Below, in pieces: positions 1-64,000 of a DNA stretch of 64,000 nt (the first letter of the stretch is position 1; every line of letters starts with the position of its first letter). The notes below the pieces were generated by a model that saw only the letters and a program-made list of their open reading frames with translations, had not been told where the DNA came from and made no database searches. The translations under genes were made by a program, and so were the position numbers. The DNA is from Streptomyces profundus (GTDB lineage: Bacteria > Actinomycetota > Actinomycetes > Streptomycetales > Streptomycetaceae), in NCBI RefSeq assembly GCF_020740535.1, contig NZ_CP082362.1:6197501-6261500 (forward strand), written 5' to 3'.

Positions 1-388
1 CCATCGAGCTGAGCACAGGCCGCAGGGCGTAGTCGATGGCCAGCACATGCGCCGTGGTGCCGCCGGTGGCCAGCGGCAGCACCGTCTTCTCCGTGAGCGC
101 GTACTGCGGCAGCAGGTCCAGCAGGGTCTTGAGCAGCCCCGAGTAGGCAGCCTTGTAGACGGGGGTGCCGACCACCACGCCGTCCGCCTGCGCGAACAGC
201 TCGGTGGCCTTGACGATCGCCGGATGCCGGAAGTCCGCGTGCAGCAGCGCCTCGGCGGGGATGGTCCGGACATCCAGGGGTATCACCCGGTGTCCCTGGG
301 CGATGAGCCGCGCGTCCAGATGACGCAGCAGGCGTCCGGTGCGTGAGGTCGGTGAGGGGCTTCCGGAGACGGACAACACCGTTGACAT
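1..388 (-). CDS. NADPH-dependent FMN reductase, SsuE-like (3' end cut by window edge)
   Basis: The translation begins MSTVLSVSGSPSPTSRTGRL and contains GTPVYKAAYSG and the stretch LPLATGGTTAHVLAIDYALRP, split here as LPLATGG and AIDYALRP, which are typical of the flavodoxin-like NADPH:FMN reductases of the SsuE/MsuE group. These enzymes supply reduced flavin to two-component monooxygenases, often for sulfonate desulfurisation. The ATG at 388 is the first start, and 129 codons are visible before the window ends, so the C-terminus is missing. A LysR gene lies divergently about 630 bp away and may control it. The family is clear, but the partner monooxygenase lies outside the window, so the physiological role is inference. 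Confidence 0.85.
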   Translation of the reverse strand, partial: MSTVLSVSGSPSPTSRTGRLLRHLDARLIAQGHRVIPLDVRTIPAEALLHADFRHPAIVKATELFAQADGVVVGTPVYKAAYSGLLKTLLDLLPQYALTEKTVLPLATGGTTAHVLAIDYALRPVLSSM

Positions 389-1019
389 GACGGTCCTTTC
401 GGGTCCGGTGAGCGGGGTGGGGGAGAGCGGCGGACGGTACGGCGAGTAGAAAGGCCGCCGCGGGAAAACCGGGTGCCGGCGTGGTCGACCCATGGGAGAA
501 GAGGGGAAATCGGGGAGGGAGGTTACGCGCGTGACAGAGTTCTCCGCCGGCTTTTCGGGAATGCCGAAACAGGGGGAGTGGCGCGAGATCGAATATCCCG
601 AGGGAAACCGGGCGAAATGCCTTTACCGTTCAGTGTTTGACGGTCGCATCCGCTGGGCGCGTTCGGTTGGGGAGAGCGAGGTCACCGGGAGTGACAGGCC
701 GGGGCGTGGTGGCCTCGACGGCGGTGGATCCGGCGGTGACTAACAGCAACAGGCGGAGCTGGAGACGCGAGCGAGGTCGACGTGGCGTCGCCGCGTGAGG
801 TCCTGTCGCTTCATTTCACCGATCCAACCAGGAGATGTCACAGCCGGTCAAGAGAAGTCCTGATGTGTCTCACATCCCGGACCTGGCGCGGCACTTGGCA
901 AATGTCGTGGCCGCGCTTACGAGATTACCCGCTGGGGCTTGGGAAAAGCGAGACGGCATCCACGAGGGCGTGATAGGGGAACCCTTGCACCGAACGCCTT
1001 TGCCGGGCATTCTTCCTGG
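389..1019. other. Divergent intergenic region, no gene recognised
   Basis: About 630 bp separate the divergent FMN reductase and LysR genes. The stretch is less GC-rich than the flanking genes. An 83-codon open frame at 492-743 resembles no family I know and has poor codon bias, so I do not call it. LysR binding sites for the reductase promoter would be expected here, but I cannot single one out. Confidence 0.5.
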
Positions 1020-1934
1020 GTGCGGACCGAACAGCTTGAGTACATCGCGGCAGTCACCCGCCTGGGTTCGCTCCGCCGGGCGGCTGAGGAACTGCACCTC
1101 TCCCAACCCGCGCTGAGCGAGAGCGTGCGCAACCTCGAACGGGAGCTGGGCCTCGACCTGTTGGAGCGTAAGCGCTCGGGCGCCACCATCAGTGACGAGG
1201 GCCGGGAGCTGCTCCCCCACATCATCGAGGTGATCGAGGCGGTCGACCGACTGCGCCGCGCCGCAGGGGACGAGCAACGCGCCGGGGGAATGGTCCGCCT
1301 CGGCACGGTCAACACGGCGACGGTGCCGCTGCTGATCCCCACCGTCCAGGAGTTCCGCGCCCGCCACCCCACCACCCAGGTCGAGGTGGTCGGTGCCCAA
1401 CAGGACGATATCCACCGGGGGTTGCTGGAGGGTGGCTTCGATCTCGGCCTTGTCAACCAGCTGACGGGCGACGACGCGCCGCCGTCCTTCGAGACGGTCG
1501 AGCTCCTTCGGGGCCGCCCGGTGGTCTGTGTCCGCCCGGACAGCGCGCTGGCCCGCCTCGACCGCGTCGGCGCGGCCGACCTGCTCACCGAGCCGCTGAT
1601 CGTGATGCGGGCCGGCTATGTGATGCACCGCTATGTCCACCGCCTGCTCGACGGTCGCTCGCCCTCCTTCTCCTACTCGACGGACGGCGCCGAGATGGGC
1701 AAGCTGATGGTGGCCGAGGGCCTGGGCGCCACGGTGCTCCCCGACTTCAGCGTGCGCGGCGACCCGCTGGAACGCCATGGCGCCATCACCTGGCGTCCCC
1801 TGGCCGCCGACACCCCCGAAGTCCTGCTGGTCCTCCAGCGGCGCCAGCCAGGGCTGGTGCCCCGAGCGGCTCGCGACCTGCACGCCCTCCTGGTCGGGCG
1901 GGCCGAGGAGGTCCGCGCGAAGCGGGCGTCCTGA
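1020..1934 (+). CDS. LysR-family transcriptional regulator
   Basis: This 304-residue protein starts at the GTG at 1020 (VRTEQLEYIAAV), which puts the winged helix-turn-helix at the very N-terminus as in other LysR proteins. Upstream in-frame codons lack the family sequence. The helix-turn-helix is visible in GSLRRAAEELHLSQPALSES, residues about 14-33, followed by the linker helix and a periplasmic-binding-like effector domain. LysR regulators usually control a divergent neighbour, here the FMN reductase, so a role in flavin or sulfur metabolism is plausible but inferred. It converges on the TetR gene with only 11 bp between the stops. Confidence 0.88.
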   Translation: MRTEQLEYIAAVTRLGSLRRAAEELHLSQPALSESVRNLERELGLDLLERKRSGATISDEGRELLPHIIEVIEAVDRLRRAAGDEQRAGGMVRLGTVNTATVPLLIPTVQEFRARHPTTQVEVVGAQQDDIHRGLLEGGFDLGLVNQLTGDDAPPSFETVELLRGRPVVCVRPDSALARLDRVGAADLLTEPLIVMRAGYVMHRYVHRLLDGRSPSFSYSTDGAEMGKLMVAEGLGATVLPDFSVRGDPLERHGAITWRPLAADTPEVLLVLQRRQPGLVPRAARDLHALLVGRAEEVRAKRAS

Positions 1935-1949
1935 CCTGGGCGGGGTCAG
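1931..1949. terminator. Short hairpin between convergent LysR and TetR genes
   Basis: CTGACC at 1931-1936 pairs with GGTCAG at 1944-1949 around a 7-nt loop, overlapping both stop codons. The stem is only 6 bp and has no T-tract, so termination is a weak inference from position. Confidence 0.3.
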
Positions 1950-2554
1950 CCGGTCGGCCAGTTGCGGAGGGCGGCGTCGGCGATACGGCGCAGTTCCTCG
2001 CGGGTGGCGCCGGCGGCGGCCTGGACCGCGATGCCGTCCGCCATGGCCAGGAGGTAGTGGGCGAGGACGTCCGGGTCGGCGTCGGCGGGCAGGTCGCCTT
2101 CCTCGACGGCGCGCCGGAAGCGGTCGCGGAAGCTCGCGCGGTTGCGGTCGCGCCAGGCGTCGAGCGCGTCGGCGGCCCGCTGCCCGAGGTGGTTGGCGGC
2201 GAGGGACGCCTGGACGCCGAGGCATCCGGCGGGGCAGTCGTCCCGGGTGGTGCCCTCGACGGAGGCGGTGAGGTAGGCGGCGGCCACCTCCCGCGCGGTG
2301 GGCTGCTCCCGAACCCGCTCACCGTAGGCGGATCGGCTGTCGGCGTAGCGCTCCAGGGTCTTCCGGAAGAGGTCCTCCTTGTTGCCGAAGGCCGCGTACA
2401 TGCTCGTCTTGGTGATCCCCATGGCGCGGGTCAGGTCGGTGAGGCTGACGCCGTCGTAGCCGTGCTCCCAGAAGGTGAGCATCGCGCGCTCCAGGGCCTG
2501 GCCGGTGTCGAACCCGCGCGGCCGTCCGATCGGCGCCCTTCCCGTCTCTTCCAC
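1946..2554 (-). CDS. TetR/AcrR-family repressor
   Basis: The 202-residue protein has a canonical TetR DNA-binding domain: GRPRGFDTGQALERAM, then GVSLTDLTRAMGITKTSMYA (residues about 35-54) and FGNKEDLF. The C-terminal ligand domain contains DDCPAGCLGVQASLA, which resembles TetR proteins that sense electrophiles or quinones through cysteines. That sensing role is only inferred. The gene is divergent from an SDR oxidoreductase, and their 89-bp gap carries two near-palindromes in mirror orientation, so the protein very probably represses itself and the SDR. Confidence 0.9.
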   Translation of the reverse strand: MEETGRAPIGRPRGFDTGQALERAMLTFWEHGYDGVSLTDLTRAMGITKTSMYAAFGNKEDLFRKTLERYADSRSAYGERVREQPTAREVAAAYLTASVEGTTRDDCPAGCLGVQASLAANHLGQRAADALDAWRDRNRASFRDRFRRAVEEGDLPADADPDVLAHYLLAMADGIAVQAAAGATREELRRIADAALRNWPTG

Positions 2555-2567
2555 CCCCTCACCCTAC

Positions 2568-2630
2568 CTTTCTGTCCCGATCGGAACAGAAGTGCTACGG
2601 TTGGCCTTCTGTTCCGATCGGGACAGAAAG
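2568..2630. promoter_or_regulatory. Paired mirror-image operators in the TetR/SDR divergent promoter
   Basis: Two 25-bp arms, 2568-2592 and 2606-2630, are perfect reverse complements separated by 13 bp. Each arm is itself a near-perfect 22-bp palindrome (2570-2591 and 2607-2628) with half-sites TTCTGT and ACAGAA around CCGATCGG, one symmetric pair mismatched. The centres are 37 bp apart. Imperfect dyads in a divergent gap are classical TetR operators. Promoter elements of both genes must lie in or between them. Confidence 0.8.
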
Positions 2631-2643
2631 AAAGGGGCAGGTC

Positions 2644-3393
2644 ATGGGGACACTCGAAGGCAAGACGGCCGTGGTCACCGGCGGCGGCACGCGGGGCATC
2701 GGCCGGGCCACGGCCGCCCGGCTGGCGGCCGAGGGCGCGCACGTGTTCATCACCGGCCGGCGCGAGGCCGAACTGAGGGAGGCGGCCGAGTCCATCGGCG
2801 CCGCGGTCACCGCGGTGCCCGGCGACATCACCGACCCGGCCGACCTGGACCGGCTGTACGACCTGGTGCGCGAACGCGGGCAGGGCCTGGACGTGCTGTT
2901 CGCCAACGCGGCCACCGCCTCGTTCGCGACGCTGGACCAGATCACCGTCGAGGACTTCGACCGCACCTTCGGGGTGAACGTCAAGGGCACTCTGCTGACC
3001 GTGCAGAAGGCGCTGCCGCACCTCAACGACGGCGCTTCGGTCATCCTGAACGCCTCCACCAACGCCGACCGGGGCGCTGCGGCGTTCGGCCTGTACGCGG
3101 CGTCCAAGGCCGCCGTCCGGTCCTTCGCGCGCACCTGGGCCAGCGAACTCACCGCCCGCGGCATCCGCGTCAACGCCATCTCGCCGGGACCGATCGACAC
3201 CTCCGGCGTCACCGAGCTCGTCGGTGAGGAGAACTCGGCCGCCTACAAGGCGCAGATCGCCACCCAGGTCCCGGCCGGCCGGATCGGGCGCCCGGAGGAG
3301 GTCGCCGCCGCGGTGGCCTTCCTCGCCTCCCCGGAGAGCGGCTACGTCATGGGCACCAACCTCTACGTCGACGGCGGGGCGAACCAGATCTGA
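2644..3393 (+). CDS. SDR-family NAD(P)-dependent oxidoreductase
   Basis: This 249-residue protein is a classical short-chain dehydrogenase of normal length. The cofactor motif GGGTRGIG spans residues 13-20, and the structural NAA is at 88-90. The catalytic set is S138 (NAST), Y151 and K155 in YAASK. The C-terminal GTNLYVDGGANQI is typical. A ribosome site AAAGGGG precedes the ATG at 2644. The substrate cannot be read from sequence. The gene is divergent from a TetR repressor and sits immediately downstream of its operators, so induction by an electrophile or carbonyl compound is a reasonable inference. Confidence 0.92.
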   Translation: MGTLEGKTAVVTGGGTRGIGRATAARLAAEGAHVFITGRREAELREAAESIGAAVTAVPGDITDPADLDRLYDLVRERGQGLDVLFANAATASFATLDQITVEDFDRTFGVNVKGTLLTVQKALPHLNDGASVILNASTNADRGAAAFGLYAASKAAVRSFARTWASELTARGIRVNAISPGPIDTSGVTELVGEENSAAYKAQIATQVPAGRIGRPEEVAAAVAFLASPESGYVMGTNLYVDGGANQI

Positions 3394-3605
3394 CCCCCGC
3401 GCACGCGGAAACGGCCTCCCTCCCCGACGCGTCGACGCCCGCCGGTCGGCGCGAGGCCGGCCACAGCGGCGACGGGGAGTACCGGGAGGTGTGCGACGGG
3501 CACCGGGACGGCGAGCGGCTCGCCGGGCCGGCCGTCGTCCTCGGCGCCGCCAGCTCGGCCCCTGCTCGCGCCCCTCCGCCGTGCCGTTCCGTGCAAGACT
3601 CCCCC

Positions 3606-4223
3606 ATGGCTGACATGAGGGCGTTCCGCGAGGCGGTCACCGGCTGGGCGGCCGGCGGCCACGTCGGGGCGGCGGGGGAGTTGGCGGCGCGGCTGCCCGT
3701 CAGGGCGGTGGTGCTGCTCGAAGGGCCGAGCGATGTCGCGGCGGTCGAGGCGTTGGCCGCTCGACGCGGCAGGGAGCTGGCGGCCGAGGGCGTCTGCGTG
3801 CTGGCGATGGGCGGCGCCATGAGCGTCGGCCGGTTCGCCCAGCTGCTCGGCCCTGCCGGGCTCGGCCTCCGTCTTGTCGGGCTCTGCGACGAGCGCGAAC
3901 GCCCCTTCTACGCCCGCGCGTTGGAGCCGGGCCCTACCCCCGCGCAGCCGTTCTTCGTCTGTGCGGCGGATCTGGAGGACGAGCTGATCCGCGCGCTGGG
4001 GACCGCGAGGGTGACGGAGCTGGTCCGCGCGGAGGGCGACGCCCGTGCCCTCCAGACCTTTCTGCACCAGCCAGCGCAGCGGGGCCGCACCGCGCAGCAG
4101 CAGCTGCGTCGCTTCTTCGGCACCAAGAAGGGCCGCAAGATCCACTATGGCCGCGTCCTCGTCGAGGCCCTCGACCCCGCCCGCACCCCCGCCCCGCTCG
4201 ACGACCTCTTCGCCGCGCTGTGA
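3606..4223 (+). CDS. TOPRIM-domain protein (OLD-type, no ATPase domain)
   Basis: The 205-residue protein matches the stand-alone TOPRIM nucleotidyl transferase/hydrolase proteins common in Streptomyces. The conserved glutamate is E39 in LLEGPSD and the acidic pair is D95-E96 in LCDERE, with a further acidic patch FVCAADLEDEL at 117-127. The C-terminus carries HQPAQRGR and GRKIHYGRVLVEALDP, recurring in this family. Unlike OLD nucleases there is no ABC ATPase in the protein or next to it. The natural substrate is unknown; metal-dependent DNA cleavage is an inference from the fold. Start chosen at the ATG at 3606. Confidence 0.8.
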   Translation: MADMRAFREAVTGWAAGGHVGAAGELAARLPVRAVVLLEGPSDVAAVEALAARRGRELAAEGVCVLAMGGAMSVGRFAQLLGPAGLGLRLVGLCDERERPFYARALEPGPTPAQPFFVCAADLEDELIRALGTARVTELVRAEGDARALQTFLHQPAQRGRTAQQQLRRFFGTKKGRKIHYGRVLVEALDPARTPAPLDDLFAAL

Positions 4224-4301
4224 CGGGATTTGGCGCTCACGGGGCGATACATGGCACGGAGAGCGTCGTGCTGACGGTTCGTCAGAGTGCATCTTGGTCG
4301 G

Positions 4302-4673
4302 ATGACACACAGACGGAGCATCCCCGCCGCCCTGGCCGCCGCAGGGCTGGTCCTCGGACTGGCCGCCTGCGGCGGCGATGACGACGGCGGCGGTGAGGAG
4401 AGCAGGGAGGTGCTCCAGTACTCCGTCGCCGAGGAGGAGTTGGACGCCGGATGGGTTGCCCTCCTGATGGATGACGCCGGCCCTCCGCACGCCATGGCGG
4501 CCATCGGCCACTACGCCGGGAGTCTCGACGCGTCGACGGACGTCACCATCACCGTCTACCGGAACGTGGAGCGGACCGCCGTCATCTGCGAGGCCCGCTG
4601 GCCGGACTTCAAGGTCAACATCAGCTGCCCCGACGAGACCGTCAACATGGTCGACGACTCGATCAACGACTGA
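4302..4673 (+). CDS. Small secreted lipoprotein of unknown function
   Basis: The 123-residue product begins MTHRRSIPAALAAAG and has a lipobox LAAC around residue 24, so it is predicted to be exported, diacylated on cysteine and anchored outside the membrane. The mature part is acidic (GGDDDGGGEESRE) and then contains a compact domain ending NISCPDETVNMVDDS, with further cysteines that could form a disulfide. A GTG 15 bp upstream (4287) is in frame, but the ATG at 4302 gives the better signal peptide. I do not recognise the family. Confidence 0.65.
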   Translation: MTHRRSIPAALAAAGLVLGLAACGGDDDGGGEESREVLQYSVAEEELDAGWVALLMDDAGPPHAMAAIGHYAGSLDASTDVTITVYRNVERTAVICEARWPDFKVNISCPDETVNMVDDSIND

Positions 4674-4697
4674 CGCGTAGGCGTCCGGCCGCGACGC

Positions 4698-4739
4698 CCG
4701 GCCCCGCCCCCGGAAGGGCTCAGCGGGGCTCGGGGCCGG
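4698..4739. terminator. Candidate terminator between convergent lipoprotein and LysR genes
   Basis: CCGGCCCCG (4698-4706) can pair with CGGGGCCGG (4731-4739). An alternative 7-bp stem, 4701-4707 with 4723-4729, uses part of the same bases. No T-tract follows, as is common in Streptomyces. The position between convergent genes is the main support. Confidence 0.35.
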
Positions 4740-5607
4740 CCAGCAGCGCTTCGGTGAGGGGCTTGAGGGCCGGGTTGGGGTTGTCCGGGTTCCAGCAGGC
4801 GTGGAGGGTGACGGAGTGGGTGTCGGCCGGGACCAGCTCCCGGTAGCGGACGCCCTGGACGGACATCGTGGTGATGGAGCGGGGCACCAGGGCGCAGCCG
4901 AGCCCGGCCCGGACCAGGGCCAGCATGGTGGGGACCTGCGAGGTCAGCTGGCTGACGGCGTAGCGGTCCACGCCGATCATCGCGGCGCAGATGTCGTGCA
5001 GGTACTGGGAGCCCTCGGGGGCGTAGCCGATGTAGTCGTCGGTGACATCGGCCAGGCCGATCGGGGTGTCGCCCTCGGCCTGGGGGTGGTCGGCCGGTAG
5101 CGCGAGCAGCAGCTCCTCCGAGTGCACCAGCACGGAGGCGTAGGGCTCGGGGATCGGCGGGCGCACCAGGCCCAGATCGACACGCAGCTCGCCCAGGGCG
5201 GTGAACTGGTCGGCGCTGACCATCTCGGCCAACTCCACCGCCGCGTGCGGCAGCTGACGGCCCACCAGATCCAGGGTCTCGGCCAGCACGGCGAACGCGC
5301 CGATGGCGGTGAAGCCGAGGCGCAGGGTGCTGGGGTGGTCGTCCGCGGCGCGTCGGGCGGCGGCGGGGCCGGCCTCCAGCAGGGCCAGCACCCGTTGGCC
5401 GTAGGCGAGCAGGGTCTCGCCCGCCGGGGTGATCCGCACGCCCCTGCCCACCCGCTCGAAGAGCAGCACCCCGAGGCCGCGCTCGATCGCCTGGATCTGG
5501 CGTGAAAGCGGCGGCTGGGTCATGTTGAGCCGCGCGGCGGCGCGGCCGAAGTGCTGCTCCTCGGCCACGGCCACAAACCCGCGCAGCTGCTGGAGGGAGA
5601 TATCCAT
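4720..5607 (-). CDS. LysR-family regulator of the acid-sugar cluster
   Basis: The 295-residue protein starts at the ATG at 5607 (MDISLQQLRGFVAVAEEQHF). Its helix-turn-helix is FGRAAARLNMTQPPLSRQIQ, residues about 20-39, followed by FERVGRGVRITPAGE and a substrate-binding-like effector domain. It is transcribed away from the 2-hydroxyacid dehydrogenase at 5710 and separated by about 100 bp that hold a pair of direct repeats. Control of the divergent catabolic and transport operon is the likely role, with a pathway intermediate as co-inducer. Family is certain, target inferred. Confidence 0.9.
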   Translation of the reverse strand: MDISLQQLRGFVAVAEEQHFGRAAARLNMTQPPLSRQIQAIERGLGVLLFERVGRGVRITPAGETLLAYGQRVLALLEAGPAAARRAADDHPSTLRLGFTAIGAFAVLAETLDLVGRQLPHAAVELAEMVSADQFTALGELRVDLGLVRPPIPEPYASVLVHSEELLLALPADHPQAEGDTPIGLADVTDDYIGYAPEGSQYLHDICAAMIGVDRYAVSQLTSQVPTMLALVRAGLGCALVPRSITTMSVQGVRYRELVPADTHSVTLHACWNPDNPNPALKPLTEALLAGPEPR

Positions 5608-5665
5608 ACCGGCACAGTATCGGATGATGCAGAACGGGGCTTGGACGGGCATAACTGCCGGCTCT

Positions 5666-5696
5666 ACCGTAACGGCCACCTTCACCGTTTCGGCCA
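5666..5696. promoter_or_regulatory. Direct repeats in the LysR/dehydrogenase divergent gap
   Basis: ACCGTAACGGCCA at 5666-5678 recurs as ACCGTTTCGGCCA at 5684-5696, 18 bp apart with two mismatches. The repeats end at the ribosome site (AAGGAG, 5696-5701) of the downstream gene. The spacing is less than two helical turns. A regulator site, for the LysR protein or the cluster's GntR, is inference. Confidence 0.4.
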
Positions 5697-5709
5697 AGGA
5701 GCCAGGTTG

Positions 5710-6696
5710 TTGAAACTCGCCGTCGCCATGACCGCCCAGCGTGCCGAGGATGTCTGCGGTCCTCAGGCCAGAGCCCTGATGGAGGAGCGCTTCGCCACCA
5801 CCTGGGCGGCTGAGCCGCTCACCGCCGAGGGCGTCACGGGGCTGGCCGCCGGTCATGACGTGCTGCTCACCAGCTGGGGCACCCCCCATCTGGACTCCGC
5901 GATCTGGTCGGACGGAGACGGACCGCGCGTCGTCGCCCACGCCGCCGGCACCGTCAAGCGGCTGATCGACCGCGAGGTGCTCGACCAGGGCGTCACGGTC
6001 TTCTCGGCCGCGGGACGCATCGCCTGGTCGGTCGGCGAGTACTGCCTGGCCTCGATGCTGACGCTCGCCAGGCGGTTGCCCAGGTTCGACGCGGCGGTAC
6101 GCGGCGGCGGCTGGAAGCAGACCGCGTTCCGGGGCGGCGAACTCGCCGGCCAGCGGGTCGGGTTGATCGGCGCCAGCGCCACCGCCCGCGCGCTGATCAG
6201 CCTGCTGGAGCCGTTCCGCTGCGAGGTGCTGGTCTACGACCCCTATCTGGACGAGGACCGGGCCGCCGCGCTCGGCGTCCGCCGGGCCTCCCTCGAAGAG
6301 GCGCTGGCCTGCCCCTTCGCCTCGCTCCATGTGCCGGACCTGCCGGCCACCAAGGGCATGGTGACCAGGGCGATGATCGAGCGGGTCATCCCCGACGGGG
6401 CCGTCGTCGTCAACTCGGCCCGTGGGCCCTCGATCGACCAGGACGCGCTCTTCGAGGCGGCCCTGGCCGGTCGGATCTCCGCCGCGCTCGACGTCTACGA
6501 CCCCGAGCCGCCGACCCTGCCCGAGGCGGTGCTCGGCTGTCCCAACCTGCTCTTCACCCCGCATGTCGCCGGGGACACCGTGGACGGCCATCTCGCTCTG
6601 GCCGGCGCGGTGTTGGGCGATGCGTTGGGCTGGCTCGACCACGGCACGCTCGGTCCGACCCATGTCGACCCGGCGGCCTGGCCGACTGCCGCCTGA
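5710..6696 (+). CDS. 2-hydroxyacid dehydrogenase, NAD-binding (first of two)
   Basis: The product is about 328 residues and belongs to the D-isomer-specific 2-hydroxyacid dehydrogenase family. The catalytic arginine is in VVNSARGPSIDQDAL, the general acid histidine in FTPHVAG, and the acidic residue is expected near DVYDPEPP. The nucleotide-binding glycine motif is degenerate (GLIGASATARA instead of GxGxxG). The TTG at 5710 is 8 nt after AAGGAG; the adjacent TTG at 5707 and an ATG at 5728 are alternatives. It heads the transport and catabolic operon and may reduce a keto-acid product of the enolase-family enzymes. Confidence 0.85.
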   Translation: MKLAVAMTAQRAEDVCGPQARALMEERFATTWAAEPLTAEGVTGLAAGHDVLLTSWGTPHLDSAIWSDGDGPRVVAHAAGTVKRLIDREVLDQGVTVFSAAGRIAWSVGEYCLASMLTLARRLPRFDAAVRGGGWKQTAFRGGELAGQRVGLIGASATARALISLLEPFRCEVLVYDPYLDEDRAAALGVRRASLEEALACPFASLHVPDLPATKGMVTRAMIERVIPDGAVVVNSARGPSIDQDALFEAALAGRISAALDVYDPEPPTLPEAVLGCPNLLFTPHVAGDTVDGHLALAGAVLGDALGWLDHGTLGPTHVDPAAWPTAA

Positions 6697-6750
6697 GCGC
6701 TCGCCAGGACCACCCACCGGTACGTCCCCCCCTCGAAAGGAACACCTGCC

Positions 6751-7881
6751 ATGTCGCGCATCACGGCGGTCGAGGTCTTTGCCGTGACCGTCCCGTTCGC
6801 CCGACGTTTCGTGCTGGGCAGCGGCGCTGTTGGCACCCCCGACCAGGCCGGAGCCGTCGTCTTCGTCAAGCTCACCACCGAGGACGGCGTCGTCGGCTGG
6901 GGCGAGCAGCGGGCGCTGCCCAGCTGGAGCTATGAGACGGCCGAGACCATCGCGGTCGTCATCCGACGCCATCTGACGCCCATCCTGCTCGAACTCACCC
7001 CCTTTGACGTGGAGTTGTTCCACCGCGAGGCCAACCGCCGGCTCAGCCCCTCCGTCTCCAACGGCTTCCCGTTCGCCCGTGCCGCCGTCGATATCGCGCT
7101 CCATGACGCGGCCGGCAAACTCGCCGGGCTGCCGGTGCACGCGCTGCTCGGCGGCCGGGTGCGGGACGAGCTGCCGCTCTGCTCCGCCATCGGCGTCGGC
7201 ACCCCCGAGGCCGTCAGGGAACACGCCCTGGCCTCCGCCGACTACGCCGCCTACAAGGTGAAGATCGGCGGCGATGTCGAGGCCGACACCCGTGCGGTGC
7301 GCACCGTCGCCGAGGCCGTCGACGGCAAGCCCATCTGGCTGGACGCCAACCAGTCCTACCGCCCCGCCGCGCTGCTCCAACTGCTGGACGGCGTCCGGGA
7401 CGTGCCCGGCATCCACTGCGTGGAACAGCCGGTGCCCTCCACCGACACCCTGGGGCTCAGCCGGCTGCGCACGCTGATCGACCTGCCGCTCGCGATCGAC
7501 GAGGGCAGCTTCAGCGCGCAGGACCTGTCCCGGGCGATGCGCCTGGACGCCGCCGATCTGGTGGTCGTCAAGATCTGCAAGGCCGGCGGCATCCGCAACG
7601 CGCTCAAGACCGCCCAGGTCGCGTTGGCCGGCGGCGTCGAGGTGTTGGCCAGCGGCCTCACCGACTGCGGCATCGGCTTCGCCGCCGCCGTGCACCTCTT
7701 CAGCCAACTGGAGCTGGCCCTGCCCGCCGAGCTCAACGGGCCCGAGCTGCTCTCCGATCTCTATGTCGACAACCTGTCCATCGAGGCGGCCGTCGCGGCC
7801 GTTCCCACCGCCCCCGGCCTCGGCGTCGAGGTCGACGAGGAGCGGATAAGGGCCGAGGCGTTGGACCTCGCCCTCAACTGA
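6751..7881 (+). CDS. Mandelate racemase/muconate lactonizing enzyme family protein (enolase superfamily)
   Basis: The 376-residue protein has the full MLE-subgroup active site: the KxK motif K169-V-K171 in AAYKVKIGG, metal ligands D198 (WLDANQ), E225 (CVEQP) and D250 (AIDEG), and K277 in VVKICKAGG. The two lysines facing each other across the barrel suit epimerisation, cycloisomerisation or syn-dehydration of a carboxylate substrate. It is preceded by GAAAGGAA and followed closely by a sugar-type ABC importer, which suggests an imported acid sugar or related carboxylate. The exact reaction cannot be read from sequence. Confidence 0.88.
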   Translation: MSRITAVEVFAVTVPFARRFVLGSGAVGTPDQAGAVVFVKLTTEDGVVGWGEQRALPSWSYETAETIAVVIRRHLTPILLELTPFDVELFHREANRRLSPSVSNGFPFARAAVDIALHDAAGKLAGLPVHALLGGRVRDELPLCSAIGVGTPEAVREHALASADYAAYKVKIGGDVEADTRAVRTVAEAVDGKPIWLDANQSYRPAALLQLLDGVRDVPGIHCVEQPVPSTDTLGLSRLRTLIDLPLAIDEGSFSAQDLSRAMRLDAADLVVVKICKAGGIRNALKTAQVALAGGVEVLASGLTDCGIGFAAAVHLFSQLELALPAELNGPELLSDLYVDNLSIEAAVAAVPTAPGLGVEVDEERIRAEALDLALN

Positions 7882-7899
7882 CCACGCGAGGAGACGACG

Positions 7900-9237
7900 A
7901 TGTCCGCCGCTACCAACACGTTCAAGGGAAGTCAGGGGATCTCCCGCCGCTCCCTGCTGCGGGGTGCCGCCGCCTTCGGCTCTCTGACCGCCGCCGGCTC
8001 CCTGGCCGGCTGCTCGTCGGGGCCGCCGGACGGCACCGCCACCTGGTCCATGTGGTCGTCGAGCCCGGAGGAGGGCCAGGTCTGGGCGGACTTCGGCGCC
8101 CATGTCGAGGAGCGGCTCGGCATCCGGTCGGCCTCCCAACTGACCCCGTCCGACGGCTATGTGACCAAGCTCGACCTCCAGCTGGTCAGCGGCACCGCCA
8201 GCCTGGTCACCGCCCTCAACGGCTGGCTCATACCGACCTACGCCGCGCGCGGCGCGCACCGCGAGCTGGACGATCTGATCGCGGCCGACCCCGAGTTCGA
8301 TCCGGAGGACTTCTACCCCGACATCCGTTCCATCTCGTCCTTCGACGATCGCACCTTCGCCATCGGATTCGATGTCGCGCCCACCGTCCTCTACTACAAC
8401 AGGACGCTGCTGGCGGAGAACGGCGTCGAGCCGCCGCACCCGACCGAGCCCATGGACTGGGACACCTTCCGCGAGCTGACCATCCAACTCAGCGGCCCGG
8501 ACAACCAGTACGGCTTCACCTGCGCACCGTCCATCGACGACCTGGTCTCCTGGATCTACTCGGCCGGCGGCAACGTGATGAACGAGCGCGAGGACGCCAG
8601 CGCGCTGGACGCGCCCGAGGCGATGGAGGCGCTGCACTATGTGATCGACCTCTTCGTCCGCGACCGCGTCACCCCGCCGATCAGCAACCTGGTCACCGAG
8701 AACTCCCTCGCGAACTTCCTCGAAGGCAACGTCGCGTTCATGCAGAACGGGCCCTGGCAGGTGGTGAACGTGCGGGGCGCCTCGTTCGACTGGGACATCG
8801 TGCCCTTCCCGGCCGGGCCCGCCGGCAGCAAGCCGCGGGTGTCCGGGTCCAGCTTCGCCATCCCCGCCGCGGTGCGCGGCGACGACCTGGAGCTGGCCTG
8901 GGAGTTGCTCAAGGTGCTGACCTCGACCGACGCCCTCAACATCTATGCCAGGGCCGGCCGCAACAACCCGGCCAGGCTGTCGGCCGGCACCGCCTTCGCG
9001 CCGCCCCCCGACAACCTCTCGGTGGTGCAACGGATTCTGGCCGGCGAGGTCGCCGGCGGCCACCCGTTCGACGTCACGACGAACTGGAACCAGGTGCGGC
9101 AGCTGCTCGGGCAGGACCTGCCGCGCGCGTTCCTCGGGCAGCGCGGCGTCACCGAGACCATCGACGGGCTCACCCCGCGCCTCAACGTCCTGATGCGCCA
9201 GCACCAGGACCACATCCGGGCCGGCGCCGCGCACTGA
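7900..9237 (+). CDS. Sugar-type ABC transporter substrate-binding lipoprotein
   Basis: The 445-residue protein has a twin-arginine signal (SRRSLLRGAAAFG, arginines 16-17) followed by a lipobox LAGC with the cysteine at residue 38, so it is probably a Tat-exported lipoprotein. The mature protein is a family 1 extracellular solute-binding protein; recognisable parts are IGFDVAPTVLYYNRTLL, NVAFMQNGPWQ and VSGSSFAIP. Two permease genes follow. It should capture the substrate of the surrounding catabolic enzymes. Confidence 0.92.
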   Translation: MSAATNTFKGSQGISRRSLLRGAAAFGSLTAAGSLAGCSSGPPDGTATWSMWSSSPEEGQVWADFGAHVEERLGIRSASQLTPSDGYVTKLDLQLVSGTASLVTALNGWLIPTYAARGAHRELDDLIAADPEFDPEDFYPDIRSISSFDDRTFAIGFDVAPTVLYYNRTLLAENGVEPPHPTEPMDWDTFRELTIQLSGPDNQYGFTCAPSIDDLVSWIYSAGGNVMNEREDASALDAPEAMEALHYVIDLFVRDRVTPPISNLVTENSLANFLEGNVAFMQNGPWQVVNVRGASFDWDIVPFPAGPAGSKPRVSGSSFAIPAAVRGDDLELAWELLKVLTSTDALNIYARAGRNNPARLSAGTAFAPPPDNLSVVQRILAGEVAGGHPFDVTTNWNQVRQLLGQDLPRAFLGQRGVTETIDGLTPRLNVLMRQHQDHIRAGAAH

Positions 9238-9320
9238 CCGGCCGTGGTCCCCCCAGTCGCCCATCCGCGTGACACCCCCCATCCCCAACCCACCCGTTCG
9301 CTCGGCACCAGGAGGACGCC

Positions 9321-10265
9321 ATGGCCGTCGAGACACCCATCGCCACATCGGGGAGCCCACCGGGCCGACCCCGGCGTCGGGGGCGCCCGAGCCGCTTCGG
9401 CTCGGAGACCTTCGCCGCCTGGCTCTTTCTCACGCCGAGTTTCGTCGGCTTTCTGATCTTCACGGCCGGCCCCGTGGTCGCCGCCGGCGTGATCTCGCTG
9501 CTCCACTGGAACCTCTTCAGCCCACCCACCTTCGCTGGCCTTTCGAACTACACCCGGCTGGGGCCCGATCCGACCTTCTGGTCGGCGCTCGGCAACACCG
9601 CCTACTTCACCCTGGTCAGCGTCCCGTTGACGATGGTGGTCAGCCTGGCGCTGGCGCTGCTGCTCAACCACGGGCTGCGCCGGATGGCGATCTTCCGCTC
9701 GCTGTTGCTGCTGCCCTACGCCACCATCACCGTGGCCGTGGCCTTCGTCTGGATCTGGCTCTACATACCGCACGACGGGCTGATGAACAGTGTGCTCGGC
9801 CTGGTGGGCATCGACGGACCCGCCTGGCTGATCTCCGACACCTGGGCGATGCCCTCGCTGATCCTGATGAGCGTCTGGAAGAGCTTCGGTTTCGGCATGG
9901 TGATCTTTCTGGCCGGCCTCCAAGCCATTCCGCAACAGCTCTATGAGGCAGCCAAGGTGGATGGAACATCTGCCTGGGGGTCTTTTCGCAATGTGACGCT
10001 GCCGCTGCTGTCGCCCTCGATGTTCTTTGTGATCGTCACTTCGGTGATCGGTTCGTTCCAGGTCTTCGACCAGGCGTTGGTGATGACCAACGGCGGGCCG
10101 GGCTCCAGCACCACCACGCTGGTCATGTACATCTATCAGTCCGGATTCCAGAACTACGAACAGGGCTACGCCGCCGCCCAGTCCCTGGTGCTGTTCGCCT
10201 TCATCGCCCTGATCACCGGGATCCAGTTCCTCTTCCAGCGGAGGCTGGTGCACTATGACATCTGA
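9321..10265 (+). CDS. ABC transporter permease, MalF-like
   Basis: The 314-residue membrane protein has about six transmembrane segments, the first at AAWLFLTPSFVGFLIFTAG. The ATPase-docking EAA loop is YEAAKVDGTSAWGSFRNVTL, ending in LPLLSP, as in carbohydrate importers of the MalF type. It overlaps the next permease by 11 bp, showing translational coupling. No ATPase gene is present in the operon. In Streptomyces the shared ATPase MsiK typically serves such importers, so that is the probable energiser. Confidence 0.93.
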   Translation: MAVETPIATSGSPPGRPRRRGRPSRFGSETFAAWLFLTPSFVGFLIFTAGPVVAAGVISLLHWNLFSPPTFAGLSNYTRLGPDPTFWSALGNTAYFTLVSVPLTMVVSLALALLLNHGLRRMAIFRSLLLLPYATITVAVAFVWIWLYIPHDGLMNSVLGLVGIDGPAWLISDTWAMPSLILMSVWKSFGFGMVIFLAGLQAIPQQLYEAAKVDGTSAWGSFRNVTLPLLSPSMFFVIVTSVIGSFQVFDQALVMTNGGPGSSTTTLVMYIYQSGFQNYEQGYAAAQSLVLFAFIALITGIQFLFQRRLVHYDI

Positions 10266-11145
10266 CGCCCCGCCGCTGGTCCAGCCGCGTCGCGCCGCGC
10301 CGGCGCCCCGCCCGGTGCCGACCCGCCAGCTGGTCAGACGCAAGCTGCTGGTCTTCGCCTGCTTCCTGGTCACCGGCATCACGCTGCTCCCCATCGTGAT
10401 GATGGTGCTGGTGGCCTTCCAGTCGGACGCCGAGTCCATGGCCGCCCAGCCGTCGTTCTGGCCCAGCACCTGGCACTGGGAGAACATCGGCCGCACCTTC
10501 GACCTGGTGCCCCTGGGCCGCTACCTGCTCAACACCGTGTTCTTCGCCGGCGGCACCGCGCTGCTGGAGACCGTCACGGCCGCACTGGCCGCCTACGCCT
10601 TCGCCCGTCTCAACTTCCCAGGGCGCAACGCCATCTTCGGCGTCTATCTGGCCACCCTGATGATCCCGGCCCAGGTCACCCTGATCCCGCAGTTCATCAT
10701 CGTGGCCAAGATGCACGGCGTGGACACCTGGCCGGGGATGATCCTGCCGCACGCGTTCACCGCGCTGGGCGTCTTCCTGCTGCGGCAGTTCTTCCTCGGC
10801 ATCCCCAGGGACTACGAGGAGGCCGCCCGACTCGACGGCGCCAACCGTTGGCAAGTGTTTCTCCGGGTGATCGTTCCACTCGCGGTACCCGCCATCGCGA
10901 CACTCTTTGTCTTCAAGTTCATCAGCCAGTGGAACAACCTGCTGTGGCCGCTGGTCATCTCGAACAGCGACGCCACCAGGACCGCGTCCGTCGGACTCCA
11001 GGTGTTCCAGGACACCAACGGCACCCAGTGGAACCTGCTGCTGATGGCCGCCACCCTCACCACCATTCCGCTGATCGTGCTCTTCTTCCTGACCCAACGC
11101 TGGTTCGTCCGAGGCATCACCATGAGCGGGCTCGGAGGCCGCTGA
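10255..11145 (+). CDS. ABC transporter permease, MalG-like
   Basis: The 296-residue protein is the second permease of the importer. After a proline-rich cytoplasmic N-terminus, transmembrane helices begin at KLLVFACFLVTGITLLPIV. The EAA loop is YEEAARLDGANRWQVFLRVI followed by VPLAVP. It starts inside the end of the MalF-like gene and ends 4 bp before the isomerase gene, so the whole block is one operon. Confidence 0.93.
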   Translation: MTSDAPPLVQPRRAAPAPRPVPTRQLVRRKLLVFACFLVTGITLLPIVMMVLVAFQSDAESMAAQPSFWPSTWHWENIGRTFDLVPLGRYLLNTVFFAGGTALLETVTAALAAYAFARLNFPGRNAIFGVYLATLMIPAQVTLIPQFIIVAKMHGVDTWPGMILPHAFTALGVFLLRQFFLGIPRDYEEAARLDGANRWQVFLRVIVPLAVPAIATLFVFKFISQWNNLLWPLVISNSDATRTASVGLQVFQDTNGTQWNLLLMAATLTTIPLIVLFFLTQRWFVRGITMSGLGGR

Positions 11146-11149
11146 ACCC

Positions 11150-11959
11150 ATGTCATTCCACTGGTCCGTCTTCACCAAGCCCTGGCTGTCCCTGCCCGCC
11201 GACGAGTTGGGCCCGCTGGTCGCCCGGCTCGGCTTCACCGGCGCCGAGGTCCCCGTCAGGGACGGCGCCCGTCTCACCCCGGCCGACGCCGAGCGCACCC
11301 TGCCGGCCTTCGCCCGCAGGCTGCGCGCCGACGGCGTCGAAGTGATCAGCGTCGCCAGCGAGTTGACCGAGCCGGTCTTCGCCGCCTGCGCAGCGGCCGA
11401 GGTGCCGCTGATCCGGATCATGGCCGAACTCGGCCCCGACGGCTACGCGGCCTCCGTCATCAGGAACCGCGAACAGCTGGCCGCCGTCGCGCCGTTGGCC
11501 GAGCGCTACGGTGTGCGGGTGGGCGTCCAGCCCCACCACGGACGCTGGATCTCCACCACGCTCGGCGTGCTCGACCTGCTGGACGGGCTGCCGCCCGAGC
11601 ACTTCCAACTGGTCTGGGACGCCGCGCACGACGCCCTGGCCGGCGACGACCCCCGCGTCACCCTGCCGCTGGCCGCCGACCGGCTGGCCATCGTCAACCT
11701 GAAGAACGCCCACTACGCCAGGACCGAGGAGCCGTCGGGCGCGGTGGGCGGGGACTGGCGCACCTGGTTCGTCCCCGCGCCCGACGGGCTCGCCAACTGG
11801 TCGGCGGCCCTTGGCACGTTGACCACCCTGGGCTGGGCGGGCCCGGTCTGCCTCTCCGGCCAGTACAACGAGCCGGCCGTCCCGGTGGCCGAGCTGCTGG
11901 CCACCGATCTCGACTGGGCCAGGAAGGCGGCCACCCCCGGAACGGAGCGCGGATGCTGA
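11150..11959 (+). CDS. Sugar phosphate isomerase/epimerase-like TIM-barrel protein
   Basis: The 269-residue protein belongs to the xylose isomerase-like TIM-barrel family. Recognisable elements are LGFTGAEVPVRDGARL near the N-terminus, GVRVGVQPHHGRWIS, FQLVWDAAHDALAGDDP and the metal-site region LAIVNLKNAHYAR. Family members isomerise or epimerise sugars, hydroxypyruvate or inosose derivatives using a divalent metal. It starts 4 bp after the permease and overlaps the glucarate dehydratase-like gene by 7 bp, so it acts in the same pathway. Substrate unknown. Confidence 0.82.
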   Translation: MSFHWSVFTKPWLSLPADELGPLVARLGFTGAEVPVRDGARLTPADAERTLPAFARRLRADGVEVISVASELTEPVFAACAAAEVPLIRIMAELGPDGYAASVIRNREQLAAVAPLAERYGVRVGVQPHHGRWISTTLGVLDLLDGLPPEHFQLVWDAAHDALAGDDPRVTLPLAADRLAIVNLKNAHYARTEEPSGAVGGDWRTWFVPAPDGLANWSAALGTLTTLGWAGPVCLSGQYNEPAVPVAELLATDLDWARKAATPGTERGC

Positions 11960-13218
11960 TCACCGGCGCCACGATCACCCCCGTGGCCTTCCGCGACCCG
12001 CCGCTGCGCAATGTGCACGGGGTGCACCAGCCCTACGCGCTGCGCGCCATCATCCAGGTGCGCACCGACGAGGGCCTCGTCGGACTGGGCGAGACCTATG
12101 GCGACCGGGGGGTGTTGGACGCCCTGGCGGCCGTCGCACCCCGGCTCGCCGGGTCCGACCCGTTCGACCTCAACGCGTTGGAGCGGCTGGTCGCCGAGGC
12201 GCTGGCCGGCTCGGCCGGGCCGGCCACCCACGGTCTGATCGGCGCCCCCGGGCACGCGAAGACGGTCGCCACGGTGGTCTCCGCCTTCGAGGTGGCCTGC
12301 TGGGACCTGCGCGGCAAGGCGCTGGGCCGCCCGGTGGCGGAACTGCTCGGCGGCCGGGTCAGGGACGCCGTGCCGTTCAGCGGCTATCTGTTCTTCAAGC
12401 ACGCCGCGCACGTTCCCGACCCCGGCTATCCGGCGGACGGGTGGGGCGAGGCGATGGACCCGGACGGGGTGGTCGCCCAGGCCCGGCGGATGGTCGACCG
12501 GTACGGCTTCCGTTCGCTGAAGCTCAAGGGCGGGGTGCTGCCGCCGATGGCGGAGGCCGAGGCGATCGAGGCGCTGCGCGCCGCCTTCCCCGAACACCCG
12601 CTGCGGCTCGACCCCAACACCGCCTGGACGGTGCCGACCAGCCTGGCCGTGGCGCGGCGGCTCGCCGGCGTGGTGGAGTACCTGGAGGACCCGACGGCCG
12701 GCATCGGCGGCATGGCCGAGGTCGCCCGCCGGACGGAGGTGCCGTTGGCCACCAACATGTGCGTCACCCAGTTCGACCATCTGCCGCCGGCCGTCGCGAA
12801 GGGCGCGGTGCGGATCGTGCTCTCCGACCACCACTACTGGGGCGGGCTGCGGGCCTCGCTCCGACTGGCCGCGATCTGCCGGACGTTCGGCCTCGGCCTG
12901 TCCATGCACTCCAACTCGCATCTGGGTATCAGCCTCGCCGCGATGACCCAACTGGCCGCAGCCGTACCGGAGTTGACCTATGCCTGCGACACCCACCACC
13001 CCTATCTGACCGAGGACGTGGTGCGGCCGGGTGCCTTCCGGTTCACCGACGGCTCCCTCGCCGTGCCCGAAGGCCCTGGCCTCGGCGTGGAGTTGGCCGA
13101 GGACGCGCTGGGCGAGCTGGCCGAGCAGTACCTGCGCTGCGGCTTCGACACCCGCGACGACATCACCCCGATGCGGGCCGTCGATCCCGGTTGGGACCCG
13201 GTGATGCCGCGCTGGTGA
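11953..13218 (+). CDS. Glucarate dehydratase-like enolase-superfamily enzyme
   Basis: The 421-residue protein carries the active-site signature of the glucarate dehydratase subgroup. It shows KxK as K190-L-K192 (RSLKLKGG), D220 and N222 (LDPNTAW), E245 (YLEDP), N268 (ATNMCV), D292 (LSDHHYW) and the catalytic H319 in SMHSNSHLGIS. The His-Asp dyad plus KxK is what distinguishes this group from the MLE-type protein at 6751. Dehydration of an aldarate-type acid sugar such as glucarate is the expected reaction, though substrate differences are common in the family. It overlaps the isomerase gene. Confidence 0.88.
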   Translation: MLITGATITPVAFRDPPLRNVHGVHQPYALRAIIQVRTDEGLVGLGETYGDRGVLDALAAVAPRLAGSDPFDLNALERLVAEALAGSAGPATHGLIGAPGHAKTVATVVSAFEVACWDLRGKALGRPVAELLGGRVRDAVPFSGYLFFKHAAHVPDPGYPADGWGEAMDPDGVVAQARRMVDRYGFRSLKLKGGVLPPMAEAEAIEALRAAFPEHPLRLDPNTAWTVPTSLAVARRLAGVVEYLEDPTAGIGGMAEVARRTEVPLATNMCVTQFDHLPPAVAKGAVRIVLSDHHYWGGLRASLRLAAICRTFGLGLSMHSNSHLGISLAAMTQLAAAVPELTYACDTHHPYLTEDVVRPGAFRFTDGSLAVPEGPGLGVELAEDALGELAEQYLRCGFDTRDDITPMRAVDPGWDPVMPRW

Positions 13219-13228
13219 GCGGCGTGCC

Positions 13229-13324
13229 ATGAGACGTGCGACGGTCGAGGAGCCGGCCCGCCGCTGGGCGGGCCGGCCGCTGCTTCACGAGATCACCGAG
13301 AAAGGCATGGCGACCCTGGCATGA
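13229..13324 (+). CDS. Possible 31-codon leader ORF coupled to the second dehydrogenase
   Basis: An ATG at 13229 opens a 31-residue frame ending MATLA whose TGA (13322-13324) overlaps the ATG at 13321 of the next gene as ATGA. The dehydrogenase has no well-spaced ribosome site of its own: GAAAGG ends at 13305, 15 nt before its ATG. Translation may therefore arrive through this frame. The peptide resembles nothing I recognise and its own ribosome site is weak, so it may be accidental. Confidence 0.3.
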   Translation: MRRATVEEPARRWAGRPLLHEITEKGMATLA

Positions 13325-14304
13325 ACGACACCCCGACCCCGCCCACGCTGGTGATGGTGCCCCCGCACGCCGACGCCACCGCGGACTGGCCGCGCCGGCT
13401 GGCCGACGAGGTGCCAGGGCTGCGTGTGCTGCGCCCGGAGACGGAGGAGGCGGCGGCCGACGCGCTGGCCGGAGCGGACGCCGCCTATGGCACGCTGTCG
13501 CCCGAACTCCTGGCGCGCGCACCGAGGTTGCGCTGGCTCCAGGCGCCGCAGGCCGGCCCGCCGCCCGGCTTCTACCACCCGGACCTGGTGGCGCACCCGG
13601 CCCAGGTGACCAATATGCGCGACACCTACACCGACCATGTCGCCGTCCACACCCTGGCGTTGGTCCTCGCCCTGGCCCGGGACCTGCCCGGCTATGTCCG
13701 CGCGCAGTCGGCCGCCGTCTGGGCGCCGAACTGGGACGCCGCCGCCGTGTGGCCGCCGGCGGGTGCCACCGCGCTGGTCGTCGGCGCCGGCGCGGTGGGG
13801 GCCGAGGTGGGCCGGCTGCTGGCCGCGTTCGGCTGCCGGGTGGTCGGCGTGGACGCCCGGCTGACGGAGGCGCCGCCCGGGTTCGCCGCGCTGCATCCGG
13901 CGGACGCGCTGGACGCCCGGCTGCCCGAGGCCGACCTGGTCGTCCTCACCGTGCCGCACACCCCGCGCACCGAGGGGCTGTTGGACGCCCGCAGGCTGGC
14001 GCTGCTGCGGCCCGAGGCGCTGCTGGTCAACGTGGGGCGCGGCCCGATCGTGCGGCTGGACGCCCTGGTCGAGGCGCTGGACGCGGGGCGGCTGCGGGCC
14101 GCCGCGCTCGACGTGTTCGAGACGGAGCCGCTGCCGGCGGACCATCCGCTGTGGCGCCACCCGCGCGCCCTGCTCACCCCCCATGTGGCCGGTGCGGGGC
14201 CGCACGCGGACGAGCGGCGTTTCGATGTGCTGCGGGAGAACGCCCGCCGCTTCGTCGAGGGCGCCGAACTGGTCAATGTCGTGGACAAGTCCGAGTGGTT
14301 CTGA
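13321..14304 (+). CDS. 2-hydroxyacid dehydrogenase, NAD-binding (second of two)
   Basis: This 327-residue member of the D-2-hydroxyacid dehydrogenase family has an intact nucleotide-binding motif VVGAGAVGAEVG, the catalytic arginine in VNVGRGPIVRLDAL, the acidic region DVFETEPLP and the histidine in LLTPHVAGAG. It is only distantly similar to the enzyme at 5710, whose glycine motif is degenerate, so the two are not a recent duplication. It closes the acid-sugar operon and may reduce or oxidise a 2-keto/2-hydroxy acid formed in the pathway. Confidence 0.87.
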   Translation: MNDTPTPPTLVMVPPHADATADWPRRLADEVPGLRVLRPETEEAAADALAGADAAYGTLSPELLARAPRLRWLQAPQAGPPPGFYHPDLVAHPAQVTNMRDTYTDHVAVHTLALVLALARDLPGYVRAQSAAVWAPNWDAAAVWPPAGATALVVGAGAVGAEVGRLLAAFGCRVVGVDARLTEAPPGFAALHPADALDARLPEADLVVLTVPHTPRTEGLLDARRLALLRPEALLVNVGRGPIVRLDALVEALDAGRLRAAALDVFETEPLPADHPLWRHPRALLTPHVAGAGPHADERRFDVLRENARRFVEGAELVNVVDKSEWF

Positions 14305-14807
14305 CGCGTGGGCGTTCGCTTCCGCAATCCGGTGAACTCGGTGACCGCCCCCAACAGCACCCGCGGCCGTGCGGAGCTCGGCGGGATGTCCGGTTCGGCC
14401 GGCGCGGTCCGGTCTTCCGCTTCGGCCGCCGGGCCTCTCGTCGCCGACCGGGGCGCCATCCGGCTTCCCCAGGACAGAGCGCATATGGTGGCCGGTCGGA
14501 TTCATGAGGGCGGTGGCCCGCGGGGGTTCCGCTTGGGGCCGGTAGCCGCCGGGTGACCGGGGGCGACGACAGGCGCCACCATCAGGTCACCGACGGCCGC
14601 TTCGCGGCGGGCGTCCACCCGCAGGCCACCGGGCCACCGCTGCCGGCGCGCCGGGAGACGCGTGTTCGATGGCAGGTCCTTGCGGGTGCGATTCGACGGA
14701 ACGGGAAACTCCCGGCAGGATGCGCCGTGCAGCCGTGGGGGCGGCAGTCTCCTCGGCAACGCGGGTGCTCGACCGGCACCAGCGGGGGAACGCACGATGG
14801 GGACCGC
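14305..14807. other. Leader/intergenic region upstream of GntR, no gene recognised
   Basis: About 500 bp between the dehydrogenase and the GntR gene. Short hairpins occur near the right end, for example GGTGC pairing with GCACC around 14764-14780. I considered a riboswitch because of the GGCAAC-containing segment near 14755-14762, but no class signature is complete. Open frames here lack codon bias or family resemblance. Confidence 0.5.
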
Positions 14808-15458
14808 ATGATCCACGGCAGAACCACCACGCTCAGAAAACGGGAGTGCCTGCGGGAGACCGTCGCACACGCCCTGCGCGCCGCCATCATCTCCGGCGAG
14901 ATGGAGCCGGGCACGGTGTACTCGGCGCCGGCGCTCGGGGGGCGGTTCGGGGTCTCGGCCACCCCGGTCAGGGAGGCGATGCTGGACCTGGTGCGCGAGG
15001 GCATGGTGACCTCGCTGCCGAACCGGGGGTTCCGGGTGACGGAGGTGTCGCAGGCGGATCTGGAACACATCACCGAACTACGGCTGTTGATCGAGCCGGT
15101 CACCGTCCGGCGGGTGGTGCCGCTGATCCCGCGCGAGGACCTCCCGGGGCTGCGCGCGCTGGCCGTGCGGACGGTCGAGACCGCGACCCGGGGCGAGCTG
15201 CTCGACTACGCGGAGGCGGACCGGGACTTCCACCTGGAGCTGCTGCGCTACGCGGGGAACCCGAGGATCGTCGAGACCGTCTCCCAACTCGGCTTACAGA
15301 CACGGCTGCACGCGCTCGCCCCGCTGGCCAGACACGGCCGGCTGCGGGCCTCGGCCGAGGAGCATCTGACGCTGGTCGACCTCGTCCGACAGCGCGACCA
15401 GCAGGGCGTCTTCGCGCTGATGGACCGTCATATCGCCCGCCAGCACGACCATTGCTGA
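14808..15458 (+). CDS. GntR-family regulator (FadR/FCD type) with a TTA codon
   Basis: The 216-residue protein starts at the ATG at 14808. The winged helix contains YSAPALGGRFGVSATPVREA (about 38-57) and EGMVTSLPNRGFRV. The C-terminal FCD ligand domain follows, with LRLLIEP and ADRDFHLELLRYAGNPRI. FadR-type regulators commonly sense carboxylates, which fits control of the preceding acid-sugar genes. Codon 163 (15294-15296) is TTA, which in Streptomyces is read only by the bldA tRNA, so production may be tied to development. A hairpin terminator follows. Confidence 0.88.
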   Translation: MIHGRTTTLRKRECLRETVAHALRAAIISGEMEPGTVYSAPALGGRFGVSATPVREAMLDLVREGMVTSLPNRGFRVTEVSQADLEHITELRLLIEPVTVRRVVPLIPREDLPGLRALAVRTVETATRGELLDYAEADRDFHLELLRYAGNPRIVETVSQLGLQTRLHALAPLARHGRLRASAEEHLTLVDLVRQRDQQGVFALMDRHIARQHDHC

Positions 15459-15485
15459 GCCGCTGGCGTCGCGCGAACGAACGAA

Positions 15486-15510
15486 CCCGCCGCACCAGTG
15501 GTGCGGCGGG
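15486..15510. terminator. Bidirectional hairpin terminator, GntR / icd
   Basis: An 11-bp perfect stem, CCCGCCGCACC (15486-15496) with GGTGCGGCGGG (15500-15510), has a 3-nt loop. It lies between the convergent GntR (stop 15458) and icd (stop 15525) genes and is followed by CGTTTCGC. Confidence 0.8.
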
Positions 15511-15524
15511 CGTTTCGCTCAGGC

Positions 15525-17744
<2,220 letters not shown>

Positions 17745-17774
17745 CGGATGCTCCACTCCACGTCTGCAACATTG

Positions 17775-17786
17775 CTCGACATCAAG
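17775..17786 (-). promoter_or_regulatory. Imperfect dyad upstream of icd
   Basis: On the minus strand the sequence CTTGATGTCGAG is a near-palindrome (arms CTTGA and TCGAG, one mismatch) in the AT-richest part of the icd upstream region. It lies about 30 bp before the start codon. An operator or promoter role is guessed from position and symmetry only. Confidence 0.35.
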
Positions 17787-17856
17787 ATATCTCGTGCCGC
17801 CGCCGGACTCGACAGCCGCTCCCCACGGGGCCCGCGTCGCGGGCGTCGGCCAGGCC

Positions 17857-19146
17857 CTATCCGTGGGTGGTGGTGAACGCGGCCCAGGTGAACGGGGCGT
17901 CGGCGAGGTCCCCGTGCCGGCGCCAGCGCACGGCCCGCTCGCGCTGCCAGTCGTTGAGCGCGACCACCGGATCGGGGGCGTCCTGCGCCGCGTCCACGGC
18001 GATCACGGACGCCGGCACCACCGTGGTCCCGGGGGCTGCGCCGGCGGCGAAGCGGCGCACCCCCTCGTCGGTCGGCAGCGTCCAGCGGGTCGACACCACA
18101 TACTCGGCGCCGGTGTGGATCGCCGCCGCCACCAGCCCCGTCGGCTCGGCGAACCGCACCTCGCCGCCGCTCTCGCAGGCCACCAGCGCCACCCGGTTGG
18201 GCATCCGCCACGGCCTGGGGTCGTCCGGGCGGTGGCCGAGCACCAGATCGGCGGCGGTCAGCGGCCGGTGCCCGCCGAGCGGGGCGGCCCGCCCGGTGCT
18301 GTCCACGCCGCAGCCCAGATGGAGCCGCGCGTCCAGGCCGTGGTCCGCCGTGGTCACATGCCCCACATAGAGGAACCTGGACGCCTCCGCCAGCAGCGGC
18401 TCCAGCACCTCCCTGCTCAGCCCGGGGCGGCGGAAGGCGTCCGCCGCCGACCCCGTGGGGCGCAGCCGTTCGCCGAGCCGGGTCACCATCGCGGCCAGCG
18501 GCGAATCCGCCGCGACCGGGCCCAACACCGAGCCGAGCCCGGTGTGGTCGGCGAACCCCGGCACCCTGGGGTCGAGCGCCGCCACCACGGGCCCCTCCGG
18601 CCGCCACGGGGAGATCCGGCGCTCGGGCGAGTGCCGCACCGTGGCGGGCGGCAGCGTGGCCACGTCCAGGACCTCGACGAGGCGCTCCTCGTCGTCCACG
18701 CGCAGCGCCTCCCAGGGCACCTGGCCGGTCGAGGGCGACGGCTGGACGCGCAGCCGGGGCCGGATGCCGCGCTCCACCAGCAGGCGCAGCTCGGCGCCCA
18801 GCGGATACGGGATCAGCGCCGTGGTCAGCCGGCCGAGCAGATCGCTCTCCCGTGCCACGTCCACCAGCGGGCCACGGGTCAACGCCCTGGTCAGCGCCTC
18901 CTCGATGGTCTCGCCCGGCAGCGGGGTCGGCAGCGCGCGGGCCAGCTCGTCCAGCACCCCGGCCACCTCGCTCCGCTCGAAGAGCATGACCCGGGGCTCG
19001 TCGGGGGCGTGCTCCCAGCGCCAGGTGAGATAGAGGTCGCCCGCGTCCACGTACTTCAGCTGAACCGTCGGTTGGAAGGTGTGGACGGTGCCGTCCAGGT
19101 TCTCCACCACGCGGAGGTCGAGCGGGGGGTTGGCCGACTTTCTCAC
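17857..19146 (-). CDS. CHAT-domain (caspase-like) protease
   Basis: The 429-residue protein has a C-terminal CHAT domain. The catalytic histidine is H263 in [14 protein letters not shown] and the catalytic cysteine C324 in [11 protein letters not shown], with the downstream [20 protein letters not shown] strand typical of CHAT proteins. The N-terminal 150 residues form a separate alpha/beta region ending in [10 protein letters not shown], also usual in CHAT proteins. The GTG at 19146 follows GAGGAGAA with good spacing. CHAT proteases are proteolytic effectors in prokaryotic conflict systems, commonly activated by TPR proteins, and two TPR genes lie directly upstream. The target protein is unknown. 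Confidence 0.85.
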
Positions 19147-19235
19147 CGTGTTCTCCTCTGCCTGGTCCGCACCCCGGTGCGGTTCTCGTCCCGTCGGCCA
19201 GCTGTTTTCGGCCAGTGTTCGGCGGTGCTCGCCGG

Positions 19236-20951
19236 TCACCAGACCGGCAGCCGGTCGTCCGAGCGGATCCGGCGGCCGTAGCGCTCCTCGCCGGCCTCGA
19301 TCCAGTGGTCCAACTCGGTCTCCTCGGCGTCGAAGATCCGCAGCCGGGGCGGCAGCGCGAAGCGCGGCGCGGGGAACGCGTCCGAACCGCCCTGGCTCCC
19401 CGTCCAGACCATCGAGGCGGCGAACGCCCCGACGCCCGCCTCGGCCGGGACGGGGAACGGCTCCGGCACGATCGCCCCCGGCGAGGAGTCCGTCAGCAGC
19501 CCCCGGACGTCGTCCGCGAGAGGACGCGGCGCCCGGTCGAGCACCAGCGTGCTGGACGCGGCGAGGTTCTCGACCAACTCCATGGCGAGCCGGGGCTGTT
19601 GGAGGAGCGTCAGAATCCGCAGCGTCACCGTCACCGCCGGCCCCGTGACCTCCCGCGACCACCGCTCCCTGGTCGGCCCCGGCGGGAAGCCGTGCCGCAT
19701 CGCGTCGGTGGCCAGCGCCGCTGGCAGCGCCAGGTTGAGCGCGGCCCCCAGCCGGCGCTCCCGCTCCTTGCGGCGGACCGCGAACCGCAGCGTCTCGATC
19801 ACCACCCGGGCCCGCCGCACATCGATCCGGGCCGTGTCATGCAGCCTGCCCGCCGCCACACAGTGAGCCCGCGCGGCCAGATAGTGGTCCTCGGCCAGCT
19901 TGAAACGCAGCGCGCACGCCGCGATATCGCCCGCCAGCAGCTCGCACTCGACCAGCGCCGACACCTCGCCGACCCGCTCCAGCGGCGGCGCCGCCTCCCG
20001 CAGGATCTTCCGGGCGCGCAGCGGCCGGCCACGCAGGAAGGCCACCAGCGCCTCCCCGAACCTGGCGCCGGCCGCCTGGTGTTCGGCACCGAGCCCGGAG
20101 TACGCCCGACGCGCCTGCTGGAAACGCCGCTCGGCCTCCCCGAGACGGCGCCCCTCCAACGCCACCCGCGCCAGGTTCTCCTCCAGCAGCGCCAGCGCCG
20201 AGGGGTCGCCGGCCAGCTCGTGGAACTCCCCGGCCTGCCGCAGACGCGCCAGGGTGCCGGCCGCGTCGCCCGAACGCTGCGCCAGCAGGCCCAGGTTGGT
20301 GTAGGCGTGCCCGGCGAGCCGTGGCTCCCGCTCAAGCGCCAGGGCCAGCGCCCGCTGGATCTCGGCCTCCGCCTCGGCATAGCGCTCCAGGCCGATCAGC
20401 ACACAGCCCCTGGTGTTGTGCAGATGGAAACCGAGCAGCGCTGCATGGCCGGTGTAGGGGCCCGTGGAGAGCGTGGCGGCGCGGTCGCAGTCGGCCAGCG
20501 CGTCCTCGAACCGGCCCGGCACCTGAAGCGTCTGCGCCCGGTTGATCAGCACGCTGACCAGCACGGCGCTGGTGGAGCGCGTGTCGCCCAGCAGGCGTTC
20601 CGCCGCCTCGCCAGCCGCCAGCGCCTCGTCGGCCAGCCGCAGCGCCTCGGCCACCTCGCCCCTGCCCTCGGCGAGCGCGGCGAGGTTGCCCAGCACCCGG
20701 GCGCGCAGATCCAGCCCCTCACCGTCCACGTCCGGCACCTCGGTGGCCCGCAGCGCCCGTTCCAGCAGGGGCACCGCTCGCTTCCCACCGTTGCGCCCGT
20801 GCCGCACCACGGCCTTGTTGACCAGCGCGGCGTGCTCCGCCCAGCGCGGGCCGTAGGGCACCCCGGCACGGACGCCGAGCACTCCGTCCAACTCGGCCTC
20901 CGTCGGCCCTCCGGCGCCGTCGCCGGGCACCTCGCGTCGCTCGCTCACCAT
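19236..20951 (-). CDS. TPR-repeat protein, cassette partner of CHAT protease
   Basis: The 571-residue protein is almost wholly alpha-helical with repeated TPR-like units rich in A/L/E/R, such as ALRLADEALAAGEAAERLLG, EDALADCDRAATLSTGPY and YAEAEAEIQRALALALERE. No enzymatic motif is visible. The last 50 residues form a distinct non-TPR tail (DAFPAPRFALPPRLRI, then HWIEAGEERYGRRIRS) that is shared with the upstream TPR protein. The start ATG at 20951 overlaps the end of the upstream gene by 7 nt (ATGGTGA), so the two are translated together. It probably senses a signal or scaffolds the CHAT protease. Confidence 0.8.
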   Translation of the reverse strand: MVSERREVPGDGAGGPTEAELDGVLGVRAGVPYGPRWAEHAALVNKAVVRHGRNGGKRAVPLLERALRATEVPDVDGEGLDLRARVLGNLAALAEGRGEVAEALRLADEALAAGEAAERLLGDTRSTSAVLVSVLINRAQTLQVPGRFEDALADCDRAATLSTGPYTGHAALLGFHLHNTRGCVLIGLERYAEAEAEIQRALALALEREPRLAGHAYTNLGLLAQRSGDAAGTLARLRQAGEFHELAGDPSALALLEENLARVALEGRRLGEAERRFQQARRAYSGLGAEHQAAGARFGEALVAFLRGRPLRARKILREAAPPLERVGEVSALVECELLAGDIAACALRFKLAEDHYLAARAHCVAAGRLHDTARIDVRRARVVIETLRFAVRRKERERRLGAALNLALPAALATDAMRHGFPPGPTRERWSREVTGPAVTVTLRILTLLQQPRLAMELVENLAASSTLVLDRAPRPLADDVRGLLTDSSPGAIVPEPFPVPAEAGVGAFAASMVWTGSQGGSDAFPAPRFALPPRLRIFDAEETELDHWIEAGEERYGRRIRSDDRLPVW

Positions 20952-23326
20952 GCGCGCACCACCTCGGCGGAGCGGATCGGGAAGCCATAGCGTTCCTCGG
21001 CCCGCTCGATCCACGGCTCCAGCGGCGACGGCACCTCAGTCGCCACCCGGACCCGGGGCGGCAGCGCCAGCTGGGGCGCGGGGAACGCCTCGTCGCCCGT
21101 GGACACCAGGCCGAGCCCGGCAGCGGCATAGGAGAGCTGGTCGTTCGTGAGGGGGGCGGGCGTCGGCAGCGGCACCGTCAGCACATCGGGGGGCCCGGCG
21201 CTCGGGACGCTCGCGGCCGGCTCGTGCAGGCGCAGCGAGACGGTCGCCGCGAGGTGGTCGAGCAGCGCGACGCCCAGCGCCGCGTCCCCGAGGCTCCGGA
21301 TGGCGAGCAGCGCCGCCCGGGTGGCGGGGGCGGCGGCCAGCGCCACCCAGCGCTCCCGGGCGACGCCGGCCGTGAAGAACTGGCGCGCCGCCTCGGCGGC
21401 CAGGGCCGCCGGCACCGCCAAGTCCAGCGCCGTGTCCAGCAACGGGGCACGCTGGGCCTCGTCGGCCAGATCCGCGGCCCAGTTGATATGCGTGTGGGCC
21501 CGCCACCAGTCCACGGTCAGCGCGAGATGCCAACCGTAGTGGTCCTGCCCGAGGCGCCGGGCGGTCAGCAGACAGCGCTCCGCCTCGGCGTGGTTGTCGA
21601 GCGCGGCATGGGCGCTGCCCGCCACCTGGTGGAAGGCGATCTCCACCAGCGGCGTCCGGCCCTCGCCCCACTCGTCGAGGGCCTGTCGCAACAGCGCCAG
21701 GCCCTCCTCCGCCCGGCCCGAGCTCACCGCAACCGCCGCCCGGCCATGCCGGCAGGCCGCGCGCATCTGGGCGGCGCCCTCCGGGGGCAGCAGCGCCTCC
21801 GCCGCGTCGTAGTGCCGCCGCGCCTCCTCGGGGCGCTCCGCCAGATAGTCCAGGCGCCCCAGGCTCACCAGGGTCGCCACCTCGCCCTCGGTCTCGCCCA
21901 GCGCCGCGAACAGCTCCCTGGCCAGCCGCAGCCGGGTCGCGCTGGTCTCGTTGTCGCCGATGCCGCTCGCCTGTTCGGCCAACATCACATACGCGCGGGG
22001 CGCCAGCCACGGCGCGTGCTCCTGCGCCAGGGCCAGCGCGCGCTCGCCCTCGTCGGCGGCCTCGGCGAACCGTCCCGTCACCATGAGCAGCGTGGTCCGC
22101 AGCAGCCGCCACCACACCTCGGCCGCGTGCCGCCCCGCGCCCAGCGAGGGCAGGAGCTCCTCGACGCGCGCCAGCTCGGCCAACGCCTCGGCGTGGCGGC
22201 CGAGTTCGCGCAGCATGGCGGCGCGCAGCTGGCGTGCCTGCGCCAGCACGGCCGCCGCGCCGTGGTCGGCGCCCACCGCCGTGACCACCGTGACCAGCGC
22301 CTCCACCGCCTCCTCGGCGAACCCCAGCGCGCCCTCCGCGTCCCCACGGGTGCTGGCGATCCCGGTGCGGTTGATCAGCACGTTGGCACGGCAGAACAAC
22401 GCGTCGAGGCCACCCCCGACCGTCCGGGTGGCACGTTCCGCCGCCTGGAACAGGCCGTCGGCCTCGGCGAGTTGATGGGTGGCGACATGCCGCACCCCCT
22501 CCAGGTTCAGCGCCACGGAACGACGCCAACGCGGGCCGAGCGGCCAGGGCGCCAACTCGGCGCGGGAGCCGGGGGCGAGCACCGCGGGATCGGGCGCGCC
22601 GTCGTCCGCGCCCACCATCACGATGCCGTCCGCCGTCCCCCACTCCTCGGCCGTCAGCGCCGGATCCTCGGCGATCCGGCGGAACTCCTCGGCAGCCTCC
22701 GGGTTGTCGCAGGCCAGCGCGATCCGGGCCAGGTTGTCGCAGGGGTAGACGGCCAGTTCGGGGCGGAACGCCAGCGCGATGTCCAGCGCGATCAGCGCCT
22801 CCTGCTCCGCCTCGGCCAGCTCGCCGGTGACCATCCACAGCGTGGTGCGCGCGCCATGCAGCGTGAACGCCAGCAGATCGCCCGGCTCCGGCAGCTCGTC
22901 GGCGACCGCGAAGGCCCGCGCCAGATCGGCGTCGGCCGCCGTCGGCCGGCCGGTCGACATCGCCAACTGGGCGCGGGACACCAGCGAGTTGACCAGCGTG
23001 GCCTGGGCCCCGGCATAGCCGCCCAGGCCGGCGGACAGCTCGACGGACTCGGTGATCAGCCGCTCCGCCTCGGCCAGGTCGCCTTCCGCCTCGGCCACTC
23101 CGGCCATGTTGGTGGCCGTGGTGGCCCGGTGCAGCAGGCCCTCCTCGTCCACGTCCTGGACCTGGGTCTCGGCGTAGGCCGCTGCCAACGGACTCCGGGC
23201 GTGGTGCGGTCGGCCGTCCTGGAGGAGCAGGGTGCCCTCGTTGTGCAGATCCCGCCAGCGGTGCCAGCGGGGCGAAGCGGCCCCCACGCCCGGCAGGCCC
23301 ACCGGCTCCTTCTCCTCGTCGGCCAT
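20945..23326 (-). CDS. Large TPR-repeat protein, paralog of the next gene
   Basis: The 793-residue protein starts MADEEKEPVGLPGVGAASPRW and is built of many TPR-like helical hairpins (for example AEGDLAEAERLITESVELSA and RFAEAADEGERALALAQEHA). It has no recognisable catalytic domain, transmembrane segment or signal peptide. Its C-terminal tail, EAFPAPQLALPPRVRV then PWIERAEERYGFPIRS, matches that of the 571-residue neighbour, so the two arose from one ancestor and probably dock on the same partner. It lies 59 bp after the 373-residue gene. Sensor or scaffold of the CHAT cassette is the best inference. Confidence 0.8.
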   Translation of the reverse strand: MADEEKEPVGLPGVGAASPRWHRWRDLHNEGTLLLQDGRPHHARSPLAAAYAETQVQDVDEEGLLHRATTATNMAGVAEAEGDLAEAERLITESVELSAGLGGYAGAQATLVNSLVSRAQLAMSTGRPTAADADLARAFAVADELPEPGDLLAFTLHGARTTLWMVTGELAEAEQEALIALDIALAFRPELAVYPCDNLARIALACDNPEAAEEFRRIAEDPALTAEEWGTADGIVMVGADDGAPDPAVLAPGSRAELAPWPLGPRWRRSVALNLEGVRHVATHQLAEADGLFQAAERATRTVGGGLDALFCRANVLINRTGIASTRGDAEGALGFAEEAVEALVTVVTAVGADHGAAAVLAQARQLRAAMLRELGRHAEALAELARVEELLPSLGAGRHAAEVWWRLLRTTLLMVTGRFAEAADEGERALALAQEHAPWLAPRAYVMLAEQASGIGDNETSATRLRLARELFAALGETEGEVATLVSLGRLDYLAERPEEARRHYDAAEALLPPEGAAQMRAACRHGRAAVAVSSGRAEEGLALLRQALDEWGEGRTPLVEIAFHQVAGSAHAALDNHAEAERCLLTARRLGQDHYGWHLALTVDWWRAHTHINWAADLADEAQRAPLLDTALDLAVPAALAAEAARQFFTAGVARERWVALAAAPATRAALLAIRSLGDAALGVALLDHLAATVSLRLHEPAASVPSAGPPDVLTVPLPTPAPLTNDQLSYAAAGLGLVSTGDEAFPAPQLALPPRVRVATEVPSPLEPWIERAEERYGFPIRSAEVVRAW

Positions 23327-23386
23327 GCCGACCCCTCCCGCCTCTCCGGTTCCCCTGGCCGCCCGACGACGGCCAGCTCCCGTGCC

Positions 23387-24508
23387 TCAGCCCTCGTCGT
23401 GCCCCAGCAGCGCCGCGGCCCGCTCGGCGAGCGAGCCGTCCGGCGCGGCCAACCGGGCCCGCGCATACGCGATCACCGCCGACTGGCGCTCGACCAGCTC
23501 GGCGGCCGGCGCGGGTTCGGCCCCGGCCGGCGCGAACTCCGGCGCCCAGACGACGACGCGGCGCCGCGCCGCCGGCACCAGCAGCGCGGTCGGCTCCACC
23601 GCCCCCGCGCCGACGAACTCCCGCCCGTCGTCCGACATCCCCAGCTCGAACTCGACCCCGTCGCCGCGCGCCCGCAGCGGCGCCGCCGCCTCGACCGGGG
23701 CGCCAGGCGCGCGGGGCACCGCCACCTCAAGCAGCGAACGGTCCTGCCGCCGCACCAGGGCCCAGCGCAGCTCGGCGCCCGCGTCCACCAGACCCGCGGG
23801 CACCAGCGTCCAGTCCACGGGGCCGCCGCCGCGCGGCCCGCCGAGGCCGTCGCCGACCGCGCCGCCGGCGGCCAGCGCCCAGGCCGCCGGCCGTGGCTCG
23901 GCGCGCGCCGGCGCGGTGGGCGGCACCCCCCACGCCTCCGCGACCTCCGCCAGCCGCTGGGCCAACTCCATGGCCTGATCGCCCAGTTCGGGGTGGTCGA
24001 ACAGCGCCGCCAGCGCGGCCGGCGGATGCCCGGACGCGGTGGCCCGCAGCAGCAGCCGCTCCACCGCGTCCTCGTCGTCCAACAGCTCCTCCACATCGGC
24101 GGCGACGACCGCCGCCTCGACGAGCCGCAGCGCGGCCGGCAGCGCCGGCACGCCGGCCACGAAGGAGGCCGGCCACCACGCCTCCTGCCAGCCGAGCAGG
24201 GCCAGCCGCCGCAGCGCCAGCGCCACGGGCGAGCGACCCGCGTCGGGAGGCAGCGCGACCTCGGCGAGCGCTTCGCCGTCGGAGACGGCCAGCACCGCGT
24301 CCGCGGCCGAGCCGTAGACCTGCCACAGCCAGTCGGCGGCCGGCGCCGGATCGTGGATCTCGGCCGCCGGCACCGGCGCTTCGGCCGTCACGTCCCAGGT
24401 CAGCACCGCGCCCCTGGCCTCGACCAGCGCCGTCCACTCCGGATGCGTCGGCGGCGCCCCCACCCGCAGCGCCCCGTCGACCCGCCGCACCCGCACCGTC
24501 CCGCTCAT
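23387..24508 (-). CDS. Unrecognised 373-residue protein of the CHAT-TPR cassette
   Basis: I do not recognise a family. The protein is acidic and Ala/Pro/Gly-rich. It contains a helical segment around residues 130-190 (VEAAVVAADVEELLDDEDAV, split from LLLRATASGHPPAALAALF) and a C-terminal beta-rich part, LLEVAVPRAPGAPVEAAAPL then RRRVVVWAPEFAPAG, ending in a helix AVIAYARARLAAPDGSLAER. There is no signal peptide or membrane helix. It overlaps the upstream gene by 4 nt (ATGA), so it is co-translated with it. Presence in the cassette suggests an accessory or substrate role for the CHAT protease. Confidence 0.7.
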   Translation of the reverse strand: MSGTVRVRRVDGALRVGAPPTHPEWTALVEARGAVLTWDVTAEAPVPAAEIHDPAPAADWLWQVYGSAADAVLAVSDGEALAEVALPPDAGRSPVALALRRLALLGWQEAWWPASFVAGVPALPAALRLVEAAVVAADVEELLDDEDAVERLLLRATASGHPPAALAALFDHPELGDQAMELAQRLAEVAEAWGVPPTAPARAEPRPAAWALAAGGAVGDGLGGPRGGGPVDWTLVPAGLVDAGAELRWALVRRQDRSLLEVAVPRAPGAPVEAAAPLRARGDGVEFELGMSDDGREFVGAGAVEPTALLVPAARRRVVVWAPEFAPAGAEPAPAAELVERQSAVIAYARARLAAPDGSLAERAAALLGHDEG

Positions 24509-25863
24509 GGCCGACGCTCCTCGCCGCTCGGCGAGTCGGCCGGCGAGTCGGTGGCCGGGCCGGTCGGTGGGTCGGCCGGCCCGCCGGAGACCGCGGCCCG
24601 ATCCAACACCGCGCGCAGCCGGTCACGTTGGTCCATGATCACGGAGCGGAGCACCCCGTCCAGCAGATCCCACAGCACCTCGGCGGCCAGCGGCTCGCCG
24701 CGCAGCTCCCGGCCGTGCAGCCGCACCCACAGCCGACGCAGATACGCCTGCCGCACCTCAAGAACGCCGGCGCCGGCCGGCCGGGGCAGGCGCAGCGCGC
24801 GGTGCACGAAGGGCTCGCGCCGCCAGCGGGCCGCCAGCCGGACCGCCGCGTCCGTGCCCGCCGCGTCCGTGCCCGCCGTGCGTTCCGGATCCAGCCCGGC
24901 GCTGGCCCGCCGCCCCAGCACCATCGCGAGCCGCCCCGCCTCGTCGGCCAACTGCCAGGGCGCCGCCGAACGGTGGATCTCCTGCCGGACCAGGGCCGGC
25001 AGGCCCGGCATGGTGGACCGGTGGAACGTGGCGGTGAACCCGGCGAAGAGCCGCTCGAAGACGGAACGGTCGAACGGCGGCGGCAGGTTCCGCTTGGAGG
25101 CGCGCTCGCCCAACTCCGGGGCCACCACCCGCTCCCGCCTGGTCAGCCCACAGTCCAGGGCGGCGCCGGGCGCCGCCAGCGAGGCCGCGTCCCGCGAGCC
25201 GAGCCCCTGGGCCAGCAGCGCGGCCAGCAGCGCCCGGTCCGGGCCGGAGGCGAGCTGGTCCAGCAGCGCCGCCAACTCCGGCGGATCGGCCGGGACCTCC
25301 GCGCCCTGGTCGGTGGCCGCGCGGGCCGCCCAGGCGGCCGTCAGCTCCGCGCGTAGCGCCGCGGCCTGGGCCGGGTCGGTGACAAACCGGCGCAGCGCCT
25401 CCACGGTCAACTCGCCGGCCGCCTCGCGGATCTCGTCGACCACCTCGGCGGCCACCCGCGGCGCGTCGGCGCCCGGCGGGCCCAGCGTGCTCGCCAACTC
25501 GTAGCAGCGCTGGAAGTAACGGTCCTGCGGGTTGCCCTCGGTGATCCGGGCGGCGCGCCTGGCCCGCTTCAGCTGGGTGAACCAGGCGGCGGTCGCGGCC
25601 AGTCTCGGGCCGGCCTCGCGCAGCGTGGCGCGCAGCTCGTCGACGTGCTCGCCGCGCACCGGGCCGGCCGCGAACCTGGGGTTGAGCACGGGGCGCAGCA
25701 CCAGCGGATCGAGCAGCAGTTTCACCGTGCGGGCCAGCGGCTGGCCCAGGCCGTTGCTCAACGGCGCGACGTCCGCGCCGAACTCGGCCCAGACCTCGGC
25801 GATCAGCAGCGCCCTCGGCACGGTCGCCGGCGCGCGGGCGGTGGTGGCGGTCGCGGGGGACAT
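24505..25863 (-). CDS. Unrecognised 452-residue protein, first gene of the CHAT-TPR cassette
   Basis: The family is unknown to me. The protein is predicted mainly alpha-helical and Arg/Ala/Leu-rich, with segments such as PRALLIAEVWAEFGADVAPL, KRARRAARITEGNPQDRYFQ and PFDRSVFERLFAGFTATFHR, and a Pro/Ser/Glu-rich C-terminal tail. No membrane helix, signal peptide or known catalytic motif is seen. No ribosome site precedes the ATG at 25863, but a TACCAT hexamer ends 6 nt before it, which fits a leaderless transcript. It opens the five-gene unit and overlaps the next gene by ATGA. It could be a sensor, adaptor or effector. Confidence 0.7.
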   Translation of the reverse strand: MSPATATTARAPATVPRALLIAEVWAEFGADVAPLSNGLGQPLARTVKLLLDPLVLRPVLNPRFAAGPVRGEHVDELRATLREAGPRLAATAAWFTQLKRARRAARITEGNPQDRYFQRCYELASTLGPPGADAPRVAAEVVDEIREAAGELTVEALRRFVTDPAQAAALRAELTAAWAARAATDQGAEVPADPPELAALLDQLASGPDRALLAALLAQGLGSRDAASLAAPGAALDCGLTRRERVVAPELGERASKRNLPPPFDRSVFERLFAGFTATFHRSTMPGLPALVRQEIHRSAAPWQLADEAGRLAMVLGRRASAGLDPERTAGTDAAGTDAAVRLAARWRREPFVHRALRLPRPAGAGVLEVRQAYLRRLWVRLHGRELRGEPLAAEVLWDLLDGVLRSVIMDQRDRLRAVLDRAAVSGGPADPPTGPATDSPADSPSGEERRP

Positions 25864-25869
25864 GCTCGC

Positions 25870-25875
25870 ATGGTA
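25870..25875 (-). promoter_or_regulatory. Candidate -10 box of a leaderless promoter for the CHAT-TPR cassette
   Basis: On the minus strand TACCAT (TANNNT pattern) lies 6 nt before the ATG at 25863, and no ribosome site is present between them. This spacing is typical of leaderless actinobacterial mRNAs. No convincing -35 hexamer is seen. Confidence 0.45.
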
Positions 25876-25980
25876 ACCGGCTCGATCTGCGCGGTGATCC
25901 CGTTGGCCGTTTCTGTGATCGGTAGCTGTCGGACGTCCGCCACCTTGGAACTCTCAAGCCCTCGACGGGAGGAGAGGACC

Positions 25981-27423
25981 GTGCGACACCAGGCGACCCA
26001 CGCGGCGTCGGCCGGCGGATCGAGCCGGTGGAACCCGCCGCGCGTACCGGGGCGGATCACCTCGCCCTACGGCACGCCGAACGAGCCGCGTATCCCCGCT
26101 CCGGTCCGATCGAGGCGCGGTTTCGGCCTGCGCTTCGCCCTGCTGCCGCTGGGCATCACCGGCCTCGTCTTCGGCACGATCTGGACGGCCATGCCCGACC
26201 CCACCGTCTCCATCCAGCCGGGGCTCGGCATCGCCGCCACCCCGAGGGGCGCGCTGGCGCTGGTGCCCTACGAGCGGGACGGCAACACCAACCCCGTCCA
26301 GATGATGTTCGGCGACATGTGGCAGAAGCGGCTGGTCGCGGTGGACCTGAGGACCGGCGACCGGGTCTGGGACGTCCGCCTCTCCGACGAACTCATCTGG
26401 GAGGCGGCCGTGTTGGCGACCAGCCCGGAGTATGTCTACCTCGTCACCGACGACGGGCTGCGGATCGTCGACCTGCTCGACGGCTCGACCGTGGCGCACC
26501 CGGACGAGATCCCGGGCCTCGGCGCCGACTACATCGCCTCGGACGACGCCTACGCCTACGACAGCGCCCGCCGGATGGTGGTCGCCCTGGACATGATGGG
26601 CGAGGTGCGCGGCATTCCGCTGGGCGGGATCGAGGCGGTGCCCGCCGACGAGGACACCGCGGCCACCTGGGCCGATCGCCTCGGCGACAGCGCGTTGAAC
26701 GTGGACGAGCAGGCCACCACCGGGAGTTCGGCGTCGGCGGGCGACTGGGGCTCCCTCGCGATGATCCCCAGGTCACCCGGTGCCCCCGCCAGCACGCTGG
26801 TGCTCACCGACCCGGAGCGCCGGGAGCGGCAGTTGGGCGGACAGGTCTTCCGGGAGGGGGAGATCCTGCTCACCTCCGGGCTGCGGGCGGCGATGGCCGA
26901 CGCCGTCGGCCTGGAGGGCGTGGACTCCCTGCCGGCCGAGGAACTCACCGAGCAGCTCGTCGACCTGCTGCCCGACGGCATGCCGCCCGGGGTGACCGAC
27001 CAGTTGCGCGAGCAGCTGGAGGCGGCGCTCGACACCGGCGCCGACGGGCTGCCGGGGCTTCCAGGGCTGCCGGACACGGCGTGGCTGCCCGGTCTCCCCG
27101 GCGCCGCCAACCTGGACGAGCCGACGCTGGTCGCCATGGGCGCGGACCAGGGGCATGTGCTGATCCAGGACGCGGCCGACGCGGCGGGGGAGAACTACCG
27201 GCTGACGGTGGTCTCCCTGGAGACCGGCGAGGTCCTCTCCAGCCGCGTCATCGGGGAGAAGCTCGGCAACCCCCTCTCGGCGCCCGGCGGTCAGAGCGTG
27301 CTCCCCGCCGCGGGCCCCGACGCGCGGCTGAGCGACCTCGACGAGCTGCTGCTGGTCGGCCCGGACGGCTCCCTCCGGGTGGTCTCCATCGGCGGCACCG
27401 ACTTCTTCGGCAACCCGAACTGA
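25981..27423 (+). CDS. Single-pass membrane protein with extracytoplasmic repeat domain (PA2928-like)
   Basis: The 480-residue protein starts at the GTG at 25981 behind GGAGGAGAGG. After about 40 residues comes a membrane helix (FALLPLGITGLVFGTIW), so the bulk is outside the cell. That part looks like a PQQ/WD-type beta-propeller: LVAVDLRTGDRVWDVRL, VYLVTDDGLRIVDLLDG and LTVVSLETGEVLSSRV repeat a hydrophobic-DL-G pattern. It is interrupted by a glycine/leucine/proline segment near residues 340-375 (LPGLPGLPDTAWLPGLPG). It resembles proteins annotated as PA2928 family, a weak recollection. The adjacent membrane gene is probably its partner. Confidence 0.65.
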   Translation: MRHQATHAASAGGSSRWNPPRVPGRITSPYGTPNEPRIPAPVRSRRGFGLRFALLPLGITGLVFGTIWTAMPDPTVSIQPGLGIAATPRGALALVPYERDGNTNPVQMMFGDMWQKRLVAVDLRTGDRVWDVRLSDELIWEAAVLATSPEYVYLVTDDGLRIVDLLDGSTVAHPDEIPGLGADYIASDDAYAYDSARRMVVALDMMGEVRGIPLGGIEAVPADEDTAATWADRLGDSALNVDEQATTGSSASAGDWGSLAMIPRSPGAPASTLVLTDPERRERQLGGQVFREGEILLTSGLRAAMADAVGLEGVDSLPAEELTEQLVDLLPDGMPPGVTDQLREQLEAALDTGADGLPGLPGLPDTAWLPGLPGAANLDEPTLVAMGADQGHVLIQDAADAAGENYRLTVVSLETGEVLSSRVIGEKLGNPLSAPGGQSVLPAAGPDARLSDLDELLLVGPDGSLRVVSIGGTDFFGNPN

Positions 27424-27474
27424 CCGAGCACGTACTGACAACCCGTACTGCTCGAACAAATCTCGAAAGGAACA

Positions 27475-28260
27475 ATGACCATGAAGGTGTTCGCCTGGCT
27501 GCTCGCCGCGATCGGCGTCGCGCTCAGCATTCCCTATGTCCTGACCGGTCTCGCGGGGGACGACGGCCTCGCCTGGCTGAACGGCTGGCTGGTCGGCCCG
27601 GCGCTGTTGATCTTCTTTGTGCCGCACCTCTTCACCGTGGGCCGGATGCTGGAGGGCGCGACCGGCGTCAAGGTGTCGAAGAAGTTCCGCGACGCGCCCA
27701 TCGGCATGGGCACCGTCGTGTCGATGGAACGCACCGGGCTGACCGTCAACGACCAGCCGCAGATGGACATCCTGCTCGATGTCGACACCCTGGACGGCCA
27801 GTCCTTCCGCGGGGTGGCCAGGCAGCTCGTCGACCTCACGGAGCTGGCGCTCGTGGTGCCCGGCACCGTGGTCCCGGTGCGCTACCTGCCCGGCAGCACG
27901 GACGGCAAGGTCGCGCTCGCCACCGACGCGCCGCCGGACGAGATGCAGGCGGCCATCAACCGGGTCAGGGTGGCCAAGGGGGAGATGACCCCCAAGCAAC
28001 TGCGGATCGCCGAGGCCGGCTACCTGACCCGCGCCGTGGTCCTTGAGATGCGGCCCACCGGCGAGGTGGAGGGCAACCGTTCGGTGCTGGTGTACACGCT
28101 GCGGGTGTCCCGCCCCGACGGCTCCTCCTTCGACATCGAGCAGAGCAAGGCCGTGCCGCCCTCGGCGATCCCGCAGCTTCAGCCGGGGATGGTGGTCAAG
28201 GCGCAGTACCTGCCGCACGACGAGTCCGAGGTCGTGGTGGCCATCCGCGCCAACGCCTGA
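27475..28260 (+). CDS. Membrane protein with two transmembrane helices and soluble C-terminal domain
   Basis: The 261-residue protein opens with two hydrophobic helices (VFAWLLAAIGVALSIPYVL and LVGPALLIFFVPHLF) followed by a cytoplasmic or exposed domain. Two similar halves, about residues 75-140 (GTVVSMERTGLTVNDQPQMD) and 185-258 (AVVLEMRPTGEVEGNRSVLV), each end in a P-G-x-V-V-x-x-x-Y-L-P pattern. The domain is therefore an internal duplication. It follows the PA2928-like gene by 51 bp and is probably co-transcribed. The ribosome site AAAGGA suits the ATG at 27481 slightly better than that at 27475. Function unknown. Confidence 0.65.
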   Translation: MTMKVFAWLLAAIGVALSIPYVLTGLAGDDGLAWLNGWLVGPALLIFFVPHLFTVGRMLEGATGVKVSKKFRDAPIGMGTVVSMERTGLTVNDQPQMDILLDVDTLDGQSFRGVARQLVDLTELALVVPGTVVPVRYLPGSTDGKVALATDAPPDEMQAAINRVRVAKGEMTPKQLRIAEAGYLTRAVVLEMRPTGEVEGNRSVLVYTLRVSRPDGSSFDIEQSKAVPPSAIPQLQPGMVVKAQYLPHDESEVVVAIRANA

Positions 28261-28288
28261 GCCGGCGCGGCGCCGCTCGCGCGCCGGC
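28261..28288 (+). terminator. Hairpin after the two-gene membrane operon
   Basis: GCCGGCGCG (28261-28269) pairs with CGCGCCGGC (28280-28288) around a 10-nt loop, beginning right after the TGA at 28258. There is no T-tract. Confidence 0.5.
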
Positions 28289-28476
28289 GCGGGGACGCCC
28301 GCCGCCCGCGCCCGGTTCGGCGCCGGGTGGGAGGCGAGGTCCCGGGGTGGGCAGGGATAGACCCGGACGCCGAGGCGGAGGGCCTGAGGCGAGCCGGTCT
28401 CCCGTCGTCATCGGAGGACCGGCTACCAGCGGGACCCGGGCGAGGCACCGGGATCACCCAGGGAAAGGGGCATCTC

Positions 28477-29391
28477 ATGACGCGGGAACACATCGGGGCG
28501 ACCGGCGGTGGGCCGGGGTGGGAGTTCGAGGACGATCGGGGGGTGCGGGTGACGCTGTCCCGTCCGCCGGAGCGGGTCGTCGGCTACGGGCAGATCGCGG
28601 CGGCGCTGTGGGACGAGGGGGTGCGTCCGGCCGGGCACTTCGGTTCGCAGCACGACGGGGACACCCCCGATCCGGCGAAGTCCGGGCTGCTGCCGCTGGA
28701 CGAGGTCCCGTACTTCGGCGCGGGCGGCGCCCTGCACGTCGAGCGACTGCTGGCCGCCGAGCCGGAGTTGCTCGTCGGCGTGACCTATGACGGCAAGTCG
28801 CTCTACGGCGTGGACGAGCGGGTGGCCCAGGAGCTGGCGGCCCGGGTCCCGGTGGTCGCCCTGGACGTCGGCCCGGGGCGGGGCCTCGGCGAGGTGGCGG
28901 GGCGGCTGGTCGCCTTGGTCCGGTCCCTGGGCGTCACCGGGGACGTGGCCACGGCCGATGGCGCCGAGCAACTGACCGGCGCGGGGGAGCGGTTGCGCGC
29001 GGTGGCCGCCTCGGGCCCCGAGGTCAGGGTGCTGGCGCTGTCCCCAGCCGGTGCCGACGCCGCCTATCTGGCCAGGGGAACGGTCTGGCCCGATCTGCGG
29101 GCGCTGGCCGAGCACGGGGTGACGCTGGTCGCCCCGCCGGCGGGGGAGGGGACGAACTGGGCCGCCGGCGGCTGGGCGGATGCCCTGGCGCTCGCTCCCG
29201 GCATCGTGCTCACCGATGTGCGGGCCAACGCCGCCCGCCCGGACGTCTTCGAACACACCGACGGCTGGCGGGCGTTGGCGTCCTCGGCGGTGGTGGTGCC
29301 GTGGAATCCGGAGCTCCCGCCCAGCCGTTCGGCGCAGGCCAGGTTCTTCGACACCCTGGCCGGGGCCATCGGCCGGGCGCGCGGGGAGTGA
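28477..29391 (+). CDS. ABC-type siderophore/metal substrate-binding domain protein without export signal
   Basis: The 304-residue protein has the helical-backbone periplasmic-binding fold of siderophore and cobalamin binding proteins: RVTLSRPPERVVGYG, EVPYFGAGGALHVERLLAAE with PELLVGV, and NAARPDVFEHTDGWRAL near the end. The ATG at 28477 follows GAAAGGGG. The product begins MTREHIGATGGGPGWEFEDD and has neither a signal peptide nor a lipobox, unlike typical importers. No permease or ATPase lies next to it. It may act in the cytoplasm as a ligand-binding protein, or may use another export route. Ligand unknown. Confidence 0.75.
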   Translation: MTREHIGATGGGPGWEFEDDRGVRVTLSRPPERVVGYGQIAAALWDEGVRPAGHFGSQHDGDTPDPAKSGLLPLDEVPYFGAGGALHVERLLAAEPELLVGVTYDGKSLYGVDERVAQELAARVPVVALDVGPGRGLGEVAGRLVALVRSLGVTGDVATADGAEQLTGAGERLRAVAASGPEVRVLALSPAGADAAYLARGTVWPDLRALAEHGVTLVAPPAGEGTNWAAGGWADALALAPGIVLTDVRANAARPDVFEHTDGWRALASSAVVVPWNPELPPSRSAQARFFDTLAGAIGRARGE

Positions 29392-29446
29392 CCCGCGCGA
29401 CGGGCGCCGGAGGCCGCCGCCTCCGGCGCCCGGTCGGGCGGGTCAC
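29388..29446. terminator. Strong bidirectional two-tier hairpin terminator
   Basis: The inner stem is 14 bp and perfect: 29401-29414 with 29419-29432, loop CGCC. The outer stem is 9 bp: GTGACCCGC (29388-29396) with GCGGGTCAC (29438-29446). It contains the stop codon of the upstream gene and lies between convergent genes. Confidence 0.8.
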
Positions 29447-29464
29447 TGCCGGTCGGCTGACGGG

Positions 29465-30430
29465 TCAGCAGCTGAGGTCGCGCAGATAGGCGTAGCCGAC
29501 ATCGGCCGTGTGCAGCGGGGTCACATCCGGGGTGTCGTTCTCCACGATGTACTCCCGCACCGGATGGGCGCGGAAGATCCGGGGGAAGTCGATCATGCCG
29601 GTGCCGGGGTCCGCCATGTCGCCGGTCTCCGGGTCGCGGTCCTTCACGTGGTACTGGAGGGTCCGCTGGGGCGCCGAGCGGATCACGTCCAGGGTGTAGC
29701 GCTCGGGGTCGTCGACGCCGTCGCCGCTCTCGATGGCGGCGGTGACGGCCCAGTAGATGTCGATCTCCAGATGGACCAGGCGCGGATCGAGCTCCGAGGT
29801 GAGGATCGACCAGGGCGTCAGCCCGCCGCCGAGGTCGGTGGTGAACTCGTGCGCGTGGTTGTGGTAGCCGTAACGCAGCCCGTAGCGGCGGGCCTTGGCC
29901 GCCTCGTGGTTCATCTGCTCGGCCCAGCGCCGCCAGTCGTCGGCGTCCTCCGAGGAGAGCCAGGGCACGTTGATGAAGGACTGCCCCAGCGTCCTGGCGT
30001 CCTTCAGCTTGGTCTTCAACTCCTCTTCGTCCGGGCTGATGTCGTTGTGGCTGGACGTGGCGCGGATGCCCAACTGGCGGTAGAAGGCGCGGAGTTCCTT
30101 GGCGGTCCGGCCGAAGAAGCCGAGCGCCTGCTCGACCCTCGGGTAGCCGGCGCCGGCGATATGGCGCAGTGAGTCGTCGAACCCCGGTTCGCCGGTCAGC
30201 GCGTCGCGCACGGTGTAGAGCTGGATGCTGATCCGGTCCCGTGGCACCCGGAGCCGGCCGCCGCCTCGGCGGGGCGCGGCCGAGGCCGCCGGCGCCGTCG
30301 CCACGCCGGCGGCGAGGGCCGAGGCGCCCAGCGCCCCGGCCGCCGCGCCGCGCAGCATCGCGCGTCTGCTGGGGGAGAGCCCGGCGCGGGCGGTGGCCAG
30401 CGCCTTGTCGTCAGAGATTCCGTAACACAT
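29465..30430 (-). CDS. Tat-exported sugar phosphate isomerase/epimerase-like protein
   Basis: The 321-residue protein has a twin-arginine signal (SPSRRAMLRGAAAGALG, then an Ala-rich region ending in APAASA) and a mature xylose isomerase-like TIM barrel. Barrel markers are RISIQLYTVRDAL, GIRATSSHNDI, YGYHNHAHEF, LEIDIYWAVTA and LQYHVKDRDPETG; the conserved acidic and histidine residues could bind a metal. Export of such an enzyme suggests action on extracellular sugars or polyols. The start is the ATG at 30430. It is divergent from the GH20 hexosaminidase gene, so a shared sugar-related response is possible. Confidence 0.85.
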   Translation of the reverse strand: MCYGISDDKALATARAGLSPSRRAMLRGAAAGALGASALAAGVATAPAASAAPRRGGGRLRVPRDRISIQLYTVRDALTGEPGFDDSLRHIAGAGYPRVEQALGFFGRTAKELRAFYRQLGIRATSSHNDISPDEEELKTKLKDARTLGQSFINVPWLSSEDADDWRRWAEQMNHEAAKARRYGLRYGYHNHAHEFTTDLGGGLTPWSILTSELDPRLVHLEIDIYWAVTAAIESGDGVDDPERYTLDVIRSAPQRTLQYHVKDRDPETGDMADPGTGMIDFPRIFRAHPVREYIVENDTPDVTPLHTADVGYAYLRDLSC

Positions 30431-30596
30431 GGGCGAGGTCCTGCCGTTCCTACGAGGTGCGAATCCTGCGTTCTGCACGACGGGCGGGACGCCTGCACCG
30501 CGTTCGCCACGGCGCACAACGTAGGAATGCCTTTGCCCCGCGTCAAGAGAAAGTTCCGCCTCTCCCGGCGAAAGTGCGCCCTGGGCGCCGCCGCAT

Positions 30597-30612
30597 ATTG
30601 GTACAGACCTTT
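30597..30612. promoter_or_regulatory. DasR-like (dre) site upstream of the hexosaminidase gene
   Basis: ATTGGTACAGACCTTT matches 11 of 16 positions of the dre consensus recalled as ACTGGTCTAGACCACT, including TGGT and AGACC. It sits just upstream of a well-formed promoter for an N-acetylhexosaminidase, a known kind of DasR target in Streptomyces. Binding is inferred. Confidence 0.5.
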
Positions 30613-30625
30613 TCGCCTGGGAGCC

Positions 30626-30654
30626 TTGGCAGCGGCCCCGGTGGCGGTTAGCGT
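30626..30654 (+). promoter_or_regulatory. Sigma-70-like promoter of the GH20 gene
   Basis: TTGGCA (30626-30631) and TAGCGT (30649-30654) are separated by 17 bp, matching the actinobacterial housekeeping pattern. The predicted transcript starts about 27 nt before the GTG at 30688. Confidence 0.6.
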
Positions 30655-30687
30655 CGAAGAGGCCCTACGAGATCTTGGAGTCGGCAC

Positions 30688-32178
30688 GTGCGGGACGACG
30701 CGCAGCAGACGACGGCAGCCACCACCACCGAGAACACCGAAGGGGCACCGCCCCTCATCCCCCGCCCCGAGACGCTGCGGACGCGTCCGGGCCGCCTCGC
30801 CCTCGGCCCCGAGGCCGGCGTCCAGGCGCCGGACGGGGTCGCCGAGCTGGTCCGCGACTACCTCGGCCTCACCGGCTCGGGGCCCGGGATCGAACTGACC
30901 CTGCGGGACGACCAGAGCCTGGGCGACGAGGGCTACCGGCTGGTGATCGACGAGGACGGGGCGCGCGGCACCGCCGCCACGTTGACCGGCCTGGGCTGGG
31001 CGGTGCAGACCCTGCGTCAGCTCTGGCGCGACGGCGGGCTCCCGCTGGTCGAGATCGAGGACCGGCCGCGCTACCGCTGGCGCGGCTCGCATCTGGACGT
31101 GGCACGGCACTGGTTCCCGCTCTCCTTCCTCCGTCGCTATGTCGACCTGATGGCGCTCTACAAGCTCAACACGCTCCATCTCCACCTCACCGACGACCAG
31201 GGCTGGCGCTTCGAGGTGGCGCGCTATCCGCTGCTGACCGAGATCGGCGCGCACCGCACGGGAACGCCGGTCGGCCACGCCCGGGACGGGCGCAACAACT
31301 CCGTTCCGCACGGCGGCTTCTACACCCAGGGCGAGCTGCGCGAGCTGGTCGCCCACGCCGCCGCGCGCGGCGTGCGGATCATGCCCGAGATCGACGCGCC
31401 CGGCCATATGCAGGCCGCCATCTCCGCCTATCCCTGGCTCGGCAACGACCCCGAGCGCCAGCTGCCGGTGCGCATCGAGTGGGGCATCTCCCGTCATGTG
31501 CTCAACGCCCGCGAGCGGACGGTGGAGTTCGTCACCGATGTGCTGGACGAGCTGGTGGACGTCTTCCCGTTCGAGTATGTGCACATCGGCGGCGACGAGG
31601 TGCCGACCCACGAGTGGGTGGCCAGCGCCGAGGCGCGCGAACGGGCGGCGGCCGAGGGCCTGGCCGGCCCCGAGCGGCTGCTGGGCTGGTGGTCCGGGCG
31701 GCTGGCCGACCATCTGGCCAAGCGCGGGCGGCGGGTCGGCGTCTGGGACGAGCTGATCGAGGAGGGCGTGCCCGAGGGCGCCGCCGTCTTCGCCTGGCAG
31801 AACGTCGAACGGGTGGCGCTCGCCGAACGTTCGGGGCTCGACCTGGTCGCCGCCCCCGAGGAGCACACCTATCTGAACTACGCCGAGAGCGAGGGCCCGG
31901 ACGAGCCGCTGGCCATCGGCGCCGGCCTGCCGCTTGAGAAGGTCTACGGCTATCGGCCGCCCGCCACCGCCCTGGGCGTCCAGGCGCAGTTGTGGAGCGA
32001 GTACCTGCCGACGACCGCGCTCGCCGAGTGGCAGGCGTTCCCCCGGCTGGGCGCCGTCGCCGAGATCGGCTGGTCCGCCGAGCCACGGGACCTCGCCGAC
32101 TTCCGGCGCCGGCTGGCCGGCCACCTCCCGCTGCTCGACGCCCTCGGCGTCCACTACCGCCCGCCGTCCGCACCCTGA
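30688..32178 (+). CDS. Beta-N-acetylhexosaminidase, glycoside hydrolase family 20
   Basis: The 496-residue protein has the N-terminal GH20b-like region and the GH20 catalytic barrel. Markers are RGSHLDVARHWFPL, LHLHLTDDQGWRFEVARYP, RIMPEIDAPGHMQAAI and the catalytic Asp-Glu pair D303-E304 in HIGGDEVPTHEW. Enzymes of this family release terminal GlcNAc or GalNAc by substrate-assisted catalysis. There is no signal peptide, so it probably hydrolyses imported chitin oligosaccharides in the cytoplasm. The GTG at 30688 follows TTGGAG. A promoter and a DasR-like site lie upstream, consistent with GlcNAc control. Confidence 0.95.
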   Translation: MRDDAQQTTAATTTENTEGAPPLIPRPETLRTRPGRLALGPEAGVQAPDGVAELVRDYLGLTGSGPGIELTLRDDQSLGDEGYRLVIDEDGARGTAATLTGLGWAVQTLRQLWRDGGLPLVEIEDRPRYRWRGSHLDVARHWFPLSFLRRYVDLMALYKLNTLHLHLTDDQGWRFEVARYPLLTEIGAHRTGTPVGHARDGRNNSVPHGGFYTQGELRELVAHAAARGVRIMPEIDAPGHMQAAISAYPWLGNDPERQLPVRIEWGISRHVLNARERTVEFVTDVLDELVDVFPFEYVHIGGDEVPTHEWVASAEARERAAAEGLAGPERLLGWWSGRLADHLAKRGRRVGVWDELIEEGVPEGAAVFAWQNVERVALAERSGLDLVAAPEEHTYLNYAESEGPDEPLAIGAGLPLEKVYGYRPPATALGVQAQLWSEYLPTTALAEWQAFPRLGAVAEIGWSAEPRDLADFRRRLAGHLPLLDALGVHYRPPSAP

Positions 32179-33862
<1,684 letters not shown>

Positions 33863-33892
33863 GGCCCGGCCCGAGGCCGGCCACCGCCCCCC

Positions 33893-34279
33893 TCAGCGCC
33901 GCGCTCCGCTGGCGCAGGGTACGCAGGTGCGGGCGGTGGGGCGGGCGTCGAGGCGGGCTGGGGCGATCGGTTCGCCGCAGCGTTCGCACACCCGGTAGGT
34001 CCCCTCGCGCAGCCGTTCGGCGGCCAGGTCGAGCGCTTCGAGTTCGGCGCGCACCTGGTCCCTTCTGGCCCTGAGCTGTTCGCGCTCGAACGCCAGGGTC
34101 GAGCCCTCGGGATCGTGCTCGTCGTCGTTGTTGGTCCCGGCGGCGGCGTCGACCACGCCGTCCCAGAGCCGGGTGAGGGACGCGGCGAGCCGTTCCGCCT
34201 CGTCCCTGGCCCGCTCGATCCGCATCGCCGCCTCCCGGTCCTCGTCCGACGGCGGCGGGGGTGGTGTGCTCTGCTCCAT
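33893..34279 (-). CDS. TraR/DksA-type zinc-finger protein
   Basis: The 128-residue protein has a central coiled-coil-like helical region (ERAERLAASLTRLWDGVVDA-like, and REQLRARRDQVRAELEALDL) and a C-terminal four-cysteine zinc finger, CERC then CVPC with 17 residues between, as in DksA/TraR proteins that act in the RNA polymerase secondary channel. The start is uncertain: the ATG at 34279 lies inside a perfect 17-bp inverted repeat and lacks a ribosome site, while in-frame starts at 34321 (ATG) and 34348 (GTG) would add residues. Role in transcription is inferred from the fold. Confidence 0.75.
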   Translation of the reverse strand: MEQSTPPPPPSDEDREAAMRIERARDEAERLAASLTRLWDGVVDAAAGTNNDDEHDPEGSTLAFEREQLRARRDQVRAELEALDLAAERLREGTYRVCERCGEPIAPARLDARPTARTCVPCASGARR

Positions 34280-34300
34280 ACCGGGAGCAGAGCACACCAC
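34261..34300. promoter_or_regulatory. Perfect 17-bp inverted repeat over the start of the zinc-finger gene
   Basis: The arm 34261-34277 (GTGGTGTGCTCTGCTCC) is the exact reverse complement of 34284-34300, with a 6-nt loop ATACCG. It includes the ATG at 34277-34279. It could be an operator, a terminator for the upstream operon, or a translation-blocking hairpin. Confidence 0.65.
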
Positions 34301-34344
34301 GCCCCGTATCGCGCGGGTCATCGGGGATGGCGGGTTCGGGACGG

Positions 34345-34965
34345 TCACCGCTCCCGGACGGCGTAGGTCACATGCGTCGCCCTCGGGGAGGGCTCGGCAC
34401 GGACCTGCTCCAGGGCCACGCGGCCCGCGTCCACGCCCTCGAACAGGCGGACTCCGGAGCCGAACAGCACCGGGGACAGCGCGATCGAGAACTCGTCGAC
34501 CAGGCCCGCGTTGACGTACTCCAGGATCGTCGCGCCGCCGCCGGCGACGCGGACGTCCCGGTCGCCGGCGGCCTCGCCGGCCTGGCCGAGCGCGGACTCG
34601 ATGCCGTCGTTGACGAAGTGGAACGTGGTTCCGCCCGGCAGCTCCCAGGGGTCACGCCTCTCGTGTGTCACGACGAAGACCGGCGTGTGGAACGGCGCCT
34701 CCTCGGGCCACATCCGCTCGCCGGCGTCGAACATGCGCTTGCCCATCACGCTCGCGCCGGTGCGCTCGAACGTCTCCCGCACGATGTCGTTGTCGCGCCC
34801 CTCCTCGCCGCCCTCGCCCAGCTTCAGGTTCTCCCGGAAGAACCGCTGCGGGAAGACCCACCGCTGGAGTTCCATCCACTGCCGCCCCATCAACTCCTCG
34901 GAGGACTCGGGCGCGATGAAACCGTCCAGCGACATCGACACGCTGAAGAACACCTTGCCGGCCAT
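34345..34965 (-). CDS. Dihydrofolate reductase-like protein (RibD C-terminal domain)
   Basis: The 206-residue protein starts MAGKVFFSVSMSLDGFIAPE, the hallmark of RibD C-terminal/dihydrofolate reductase-like proteins, and has GASVMGKRMFDAG, PVFVVTHERRD, VRVAGGGATILEYVNAGLVD and LSPVLFGSGVRLFEG, all standard for the NADPH-binding fold. It overlaps the SRPBCC gene by one base (stop/start), so it is translated with it. These small reductases often travel with ArsR and SRPBCC genes; the substrate is not known. Confidence 0.88.
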   Translation of the reverse strand: MAGKVFFSVSMSLDGFIAPESSEELMGRQWMELQRWVFPQRFFRENLKLGEGGEEGRDNDIVRETFERTGASVMGKRMFDAGERMWPEEAPFHTPVFVVTHERRDPWELPGGTTFHFVNDGIESALGQAGEAAGDRDVRVAGGGATILEYVNAGLVDEFSIALSPVLFGSGVRLFEGVDAGRVALEQVRAEPSPRATHVTYAVRER

Positions 34966-35471
34966 CAGCCCTCGACTCCCTTCCGAAGGGTCTCGGTGAC
35001 ATAGGCGGCCAGGTTGCCCAGGGTCTGCCGGCCGCCCTCGACCGCGTGGTACTTCTCGACCGCCTCGTCGCGCAGCTCCTTGGTGGGGAACACCGTGAGC
35101 ATCTCGACCCGGGTCGCCGCGCCGTCGGGCTCGAACGTTAGGACCGACTCGAAGGCGTTCGGGTCGTCCCGGGTCTCACCGTGGAGCATCGCGATCCGCT
35201 CCGGCGGGACGAGCTCGGTCCAGGAGATCCACTCCTGGTAGTCCGTCCCGTCCGGTCCGTGCATCACGAAGTCCCACGCCCCGCCGACGCGGAACTCGAA
35301 CGCCCGGGTGGTGGTGGTGAACCCCTCAGGACCCCACCACCGCGACAGGTGCCGCACCTCCGTGAACGCCTCGAACACCAGCTCCCGGGGGGCGTCGACC
35401 ACCCGGGAGATCACGATCTCGCGGTCGGCCGTCGCCGACCGCGCCGGCGTTCCCTCTCCTGGCGTGCTCAT
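34965..35471 (-). CDS. SRPBCC/AHSA1-family protein
   Basis: The 168-residue protein belongs to the START/Bet v1-like AHSA1 (activator of Hsp90 ATPase homologue) family, with VVDAPRELVFEAFTEVRHLS, WWGPEGFTT, and the C-terminal helix GGRQTLGNLAAYV. Such proteins bind hydrophobic ligands; the ligand is unknown. It starts 3 bp after the ArsR gene and overlaps the DHFR-like gene, giving a three-gene operon under one operator. Confidence 0.9.
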   Translation of the reverse strand: MSTPGEGTPARSATADREIVISRVVDAPRELVFEAFTEVRHLSRWWGPEGFTTTTRAFEFRVGGAWDFVMHGPDGTDYQEWISWTELVPPERIAMLHGETRDDPNAFESVLTFEPDGAATRVEMLTVFPTKELRDEAVEKYHAVEGGRQTLGNLAAYVTETLRKGVEG

Positions 35472-35474
35472 CAG

Positions 35475-35816
35475 CTACTCCGTTTCCCTTGTCTGCTTCA
35501 GGTCCCGCACATAGGCGTCCAGTCGGTCGAAGCTCTCGTTCCAGAACCGCTCGAAACCGCCGGTCCACTCGTGGACCGCGCGCAGCCCGTCGGCGTCAAG
35601 GCCGTACAGGCGCCGCTTGCCCGCCCTGCGGTCGCGCACAAGACCGACCTCCCGGAGCACCCGCAGGTGTTTGGACGCCCCCGGCTGGGTCATCCCCAAC
35701 TCCTCGGCCAACTCGGTCACCGACCGCTCACCCGCCCGCAGCAGCACCAGGATCTCCCGGCGCTGCGGCTCGGCTATCGCGTTGAAGACGTCCGACGTCG
35801 TCGCTGCTCGTGCCAT
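35475..35816 (-). CDS. ArsR-family winged-helix repressor
   Basis: The 113-residue protein begins at the ATG at 35816 (MARAATTSDVFNAIAEPQRR). The longer frame starting at 35843 would run through the operator palindrome. The helix-turn-helix is SVTELAEELGMTQPGASKHL, residues about 32-51, followed by the wing DRRAGKRRLYGL. It lacks the metal-binding cysteines of ArsR/SmtB sensors and matches the ArsR group linked to SRPBCC genes. It should repress its own operon through the adjacent 22-bp palindrome. Confidence 0.9.
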   Translation of the reverse strand: MARAATTSDVFNAIAEPQRREILVLLRAGERSVTELAEELGMTQPGASKHLRVLREVGLVRDRRAGKRRLYGLDADGLRAVHEWTGGFERFWNESFDRLDAYVRDLKQTRETE

Positions 35817-35824
35817 GCGACGAT

Positions 35825-35846
35825 CGTATGCCGATATCGGCATACG
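35825..35846. promoter_or_regulatory. Perfect 22-bp palindrome, ArsR operator
   Basis: The sequence at 35825-35846 is a perfect palindrome with half-site CGTATGCCGAT. It lies 8 bp upstream of the ArsR start codon and is the obvious autoregulatory site. It could also affect the divergent DinB gene. Confidence 0.8.
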
Positions 35847-35938
35847 TCAAGCCGGCGCCCGGGCGCCCGACCACCCCGGGGCGCGCCGGCGGGAAAACGA
35901 CCCGCGGACCGCTCGGCGGCCCCAGTAGGCTCACCCGG

Positions 35939-36451
35939 ATGCCGGACCAACGGAGACGTCCACCCCTGGCCGCCGACGAACGCACCCAACTGCTCGGCTG
36001 GTTGGCGCTGCAACGCCAGATCGTGCGGCTCAAGTGCGAGGACCTGAGCGAGGCCGACGCGCACCGCTCCGTGCTGCCGTCCTCCCCGCTGATGACCGTG
36101 GCGGGACTGGTCCGCCATCTGCGCTGGGTCGAGCACGCCTGGTTCGAGGTGAAGTTCCTCGACCGCTCCGGCGCCGACAACCCGCAGTTCTCCGGCGTCA
36201 AGGACGACGGCATGCGGGCCGCCGGCATCCCGCTCGCCCACCTGCTCGACGACTACGCCCGCCAGTGCGCCGTCTCCGACGAGATCGTCGCGGCCCACTC
36301 CCTCGACGACGTCGGCCGCAACCGCGAGCGCGCCGAGGGGGACGCCAGCCTGCGCTGGATGCTGCTGCACATGCTGGAGGAGACCGCACGCCATGCCGGC
36401 CATCTGGACGCCATCCGCGAACTGATCGACGGGCGCACCGGCTACTGGTGA
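35939..36451 (+). CDS. DinB-family protein (DUF664 type)
   Basis: The 170-residue protein starts MPDQRRRPPLAADERTQLLG at the ATG at 35939. It is a four-helix-bundle DinB/YfiT-like protein: LVRHLRWVEHAWFEVKF contains the first metal histidine, and LLHMLEETARHAGHLDAIRE ends with the H-x3-H pair. These proteins bind a divalent metal; some are thiol transferases, but most are uncharacterised. It overlaps the end of the convergent methyltransferase gene by 10 bp. Confidence 0.88.
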   Translation: MPDQRRRPPLAADERTQLLGWLALQRQIVRLKCEDLSEADAHRSVLPSSPLMTVAGLVRHLRWVEHAWFEVKFLDRSGADNPQFSGVKDDGMRAAGIPLAHLLDDYARQCAVSDEIVAAHSLDDVGRNRERAEGDASLRWMLLHMLEETARHAGHLDAIRELIDGRTGYW

Positions 36452-37284
36452 GGGCCCACGGCCGGCGTGCCCCCCTCGACGGGCGGACGCCGGCCCTGCA
36501 CCGAGTAGAGGACGCTGGACGCCGCGCGGAACGACGGATCGTTCATCACGGCGCGCACCTCGGCGAGTTCCCCGTGCGTCATCCCGGCGGCCAGCAGCCG
36601 CTCCCTGAGGTGGTGGGTGTGGTGCACCTGGAGCCGCAGGCTCGCGGATTCGGGGGTGCGGAGCTCGATATGCGGGCGCGGGTCGATCTCGACGAGCCCG
36701 GCGTCGCGCATCGCCGAGGCCACCTGCCGGCCCCAGTGCGGATTGCCGCCGGCCGCGCGCATCACCGCCGCCTTGGCGGCCAGGAACTTCCGGTAGAGCC
36801 GCTCGGCCCGCACATCGGGGGTCAGCAGCGGCGGCTCGTAGGAGACGTCGAACTCGTCGATCTGGAGCCAGCCGCCCGGCGCCAGCGCCCCGACCAGCCG
36901 CTCCAGCACGGCCTGCCGGCCCGGCAGGTGCTGGAGCAGCAGCCGCACCACGATCAGGTCGAACCGGCCGGGCGGCATCGGGTCGTTGACGATGTCATGC
37001 GCCAGCGGCACCAGCCCGAGCCCCGTCAGATCGGGCGACGGGGCCAGATCGGTGGCGACCACCTCCCCCTCGGGGGCGACCCGCTCGGCCAGCCAGCGCG
37101 CCACGCTGCCGGCGCCGGCGCCCACGTCCAGACAGCGCCAGCCCCTGGTGACGCCGGTGGCGGCCAGCCGGGTCAGGGTGACCGGGTCGAAGGCGGCCGA
37201 GAGCCATCGGTGGTGCTCGCCGCTGTGCACCCGGTGCGGCTCGAAGACGTAGTGCGGGTCGGCCGCTCCCCGCACGTCGGCCAT
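36442..37284 (-). CDS. SAM-dependent class I methyltransferase
   Basis: The 280-residue protein has a Rossmann methyltransferase core: motif I CLDVGAGAGSVARWLAERV, the acidic VVATDLAP, FDLIVVRLLLQHLPGRQ and LAPGGWLQIDEFDV. It lacks features tying it to one substrate type. It is the last gene of a six-gene operon; its ATG at 37284 overlaps the stop of the AMP-ligase by one base (TGATG), although a GTG three codons upstream is possible. It probably methylates the product of the cluster. Confidence 0.88.
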   Translation of the reverse strand: MADVRGAADPHYVFEPHRVHSGEHHRWLSAAFDPVTLTRLAATGVTRGWRCLDVGAGAGSVARWLAERVAPEGEVVATDLAPSPDLTGLGLVPLAHDIVNDPMPPGRFDLIVVRLLLQHLPGRQAVLERLVGALAPGGWLQIDEFDVSYEPPLLTPDVRAERLYRKFLAAKAAVMRAAGGNPHWGRQVASAMRDAGLVEIDPRPHIELRTPESASLRLQVHHTHHLRERLLAAGMTHGELAEVRAVMNDPSFRAASSVLYSVQGRRPPVEGGTPAVGPHQ

Positions 37285-38873
37285 CACGTCCACCGCCCGG
37301 TGCCCGAGGTGTCGGAGCGGCCGGTCAGCCGCTCCAGCAGCGCGTGCCGGCGCACCTTCCCCGTGCCGGTGCGGGGCACCGCCGCCTCGGTCATCGCCAC
37401 CGGCTCGTCCAGCGGTGGGAGGTCCTCGACGGCGCTCTTGAACGCCACCCCGTCCAGCGTCCCGTCGGCCGTGACCAGCACCGGCAGCGGGCGCCGGCCC
37501 GCCGGGGTGAGCAGCACGCACTCCCGCACCCACGGCAGCCGGCTCTCCAGCACGTCCTCCAGTTCGAGGCAGCTGACGCCGGGCACGTGATCCACCTCCC
37601 GGTCCAGCAGCCGCACCGCCCCCGACCGGTCGCGGACGGCGATGTCGCCCGTGTTCCACCAGGCGCCCCGCGCCTTCGCCCGCCAGCGTCCGACCTCCCC
37701 GACATAGGAGGGCGCGCGGGCCGCCGTCCTGACCAGGACCAGCCCGGGGCGGCCCGCCGGGAGCGGCGCGAACGTCGCCGGGTCCACCACCCGCAGCCTG
37801 GTCTTGAACGGCACCGGACGCCCCAGGTGCCTGGCGTCCGTCGCATCGGTGCGGCGCAGCCCGCGCCTGGTGTGGAAACGGAACGTCAAGGGTCCCGTCT
37901 CGGTCTGCCCCCAGCCCTGCATCCACACCGCGCCCCGACGCCCGGTGGCCCCCAGATAGGCGCGCAGGGTCGGCGGGTGCACCGCGTCATAGGTGCTGAT
38001 GAAGAGCCGGACGCGACGGAACGGCTGGTCCAACCGGGCGGTCAGCGGGCGGAGTTCGGCGAAGGTGGCGGGCAGCGCCTCCAGCACGGTCGGCGGGTGG
38101 GCGCGCAGGAAGAGATCAGCCTCGTCGACGGTCTGGCGGGTGAGGATCGCGATCTCCCTGGGCGCCAGACAGAACACGCTGGCCGTCCAGCAGAACGTCC
38201 GGCCATGCGCGTAGGAGCTGGCGTTGACCACCGTGTCGTCCCGCCGGACGGCGATTTTCGGCAGCCGCACGGCCTCGGGGCGGGCCAGCTTGTGGATGAT
38301 CGTCCGCGTCGAGTGCCCCACCAGCTTCGGCACACCGGTGGTGCCTGAGGTGTGGTGGATGACGAGAAGCTCGTCATCGCCCCGCCCCCTGGGCGCGGGC
38401 GCGGTGGAGCCGCGCACCTCGTCGACGGGGATCGCGCCCTCGATCGGCGCGTCCAGCACCACCGTGCGCTCGGCGAGCCCCGCCGGATCGAGCCCGGCCG
38501 CGCGCTCCCGCCGCAGCAGCGCGGCGGTGGTGACCAGCAGCCGCGGACTCAGCCGCGCCAGCAACACCATCAGCGGCTCGCCCGTCAGCCGCGCGGTCAG
38601 CTGCGCCGGCACGGCGCCGAGCCGGATGGCCGCGCAGGCCAGCAGGTCGTAGTCCCAGTGGTTGTCCTTGACGATCGCCACCAGGTGCCCGGGGCCGACG
38701 CCGGCGGCGGCCAGCCAGCCGGCCGTCTCCTCGACAAGCGTGGCGAGTTGGGCCAGGTCATAGCTGGTCCTGCGCTCCGTCGGCAGGTCGAAGGGACGGT
38801 CCAGATGGACCAGGGTGGCGCCACCCCGCTGGGCGCACTCGTCGAACAGCACCCCCATGTCATGCGGTCTCAC
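37284..38873 (-). CDS. AMP-dependent acyl/aryl-CoA synthetase-like ligase
   Basis: The 529-residue protein is an ANL-family adenylating enzyme. The P-loop is HHTSGTTGVPKLV, the aromatic/A5 region GWGQTETGPL, the A7 region WWNTGDIAVRDRSG and the C-terminal catalytic lysine is in RTGTGKVRRH. It activates a carboxylate as the acyl-AMP and probably transfers it to CoA or another acceptor. The start is the ATG at 38873 or the one five codons later. It overlaps the FAD gene by 14 bp. The substrate is unknown, probably a carboxylic intermediate of this cluster. Confidence 0.88.
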   Translation of the reverse strand: MRPHDMGVLFDECAQRGGATLVHLDRPFDLPTERRTSYDLAQLATLVEETAGWLAAAGVGPGHLVAIVKDNHWDYDLLACAAIRLGAVPAQLTARLTGEPLMVLLARLSPRLLVTTAALLRRERAAGLDPAGLAERTVVLDAPIEGAIPVDEVRGSTAPAPRGRGDDELLVIHHTSGTTGVPKLVGHSTRTIIHKLARPEAVRLPKIAVRRDDTVVNASSYAHGRTFCWTASVFCLAPREIAILTRQTVDEADLFLRAHPPTVLEALPATFAELRPLTARLDQPFRRVRLFISTYDAVHPPTLRAYLGATGRRGAVWMQGWGQTETGPLTFRFHTRRGLRRTDATDARHLGRPVPFKTRLRVVDPATFAPLPAGRPGLVLVRTAARAPSYVGEVGRWRAKARGAWWNTGDIAVRDRSGAVRLLDREVDHVPGVSCLELEDVLESRLPWVRECVLLTPAGRRPLPVLVTADGTLDGVAFKSAVEDLPPLDEPVAMTEAAVPRTGTGKVRRHALLERLTGRSDTSGTGRWT

Positions 38874-40245
38874 GGCTGACTCCCCTCTCTCGTGTCCATG
38901 CCTCGGTGTTCTCCCGCGCGGCCTCGGCGCCCAGCCTGCTCAGCACCCGCGCGGCGGCCAGCGCCCCCGAGCGCACCGCGCCCTCGCTCGCCGGGCGCAG
39001 CATCACCCAGTCCCCGGCGTACTCGACGGGCCCGGGCGGACGGTCCTGGAAAGCGGCGCGCAGCCCCAGCGCCGCCGGCGTCGCCTCGGGCAGACCGTGG
39101 GCGAAGGCGTGCACCCTGGCCTCCAGCAGCGCCTCGGTCAGCCCCGGCACAAAGCGCTCCCCGGCCCGGGTGAGCCGGTGGACCACCTCGTCCGGCGGCG
39201 CGCCGAGCAGCGCCGGCACCTGCCGTGGGCTGGCGATCAGGCTCAGCAGCCCACGGCCGGCCGGCGCCCGCCCGGGGTGCTTGGCGTGGTCGACGACGAT
39301 CCCGGCCAGGGTGTCCTCCTCGGCCTCCGGGGTGAGCAGCACATACAGCGCGCCCCGGGCACGCGGCGCCAGCGGCCGGCGCAGCGCGCAACTCACCTTG
39401 AGCACCGGCGTGAACGAGCAGGCGTCCAGGAACCGCCGCTCCTCGTCCGGGGCGTTGACGCAGAGCTGGAACGCCACCGGCGCCGGCACCGCCACCACCA
39501 CGGCCCGCGCCGTCAACGTCCGCCCGCCGACGGTGAGTCGGGCCGTGTTCCCGTCGGCGACGATCTCCCGCACCGGGCTGCCGGTCGTCACGTCGAGCCG
39601 GGCGGCGAGGCGGCGGGCCAGGGTGTCCATGCCGTCCCGGTAGGTGCGCCAGGCCGACACCGGGCCCACCTCGCGCAGCAGGCTCACGGCCGGCCCCGCG
39701 GTGGATCTGGCGGTGTGCCAGCCGAAGAACGCGCCGGTCAGCGGCTGGAGCAGATAGTCGTGCAGGTCCGGGTGGTAGCGGCGGGCGAACTCGGCGACCG
39801 TCGCGGCGCCGAGCGGACCGCGCTCCGGGTGGTCGCAGTCCAGCAGGTCACCGGCCCGTGCCGTCCAGGCCAGGAAACGCGCCAGGTCGAGACGGGCCCG
39901 GGGGGCGAGCCCCGCGCCGGTGAGCACCGCGAGGGAACCGCCCACGCCGACATGCGCCCGGCCGTTCCGCCAGACGCCGACGCCACGGCCGATCCGTGGC
40001 ACCTCGGCTGGCCGCAGCCCCGCGCGGCGCACCAACTGCCAGGTGGCGCGGTAGCCCTGGGCCGAGATCTGCTCGGCGCCCTCGTCGATGGTGAAGCCGT
40101 TCTGGCGCAGGCTGCGCATCCGGCCGCCCACCCGGTCCAGCGCCTCGAAGACCCGCACCTCGCGCCCGGCGCGCCGCAGCTCCGTGGCGGCGCTCAGACC
40201 GGCGATGCCGGCGCCAACCACCGCCACGTCCAGCTCCGTTCTCAT
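38860..40245 (-). CDS. FAD-dependent amine oxidase/protoporphyrinogen oxidase-like oxidoreductase
   Basis: The 461-residue protein has the GxGxxG FAD motif at the N-terminus (VVGAGIAGLSAATELRRAG), then FEALDRVGGRMRS and a C-terminal FAD region YAGDWVMLRPASEGAVRSG. This is the architecture of flavin amine oxidases, phytoene desaturases and protoporphyrinogen oxidases. It could oxidise an amine or desaturate a prenyl or ring substrate. Its ATG at 40245 overlaps the UbiA stop by 4 bp, so it is translated with the prenyltransferase, a likely hint that it acts on the prenylated intermediate. Confidence 0.87.
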   Translation of the reverse strand: MRTELDVAVVGAGIAGLSAATELRRAGREVRVFEALDRVGGRMRSLRQNGFTIDEGAEQISAQGYRATWQLVRRAGLRPAEVPRIGRGVGVWRNGRAHVGVGGSLAVLTGAGLAPRARLDLARFLAWTARAGDLLDCDHPERGPLGAATVAEFARRYHPDLHDYLLQPLTGAFFGWHTARSTAGPAVSLLREVGPVSAWRTYRDGMDTLARRLAARLDVTTGSPVREIVADGNTARLTVGGRTLTARAVVVAVPAPVAFQLCVNAPDEERRFLDACSFTPVLKVSCALRRPLAPRARGALYVLLTPEAEEDTLAGIVVDHAKHPGRAPAGRGLLSLIASPRQVPALLGAPPDEVVHRLTRAGERFVPGLTEALLEARVHAFAHGLPEATPAALGLRAAFQDRPPGPVEYAGDWVMLRPASEGAVRSGALAAARVLSRLGAEAARENTEAWTRERGVSRETA

Positions 40246-41225
40246 CCCCAACCCCCCGCGCCGACCGCGACGTTGACCCCGATCAGCAGCGCGAACGACA
40301 GCCGGTGCACCGTGAAGCCAAGGGCCCGTGCCCGCATGATGTCGCCGCTCGCGAACCCGAGTCCGAACCCGATCGCGAACTGCCGCAGCCGCAGCGCGGT
40401 CACCGGCAGCATCGCCAGCACGAACCACCACGGCGCCACCCCGGTCAGCGACGCCACCGCGCCGACCAGGAACTCGCCGGCCGAAAGCAGCCCGATGAAC
40501 ACCGCGTTGCCCCGGGGCGAGACGGAGGCCGCCACGGTGCGCCGGCCGACGGACCGGTCGCCGGCGATGTCGTTGGTGTTGGAGTACACCCCGAACAACA
40601 GCGGGCCGCAGCCGAAGAGCACGCCCTGCACCAGTACGAAGCCGGAGAACTCGCCGGCGACCAGGGCGTAGGGCGCCACCACCAGACCGGCGCCGAGGCC
40701 GGCCAGGAAGATCTCCTGGAAGCCGTGGTAGCTGATCTTGACGCCGTAGGAGTACTGGAGGGCGACCACGAACAGCACCCCGATCAGGAGCAGCGCCCAG
40801 CCCGGCCGGTGCGGGGCGATCGCCACCCCCGCCGCCCAGAGCGCGGCGCCGGCCCCGGCGCAGCCCCATGCGAAGCGGTGTGCCTCCCGCAGCGTCAGCG
40901 TTCCGGCCACCAGGGGCTTGCGGAGCACGTTGCGCAACGGGTGGTCGGGGCCGTAGTTGGCCGCGTCGCTGCCGTCGTGGTAGCCGGTGATGTCGTCCAG
41001 GGCCACCATCGCCATCACGACGAGGACCTCGCCGAAGAGGAAGAGCGCCAGTGTGCCGGCGGCGTCGGCACCGAACCGCGCGAGTGGGAACATCGCGGCG
41101 GAGAGGGCCACCGCGATGCTCGGGTAGTAGTCGTAGACGTCCAGTTTGCCCAGCCGGGCATAGCTGCGGAGCTTGCTCTCCGGACGCTGCGCGACCCGGG
41201 GTGGGGCCGCGACGTGACGGGTCAT
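40242..41225 (-). CDS. UbiA-family prenyltransferase
   Basis: The 327-residue integral membrane protein has eight or nine hydrophobic segments and the two Asp-rich motifs of UbiA enzymes: ALDDITGYHDGSD (first, binding the prenyl diphosphate through magnesium) and SNTNDIAGDRSVGRRT (second). It transfers a prenyl group to an aromatic or other acceptor in the membrane. The acceptor is unknown. The N-terminus starts MTRHVAAPPRVAQRPESKLR. ATGA overlaps join it to the DegT gene before and the FAD gene after. Confidence 0.92.
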   Translation of the reverse strand: MTRHVAAPPRVAQRPESKLRSYARLGKLDVYDYYPSIAVALSAAMFPLARFGADAAGTLALFLFGEVLVVMAMVALDDITGYHDGSDAANYGPDHPLRNVLRKPLVAGTLTLREAHRFAWGCAGAGAALWAAGVAIAPHRPGWALLLIGVLFVVALQYSYGVKISYHGFQEIFLAGLGAGLVVAPYALVAGEFSGFVLVQGVLFGCGPLLFGVYSNTNDIAGDRSVGRRTVAASVSPRGNAVFIGLLSAGEFLVGAVASLTGVAPWWFVLAMLPVTALRLRQFAIGFGLGFASGDIMRARALGFTVHRLSFALLIGVNVAVGAGGWG

Positions 41226-42406
41226 GGGGTGGGTGCCTCCGGCATCTGCGAGCGGCGTGCCAACGGGTGGGAAACGGGCCGACGTGCGGTGAACTCCGTG
41301 ACGCGATCGGCTACGTAATCGACCTGGTCATCGGTGAGGCCCGGGTGGAGCGGCAGGGAGACCAGCCGGGCGCTGGCCCGCTCGGCCCGGGGCCACCGCG
41401 CGCCGGGCGGTGCGTGGCGGGCGAACGCGGCATGCCGGGGCAGCGGGCGCGGATAGTAGACATGGGTCGCCACGCCCCGTTCCTGGAGGTAGCGCGACAG
41501 GGCATCCCGATTGTCGGCGAGCACGGTGTAGACATAGGCGCAGCGCCCCTCGTCGCCGCCCGGCGGCACCAGCACGCCGCGTTCCGCGAGCGGCGCCAGC
41601 CGCTCCGTGTAGCGGTCGGCGATGGCGGCGCGGCGCGCCAACCGGCCGGCCAGCCCTGCGAGTCGGTGCAGCTGGAAGCGGGCCTGGAGTTCGTCGAACC
41701 TGCTGTTCCAGCCGATCATCCGGTGGGTGAACCGCTCGCCGGCGCGCTGGCCGTGGTTGCGGAACATCCGCAGCAGCTCGGCGAGCCGGTCGTCGTCGGT
41801 GACCAGAGCGCCGCCCTCGCCCGGCATGCCGAAGGACTTGACCTGGACGAAGGAGAGGATCCCGATCTCCCCCCACCGGCCGGCGGGCCGGCCCTGGAGC
41901 ACGGCGCCCTGGGCGACCGCCGAATCCTCCACCAGGCGCAGCCCCCGCCGCTTCGCCAGGTCGGCGAAGCGCGGCATGTCGGCCATCACGGAGAACAGAT
42001 GCGCCGGCACCACCGCGCGGGTGCGCGGAGTGACGCGGGCCTCCGCGTCCTCGGGGTCCATGGTCAGGGTCAGCGGGTCCACGTCGGCGAAGACCGGGAC
42101 CGCGTCCAGGGAGACGGCGGCGGCGGCCAGCGGGGCGCAGCCGAGCGCCGGCACCAGCACCTCGTCGCCGGCGCCGACGCCCACGGCGGCCAGGGCCATG
42201 GTGAGCGCGCTGGTGCCGCTGCCGCAGAGCACCACCTGCCCCGCGCCGAGACGGTCGGCCAGCTCGCGCTCCAACCGGGCGCTGAACTCACCGAGGATGA
42301 ACCGCTGTTCGGGCGCGGTGCCGATCTCATGGATCAACCGCAGCGCCCTCTCGCGGTCCTCCTCGAAGAGACGCGGCGAGAAGAACGGGATGGACGGCTC
42401 GGTCAT
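41222..42406 (-). CDS. DegT/DnrJ/EryC1-family PLP aminotransferase (1)
   Basis: The 394-residue protein is a sugar-aminotransferase-type PLP enzyme. Markers are LCGSGTSALTMALAAVGV, VLVPALGCAPLAAAA, the PLP-phosphate region LVEDSAVAQGA and the Schiff-base lysine in SFVQVKSFGMPGEGGAL. Relatives convert keto sugars or keto cyclitols to amines. It diverges from the adjoining DegT protein (VQVKSF versus FPSKTL at the lysine), so the two probably act on different ketones. ATGA overlaps on both sides. Confidence 0.9.
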   Translation of the reverse strand: MTEPSIPFFSPRLFEEDRERALRLIHEIGTAPEQRFILGEFSARLERELADRLGAGQVVLCGSGTSALTMALAAVGVGAGDEVLVPALGCAPLAAAAVSLDAVPVFADVDPLTLTMDPEDAEARVTPRTRAVVPAHLFSVMADMPRFADLAKRRGLRLVEDSAVAQGAVLQGRPAGRWGEIGILSFVQVKSFGMPGEGGALVTDDDRLAELLRMFRNHGQRAGERFTHRMIGWNSRFDELQARFQLHRLAGLAGRLARRAAIADRYTERLAPLAERGVLVPPGGDEGRCAYVYTVLADNRDALSRYLQERGVATHVYYPRPLPRHAAFARHAPPGARWPRAERASARLVSLPLHPGLTDDQVDYVADRVTEFTARRPVSHPLARRSQMPEAPTP

Positions 42407-43677
42407 CGCCGACGCTCCTGGTAGAAGGCGGCGATCCGGTCGCAGACCAACTCCAGCTGCCGCTCGGTCAGATCGGGATAGAGCGGCAGTGCGACGGCGC
42501 GCCCGCTCGCCGCCTCGGCCACCGGGAATCGGCCGGGCCCGTATCCGAGTTCCGCGAAACAGGGCTGGAGATGCAGCGGAACCGGATAGTACGTCTCCGT
42601 GCCGATGCCCTCGTCGGCCAGCCGGGCCACGAGTTCGTCCCGCTCTTCCACCTCCACCAGATAGACGTAGAACACGCCACGGGAATCGTCACTCGTCGGG
42701 AAAGGCGCCGGCAGTCGGCGTACTTCGGGAATGGCGCGCAGGCGTTTCCCGTAGGCGGCGGCGAGTTCGGCGCGGCGGCGGATGGCGGCGTCGAGTTCGG
42801 GGAGTCTCGCCCGGAGCACCGCCGCCTGGAAGTCGTCCATCTTGCTGTTGACGCCCGGCAGCACGGTCTCCTCCGAGATGCCGGGAAAGTGCGCCAGGGT
42901 GCGCCCGAACCGGCCGTGGTGGCGCAGCGCGGCCACCGTCTGGGCCACCTCGGGGTCGTGGGTGAGCACGGCGCCCGCGTCGCCGATGGCGCCCAGCGTC
43001 TTGCTGGGGAAGAAGGAGAGCACCCCGCCCCGGCCGTGCAGCCCGGCGTGCTCGCCGCCCTGTCGCATGCCGATGGCCTCGGCGCTGTCCTCCACCACGG
43101 TCAGCCCGTGCGCGGCGGCGATCGAGCCGATCGCGGCCATGTCGGCCTGCTGGTGGAAGAGATGCGTCGGCATGACGAAGCGGCTGTCGCCGGTGATCTC
43201 GGCCCGCAGCGCCGCCGGGTCCATGGCGTAGCTGGCCGGGTCGATGTCCACGAACCTGGGGCGCCCGCCGGCGAGCACCACGGACGAGGCGGTGGCGACG
43301 AACGAGTAGGCGGGCACCAGCACCTCGTCCCCGGGCCGCAGACCGCAGGCCCGGAGCAGCAGCACCAGCGCGTCGGTGCCGCTGTTCACCCCGATGACGA
43401 AGCCGGCCCCCGTGTAGTCGGCCAACTCCCGCTCCAGCGCGGCCACCTGGGCGCCGTGGGAGAACTTGCCGTCGTCGAAGACCTCATGGATCCTGGCGGC
43501 CGTTCGGGGCCACTGCCGTTCGAACGAGGCGGCCTGGGAGAAGAACGGAACGCCTTCCCGTAACGCCTGTTCGGAATTCCGAAAAGCCAAGGAGAGCCCG
43601 CCAAGGGTGAGAGGAATAACGGGGATTGTTCGAGGCGGCGCCGCTTGGGCGCCCGGTCGCTTCCGGTTGTTTCTCAC
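42403..43677 (-). CDS. DegT/DnrJ/EryC1-family PLP aminotransferase (2), with a TTA codon
   Basis: The protein is about 424 residues from the GTG at 43677, preceded by GAGG; upstream in-frame residues lack family similarity. It has VNSGTDALVLLLRACG, VLVPAYSFVATASSV, VVEDSAEAIG and the PLP lysine in SFFPSKTLGAIGDAGA, close to WbpE/DesI-type sugar aminotransferases. Codon 39 (43561-43563) is TTA, so translation should need the bldA tRNA, and as first gene of the operon it could gate the whole cluster. Divergent from the Gfo/Idh/MocA gene, a common biochemical partner. Confidence 0.9.
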   Translation of the reverse strand: MRNNRKRPGAQAAPPRTIPVIPLTLGGLSLAFRNSEQALREGVPFFSQAASFERQWPRTAARIHEVFDDGKFSHGAQVAALERELADYTGAGFVIGVNSGTDALVLLLRACGLRPGDEVLVPAYSFVATASSVVLAGGRPRFVDIDPASYAMDPAALRAEITGDSRFVMPTHLFHQQADMAAIGSIAAAHGLTVVEDSAEAIGMRQGGEHAGLHGRGGVLSFFPSKTLGAIGDAGAVLTHDPEVAQTVAALRHHGRFGRTLAHFPGISEETVLPGVNSKMDDFQAAVLRARLPELDAAIRRRAELAAAYGKRLRAIPEVRRLPAPFPTSDDSRGVFYVYLVEVEERDELVARLADEGIGTETYYPVPLHLQPCFAELGYGPGRFPVAEAASGRAVALPLYPDLTERQLELVCDRIAAFYQERRR

Positions 43678-43774
43678 GACCGGCCTCAGTGGGCCCAAAC
43701 CTATAGCGCTCGTTCCACCGCGCGCGCCCCACCCAGGGCGATTCACACTTTAAGGTATCAGCTGTTCGAATTAC

Positions 43775-43803
43775 TTGACACTCTCCGGATTCGGCTGTGA
43801 CAG
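43775..43803 (+). promoter_or_regulatory. Possible promoter of the Gfo/Idh/MocA gene
   Basis: TTGACA at 43775-43780 is a perfect -35 hexamer. The best -10 at 17-18 bp is poor (TGACAG or GACAGT). The region is the AT-richest in this divergent gap, where both promoters must lie. Confidence 0.35.
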
Positions 43804-43876
43804 TCGCCCGGACATGTGATCACCGGAGCGCATCTCGCCCAGTCGAAGCGGGAGTTGCCCTGGGAAAGGAACGACG

Positions 43877-44824
43877 TTGACCTCACCACGCCGCATCGGC
43901 GTCGCCGGTCTCGGCGCCACCGCCCGCTGCTATCTGGCGGCCGTCGAGGAACTGCCCCAGTGGGACCTGGTCGCCGTCTGCGACCAGGGGCCGCCCGCCG
44001 GCTCGCTCCCCCGGCACGTCGCCCACCACACCGGCCACCTGGCCATGCTGGCCGGGGCCGACCTCGACGCGCTGGTGGTAACCGGCCCCGCCGGCACCCA
44101 CGCCGAGCTCTGCCGGGACGCGCTGCTGGCCGGCGTTCCCGTCTGCGTGGAGAAGCCGCTGGCGCTGAACCCCACCCAGGGACGGGAGTTGGCGGCGCTC
44201 GCCCAGGCCCGTGACCTCCCCCTGTTCACGGCCTTCCACCGGCGCTACAACGACCGGGTACGCGCGCTGCTGCGTCGGCTGCCGGTCGAGGTGCCGGTGC
44301 GGTCCGTCGTCGTCCGCTATCTGGAGCGGATCGAGGAGCAGGTCGGCGACGACACCTGGCAGCTCGACCCGGCGCACCGCGGCGGCGGCTGTGTGGCCGA
44401 CAACGGGCCGCACGCCTTCGATCTGGTCCGTCAACTCCTGGGCCAGGTAAGGGTGGTGGACGCCCGGGTGGTCAGGGACGGGCGGGGCGTGGACCGGCTG
44501 GCCACCGTCTGGCTGACCGCGGCCATGGGCGCCGAGGCGCGGGTGGAGCTGGACTGGTCCCACCCGGGGGAGACCAAGGACGTGGCCGTCCTGCTGGCCG
44601 ACGGCACGGAGATCCACGCCGACATGCTGGCGGACCACCCGGGCTTCAGGGCCTCGCTGCGCCACGAGTACCGGGGCCTGCTCACGGAGTTCGCCGAGGT
44701 GGTCGCCGCCGGCCGGCCGGCGCACCGGGACGGGCTGAGCGCCCTGGAGCTGGTCGCCGACACCTATGACCTGGAGCGCGCCGAGCGCTTCCACCACCTC
44801 GACTGGCGCGCCGCGGCGAGCTGA
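43877..44824 (+). CDS. Gfo/Idh/MocA-family oxidoreductase
   Basis: The 315-residue protein starts at the TTG at 43877 behind AAAGGA. It has the Rossmann start RIGVAGLGATARCYLAAVEE, the family lysine motif VCVEKPLALNPTQGRELAAL (EKP) and the catalytic region GGCVADNGPHAFDLVRQLLG. Such enzymes oxidise or reduce sugar hydroxyls with NAD(P). Paired with a DegT aminotransferase and a nucleotide-sugar dehydrogenase it could make a 3-keto sugar for amination, as in WbpA/WbpB/WbpE pathways. A strong terminator follows. Confidence 0.9.
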   Translation: MTSPRRIGVAGLGATARCYLAAVEELPQWDLVAVCDQGPPAGSLPRHVAHHTGHLAMLAGADLDALVVTGPAGTHAELCRDALLAGVPVCVEKPLALNPTQGRELAALAQARDLPLFTAFHRRYNDRVRALLRRLPVEVPVRSVVVRYLERIEEQVGDDTWQLDPAHRGGGCVADNGPHAFDLVRQLLGQVRVVDARVVRDGRGVDRLATVWLTAAMGAEARVELDWSHPGETKDVAVLLADGTEIHADMLADHPGFRASLRHEYRGLLTEFAEVVAAGRPAHRDGLSALELVADTYDLERAERFHHLDWRAAAS

Positions 44825-44841
44825 GGCCCTCCACGCGAAAT

Positions 44842-44880
44842 CCCCGACCGTTCGGCCGGGTGCCACCTGGACGGTCGGGG
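44842..44880 (+). terminator. Long-loop hairpin after the Gfo/Idh/MocA gene
   Basis: CCCCGACCGT (44842-44851) pairs perfectly with ACGGTCGGGG (44871-44880) across a 19-nt loop, 18 bp after the stop codon. Confidence 0.55.
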
Positions 44881-44897
44881 ACGCGATGGACGGCGGA

Positions 44898-44932
44898 GGC
44901 GGGGCGGCGGCCGTGAAGGCCGCCGCCCCGCC
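44898..44932. terminator. Strong bidirectional terminator, Gfo/Idh/MocA and EF-hand genes
   Basis: A perfect 15-bp GC stem, 44898-44912 with 44918-44932, has a GTGAA loop. It stands 13 bp from the stop of the convergent EF-hand gene. Confidence 0.75.
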
Positions 44933-44944
44933 CGTTGGGAACGC

Positions 44945-45475
44945 TCAGCCGAGCAGTTCCACGTCCAGCTGGCCGAAGTGGTACTGACGGATCGCGGCGA
45001 GCAGCTCCTCCTGGGAGAGCTCACCATCGCCGTTGGTGTCCACCTGCTGGAACGCGTCCTTCGCGGACGTGGTGTCCAGGCCGAGCGCGGTCAGCCAGGA
45101 CTGGAACTCCTCGCCGTTGATCTGGCCGTCGTCGTTCTTGTCGCACAGACCGACGAGGCCGCTGACCACCGGGCCGAGGGCGCGGTTGAACGCGGCCTCG
45201 CCCTGGTTGTAGATCAGGTCGCCGGCGGCCTTCTCGAACTCCTCGCGGGAGAGCGAGGAGGCGGAGCCCTCGGTCGCCGCGGCGAGGTAGTCGAACAGCG
45301 CGTGGAACGCGTCCCGCAGGGCCGCCACCTCGGGAGCGTCGGACGGCTTGCCGAAGGAGCGAGCGATCCGCGCGGCCTCCTGCTCGAAGTCCTCGCGCTC
45401 AAGCAGACCGTTGCGGTCGAAGTCCCACTTGTCGAAGCGCTTGCTCAGCCGAGTGTCAACAACCGGGTTGGCCAT
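44945..45475 (-). CDS. EF-hand calcium-binding protein, calerythrin-like
   Basis: The 176-residue cytoplasmic protein resembles calerythrin of actinomycetes. Three canonical EF-hand loops are visible: residues 18-29 (DFDRNGLLERED), 112-123 (DKNDDGQINGEE) and 146-157 (DTNGDGELSQEE). A second hand, around residues 64-76, is degenerate. It probably buffers or senses calcium. The ATG at 45475 is preceded by AGGAG. Co-location with the aminosugar-like genes may be incidental; it is separated from them by a strong terminator. Confidence 0.93.
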   Translation of the reverse strand: MANPVVDTRLSKRFDKWDFDRNGLLEREDFEQEAARIARSFGKPSDAPEVAALRDAFHALFDYLAAATEGSASSLSREEFEKAAGDLIYNQGEAAFNRALGPVVSGLVGLCDKNDDGQINGEEFQSWLTALGLDTTSAKDAFQQVDTNGDGELSQEELLAAIRQYHFGQLDVELLG

Positions 45476-45705
45476 GGCTCATCTCCTGGATGTGTTGGTG
45501 TTGTTGGGCGTGCGCGGTGCTGACCGCGCCACGCGTGGCTCGCGCGTCGCGGGTGGTGCGGATGGTGCGGATGGTGCGCGGCCGGGCCGGGAGGCCCGCG
45601 CCGTCCTGGGGGCTTCGCGCGCGGTGGCGCGCACCCGTGCCAGGGCTGGGGGCCGGACGCGCTCGGGGAGCGGGTCCGGGATGGGTGGGGCCGAGTGCCG
45701 AACGG

Positions 45706-46968
45706 TCAGAGCAGCGTCACGCGCGCGCCGGCCGTCTTGCCCCTGGTGTCCAGCAACGCGCAGGGCGCCTGGACGAGTTGATGGGCCGGATAGGCGGAGT
45801 GGTCCTGGAGCAGAATGGCCAGATCGGCCCGGGCGAGCGCCTCGGTCAGCTCTGTCTCCCTGGGCACGGGCACCCCGTCGGAGTCGAACTCGGCGACCAG
45901 CGGGTCGTGATAGGCCACCTCGGCGCCGGCCTGCCGCAGTATCCGCGCGACGGGGAAGGCGGGCGACTCCCTGACATCGGCCACGTCGGGCTTGTAGGAG
46001 ACGCCCAGCAGCAGCACCCGGGAGCCGGCCAACGTCCGGCCCGTCCCGCGCAGCACGTCGGCCGCCCGCTCCACCACGCGTTCCGGCATCGCGGATATCA
46101 CCCGGCGCGCGGCGGCCAGCAGTTGGAAGGTGAACCCGTCCTCGGCGGCCCGCGCGTCGAGGTAGTGCGGATCGACCGGCACGCAGTGCCCGCCGACCCC
46201 GGGGCCTGGCTGGAACGCCGCGTACCCGAACGGCTTGGTGCCCGCGCAGTGCAGCACGTCCCAGACGTCGATTTCCGCCTTCTCGCAGTAGCGGGCCACC
46301 TCGTTCACCAACGCGATATTCACATACCGATAGGTGTTCTCCAGGAGTTTCGCCATTTCCGCTTCTCTGGTGCCGACGGACAACACCAGACGATCGACGA
46401 GGCGTTGATAGAAGGCTGTGGCGTGTTTCAGGCAGAGCGGAGTGAAACCACTCACGATTTTGGGAGTGTTGTGAAGACGGTAGACCGTGTTGCCCGGGTC
46501 GATGCGCTCGGGGGAGTAGGCAAGGTGGAAATCCTCGCCCGCGCGCAGCCCGCTCTCCCTTTCGAGGATTTCACGCAACAGCGTGTCGGTGGTGCCCGGA
46601 TGGCTCGTCGATTCGAGCACCACCAGGGTGCCGGGCCGCAGCGCGGCGCCGACGGCGTGCCCCGCGGCCCGCAGGGCGGAGAGGTCGGGCCGGCCGAGGT
46701 GGTCGAGGCCGGTGGGCACGCAGATGACGACCGTGTCGCACCGCCCGAGCGCCGAACCGTCGACCGTGGCCGTGAAGCCGCGCTCCCGCATGGCGGCCAC
46801 GGCCGCTGACGGCACGTCCCCGACATGGGAGCGGCCCGCGTTGAGGCCGGCCACCACCTCGGGAGAGACGTCGTACCCCACGGTCCCGATGCCGACCTCG
46901 CACGCCCGCCTGGCCAGCGGCAGGCCCACATAGCCAAGGCCAACCACCGCCAGCGTCTCCCTGGTCAC
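45706..46968 (-). CDS. Nucleotide-sugar 6-dehydrogenase (UDP-ManNAc/GlcNAc/glucose dehydrogenase family)
   Basis: The 420-residue protein has all three domains of the NDP-sugar dehydrogenase family: the NAD-binding start VVGLGYVGLPLARRA, the middle region LENTYRYVNIALVNEVARYC, the catalytic cysteine in GPGVGGHCVPVDPHYLDARA, and the C-terminal GVSYKPDVADVRESPA. It oxidises C6 of a UDP-sugar to a uronate. WbpA/WecC-type enzymes are the closest in feature, but the sugar is uncertain. GTG start at 46968. It could provide a uronic acid to the adjacent aminotransferases and Gfo/Idh/MocA enzyme. Confidence 0.92.
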   Translation of the reverse strand: MTRETLAVVGLGYVGLPLARRACEVGIGTVGYDVSPEVVAGLNAGRSHVGDVPSAAVAAMRERGFTATVDGSALGRCDTVVICVPTGLDHLGRPDLSALRAAGHAVGAALRPGTLVVLESTSHPGTTDTLLREILERESGLRAGEDFHLAYSPERIDPGNTVYRLHNTPKIVSGFTPLCLKHATAFYQRLVDRLVLSVGTREAEMAKLLENTYRYVNIALVNEVARYCEKAEIDVWDVLHCAGTKPFGYAAFQPGPGVGGHCVPVDPHYLDARAAEDGFTFQLLAAARRVISAMPERVVERAADVLRGTGRTLAGSRVLLLGVSYKPDVADVRESPAFPVARILRQAGAEVAYHDPLVAEFDSDGVPVPRETELTEALARADLAILLQDHSAYPAHQLVQAPCALLDTRGKTAGARVTLL

Positions 46969-47005
46969 CCCGGTGCACTTCCTCTCCGTCGAGCCGGTCG
47001 ATCGA

Positions 47006-47305
47006 TCAGGCGGAGAAGCTGCCGGTGCCGGGGGCCACGTGCGAGCCGTAGCCGGGCTCGACGGTCAGGCTCGGGGTCAGGCAGAACGGGTCGCCGTAGC
47101 CCCGGACGGGCGCGTCGGTGTTGTTGGTCAGCACATGCGCGTCCAGCGGGAGCTTCTGACAGCCCGCCGGGTCCTGGTACGTGGTGACCGGGGAGAGTTC
47201 GGTGCTGAAGACCGAGACCTCACCGGTGGCGGCATGGGCGGGAAGCGTGAAAACGGCCGCGGAGAGACAGAGAGCACCCGTAACCGAAAAGAGAGTCGAA
47301 CGCAC
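47006..47305 (-). CDS. Small secreted protein of unknown function
   Basis: The 99-residue protein has a clear signal peptide (MRSTLFSVTGALCLSAAVFT, cleavage near HAA-TG). The mature part of about 70 residues has two cysteines (near 49 and 75) that could form a disulfide. No enzymatic motif is seen. The GTG at 47305 follows AGGAG at a suitable distance. It ends 37 bp after the nucleotide-sugar dehydrogenase start and runs toward it on the same strand, so the two may be co-transcribed. Family not recognised. Confidence 0.65.
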   Translation of the reverse strand: MRSTLFSVTGALCLSAAVFTLPAHAATGEVSVFSTELSPVTTYQDPAGCQKLPLDAHVLTNNTDAPVRGYGDPFCLTPSLTVEPGYGSHVAPGTGSFSA

Positions 47306-47628
47306 AGATCAGCTCCTGCTGCGAAATGAATGGCTAACGGGATTATTTCTGATCCGGGGCGGCGTTCTCGACGATCCGGGGGAAAAGAGCCCACACGGGC
47401 GACGGTCGGCACGGATGTACTACCGGCGCGTTCCGCTTCGCCCTCTTCTCCCTTTCCGCGTACGGGAGTTGACGTTTGCTCCGAGTTCCGCGCGGGGTGC
47501 CTTCAGGTGGCCTCGCGCGCCGGCGCGCAATGCTCCCGTTTCGTCACAGTGTGGCCGGTGAATGTGTGCCGGGCGTCCGGGATTGCTAGCCTGCCCCGAG
47601 CGAACAGGTGCACGACACGGGGGACGAG
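47306..47628. other. Divergent promoter region, no gene recognised
   Basis: About 320 bp, locally less GC-rich. TAGCCT at 47587-47592 is a plausible -10 for the gene at 47629, but its -35 is weak. Frames crossing this stretch lack codon bias. Confidence 0.45.
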
Positions 47629-48513
47629 ATGAGCCATATGCAGGGCTATCCGGGGCCGGCGGGCGCGCCGGGGCCACACCATCCGGGGCAGGGGCCAGGG
47701 ACGGCGGACCAGGGGCGGCGCCTCGGCATTCTGGCGCTGGTCGTCGTCGTGCTGGTGGCCCTCTCCTTCGGACTGGCCAAGGCCACCGGGGCGGACGCCA
47801 GGGACAACGGCGCCTCCGGCGGCCAGATGCCCGACATGGGGGGCATGGACGACTACGGGGACATCGGGGACTTCGGCGGTGGCGAACTTGACCTCGACGG
47901 GATACCCGACCCGGGGGACTTGGGCGATCCGGACGATCTGGGCCTCGACACCGGCGGCGGCGACCTCGGCGGCTCGGGCGGCACCGGAGGCCAGCCGCCG
48001 ACCGACAACCCCACGCCCGATCCGACCGACCCCACCATGGACCTGTACCAGCAGGTCAGCGCCGGTAACTGCCTGGGAAACTGGATGGTCAACGAGACCG
48101 ACTGGGCCAGCACCAACCCTGAGATGGTCGACTGCTCGGCGGACAACGCCGGGGTCTGGGTCTCCCAGACCAGCGGATCGGTCAGCGACTGCCCCGTCGA
48201 CGCCGGCCGTTCCTACCTCTCCTACAGCTTCAACGGGGAGACCGTGGCGCTCTGCGTCACCCGGCAGTTCGAGATCGGCCAGTGCTTCCTGGGGATGTCG
48301 GACGGCAGCGGCAACCTGATGAGCTGGGTGGACTGCCAGGGCGGCACCGTGCCCTCGCCCTACAGCCAGAAGTTCAACGTGATCGCGGTCTACGCGGCAC
48401 CGTCCAACCCGACGGGCAACGAGTGCTCGTCGGACGCGGGGAACCAGCAGTACTACTGGTGGACGATGGACGGCGACTCGACGCTGCTCTGCGCCGTCAC
48501 CTACAGCGGGTGA
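47629..48513 (+). CDS. Membrane-anchored protein with duplicated Cys-rich domain (LppU/septum-formation-like)
   Basis: The 294-residue protein has a Gly/Pro-rich cytoplasmic N-terminus, one membrane helix (LGILALVVVVLVALSFGLA) and a long Gly/Asp-rich linker outside (residues about 60-135). The extracellular part is two similar Cys-rich units, SAGNCLGNWMVNETDW onward and IGQCFLGMSDGSGNLMSWVD onward. Each has the pattern G-x-C, D-C, a spaced C and then L-C. This recalls LppU/SCO3897 or septum-formation proteins of actinobacteria. Eight or so cysteines suggest disulfides. Start ATG at 47629 follows GGGGGACGAG. Function unknown. Confidence 0.7.
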   Translation: MSHMQGYPGPAGAPGPHHPGQGPGTADQGRRLGILALVVVVLVALSFGLAKATGADARDNGASGGQMPDMGGMDDYGDIGDFGGGELDLDGIPDPGDLGDPDDLGLDTGGGDLGGSGGTGGQPPTDNPTPDPTDPTMDLYQQVSAGNCLGNWMVNETDWASTNPEMVDCSADNAGVWVSQTSGSVSDCPVDAGRSYLSYSFNGETVALCVTRQFEIGQCFLGMSDGSGNLMSWVDCQGGTVPSPYSQKFNVIAVYAAPSNPTGNECSSDAGNQQYYWWTMDGDSTLLCAVTYSG

Positions 48514-48589
48514 GCGGGATGGGCCCGGCCCACGCGGACACGCCGTCGGCACAGGACCGGCCGTCGGCACAGGATCAATGGGGGAAAGC

Positions 48590-49300
48590 ATGAGTCAGCC
48601 CTGGCAACAACCACAACCACCGGGACCGCCCGGCCAGCCCTCGGGCCCCGGCTACGGCTATCCGCAGCAACCCCAGGCTCCACAGCCCGGCTACGGCTAC
48701 CCGCAGGCGCCGCAGGCACCACAGCCTGGGTACGGCTACCCGCAGGGCCCGCCGGGCCCCGGGATGCCGGGCCCGCCCTTCCCGCCGCCGCCCCCGAAGC
48801 GCGGCAACGCGGGCGGGGCCGTCGCCCTGGTCATCGGCCTCACCGTGGTGCTCCTCTTCGTCTACGGGTTCGTCACCGGCATGGTGGTGGACCTGGAAGA
48901 CCTGATCAGGGAGGCCATGGAGAACGGCGACCCGGAGATCGACGTCGCCCAACTCACCTGGCTGGCGCCGCTGATCGGCGCGCTGATCGGCCTGCCGGCG
49001 GCGAAGCTGGCCCCCGGACAGGTGGGGGTCTACTGGGTCGCGGCCGTGGGCGCCCTGGTGGCCATGCTGCTCGGTGAGACCTTCGCCTCGGCCGTCCTGG
49101 CCTCGGAGGCGACGGACGGCGCCAAGAGCGCCTTCGAGTTCTTCTTCGAGGACTTCTCCGACATCTTCGAGAGCTGGACGGAGAACAGCAACGGCTTCAC
49201 CTGGCCGCTGATGGCGCTCGCCCCGGCCACCGCGGCCTTCACCGGCTACTTCGTCGGCGGCACCAACAAGCCCCAGGCCCCGCCCGGCGCCTGGCGGTAG
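48590..49300 (+). CDS. Proline-rich integral membrane protein
   Basis: The 236-residue protein has a cytoplasmic proline/glutamine/tyrosine-rich N-terminus with two and a half copies of a 13-residue repeat GYGYPQxPQAPQP. Then come four hydrophobic segments (AVALVIGLTVVLLFVYGF, LTWLAPLIGALIGLPAA, GVYWVAAVGALVAMLLGE and WPLMALAPATAAFTGYFV). Between helices lies an acidic segment FEFFFEDFSDIFESW. It follows the LppU-like gene by 76 bp and may share its transcript. Function not recognised. Confidence 0.7.
   Translation: MSQPWQQPQPPGPPGQPSGPGYGYPQQPQAPQPGYGYPQAPQAPQPGYGYPQGPPGPGMPGPPFPPPPPKRGNAGGAVALVIGLTVVLLFVYGFVTGMVVDLEDLIREAMENGDPEIDVAQLTWLAPLIGALIGLPAAKLAPGQVGVYWVAAVGALVAMLLGETFASAVLASEATDGAKSAFEFFFEDFSDIFESWTENSNGFTWPLMALAPATAAFTGYFVGGTNKPQAPPGAWR
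48650..48745 (+). repeat. 39-bp tandem repeat inside the proline-rich gene
   Basis: Units start at 48650, 48689 and 48728, the third being partial, and keep the reading frame (13 codons each). They code for the GYGYPQ-containing repeat and may vary in number between strains. Confidence 0.7.
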
Positions 49301-49310
49301 GCCGCGCACC

Positions 49311-52151
49311 TCAGGCGAACGTGACGGCGTCGGGCGGAAAGTGCCCGGCGCCGTCGACGTTTCCACCGCCCGTCACATGGATCCTGAGATCCGGCAGGTC
49401 ACGCAGCGGCCGGAGGTCCACGAGCACGCCCGGATGGGTGACGATCACCAGCCGGCTGAGCCGGGGGAAGGCGACGCGCACCGCCCCCAGGTCGACGGTC
49501 AGGCGCGTGTTGAGCGTCAACCGGGTGACCTGCGGCAGCTCCGGGCGCTCGGCCAGCAGTCCGATGGCCTCGCTGCCCTGGAGCCGGAGATGACGGAGCG
49601 CCGGCAGCTCGGCCAGCTCCTGGATCGCGGTGACCGTGGTGCCCAGCGTGACGCGGCCCAACGTGGGCCACCGGCCGATGCCGGCGAGTGAGACACCGCG
49701 CCCGATGCCCCGGTGCAGGGCCAGCTCGGTCAACGGAGCCTCGATCGCCAGGCTGCCGATCCTGGCCCCCGCCAGCGAGGTGTGGAGCGCCAACTCCCGC
49801 AGGGTGCCCACCCGGGCCAGCCCGGCGGGAGCGCGCGACGCGCAGGAGACCAGCGTCAACGAGCGGATCGCGCTGTCGGCCAGCGGGCTCAGGTCCTCCA
49901 CCGCCGGGCAGCGGCGGAGGTTGAGCGAGTCCAGCCTCGGCAGCCGGCTCACCCAGTTCAGCGAGCGCAGCGTGTCGTTGTCCAGGATGTCCAGCCGGAC
50001 GAGATGGTCAGGGGTCAGCGCGGCGATCAGCGCCGAGGCGGAGAAGTCGCCCCTCAGGGTGATGCCGGCGATCCGCGACAACTGGCGCAGCACGGCCAGC
50101 TGTTCCGGCGTGGAGACCAGCACGTGGTCAAGCGCCGGCAGATGGGCCAGCACCTCCCTGGCGTAGTCCCCGGGGTCGAACTGGTCCCAGGCGTCCTGGA
50201 GTTCCCTGCGCACCTGCCAGCGCTCGTCCGTGCGGAACCGCTTCATCAGCGGCAGCGCCGCGTCACCGCCGATCAGCCCGGCGGCGTGCACCACCGCCTC
50301 AGCCTCGTTGAGCTGTAGCCCTCCGGGGCCGGGCAGCAGATCGAGGATCAGCGGCCCCACCTCGGCCAACTCCCTTGCCCGCTCCCTGTCCTGCGGCGGC
50401 AGAAGCCGCGCCGCGTGCCGTTCGACCGTGGATCGGACGTGCGGGGAGACCTCCTCGGCGTGGGTCAGACAGGCCGCGGCCAGCAGCTGGAGGCGGGTGC
50501 GGTGGGCCCGCTCCTCGATGCCGCGTTCGATCAGGCCGAGCAGCAGCGTGGCGCACTCGTCGGGGCGGGCCTGGGCCACCGCCATCCGCAGCACGTCCTC
50601 CCACTGCGGATCGTGACCGTGGCCGACCAACAGCGGCAGGTCCATGCCCTGAAGCGCGGCCCTGGCGCCCAGATAGTCCTGGAAGGTGCGGTGCACGAAG
50701 TCGACCGCATCGGTGGCGGGCGCGCGCAACAGGCCGCTGCGGGCCAGCAGATGCTCCAGGATCTGCTCGGCCGACCCCTGCTCGGCGACCTTGGGCATCG
50801 ATGGCAGGGCGTCCCGGAGCAGGGCCAGCGCGACCGAGCGGTGCAACTCCGTCTGGCCGTTGCGGATCAGCCAGTACGCCAGCCGTTGCAGCAGCTTGAG
50901 GCTGGCGTCCCGGCTGAGCACGATCCCCTCGGGCGCCTGGATATCGCGCTCGCTGTCCCGTCGGACCAGCAACATGGAGAGCGCCGCCTCGTACAACTCC
51001 ATCCGGCTGTCCGGCAGATGGCCACGCCGATCGCGGTGCAGCGCGCACAGCAGGGCGGAGAGCAGCGGCGTGGAGGCGAGCCGGGTGAAGTCCCGCTGGG
51101 CCCGCAACGTGTCGGTCAACTGGTCCCGCAGCTGGCCGAGATGACCCCGCTCGTCCGGATCGTCGGTGCCGGCGATCGCCGCCGCGTGCCAGCGGGCGAC
51201 AAAGACCATGACGTCCCGGACACTCATCGGACGCACCGTCAGCGGGGCGAGGCCGACGTCGGCCAGCCAGCCCTCGGGAACGGCCGAGGGGCGGGTGGTC
51301 ACCGCGACCGACGCGTCCGGATAGGCCGCCAGCAGCTCCCGCAGCCACTCCTCCGTCTCGCCGCGCCGCTCCTGCGGCACCTCGTCCAGACCGTCGATCA
51401 ACACCAACGCGCGGCCAGCGGCCAGCAGTTGGTGGGCCCACCCCTCGGGCTGCCGATCGGCCAGCGGGCAGCCGACCGCCGCCAGAAAGCCGCCTGGCGC
51501 CGGCAGCGGACCGCGACGGACCAGGGTCCGCAGCGGCAGCAGAAACGGCACCCGGTCCCGCAGATGGCGCAGCTCGTCGGGGAGTTCGGCGCGCGCCGAC
51601 GAGACGGTCAGCCACTGCAACAGCGTCGTCTTGCCGCTGCCGGCCAACCCCCTTACCAGCACCCGGTGATGGCCGGCCAGCGCGCGCTCGGCCCGTTCGA
51701 TCCTGGTCTCCGTCGTCGGCGCGCCACGGCTGGCGACCTCCCAGGGCGCCGTCCGCGCCGGCACCGCGAACTCCAGACTCAGATACGCCGTGTCCAGCGG
51801 CCAACGGGCCCGACCACGGTGCGTCAGATCCAGGCCCACCACGGACAACTGCCCGTGCCTGCGCCCCAGATAGGAACGGTAGTCGTCCTCGAACGACGCC
51901 TTCGCCGGGCGGGCGCGCGGCGGCGCGGCCTGGTCGCGCAGGTCCAGCAGCGGCGCCGGATCGGTGCCCAGCGCCTTGGCCAACCTGATCACGGTTGCCT
52001 CGGTGGGCAGATGCGCGCCGTTCAACGCGTGGCTGACCGTGGTGTGGCCCAGACCGGCGCGCAGCTCAAGACCCGACATGCCGAGCCCGCGTTCCAGCTG
52101 GCGCCGCCGCAGCCGTGCCTTCAACTCCGCCAGGGCCTGCTCCGGCGTCAC
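49311..52151 (-). CDS. HTH-NACHT-LRR protein, bacterial NLR-like
   Basis: The protein is about 946 residues. It has an N-terminal XRE-type helix-turn-helix (RRRQLERGLGMSGLELRAGL then TTVSHALNG), a NACHT NTPase with Walker A GLAGSGKTT (about 168-176) and Walker B LVLIDGLDEVP, and a C-terminal leucine-rich-repeat-like array of about 250 residues (LVRLDILDNDTLRSLNWVS, LDSLNLRRCPAVEDLSPLAD). This matches antiphage bNACHT proteins related to animal NLRs, so defence is a reasonable inference. The GTG at 52151 follows AAAGGTGG; an ATG at 52193 would add 14 residues but has no ribosome site. Confidence 0.88.
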   Translation of the reverse strand: MTPEQALAELKARLRRRQLERGLGMSGLELRAGLGHTTVSHALNGAHLPTEATVIRLAKALGTDPAPLLDLRDQAAPPRARPAKASFEDDYRSYLGRRHGQLSVVGLDLTHRGRARWPLDTAYLSLEFAVPARTAPWEVASRGAPTTETRIERAERALAGHHRVLVRGLAGSGKTTLLQWLTVSSARAELPDELRHLRDRVPFLLPLRTLVRRGPLPAPGGFLAAVGCPLADRQPEGWAHQLLAAGRALVLIDGLDEVPQERRGETEEWLRELLAAYPDASVAVTTRPSAVPEGWLADVGLAPLTVRPMSVRDVMVFVARWHAAAIAGTDDPDERGHLGQLRDQLTDTLRAQRDFTRLASTPLLSALLCALHRDRRGHLPDSRMELYEAALSMLLVRRDSERDIQAPEGIVLSRDASLKLLQRLAYWLIRNGQTELHRSVALALLRDALPSMPKVAEQGSAEQILEHLLARSGLLRAPATDAVDFVHRTFQDYLGARAALQGMDLPLLVGHGHDPQWEDVLRMAVAQARPDECATLLLGLIERGIEERAHRTRLQLLAAACLTHAEEVSPHVRSTVERHAARLLPPQDRERARELAEVGPLILDLLPGPGGLQLNEAEAVVHAAGLIGGDAALPLMKRFRTDERWQVRRELQDAWDQFDPGDYAREVLAHLPALDHVLVSTPEQLAVLRQLSRIAGITLRGDFSASALIAALTPDHLVRLDILDNDTLRSLNWVSRLPRLDSLNLRRCPAVEDLSPLADSAIRSLTLVSCASRAPAGLARVGTLRELALHTSLAGARIGSLAIEAPLTELALHRGIGRGVSLAGIGRWPTLGRVTLGTTVTAIQELAELPALRHLRLQGSEAIGLLAERPELPQVTRLTLNTRLTVDLGAVRVAFPRLSRLVIVTHPGVLVDLRPLRDLPDLRIHVTGGGNVDGAGHFPPDAVTFA

Positions 52152-52290
52152 CAAGCCACCTTTCGCCGTGTCGCCGCTCAGGGACCCGTCCATCTTCGTT
52201 CAGCGCGCACGCGAGTGTACGCCGAACACGCCATCTTCCTTGCACAGATGGTCCGTTGACCGTCGTCGCCGCCGGAGGAGAGACCCCGAG

Positions 52291-52500
52291 ATGTCCCCGA
52301 CCACCACCCTCGCCATGCTGCTGCTCGCCCTGCTCGCCATCCTGCCGCTCGCGCTGCTGACCGCCGCCGCCACCGCCGTGCTCGCGCGGTGGGACGGCGC
52401 GAGCTGGCCGGCCGCCGCGCTCCGGGCCGGCCGCGCCTTCGGCGCCGCCCTCACCGTGCTCACGGCCGTCGCGACCCTGGCCGTGACGGTGCTGCGCTGA
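52291..52500 (+). CDS. Small two-helix membrane protein
   Basis: The 69-residue protein starts at the ATG at 52291 behind GGAGGAGAG. It has two hydrophobic helices, LAMLLLALLAILPLALLTAA and a C-terminal AFGAALTVLTAVATLAVTVL, joined by RWDGASWPAA. It is divergent from the NACHT gene and convergent with the PL8 lyase, with a hairpin over both stop codons. A small membrane protein next to an NLR-like gene could be an accessory or effector, but function is unknown. Confidence 0.6.
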   Translation: MSPTTTLAMLLLALLAILPLALLTAAATAVLARWDGASWPAAALRAGRAFGAALTVLTAVATLAVTVLR

Positions 52501-52513
52501 CGCTCAGCGCAGC
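52491..52513. terminator. Hairpin over the stop codons of convergent genes
   Basis: GCTGCGCTGA (52491-52500) pairs perfectly with TCAGCGCAGC (52504-52513) with a 3-nt loop. The stem contains the stop codons of both the small membrane protein and the PL8 lyase. Confidence 0.75.
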
Positions 52514-55074
52514 CGAGCGACCAGACTGCGGCCGTACACCTGACGCGTGCGCACCTCGACGCGGGTGCCGCCGGCGACCCGGCGCACCCGGACCCCCTCG
52601 TCCGTCTCCACCGCCCGCAGCCGGCGCCCGCGCAGGGTGACCGCGATCTCGTCCCGCTGGGTCGTCGGATCGGCGACGGCCAGCGAGACGCCGCCGTCCG
52701 GCGTCTCGCGCACCAGCACGGACGCCGCGCCCTCGACGATCAGCCGCTCGGCGCGATGGACGCCGGGGGTGAAGGTGTTGACGGCCAGCAGCCCGAGGCC
52801 CGCGTGGAGCACGGCCTGGATCCGCTCGTTGTTGTGCGGCACCGTCACCTCGCCGCCGGCGTAGCCGGCCAGCCGCTCCTCGGTGGCGTGCGGGACCAGG
52901 GCGCAGGCGACCGAACCCGGCGCGTGCGCGCCGGCCGGCCTCCGCGCCACCAGCGAGAAGACCCGCTTGGTCACCTCCGTGTCCGGGTTGGCGACCCGCA
53001 CCACCCGGCGGCTGCGGGTCACCGTCTCCAACGAGACGTCCGCCCGTGCCCCGTCCAGGAAGACATAGCCGATCGCCGTGGACTGCTCGGCGTTGACATA
53101 GCGCAGCCAGGCGGGCGGCCTTCCCGAGCCGGGTGACCACTCCCGCCCGTCGGCCAGCCGACCGGTCAGCTCCACGGTGTCCGTCGGCGCGGCGATCCGG
53201 CTGTCCAGGGTGGTGGTCACCGCGCGCCCCGCCCGGTCGCGCACCCCGGCGGCCAACAGCACGATCTCGTCGTCGAACATGAACCAGGAGCGAATCGCCT
53301 CGGCGTTGCGGTAGGCGACGAAGTCGTCGGGCAGCAGCCCCTCCCGCTGCGCCTGGTACGCCACGTCGTCGGACTGTGCCATGCCGACCGCGCCATAGCC
53401 GTCCAGGCTGGCCCCGCCCGAGTAGGAACGGGTGCCGCGCGGAAAGTAGACATAGGTGTTCTGTGACTCGGACGAGGAGGTGAACCCCACCTCCGGGTTG
53501 TCGTACCAGAGCTCCCCATACAGCTCGGGAACCGTCTCCCTTGACTCGACCGGCGCTGTGACACCTGCCAGTCGATAGGGCGACACGGTGGTGAAGTAGT
53601 CCACACCGAACACCTGCGTCTGGTCCTGCCCCGACAGATAGAGGTAGTGCGCGCCGTCGCCCTGGAACCAGGGCATCAGGTTCTCGCCGCTCATGTACTC
53701 GTACTTGCTGATCCGGTCCGAACTCCTGGCCAGCGCGAAGGCGTATCCGGGCCGCCGGTGCACCGTGCGGTCCATCGCGTTGAACGGCACGTTCCGCTCG
53801 GCCGGGCCCAGATCCTCCGCCGGCGCCGAGTCGTCCGCCAGGATGTCGGCGAACCTGGCGACGCTCACCGGCGAGACGAAGCCCGCCGGGTCGAGCGCCA
53901 CCGGCGAGGTCTCCCGCAGATGCCGGACATAGCCGCGGAGCGCGGTCGCCTCCGCCTCGTCCTCGACGGCCGCCGACAGGTCGACGGCGGCCTCGACCAC
54001 GGCGGCCGTCGCGGCGTAGCCGCTGGCGGTGCGGGACACCGCCCGCCCCCTGACCAGCTCCATCATCCAGCCCTCGAAGATCAGCGGCGCGAACCCGTTC
54101 ACCATCCAGCCGCGCACCACGCCCACCAGCGCCTCGTGCGCCACATAGCCCGTGCCGTCCAGGATCCTGAACGACTGGGTGGCCCGGGCCAGCAACGAGG
54201 TGCCGTAGGAGCCGGTGTAGGCGACGGACGCGTGTTGCAGAAACGAACCGTCCGCGTAGAAGCCGTCGGTGACGCCGTGCCGCAGCGCATAGGGGTCGAT
54301 CGGGTCGAAGACCGTCCCCAGGTCGCTGACGGCCTTGACGATCCGCGCCTCGTCGCCGAGCACCGCGCCCTGGAGGACCCGGTTGACGGTGATGTCGGCG
54401 AGGTTGGCGCCGGTGTGGAACCGCGAGTCGAGGTCGACGTCGCCGTCCTTCCCGTTGCGCAGATAGGCGTCCATCGAGGCCACATAGGTGGCCGGCAACT
54501 CGGGCGCGTGCGCGTCCAGTCGCTCGCGCAGCAGCACCAGCGTGCGGCTGACGGAGGTCGGCACGCCGATCTCCCAGTTGAACCAGTTGCCGTAGTAACC
54601 GGCCTCAAGATCGCCGAAGTACCGTTCGTGCAACCAGCCGAGTGCGTCGATCACCTGCCGCTGCACCGTCGCGTTGTCACGAAGGTCCGACGGCACCTCG
54701 CCGGGGGCGCGGGTCGCCAGCGCGATCTCGTAGAGGTGCAGATAGCTGGCGTGCAGATTGGCGTCACTGGTACCCAGGGGCAGCCCGTCGAACAGCTCGT
54801 CGGGTCCGGCCGTCTCCAGCGCGGCCAGCCAGGTCCGCGCGGTGCTCTCGATCGCGGCCAGCTTCTGCGCGACCTCGGGCCGCGCATTGGACTCGGGAGT
54901 GCCGGCGAACGTCGCCAACATGTTGGCCATCAGCCGCCCGAATCCCTCCTCCGCCCCGAGTGGCGAGGCGGGCCGACCCACCGAACGCGCCCAGGCAGGC
55001 GCCGAGTTGGCAAGAACGGTCGCGGCGGGAACGGCCGGGACGAGCGACAGCAGAGCACGACGGGAGAGCGGCAA
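52504..55074 (-). CDS. Secreted polysaccharide lyase family 8 (hyaluronate/chondroitin/xanthan lyase type)
   Basis: The protein is about 856 residues with a Tat-like signal (LSRRALLSLVPAVPA, cleavage after AWA). The alpha/alpha-toroid domain carries NWFNWEIGVP, the catalytic asparagine in HTGANLADITVN and the His/Tyr pair in LQHASVAYTGSYG. The C-terminal beta-sandwich domains are normal for PL8. These enzymes cleave uronate-containing polysaccharides by beta-elimination outside the cell. The TTG at 55074 follows TTGGAG; an ATG at 55110 lacks a ribosome site. Substrate specificity is not resolved. Confidence 0.9.
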   Translation of the reverse strand: MPLSRRALLSLVPAVPAATVLANSAPAWARSVGRPASPLGAEEGFGRLMANMLATFAGTPESNARPEVAQKLAAIESTARTWLAALETAGPDELFDGLPLGTSDANLHASYLHLYEIALATRAPGEVPSDLRDNATVQRQVIDALGWLHERYFGDLEAGYYGNWFNWEIGVPTSVSRTLVLLRERLDAHAPELPATYVASMDAYLRNGKDGDVDLDSRFHTGANLADITVNRVLQGAVLGDEARIVKAVSDLGTVFDPIDPYALRHGVTDGFYADGSFLQHASVAYTGSYGTSLLARATQSFRILDGTGYVAHEALVGVVRGWMVNGFAPLIFEGWMMELVRGRAVSRTASGYAATAAVVEAAVDLSAAVEDEAEATALRGYVRHLRETSPVALDPAGFVSPVSVARFADILADDSAPAEDLGPAERNVPFNAMDRTVHRRPGYAFALARSSDRISKYEYMSGENLMPWFQGDGAHYLYLSGQDQTQVFGVDYFTTVSPYRLAGVTAPVESRETVPELYGELWYDNPEVGFTSSSESQNTYVYFPRGTRSYSGGASLDGYGAVGMAQSDDVAYQAQREGLLPDDFVAYRNAEAIRSWFMFDDEIVLLAAGVRDRAGRAVTTTLDSRIAAPTDTVELTGRLADGREWSPGSGRPPAWLRYVNAEQSTAIGYVFLDGARADVSLETVTRSRRVVRVANPDTEVTKRVFSLVARRPAGAHAPGSVACALVPHATEERLAGYAGGEVTVPHNNERIQAVLHAGLGLLAVNTFTPGVHRAERLIVEGAASVLVRETPDGGVSLAVADPTTQRDEIAVTLRGRRLRAVETDEGVRVRRVAGGTRVEVRTRQVYGRSLVARLR

Positions 55075-55237
55075 GGGACACTCCAACGGCTGGTGGGACG
55101 TCCGTGGCATCCAACCAAGCGGATGGTCGGCTGTCACTAGATCGGACGGCAGCCGCCGCCGAAGGAACCGACGCTCCTCCGACCGCTGAGGGAAGCGCGA
55201 TCGACCACGGAACGACGCCGGGGCGCCACCCCGTGGG

Positions 55238-57379
55238 TCAACTCCGGCCCGCGCCGGCCGGCTCGACCAGGCGCGAGAGGTCGCACCGCCAGGCGGTGAC
55301 CGCATCGTCGCCCGCGCCGACCAGCAGCCCGTCGAAGCTGAGCGCGAGTGCGGTCACCTCGTGGTGGGGACGGAACGACAGCGCGCCGTCCCCCGGCAGG
55401 CCGAGCAGCTCCACAAGGCCGTTCGCCCAGGAGACCGCAACCACCGCACCGAGCGAGGTGTGTGCGGCGACCAGCGCCATCGGCACCGACGCGCGGCCCA
55501 GCAGCGGCACGCTCGACGGCGCCTCGGGCGGCCCCCACAGCAGCACCCGCCCGTCGGCCACCGCGCCGACCACCAGGACCCGTCCGTTGCCCAGCCGCAG
55601 ACAGTCCACGGCCGTCACCGGCACCTCGGCGAGCCGCACGGACCACTGCCGGGCACCCCGCTCATACACCGTGACCCGACCCGACTCGTCACCACACACC
55701 AGCAGTCGCCCCGCCGGATCGCCGCCGAGGCAACTCACCGCACGCTGCCCGGCGTTCAGCACGTCGAAGGGCACCGGCGTCGGCGCCTCGCCGCCCGACC
55801 CGACCAGCCGCACCGTGCCCCCGTCGCTCAGCACGGCCCACGCACCGCCGCCGAGGGCGACCAGCCCCGCGACGGGGGCGCGCGCGTCATGCACGATCCG
55901 GCCCTCGGGGGCACCGGTCGCGACGTCCAACCGCCGCAGCTGGCCCAGCGGATCGGCCGCGACCAGCCTCGGCGGCGCGTCCGCCGAGGGAACGTCCAGG
56001 GCGAGCGCCCGCACCGCGCCCGGCCAGCGTTCCCCCTTCGCCGGCCCGCTGGCCACGGTCACCCGCCGCCGCACCCGGGACCACCGGGCCAGGACCGGAT
56101 GGCCCTCGGCCGCCGGGGCGAGCAGCCCCGCCAGACGCGGCGCCCGCGCCAGCGCCCCGGCGTGCAGGATCGCGGCCCGCTCGGCGAGCCCCTCGCCCGC
56201 CAGGGCGAGCGCCGGCCCGACCGCGCGCCACACCGCCCGCAGGGCAGGCGGGGCCGGCAGCCCGGGGCGATCCAGCAGCCCAGCGATGTCCGAGACCGAA
56301 CCATGAACGAGGAACCCCGGATCGCTCAGCAGCCGCGCCGCCGCATCCTCGGTCGCGGCATGCCCGGCGATGTGGTCACGCACATAGCGCGGCGCGTCCG
56401 CCCAGTTGGCTATACCCCGCGCGTTCGTCGGCACCAGTGAGAGCAGCGCGTCAAAGACATCCAACTCCGTCTCGGCGAGGGCGCGTTCGACCAACGCCGG
56501 CGAGGCGAGATGGAACGGGCCCGCGCCCAACACCCCGGCCGCCGCAGAGACATCCGCGTCCTCCCGGTGCGCTGCGGCATGCACCGCGCGCCAGACCTCC
56601 AGGTCGACGCGCCCCCGCAACCGCGCCAGGGTGCCCAACCCCCGCCGCACCGCGCCGTCCTGGCTCTCCCACCAGGCCCCGGGGATCGCCCGGTCGATCC
56701 CCTCACCCGCCGCCGGCGCCGCCGAGAGCCCGGCCGCCAACCGCCCCAACACCGGATGCGGATACGGCACGTCGGCCGGCACCGGCGGCGGGCCACCGGG
56801 GGCAAGCCCCGCGTACCAGTCCGCGTAGCCCTCCGGGTCGGTGAACCGGGGATCGTCCAGGTCGATCACGGTCGCCTCCCTACTGAACTCGCTGGCCGCG
56901 ACCGATCCCACCTCGGCGACGACCCGCACCCAGGGCTGCCGCAGCAACGGCTCCACCAGCTCCGGCACCAGCCGAAAACCGGTCCTGTGCTCCCTGGCCT
57001 CCGCCCGGTGCAGATCGGCGAACCCGATCAACAGCGGACGCCTGTCCCCTGCGGCACGGGCCAACAGCTCGGGTAACGTCCGTGCGTCCCAGTCGAGTTG
57101 CCGCGCCAGCTCCCACAGCACGGCGGTCGGCGTCAACCCGGCCGCCGGCACCACGGCATTGACCCGAACCGCGGCATGGCCCGCGCCGTGCGCGGCGAAC
57201 CACGCCAGCAGATGACTCTTCCCCGCCCCCCGCGCACCGCCGACCACACAGAGCCGCGGCGCGTCCCCCCGCCCGGCCCACCCCAACAACGCCCGCCCCG
57301 CGACCCCACGCCCGGCCCCCAACGACGGCCAGTCGCCGAGGACATCGGATCCTGACGCGGACTCTGGCGGAGCCGCCAT
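55238..57379 (-). CDS. P-loop NTPase fused to a beta-propeller (STAND-like), with a TTA codon
   Basis: The 713-residue protein has an N-terminal P-loop ATPase, Walker A GGARGAGKSHLL at 47-58, and LLIGFADLHRAEAREH, which may hold the Walker B. The middle is helical. From about residue 430 a WD40-like propeller follows (RLVAADPLGQLRRLDVATG, AWAVLSDGGTVRLVG, LLVCGDESGRVTVYERG, VTALALSFDGLLVGAG). The design recalls STAND signalling ATPases. The ATG at 57379 follows AAGGAG. Codon 102 (57074-57076) is TTA. It is the last gene of the toxin-immunity operon; its role there is unknown. Confidence 0.8.
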   Translation of the reverse strand: MAAPPESASGSDVLGDWPSLGAGRGVAGRALLGWAGRGDAPRLCVVGGARGAGKSHLLAWFAAHGAGHAAVRVNAVVPAAGLTPTAVLWELARQLDWDARTLPELLARAAGDRRPLLIGFADLHRAEAREHRTGFRLVPELVEPLLRQPWVRVVAEVGSVAASEFSREATVIDLDDPRFTDPEGYADWYAGLAPGGPPPVPADVPYPHPVLGRLAAGLSAAPAAGEGIDRAIPGAWWESQDGAVRRGLGTLARLRGRVDLEVWRAVHAAAHREDADVSAAAGVLGAGPFHLASPALVERALAETELDVFDALLSLVPTNARGIANWADAPRYVRDHIAGHAATEDAAARLLSDPGFLVHGSVSDIAGLLDRPGLPAPPALRAVWRAVGPALALAGEGLAERAAILHAGALARAPRLAGLLAPAAEGHPVLARWSRVRRRVTVASGPAKGERWPGAVRALALDVPSADAPPRLVAADPLGQLRRLDVATGAPEGRIVHDARAPVAGLVALGGGAWAVLSDGGTVRLVGSGGEAPTPVPFDVLNAGQRAVSCLGGDPAGRLLVCGDESGRVTVYERGARQWSVRLAEVPVTAVDCLRLGNGRVLVVGAVADGRVLLWGPPEAPSSVPLLGRASVPMALVAAHTSLGAVVAVSWANGLVELLGLPGDGALSFRPHHEVTALALSFDGLLVGAGDDAVTAWRCDLSRLVEPAGAGRS

Positions 57380-57424
57380 GGGAAACTCCTTCGATTCGGG
57401 CGGGTATGAGACCACTGACGCTGA

Positions 57425-57985
57425 TCAGAAGTCGGTCAGGGTCGACAGAAGCCAGTAGCGCCAGGCACTTTCGGGCAGAGCGGTCGCCATCGGATCCAGC
57501 GCCTCGAACTCATCGGCCAACGCGTTAGCGATCGGCGTCCGGACGGTGTAGTGGGTGGGTCCCACGAGAATGTCCCATCGACCGTGGACGGAGATCAGGC
57601 ATTGTGCGAACAGGTCGAGTCGGGTATTGAGGATGTAGGCTTCTGATCGCCCTTCAGGTACGAGCCAGACAATGCCGGTTGCACCGTCCAGGAAAGTTTC
57701 GTGATCTTGACTGAACCCGAGGCCCACCCAGTGGTTGGCCGTTTCAGGAAGTCCTTCCAGATAGTCGAATTCCGGTTCGAAGTCGTGGGCGTTCGGTAGG
57801 CCGGAATCCAGATAATTTAGCGGTGCGTAGAGGGAGTCGTCATCCCCCGGGAGCCCCACCTCGGCGAGGAAGCGCCGGCTCTCCGGGTGGACGACCAACG
57901 GGTTGAGCCGCTCCGGTGGGATGACGGTCACGTGGTCGGCGCCGAACGCGGCTTCCAGGTCCGCACGGGACACAGAGGAAGTCAT
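57425..57985 (-). CDS. SUKH-4-family immunity protein (distal copy)
   Basis: The 186-residue protein belongs to the SUKH-4 group of immunity proteins, which bind and neutralise polymorphic toxins. The fold is visible in ESRRFLAEVGLPGDDDSL, GLPETANHWVGLGFS and TGIVWLVPEG. It is about the same length as the upstream copy and shares with it 127 identical bases covering the N-terminal coding region, while the rest has diverged. It starts 3 nt after the stop of that gene with no ribosome site, so it probably relies on re-initiation. Confidence 0.88.
   Translation of the reverse strand: MTSSVSRADLEAAFGADHVTVIPPERLNPLVVHPESRRFLAEVGLPGDDDSLYAPLNYLDSGLPNAHDFEPEFDYLEGLPETANHWVGLGFSQDHETFLDGATGIVWLVPEGRSEAYILNTRLDLFAQCLISVHGRWDILVGPTHYTVRTPIANALADEFEALDPMATALPESAWRYWLLSTLTDF
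57849..57975 (-). repeat. 127-bp perfect direct repeat, copy A
   Basis: Identical base for base to 58413-58539 at a 564-bp offset. It covers the 5' coding part of the distal SUKH-4 gene. Flanking coding sequence is clearly diverged, so the identity suggests recent gene conversion. Confidence 0.9.
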
Positions 57986-57988
57986 GGA

Positions 57989-58549
57989 TCAGAAATCCGT
58001 CAGGCTTGACAGGACCCAGAAGCGCCAGGCGCTTTCGGGGACGGCGCTCGCCGCCGGGTCCAGTGCCTCGAACTCGTCGGCCAGTTCGTCGGCGATCGGG
58101 GTGCGGACGGTGTAGTGGGTGGTACCCGCCAGGATGTCCCAGTGACGGTGGACGGAGACCAGGCATTGTGCGAAGAGGTCCAGGCGCGTATTGAGGATGA
58201 GTGCTTCTGACTCCCCTTCCGGTAGGAGCCAGACGATTCCGGTGGCGCCGTCCAGGTAGGTTCCGTGGGCCTGGCAGAAGCCGAGGCCGATCCAGTGGTC
58301 GGCTGTCTCGGGCAGCGCTTCCAAATCTCCGAACCACGGGTAGAAATCCTGGGCGCTCGGCAGGCCGGAGTCCAGGTACTCCAAGGCCACGTAGAGGAAG
58401 CGGTCCAGTGCGGGGAGCCCCACCTCGGCGAGGAAGCGCCGGCTCTCCGGGTGGACGACCAACGGGTTGAGCCGCTCCGGTGGGATGACGGTCACGTGGT
58501 CGGCGCCGAACGCGGCTTCCAGGTCCGCACGGGACACAGCGAAACTCAT
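57989..58549 (-). CDS. SUKH-4-family immunity protein (proximal copy)
   Basis: The 186-residue protein starts MSFAVSRADLEAAFGADHVT and has the same SUKH-4 features as the distal copy (LAEVGLPALDRFLYVALEYL, WIGLGFCQAHGTYLDGATG, then IVWLLPEGESEALILNT). It is the better match to a complete, undiverged copy only in the N-terminal third. Its ATG at 58549 overlaps the stop of the SUKH-deaminase gene as ATGA. Two adjacent paralogs suggest protection against more than one toxin variant. Confidence 0.88.
   Translation of the reverse strand: MSFAVSRADLEAAFGADHVTVIPPERLNPLVVHPESRRFLAEVGLPALDRFLYVALEYLDSGLPSAQDFYPWFGDLEALPETADHWIGLGFCQAHGTYLDGATGIVWLLPEGESEALILNTRLDLFAQCLVSVHRHWDILAGTTHYTVRTPIADELADEFEALDPAASAVPESAWRFWVLSSLTDF
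58413..58539 (-). repeat. 127-bp perfect direct repeat, copy B
   Basis: Second copy of the repeat at 57849-57975, in the 5' part of the proximal SUKH-4 gene. Confidence 0.9.
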
Positions 58550-59442
58550 GAATCCCCCTGCTGCTGGGCCGCCGTCTCGCGGAGCAGCGCCAGGAAGCCG
58601 GCCTCGCGCTCCTCGGCGGTGTCGCCGTAGTCGAAGGAGTGCGTGAACCGCGCCTCGGGGAAAGTGCCGGCCAGCCAAAGCGCGCAGTAGTGGCCGGGCA
58701 GGAAGCACGCCTCCAACTCGGTGTACACCTCTTTGACCTGTTCGGGCCGGACGCCGGACTCGGCCAGCTCCTCCCAGAGCCGTTCCTCCGGATGTAGACA
58801 CAGCGCACCGGAGCTGGTGGCGATCTGCTTCTTCCCCTGGGCGTCGATGATCTCGAAGGACGCGTAGCCGGAGTGCGTCATCGTGTGCCGCACGTCCTGG
58901 AGCACGGTCAGCCACCAGGAGTCGGGGCTCTCCATCGGTTCGAGGTCGGCGACGGCGATTCGCCGCGCCAACGCTCTGATCAGCTCGGCGCGTTCGGGAA
59001 CGGACCTGGTGGCGGCGAGGGAGGAGATGCCCTCGTCCAGCGCCAACAGGGACTCCAGGAACGCCGTCACTGACACATTGACCAGCAGACCGGGTTCCTG
59101 AATGCCCACGAACTCGGCCCGCACGGTCCCGCTGGCATCGACACAGATCTGCGCGCCCCGATCGCCGCCGACGCGAGTCCAGGACGCCTGCGGTCCTTCG
59201 GGTACGCGGGCGCCGACAGCTTGGGCATATGCGCCGAGTTGGGCGGGGGAGTCGTCACCGGCCGCGGTGAAGTAGGGGCCCACCTGTCGGGGGACGCCGC
59301 ACTCGGCCAACAGGGCGGCGTCCGCCGCTGGCAGCGACGCGTCCGGAGCGGTGATCCGCCGCAGCCCCGAAGGGCCGAACCGTGAAACCAACCGCCGTCG
59401 GAGATCCTCGGACTCAGCACTCCCGCCACTCATGCGACTCAT
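58546..59442 (-). CDS. SUKH-type immunity domain fused to a deaminase-like domain
   Basis: The 298-residue protein has an N-terminal SUKH-4-like half (residues about 30-140: PDASLPAADAALLAECGVP, VGPYFTAAG). Its C-terminal half (about 180-280) is homologous to the deaminase toxin encoded immediately upstream. Shared elements are H217-P-E219, EVYTE, C246 and C253, then CALWLAGTF and the ending THSFDYGD. The zinc ligands and catalytic glutamate of a nucleotide deaminase fold are kept, but the usual Pro before the first Cys is Ala. It may be a decoy, a second effector or a self-protected enzyme. ATG at 59442 follows GGAAGG. Confidence 0.75.
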   Translation of the reverse strand: MSRMSGGSAESEDLRRRLVSRFGPSGLRRITAPDASLPAADAALLAECGVPRQVGPYFTAAGDDSPAQLGAYAQAVGARVPEGPQASWTRVGGDRGAQICVDASGTVRAEFVGIQEPGLLVNVSVTAFLESLLALDEGISSLAATRSVPERAELIRALARRIAVADLEPMESPDSWWLTVLQDVRHTMTHSGYASFEIIDAQGKKQIATSSGALCLHPEERLWEELAESGVRPEQVKEVYTELEACFLPGHYCALWLAGTFPEARFTHSFDYGDTAEEREAGFLALLRETAAQQQGDS

Positions 59443-59456
59443 GCTAACGCCTTCCG

Positions 59457-60269
59457 TTATGACCGCCCCGCACGACCGAACAACCTGTCCTGGTAGCCGG
59501 TATCGCCGAACAGCTCCCCCACGTAGGCATCGTGCGCGTCGTTCCCCCTCGCTCGACTCACTCTGTCGCCGTACTCGAAGCTCCCGGAGACGGGGAGGTC
59601 CCCGCCGAAATAGTGGGCAAGCCAGGTGGCGCAGTTTCGACCACCATTTGGTATGCCACAGGGATCTCGCTCGGTGTACACCTCGGTGACGCGTCCGGTG
59701 AGGCGGTCCCGAGCCGCGAGGAAGGGGCTTCCGACAGCCTGTTCTGAATGGGTATTTGACGTTCGATCGCTTTTTCCGACGAGGATGAAGTCCCCGTCGT
59801 CGCCCTGGTAACGGAAGGCCGCGTAGTTGTCTGCCCCACGGTTTCCGTCCGCCAGGCGGGCACGCTGGGTCGCTCGGGAGAGCTCGGTGCTGCCGGGATC
59901 GACCCGCTCCGAGTTCACTACTCCGTTGGTTCGCCTCTTTCGCGGGGGTAGGAGGTTCTGCCCGCTCCGATGTGGCGTTGCCCGGCCGTCCGGGCCCAGG
60001 AGGTTGTGGACGCCGGAGTTGTCCGAGCCGCTCACCGGGCGGGTGGAGCCGTCCGGCATCAACTGGCGTACGTTGCCGTCGTTGTCGACCTGGTAGGTCG
60101 GGACCCGGTCGGTGATGCGTCGTTCCGACTCGTCGAAGCGGTCGGCCGCCGTGTTGACGCGCTCCGAGATGCGGCGGTGCCCGCGCTCCATCCCCTGCGG
60201 CATCTTGCGGGCTATGTCGTCGAGGATGTTGCGCACGGGTTCGGCGATGCGCCGTCCTAAGCCGGCCAC
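59457..60269 (-). CDS. Polymorphic toxin with C-terminal nucleic acid/nucleotide deaminase domain
   Basis: The 270-residue protein has a basic N-terminal linker region (GRRIAEPVRNILDDIARKMP) and a deaminase-fold toxin domain from about residue 140 with H174-S-E176 (NTHSEQ), P203-C204 and C213, matching the H-x-E...P-C...C zinc site of XOO_2897-like deaminases. It ends YVGELFGDTGYQDRLFGRAG. It starts at the GTG at 60269, 2 nt after the WXG-type gene, and lacks its own trafficking domain. Codon 4 (60258-60260) is TTA. Immunity genes follow directly. The nucleotide target is unknown. Confidence 0.82.
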   Translation of the reverse strand: MAGLGRRIAEPVRNILDDIARKMPQGMERGHRRISERVNTAADRFDESERRITDRVPTYQVDNDGNVRQLMPDGSTRPVSGSDNSGVHNLLGPDGRATPHRSGQNLLPPRKRRTNGVVNSERVDPGSTELSRATQRARLADGNRGADNYAAFRYQGDDGDFILVGKSDRTSNTHSEQAVGSPFLAARDRLTGRVTEVYTERDPCGIPNGGRNCATWLAHYFGGDLPVSGSFEYGDRVSRARGNDAHDAYVGELFGDTGYQDRLFGRAGRS

Positions 60270-60271
60270 GT

Positions 60272-60997
60272 TCAGCCCCCGGTGGCGAAGGTCAGTCCCG
60301 AAACCCGGGAGGCGAACTGTTCGCCCGCTGTGAGGTTGCCGTCCGCCTGCCCCAGGATGGTGCCGCCCAGGGCCCGCATCTCGTCCGTTCTCAGTTGGAG
60401 CCTCGGCAGCGGCTCACCGGCCGCGATGTCGGCGGCCTCCTCGTACGCCAGCCGCTCCACGGCCGTGAGTATCTGATCCTGTACCGGACCTATCACGCCG
60501 TCCACCAGGGCGCCGATCGCCTCTTCCTCGAAGCGTTGGACGATCTCGTTCACCAGCCGCCGCTGTAACTGCTGCGTGGCCACCGCCGTGCCGGAGGCCA
60601 GACCGAAGGTGGCTGCCGAGGCGGCTAACGCTGCGGTCATCTGGCCGGCGGCTATGCCGAGTTGGGTGAGGCATCGGGTCTTCATGCCCTCGACGGCGAC
60701 GGCTGCCACGTCGAGCCCGTCGGCCAGTAGCTCGCAGCCGTCTATGAGGGCCCGCATATGGCTGGAGGACTGCTGGCCCCACAGCTCGGCGAGAGCGCCG
60801 TACGACTGGGCCTGGTACACCTGCTCCAGATCGTTGCCGACGACGCCCGACGTCGCGTCGAGGGAGTCCTCGCACTCCTGGGCGTAGGCACGCAGGCCGT
60901 CGGCCGCCTCGCGGAGTTCGTCCTCGTCTATGTCGGGCCAGTTGAAACCGAGCCAGTCCACGACCTCCGCGAGCCAGCCGGGCAGATTGATCGACAT
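60272..60997 (-). CDS. WXG100-like helical module, probable type VII export partner of the toxin
   Basis: The 241-residue protein begins MSINLPGWLAEVVDWLGFNW and has a long alpha-helical region typical of WXG100-like N-terminal domains of Streptomyces polymorphic toxins (DIDEDELREAADGLRAYAQE, then AELWGQQSSSHMRALIDGCE). A hydrophobic Ala-rich helix (GIAAGQMTAALAASAATFG) follows. In most toxins this module and the toxin domain are one polypeptide; here they are separate, in different frames. Codon 124 (60626-60628) is TTA. It leads the six-gene toxin-immunity operon. Confidence 0.75.
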   Translation of the reverse strand: MSINLPGWLAEVVDWLGFNWPDIDEDELREAADGLRAYAQECEDSLDATSGVVGNDLEQVYQAQSYGALAELWGQQSSSHMRALIDGCELLADGLDVAAVAVEGMKTRCLTQLGIAAGQMTAALAASAATFGLASGTAVATQQLQRRLVNEIVQRFEEEAIGALVDGVIGPVQDQILTAVERLAYEEAADIAAGEPLPRLQLRTDEMRALGGTILGQADGNLTAGEQFASRVSGLTFATGG

Positions 60998-61235
60998 CCG
61001 CTACCCCCCAGGTACGCGATCTGTCCCACTTTCTTCAACAACCATCGTAGGAAGCGCCGAACCCGCCCCCAAGGTCGCGTGGCGTGCTGGGGCACCCTTG
61101 TGACATGACCGTGAAAGGGGCCCCAACTAGCCTTCTGAGTGCATGACTTGATACTACGTCGACGCGTTCGCGGACGCGCTTCGTGCGTGGAGACCGCCAG
61201 ACCGTTCCCGGGGTTCGGTAGGCCCGGGGTCACGG

Positions 61236-62159
61236 TCACAGGAGCAGCGCCTCCAGCTCCGGAAGTCGGGCGAAGAGGTCGGGGAGGCCGCGCACCCCGT
61301 TGTGCGCGGCCTCGTGCGACAGGGCGAGGTCAGGGCCGGTGCTCGCCTCGACACCGGCGAGGCACCGGAGGATGTTCCACCTCGTGTGTCCCAGCCAGCC
61401 ACCGAGCATGAACACGAACCAGCTCGGCCCCGACGGCGGCAGCGCTCCGCCCCCCGCGACATAGCCGTCGAGAACCGAGCGGAAGATGGCGGGCTCGATG
61501 TCGTCGAAGCCAGGTCCCTTCGCGAGGCTCAGGGCGGTCGAGCCGAGCTCACCGGAGAGGTCGAGCGTCCCCGAGAGCTCCCAGTCGAGCACCACCGGCC
61601 GACCCTCGCGAGCGAGCAGGTTCCACGGTTGGACGTCCCGGTGGGTCAGCACGACGGGGCCCGGCCGTTCGCAGGTGTCGACGAAGCGGCCCATCGCGCG
61701 GAACGTCTCGACGTGGGAGGCGAGTTCGTCGGCCCACGGCTGTCCGGTCGCCGCCGCCCGCGCGGCGAGCTCGGGCCAGTCCCATGACGTCGGATCCTCG
61801 ATCGGCGCCGGGGTCCACGCGACGTCGAGCGCGTGGACGCGCGCGAGGATCTCACCGATCTCGAACGCGTACGCAGCCGACACCGGCGCTTCGGGCACCT
61901 TCTCGCCCTCGACCCATCGGTGCACGAGCGTGTCGTGGCTGGCCGAGATCGGCTCCGGCATCGGAATCCCGGCGGCGAAGGCCGCCCGCTCCAACCTGAA
62001 CACGTCGTCCACGGGGCAGGCCCAGCGGCGGTCGACGAGGTTCAACTCCTTCACCGCGAACGACCCCTGGTCGGTGTCGAGTCGGTACATCCGGTTGGCG
62101 AACCCGCCGTGGACGCGGATCATCGCCCCGGTCGGTGTGCCGAGCTGCGAAAGGTCCAC
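61236..62159 (-). CDS. Phosphotransferase of the APH/choline kinase family
   Basis: The 307-residue protein has the protein kinase-like fold of aminoglycoside and homoserine phosphotransferases: HGGFANRMYRLDTDQGSFAV, VHRWVEGEKVPE, the catalytic loop LTHRDVQPWNLLA and the metal-binding VVLDWELSGTLDLSGELGST. The substrate is unknown; the family covers antibiotics, choline and small alcohols. GTG start at 62159. It stands alone, 238 bp upstream of the toxin operon, on the same strand. Confidence 0.88.
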   Translation of the reverse strand: MDLSQLGTPTGAMIRVHGGFANRMYRLDTDQGSFAVKELNLVDRRWACPVDDVFRLERAAFAAGIPMPEPISASHDTLVHRWVEGEKVPEAPVSAAYAFEIGEILARVHALDVAWTPAPIEDPTSWDWPELAARAAATGQPWADELASHVETFRAMGRFVDTCERPGPVVLTHRDVQPWNLLAREGRPVVLDWELSGTLDLSGELGSTALSLAKGPGFDDIEPAIFRSVLDGYVAGGGALPPSGPSWFVFMLGGWLGHTRWNILRCLAGVEASTGPDLALSHEAAHNGVRGLPDLFARLPELEALLL

Positions 62160-62287
62160 CGAGGCATTCTAGGAGCTGGCGGATCATCGACGCGTCGGAC
62201 GCGTTCCGGACGCGCGCACGATCACCGCCGCTCCGACGGATGGCCGATGGTCGGGTTGCCTTCGGGCTGTCCGCTTCGCGGGCGGCG

Positions 62288-62866
62288 CTACTGGCCCACC
62301 CGGCCGTCGAGGCGTTCGCGCAGGAGGTCGGCGTGGCCGCAGTGGCGGGCGTATTCCTCGATGCGGTGGATCCACAGCTCTCGGACGGCGCCGGGGGAGG
62401 TGCCGCCGTGGACGACGCGGGCGCCCAGGTCCGGGTGTTGGGCCAACGCGGCGTCGGTCGCGGCCTGTTCACGGTCGAGGTCGGCGAAGGCGGTGTCGAC
62501 GAGGGTCTGGTCCGCGTGGGCTCCGTCGAAGTCGCCGTCCCGGCCCCCGTAGAGCCGTGGCGCCGGGTCGTCCGGCGCGATCCACGTGCGCCAGTCCCGT
62601 TCCACCTCGGCAAGATGGCGAACCAGTCCCAGCAGGGACATGTTCGATGGGGGTACCGATCGGCGGGCCAGTTGTTCCGGAGTCAGCCCGTCACACTTCA
62701 TCCGCAGGGTGTGGCGGTAGTCCTTGAGGAACTCCTGGAGCGTCGCCAACTCGCCGTCCGGGGCGGCCCCGTCGCTGTTGCGGGGGTCGTCGTCGGGGTC
62801 CACCCACATATCGGGATAGACGGTTGCCTGGGTCCAACGCTCGGGTGTGTCGTTCACCGTCGGCAT
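62288..62866 (-). CDS. DinB-family protein (DUF664), second in the window
   Basis: The 192-residue protein starts at the ATG at 62866 (MPTVNDTPERWTQATVYPDM). DinB features are LQEFLKDYRHTLRMKCDGL, LLGLVRHLAEVERDWR with the first histidine, and ELWIHRIEEYARHCGHADLL. Such proteins bind a metal, sometimes acting as thiol S-transferases. It differs from the DinB at 35939 and is not a recent copy. The longer frame to 62893 would add non-conserved residues. Confidence 0.87.
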   Translation of the reverse strand: MPTVNDTPERWTQATVYPDMWVDPDDDPRNSDGAAPDGELATLQEFLKDYRHTLRMKCDGLTPEQLARRSVPPSNMSLLGLVRHLAEVERDWRTWIAPDDPAPRLYGGRDGDFDGAHADQTLVDTAFADLDREQAATDAALAQHPDLGARVVHGGTSPGAVRELWIHRIEEYARHCGHADLLRERLDGRVGQ

Positions 62867-62940
62867 GATTCTGAGCGGCGCTCGGACAGGCAAGTGATTA
62901 TCTCCGGCGCGGTGGCTGGCCGCGATGCCGTGGATCCTCG

Positions 62941-63065
62941 AAGGCGTCGGCGGCCAGCCACCGGGGGCTCGGCCTGCCCGAACGCCATGACGACCGCGAG
63001 CGGTTCCGCGCCGGCGTCGACGTCGTCCTGGCCGGGATCCAAGCCGGCTCGCCCCCGGGGAACGC
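62941..63065 (+). pseudogene. Possible C-terminal remnant of a TetR-type gene
   Basis: In one frame from about 62959 the translation HRGLGLPERHDDRERFRAGV, followed by DVVLAGIQAG, looks like the last helices of TetR C-terminal domains. An upstream frame shows AMPWILEGV before a shift. No start or complete domain remains. The evidence is pattern recall only. Confidence 0.3.
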
Positions 63066-63066
63066 G

Positions 63067-64000
63067 TCAGGGCGCGAGCGGGCGGCGGGGCGGGTGGTTG
63101 TGGTAGGGGCTGGTGAAGAGCCCGGCGGTGCGCGCGAGTTGTTCGAGTACGCCGATGCGTTGACCCTGGAGGAGTTGGAGCGCGGGGAAGCGGCCGGGTT
63201 CGAAGAGCAGGATGTTGAGCGATCCGCCGTACTGGAAGTTGCCGACCTTCTCGCCCTTCTCGACAGGGACGGGCGTCGACGGAGTGCCGCCCTTGAACTT
63301 GTCCAGGAAGTTCACCGAGCCGATGGAGTTCAACCCGACCGGAACCAGGCCGACATAGCCCTCGCCGTCCGGTCCGCCCTGCGCGTCCTGGTAGCGCGTC
63401 CGAATGATGACATAGCCCCGGCGGAAATTGCTGAACAGCGCGTAGTCATAGCCGTATCCGACGTTTCCCTTGTTGAGCAGCTCCGCGAAGTTGCGCATTC
63501 CGTAGTACTGGCCGCCGATATCGTCCCTGGACTCCACCACCTCGCCGCCGACCGGGGCGTGGTACCAGTGGTAGCTGTCGGGCAGCAGCACGCAGGAGAC
63601 CGCCGTGCCGCCGAGGAACCTGGCGGCGTAGGGGGAGTCGTCCAGCAGCTGACGGATGTTCATGGTGACCGTCTTGACCGGTATGGGCGTGGTGTCGGTC
63701 AACTCGTCCACGATCATGTTGATCACGCAGTCCGCCGAGGCGACGACCACGCTGTTGTCGTCCTTGGCGTCGATCGGCCTTTTGCCGTCGGCGAGTTCAC
63801 GGGCGAAGAACGCGTTGAAGTTGGGCCAGTCGGCCACCTTGTAGTCGGCCATCCGCTTGGGCCCGAGTTCGGCGACCCACTTCTTGATGAGGTCCTTGGA
63901 CTCCGGTGAATCCATCCACCGGCCCTGGAGGTTGGTGAAGTCGGCGGTCATCTTGTACCCGGGCCCGCGGGTGACGAAGACCATGCCGTAGTCGTTCTCG
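63067..64000 (-). CDS. Phosphatidylserine decarboxylase-family protein (5' end cut by window edge)
   Basis: The visible 311 residues match pyruvoyl-dependent phosphatidylserine decarboxylases and related amino acid decarboxylases. The catalytic acid is in VVASADCVIN, the histidine in LLPDSYHWYHAPVGGEV, and the self-cleavage serine in FQYGGSLNILLFEPG. The last motif is GGSL rather than the usual GGST/LGST. An N-terminal associated domain (DSPESKDLIKKWVAELGP) precedes. The frame continues past 64000, so the start is missing. It could act on a lipid or on an amino acid such as tryptophan. Confidence 0.82.
   Translation of the reverse strand, partial: ENDYGMVFVTRGPGYKMTADFTNLQGRWMDSPESKDLIKKWVAELGPKRMADYKVADWPNFNAFFARELADGKRPIDAKDDNSVVVASADCVINMIVDELTDTTPIPVKTVTMNIRQLLDDSPYAARFLGGTAVSCVLLPDSYHWYHAPVGGEVVESRDDIGGQYYGMRNFAELLNKGNVGYGYDYALFSNFRRGYVIIRTRYQDAQGGPDGEGYVGLVPVGLNSIGSVNFLDKFKGGTPSTPVPVEKGEKVGNFQYGGSLNILLFEPGRFPALQLLQGQRIGVLEQLARTAGLFTSPYHNHPPRRPLAP

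What the first reader, a model, noticed from the sequence alone, without database searches (positions are those of the whole stretch)
17857..25863. Five-gene CHAT protease / dual TPR cassette with two unrecognised proteins
Five same-strand genes, three of the four junctions overlapping or within 60 bp, encode two proteins I cannot assign (452 and 373 residues), two TPR proteins (793 and 571 residues) and a CHAT protease with His263/Cys324. CHAT proteases coupled to TPR proteins are known conflict-system effectors (TPR-CHAT in type III-E CRISPR and the CHAT/TPR conflict systems catalogued in genome surveys, including CATRA). Here the two leading proteins look new and may be the sensor or the substrate.
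Basis: partly seen in the sequence, partly recalled or inferred. Interest (0 to 1): 0.85.

Follow-up and report, generated by a model that had tools for sequence, protein, structure and literature searches.

The report
Envelope-linked CHAT–TPR protease gene module
Soil bacteria and their relatives carry an overlooked, strongly conserved set of genes for a caspase-like protein-cutting enzyme, its TPR partner and two proteins of unknown type, often beside genes for membrane or surface proteins, so it is probably a cell-surface-linked alarm or defence circuit.

Summary
All five genes are real; CHAT His263/Cys324 are kept in 77 of 77 aligned proteins. The core is four families, P452–P373–TPR–CHAT; the second TPR gene is confined to the window's Streptomyces clade. 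All four, in one order, occur in 40 of 47 loci found with P452; four misses are contig ends. In 394 Actinomycetes genomes P452 and P373 each match 34 and share 33. Other lineages permute the order (TPR–CHAT–P452–P373) or fuse TPR to CHAT, so linkage is not just frozen gene order.

Divergent from P452 lies c3 (predicted membrane helices plus a repeated domain; 40 of 47 loci). Beside it lies a partner that changes by lineage: c4, a weakly PQQ-like protein, here; an LpqH-type lipoprotein in a mycobacteria-like genus and Nocardia. In both Nocardia-like genomes counted, that lipoprotein is the only family member.

P452 and P373 have no significant match in the libraries searched; structure prediction was off. 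No CATRA domain matched, and no Cas match or CRISPR-like array was found nearby. Defence is unproven: no clear defence island was seen, though some copies sit on megaplasmids.

The parts
24505..25863 (-). P452: first gene of the core operon; family of unknown fold, C-terminal signature YLRRLWVRLHGRELR...WDLLDGVLRSVIxDQRDRLR
   Evidence: ORF; 597 homologs at E<=1e-3 among the 8000 candidates scored (a lower bound; 120 listed); no significant Pfam/NCBIfam/PADLOC/PHROGs match, no PDB sequence match with a 52-row profile
23387..24508 (-). P373: second gene, overlaps P452 by 4 bases; unknown fold, invariant Trp residues (WWPA, ALAA, W..P motifs)
   Evidence: ORF; 94 homologs among 8000 candidates scored; no significant family match, no PDB match; P373 and P452 each match 34 of 394 genomes, 33 in common
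20945..23326 (-). TPR1: 793-aa TPR protein with conserved C-terminal tail LPPRVR...WIERAEERYGFPIRSAEVVRAW
   Evidence: Pfam TPR_12 9.1e-13, five stretches; tail
19236..20951 (-). TPR2: 571-aa TPR protein, tandem relative of TPR1, same tail; a second TPR gene between P373 and CHAT is seen in the window and L010, L011, L012, L049 only
   Evidence: Pfam TPR_12 8.9e-11, four stretches
17857..19146 (-). CHAT protease, 429 aa; catalytic dyad His263/Cys324 (start could also be GTG 19239)
   Evidence: Pfam CHAT 1.5e-11; dyad kept in 77 of 77; starts
25864..25980 (.). 117-base divergent intergenic region between P452 and c4, presumed to hold both promoters
   Evidence: coordinates; no sigma-70-type consensus hit there, so promoter content is inference only
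25981..27423 (+). c4: weak PQQ/beta-propeller similarity; a hydrophobic stretch near the N-terminus read by eye as one TM helix (not called by the hydropathy script), with the motif SPYGTP before it
   Evidence: PQQ_2 E 0.019, 15.1 bits, below the 27.6 cut-off; no TM segment over threshold; 41 c4-cluster genes in 37 loci counting the window; motif P[YWH][EGA][TVMS][PA] in 25 of 32 c4 proteins outside the Jiangella set and L135, against 3 of 1215 other proteins' first 100 aa
27475..28260 (+). c3: two predicted N-terminal TM helices plus two tandem copies of a ~76-aa domain (weak DUF3592/SH3-like)
   Evidence: hydropathy (relatives score 0 to 3 segments); internal repeat P 97.5% by hhalign self-comparison; DUF3592 E 0.042, below cut-off; on the opposite strand from P452 in 40 of 47 loci

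Best explanation
It is a conserved actinobacterial proteolytic signalling module. SHOWN from sequence: a four-family core (P452, P373, TPR, CHAT) kept together through gene-order permutation and TPR-CHAT fusion; an intact CHAT dyad; a divergent gene c3 with predicted membrane helices and a lineage-specific neighbour (c4, or an LpqH-type lipoprotein) in many but not all lineages. INFERRED: TPR and CHAT form one protease, with the conserved TPR C-terminal tail packing on the CHAT N-terminus (that tail sits at the junction in the fused proteins shown). P452 and P373 act as a pair, as substrate/effector or as the sensor-inhibitor of the protease. c3 and its partner carry an envelope signal (damage, phage entry or contact) to the cytosolic complex, perhaps through TPR docking on the PYGTP tail of c4. 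Activated CHAT then makes a specific cut, most likely in P452, P373 or c4, which triggers an alarm or dormancy/death response. Core module: about 0.95 likely; envelope link 0.6; antiphage output about 0.45.
For: 40 of 47 P452 loci hold all four genes in one order. P452 34 and P373 34 of 394 genomes, 33 shared; 32 of 33 examined P452-positive genomes hold all four (window plus 31 of 32 read regions). All 20 g8 loci read have TPR>CHAT>P452>P373. TPR and CHAT lie in one open frame in L126, L127, L128, L130, L153, L154. The TPR tail ends in Trp in 48 of 49 TPR proteins of the window's wider clade (the miss is cut by a contig end) and lies before CHAT in the four fused proteins shown. His/Cys kept in 77 of 77. 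c3 in 40 of 47 loci, always on the opposite strand, and beside P452 in 18 of 33 examined genomes of the class sample. LpqH-type gene beside the core in 20 of 20 g8 loci and 3 of 3 Nocardia or Nocardia-like loci; in both Nocardia-like genomes searched it is the only PF05481 match. A kinase-TPR fusion in the divergent Microbacterium locus fits signalling. P452/P373/CHAT distance matrices correlate r 0.95-0.97 over 61 loci plus the window, without a species control.
Against: c3 was not found in the Jiangella loci and in 8 of 20 g8 loci; c3 relatives also occur without the system (G144, G206, and G398 away from its module). Some co-conservation is vertical inheritance at a fixed site. Of 47 loci, L025's genome has no match to the family CHAT and L050's only a weak one, and L023's CHAT lies elsewhere in its genome. 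g8 TPR genes are weak: one of two scanned had no Pfam match, the other only sub-cut-off TPR hits, and Pfam CHAT missed the fused L130 protein; these assignments rest on family profiles. No defence-library match and no clear defence island. TM and topology calls rest on hydropathy and inspection.
Confidence: 0.55

Rival explanations
1. Dedicated antiphage abortive-infection system: TPR (variable repeat number) or P373 recognises a phage product, CHAT cuts P452 or a cell target and the cell dies; the envelope genes are recruits or bystanders.
For: A TPR-CHAT protease serves in CRISPR defence elsewhere (Csx29/Craspase, PMC10028731 passages). Patchy in the window's genus (3 of 25 genomes of that genus, including the window); Streptomyces copies sit in three separate tree positions; P452 relatives on five Streptomyces megaplasmid records; one convincing match in 149 genomes of the Microbacterium genus, plus two weak partial ones. 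TPR (median identity 0.38) and P373 (0.48) vary more than CHAT (0.62) and P452 (0.59).
Against: No PADLOC match and no clear defence island; no P452 match in 50,697 phage records; present in 43 of 60 genomes of genus g8, where 7 of the 10 loci called share a 1083-1106-aa neighbour gene (lysX-like by eye), unlike freely moving defence genes.
Confidence: 0.3
2. Envelope-stress or developmental proteolysis circuit, not defence: c3 plus c4/LpqH-type partner sense the cell surface and the CHAT protease adjusts gene expression or growth.
For: Co-conserved membrane/surface partners; long-term retention at one site beside monomeric isocitrate dehydrogenase in the window's clade and in 43 of 60 g8 genomes.
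Against: Patchy presence and lateral spread elsewhere; no transcription or sigma factor is part of the usual core.
Confidence: 0.35
3. Only a conserved neighbourhood of unrelated genes, kept by vertical descent.
For: Some flanks (isocitrate dehydrogenase, periplasmic binding protein) are co-inherited in the Streptomyces clade.
Against: Permuted order, gene fusion, 33 shared genomes of 34, presence on plasmid records, and Streptomyces rows in three tree positions.
Confidence: 0.03

Closest known systems
Type III-E CRISPR Craspase: TPR-CHAT (Csx29) with Csx30
   Same: TPR repeats followed by a caspase-like CHAT protease, as one polypeptide in six of our loci; accessory proteins in the locus; Csx30 is the cut substrate there (PMC10028731, passages read)
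   Different: No Cas or other PADLOC match among the ten window flank proteins scanned and no CRISPR-like array at 10000-36000; no significant profile match to any solved structure, Csx29 included; different partners; envelope genes instead of a sigma factor
CATRA (caspase/TPR-associated ternary conflict systems, Burroughs and Aravind 2020; that paper not held; one sentence naming it seen in PMC8195603)
   Same: Caspase-superfamily peptidase system in bacteria; TPR association recalled
   Different: No CATRA-type domain in the window proteins or the relatives scanned; CATASP not found in the own genome (which had no positive control)
EACC1/EACC2-caspase systems (PMC7159879 and PMC8195603, passages read)
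   Same: Caspase-type protease; for EACC1, next to a predicted membrane protein proposed as sensor
   Different: EACC1 is a single-TM constant component with up to 50 alternative domains on its partner; here the partners are constant families and c3 is a two-helix protein with a repeated domain; no EACC match for c3

Membership tests
CHAT protease (Pfam PF12770) | CHAT domain above curated cut-off | tested here: met
   44.7 bits against cut-off 24
CHAT protease (Pfam PF12770) | His/Cys catalytic dyad | tested here: met
   His263 and Cys324 kept in 77 of 77 aligned family members; activity itself untested
CATRA conflict systems | CATRA-N/CATRA-C/CATASP domain proteins (definition recalled) | tested here: not met
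   No such family for the five window proteins, 20 P452 and 25 P373 relatives, or eight divergent proteins; CATASP was verified to be in Pfam (accession recalled), CATRA-N and CATRA-C were not
Type III-E Craspase | TPR-CHAT architecture | tested here: met
   Split in the window; one open frame in L126, L127, L128, L130, L153, L154
Type III-E Craspase | Cas7-11/gRAMP and CRISPR array next door | tested here: not met
   No PADLOC match in ten flanking proteins; only two-copy imperfect direct repeats and short low-complexity tandem repeats at 10000-36000; the rest of the genome was not searched for Cas7-11
EACC1/EACC2-caspase systems | EACC domain partner | tested here: inconclusive
   c3 and c4 match only DUF3592/SH3_12 and PQQ_2/Beta-prop_ACSF4 weakly; whether EACC models are in the library was not checked
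Known antiphage system in PADLOC-DB 2.0.0 | Match of core proteins to a system model | tested here: not met
   0 families for all five proteins
Antiphage defence in general | Protection against phage | not testable with these tools
   needs phage challenge

The most novel reading that the evidence does not exclude
A previously undescribed envelope-to-cytosol proteolytic relay: a surface partner (c4 or an LpqH-type lipoprotein, interchangeable between lineages) and the two-helix c3 protein gate a cytosolic TPR-CHAT caspase-like protease, whose dedicated substrates are two new protein families, P452 and P373. It would be a bacterial counterpart of receptor-coupled caspase activation, found in Streptomyces, Glycomyces, Pseudonocardiaceae, Nocardia and a mycobacteria-like genus, with reduced forms elsewhere.
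Probability: 0.35. Interest if true: 0.88.

Novelty: new variant of a known kind. Interest (0 to 1): 0.72.

Why it matters
CHAT proteases are bacterial relatives of caspases and separases, and few have known triggers or substrates (recalled). This module gives a fixed, testable set: one protease, one TPR partner (fused in some lineages), two candidate dedicated substrates or regulators, and candidate membrane inputs, in widely studied bacteria such as Streptomyces. Finding which partner is cut and what triggers the cut would say directly whether actinobacteria run receptor-coupled caspase-like signalling. P452 and P373 are two sizeable protein families with no significant match in the libraries searched.

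Tried and rejected
Profile searches of solved structures gave nothing for P452 or P373 and only chance-level nitrite reductase rows for CHAT. Pairwise profile comparisons among P452, P373, c3 and CHAT found no relation. CATRA was rejected on domains. A CRISPR array was looked for and not seen. Defence-island association was not found in the flanks examined: 99 of 130 listed flanking proteins, from 12 of 13 loci, were given to PADLOC; mad3 (2 proteins), mad8 (2), mad1 (1), four E1-E2 models, ATPase-Toprim_I-B and CARF3--CARF (1 protein each) matched, and the proteins behind them were not checked. Pfam on the same 99 showed a mix led by AIM24, transporters and other enzymes, with transposase domains DDE_Tnp_1 in 2 and DDE_Tnp_1_4 in 1 (first 25 of 108 families shown). 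A sigma-70 promoter scan was uninformative. The FtsK/EssC-like neighbour in the Microbacterium locus, named by eye, was not followed up. The first gene caller was poor and was replaced. The PYGTP-type pattern was loosened after seeing the sequences; the first, stricter pattern SP[YFWH]GTP gave 17 of 41 c4-cluster genes against 0 of 1215 others, and c4 proteins are homologous, so these counts are not independent. Literature: eight searches (some searches listed 20 of 75, 19 of 20, 20 of 1,284 and 15 of 64 papers) gave no listed paper that from title and start of abstract describes this gene set. Passages were read in PMC8195603, PMC7159879, PMC10907252 and PMC10028731; no paper was read whole. 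The CATRA source paper is not held. Most subscription journals are not in that library.
Full report
WHAT IS THERE. The window lies in a 7.65-Mb single-contig genome; P452's nearest relatives are Streptomyces proteins (88% identity to Streptomyces sp. NBRC 109706). Five minus-strand genes run P452, P373, TPR1, TPR2, CHAT (25863 down to 17857). Junctions are an overlap of 4, a gap of 60, an overlap of 7 and a gap of 89 bases with the 429-aa CHAT start. A codon-usage gene caller finds the same five genes, CHAT with its 460-aa start. Pfam gives CHAT (1.5e-11) and TPR repeats, and nothing for P452 and P373. PADLOC gives nothing for any of the five, and NCBIfam only one match far below its cut-off for TPR2. 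PHROGs, given CHAT, TPR2, P373, P452, c3 and c4, matches none. Scanning 20 P452 and 25 P373 relatives against Pfam, and 46 P373 relatives against NCBIfam, gives only scattered one-member matches at E 0.03 or worse.

THE CORE IS FOUR FAMILIES. A P452 profile found 47 loci in one-genome-per-species records; L049 and L052 are two contigs of one genome. P452, P373, TPR and CHAT, in that order, are in 40 of 47. Of the seven misses, L015, L018, L047 and L052 end at a contig edge. L023 has P452 and P373 there and a family CHAT elsewhere in its genome; L025's genome has no match to the family CHAT profile; L050's has only a weak one (E 2.9e-4). Two TPR genes between P373 and CHAT occur in the window, L010, L011, L012 and L049 only. 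In 394 Actinomycetes genomes P452 matched 34 and P373 matched 34, 33 of them the same genomes; P452 alone in G162, P373 alone in G277. Of the 34 P452 genomes, one is the window, 32 regions were read and one (G113) was not. All four genes are in the window and in 31 of the 32; G162 holds only a remnant with a stop.

LINKAGE SURVIVES REARRANGEMENT. In genus g8 the order is TPR>CHAT>P452>P373 in all 20 loci read. g8 is mycobacteria-like: this is inferred from a lysX/infC-like neighbourhood recognised by eye and its 19-kDa-lipoprotein genes; the tools name no genus. In L126, L127, L128, L130, L153 and L154 TPR and CHAT lie in one open frame. In Microbacterium sp. SLBN-146 (L134; named through P0215) the TPR repeats are fused to a protein kinase domain on the opposite strand, beside CHAT, a diverged P452 (55 bits) and P373. 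TPR proteins share a C-terminal tail, LPPR...RYG...RS...W. In the window's wider clade 48 of 49 end in Trp, the exception being cut by a contig end. The 10 g8 TPR proteins shown end in WP; the other divergent ones mostly end in other residues. In the four fused proteins shown a recognisable form of this tail stands directly before the CHAT part. I infer that split TPR and CHAT form the same complex as the fused protein. Against this part: the g8 TPR proteins score only 52-96 bits with the family TPR profile, one of two scanned had no Pfam match and the other only sub-cut-off TPR matches, and Pfam's CHAT model did not report the fused L130 protein although the family profile gives it 510 bits.

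THE PROTEASE. His263 and Cys324 are kept in 77 of 77 aligned CHAT proteins, one per locus plus the window, including g8, Nocardia, Jiangella and Microbacterium forms; L044 and L136 are one genome. A catalytic protease is therefore likely; activity is untested.

THE ENVELOPE ARM. On the opposite strand from P452 lies c3 (window 27475-28260): two predicted membrane helices in the window protein (relatives score none to three) and two copies of a 76-residue domain (hhalign self-match 97.5%), with weak DUF3592/SH3 similarity. c3 is present in 40 of 47 loci, always opposite to P452; missing in L015, L025, L044, L045, L047, L049 and L050. In the class sample it is beside P452 in 18 of the 33 examined genomes. 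c3-like matches occur in 57 of 394 genomes; strong ones not beside a core module are G398 (another contig), G144 and G206, so c3 belongs to a wider family. Between P452 and c3 lies c4 (25981-27423), weakly PQQ-like; I read an N-terminal hydrophobic stretch as a membrane helix, though the hydropathy script did not call it. Its cluster has 41 genes in 37 loci counting the window. Of 32 c4 proteins outside the Jiangella set (L044, L132, L133, L136) and the remnant locus L135, 25 carry P[YWH][EGA][TVMS][PA]; in L014 and L035 the called start is too far upstream and the motif is at residue 234-235. Among 1215 other called proteins 3 have it in the first 100 residues and 10 anywhere. In Nocardia and Nocardia-like loci (L125, L156) the same slot between c3 and P452 holds an LpqH-type lipoprotein (L124: beside P452, no c3), and in g8 that gene lies upstream of TPR: 3 of 3 and 20 of 20 loci. 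The two Nocardia-like genomes searched each have one PF05481 match, the adjacent one; three g8 genomes have 3, 6 and 7. Thirteen loci, whose four members read by eye are Glycomyces, add a DnaK-like gene with a β-propeller-like part beyond c3 (cluster 5).

MOBILITY AND AGE. The P452 tree puts Streptomyces sequences in three places: the window clade, a clade with the f19 pair (100/99), and G272 with the two Nocardia-like rows (99/97); G272's branch is long and the program warns about such rows. Six plasmid records carry P452 relatives, five Streptomyces records of 1.2-1.6 Mb and one 2.66-Mb Nocardia farcinica record; the two I read (L155, L156) hold all four core genes. No phage record matches. 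In the window's genus 3 of 25 genomes of one sample have it. In the Microbacterium genus 3 of 149 match, two of them weak and partial. In g8 43 of 60 have it, plus 1 of 40 other relatives; 7 of 10 g8 loci called share a 1083-1106-aa neighbour, the other three lack it. So it both spreads sideways and settles for long periods. P452, P373 and CHAT distances correlate at 0.95-0.97 over 61 loci and the window, with no species-tree control.

DEFENCE OR NOT. For: CHAT chemistry, patchiness, megaplasmid records, transposase domains in 3 flanking matches, fast-changing TPR and P373 (median identities 0.38 and 0.48 against 0.59 for P452 and 0.62 for CHAT over the 32 loci with all six genes). Against: no library match, no Cas or defence match in ten window neighbours, only scattered PADLOC matches in 99 flanking proteins of 12 loci, and a neighbour such as monomeric isocitrate dehydrogenase. 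I hold antiphage output at about 0.45 and envelope or developmental signalling close behind; the two may coincide if phage contact is the envelope signal.

MECHANISM. Shown: gene set, dyad, order changes, fusion, envelope-type neighbours. Inferred: TPR–CHAT complex; P452/P373 as paired substrate or regulator; c3 plus c4/LpqH-type partner as input; PYGTP tail as possible docking or cutting site. I could not model structures.

COMPARISON. It works like a TPR-CHAT protease circuit (Csx29 cutting Csx30; PMC10028731 passages) but has no Cas match or CRISPR-like array nearby. It is not CATRA by Pfam domains. It resembles EACC-caspase systems in pairing a caspase-type protease with a membrane protein (passages) but shares no domain found here. 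Eight literature searches, some with capped lists, showed no paper that, from title and start of abstract, describes this gene set; that library lacks most subscription journals.

Noticed in passing
window 25981-28260 (+): Divergent c4 and c3 genes are conserved parts of the locus although outside the finding's coordinates.
   Followed up: yes
L124 13623-14165, L125 4375-4923, L156 7596-8138; g8 loci L117-L123, L140-L152: An LpqH-type 19-kDa lipoprotein gene lies beside the core in Nocardia and mycobacteria-like genomes, in c4's slot in L125 and L156; it is the only PF05481 match in G069 and G399.
   Followed up: partly
L134 1-6865: Microbacterium sp. SLBN-146 carries a diverged version whose TPR protein is fused to a Ser/Thr protein kinase domain, next to a large FtsK/EssC-like gene (named by eye).
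   Followed up: partly
L014 4801-7575, L016, L017, L020 and nine further loci of cluster 5: A DnaK/Hsp70-like protein with a hydrophobic stretch and a PQQ-like part (read by eye) lies beyond c3.
   Followed up: no
L132, L133, L136 (= L044 genome): Jiangella loci lack c3; two tandem c4-like genes lie downstream of CHAT and a different 233-aa protein with hydrophobic stretches (cluster 17) sits opposite P452.
   Followed up: no
G000:C1:6267289-6268125 (about 5.8 kb beyond the window end) and three other places in the own genome: Four further CHAT-domain places in the same genome (167, 132, 50 and 43 bits against 44 for this one); not examined.
   Followed up: no
L139 about 9091-10600 (G398 contig C19): A tandem pair of c3-like genes away from that genome's core module (contig C18).
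   Followed up: no
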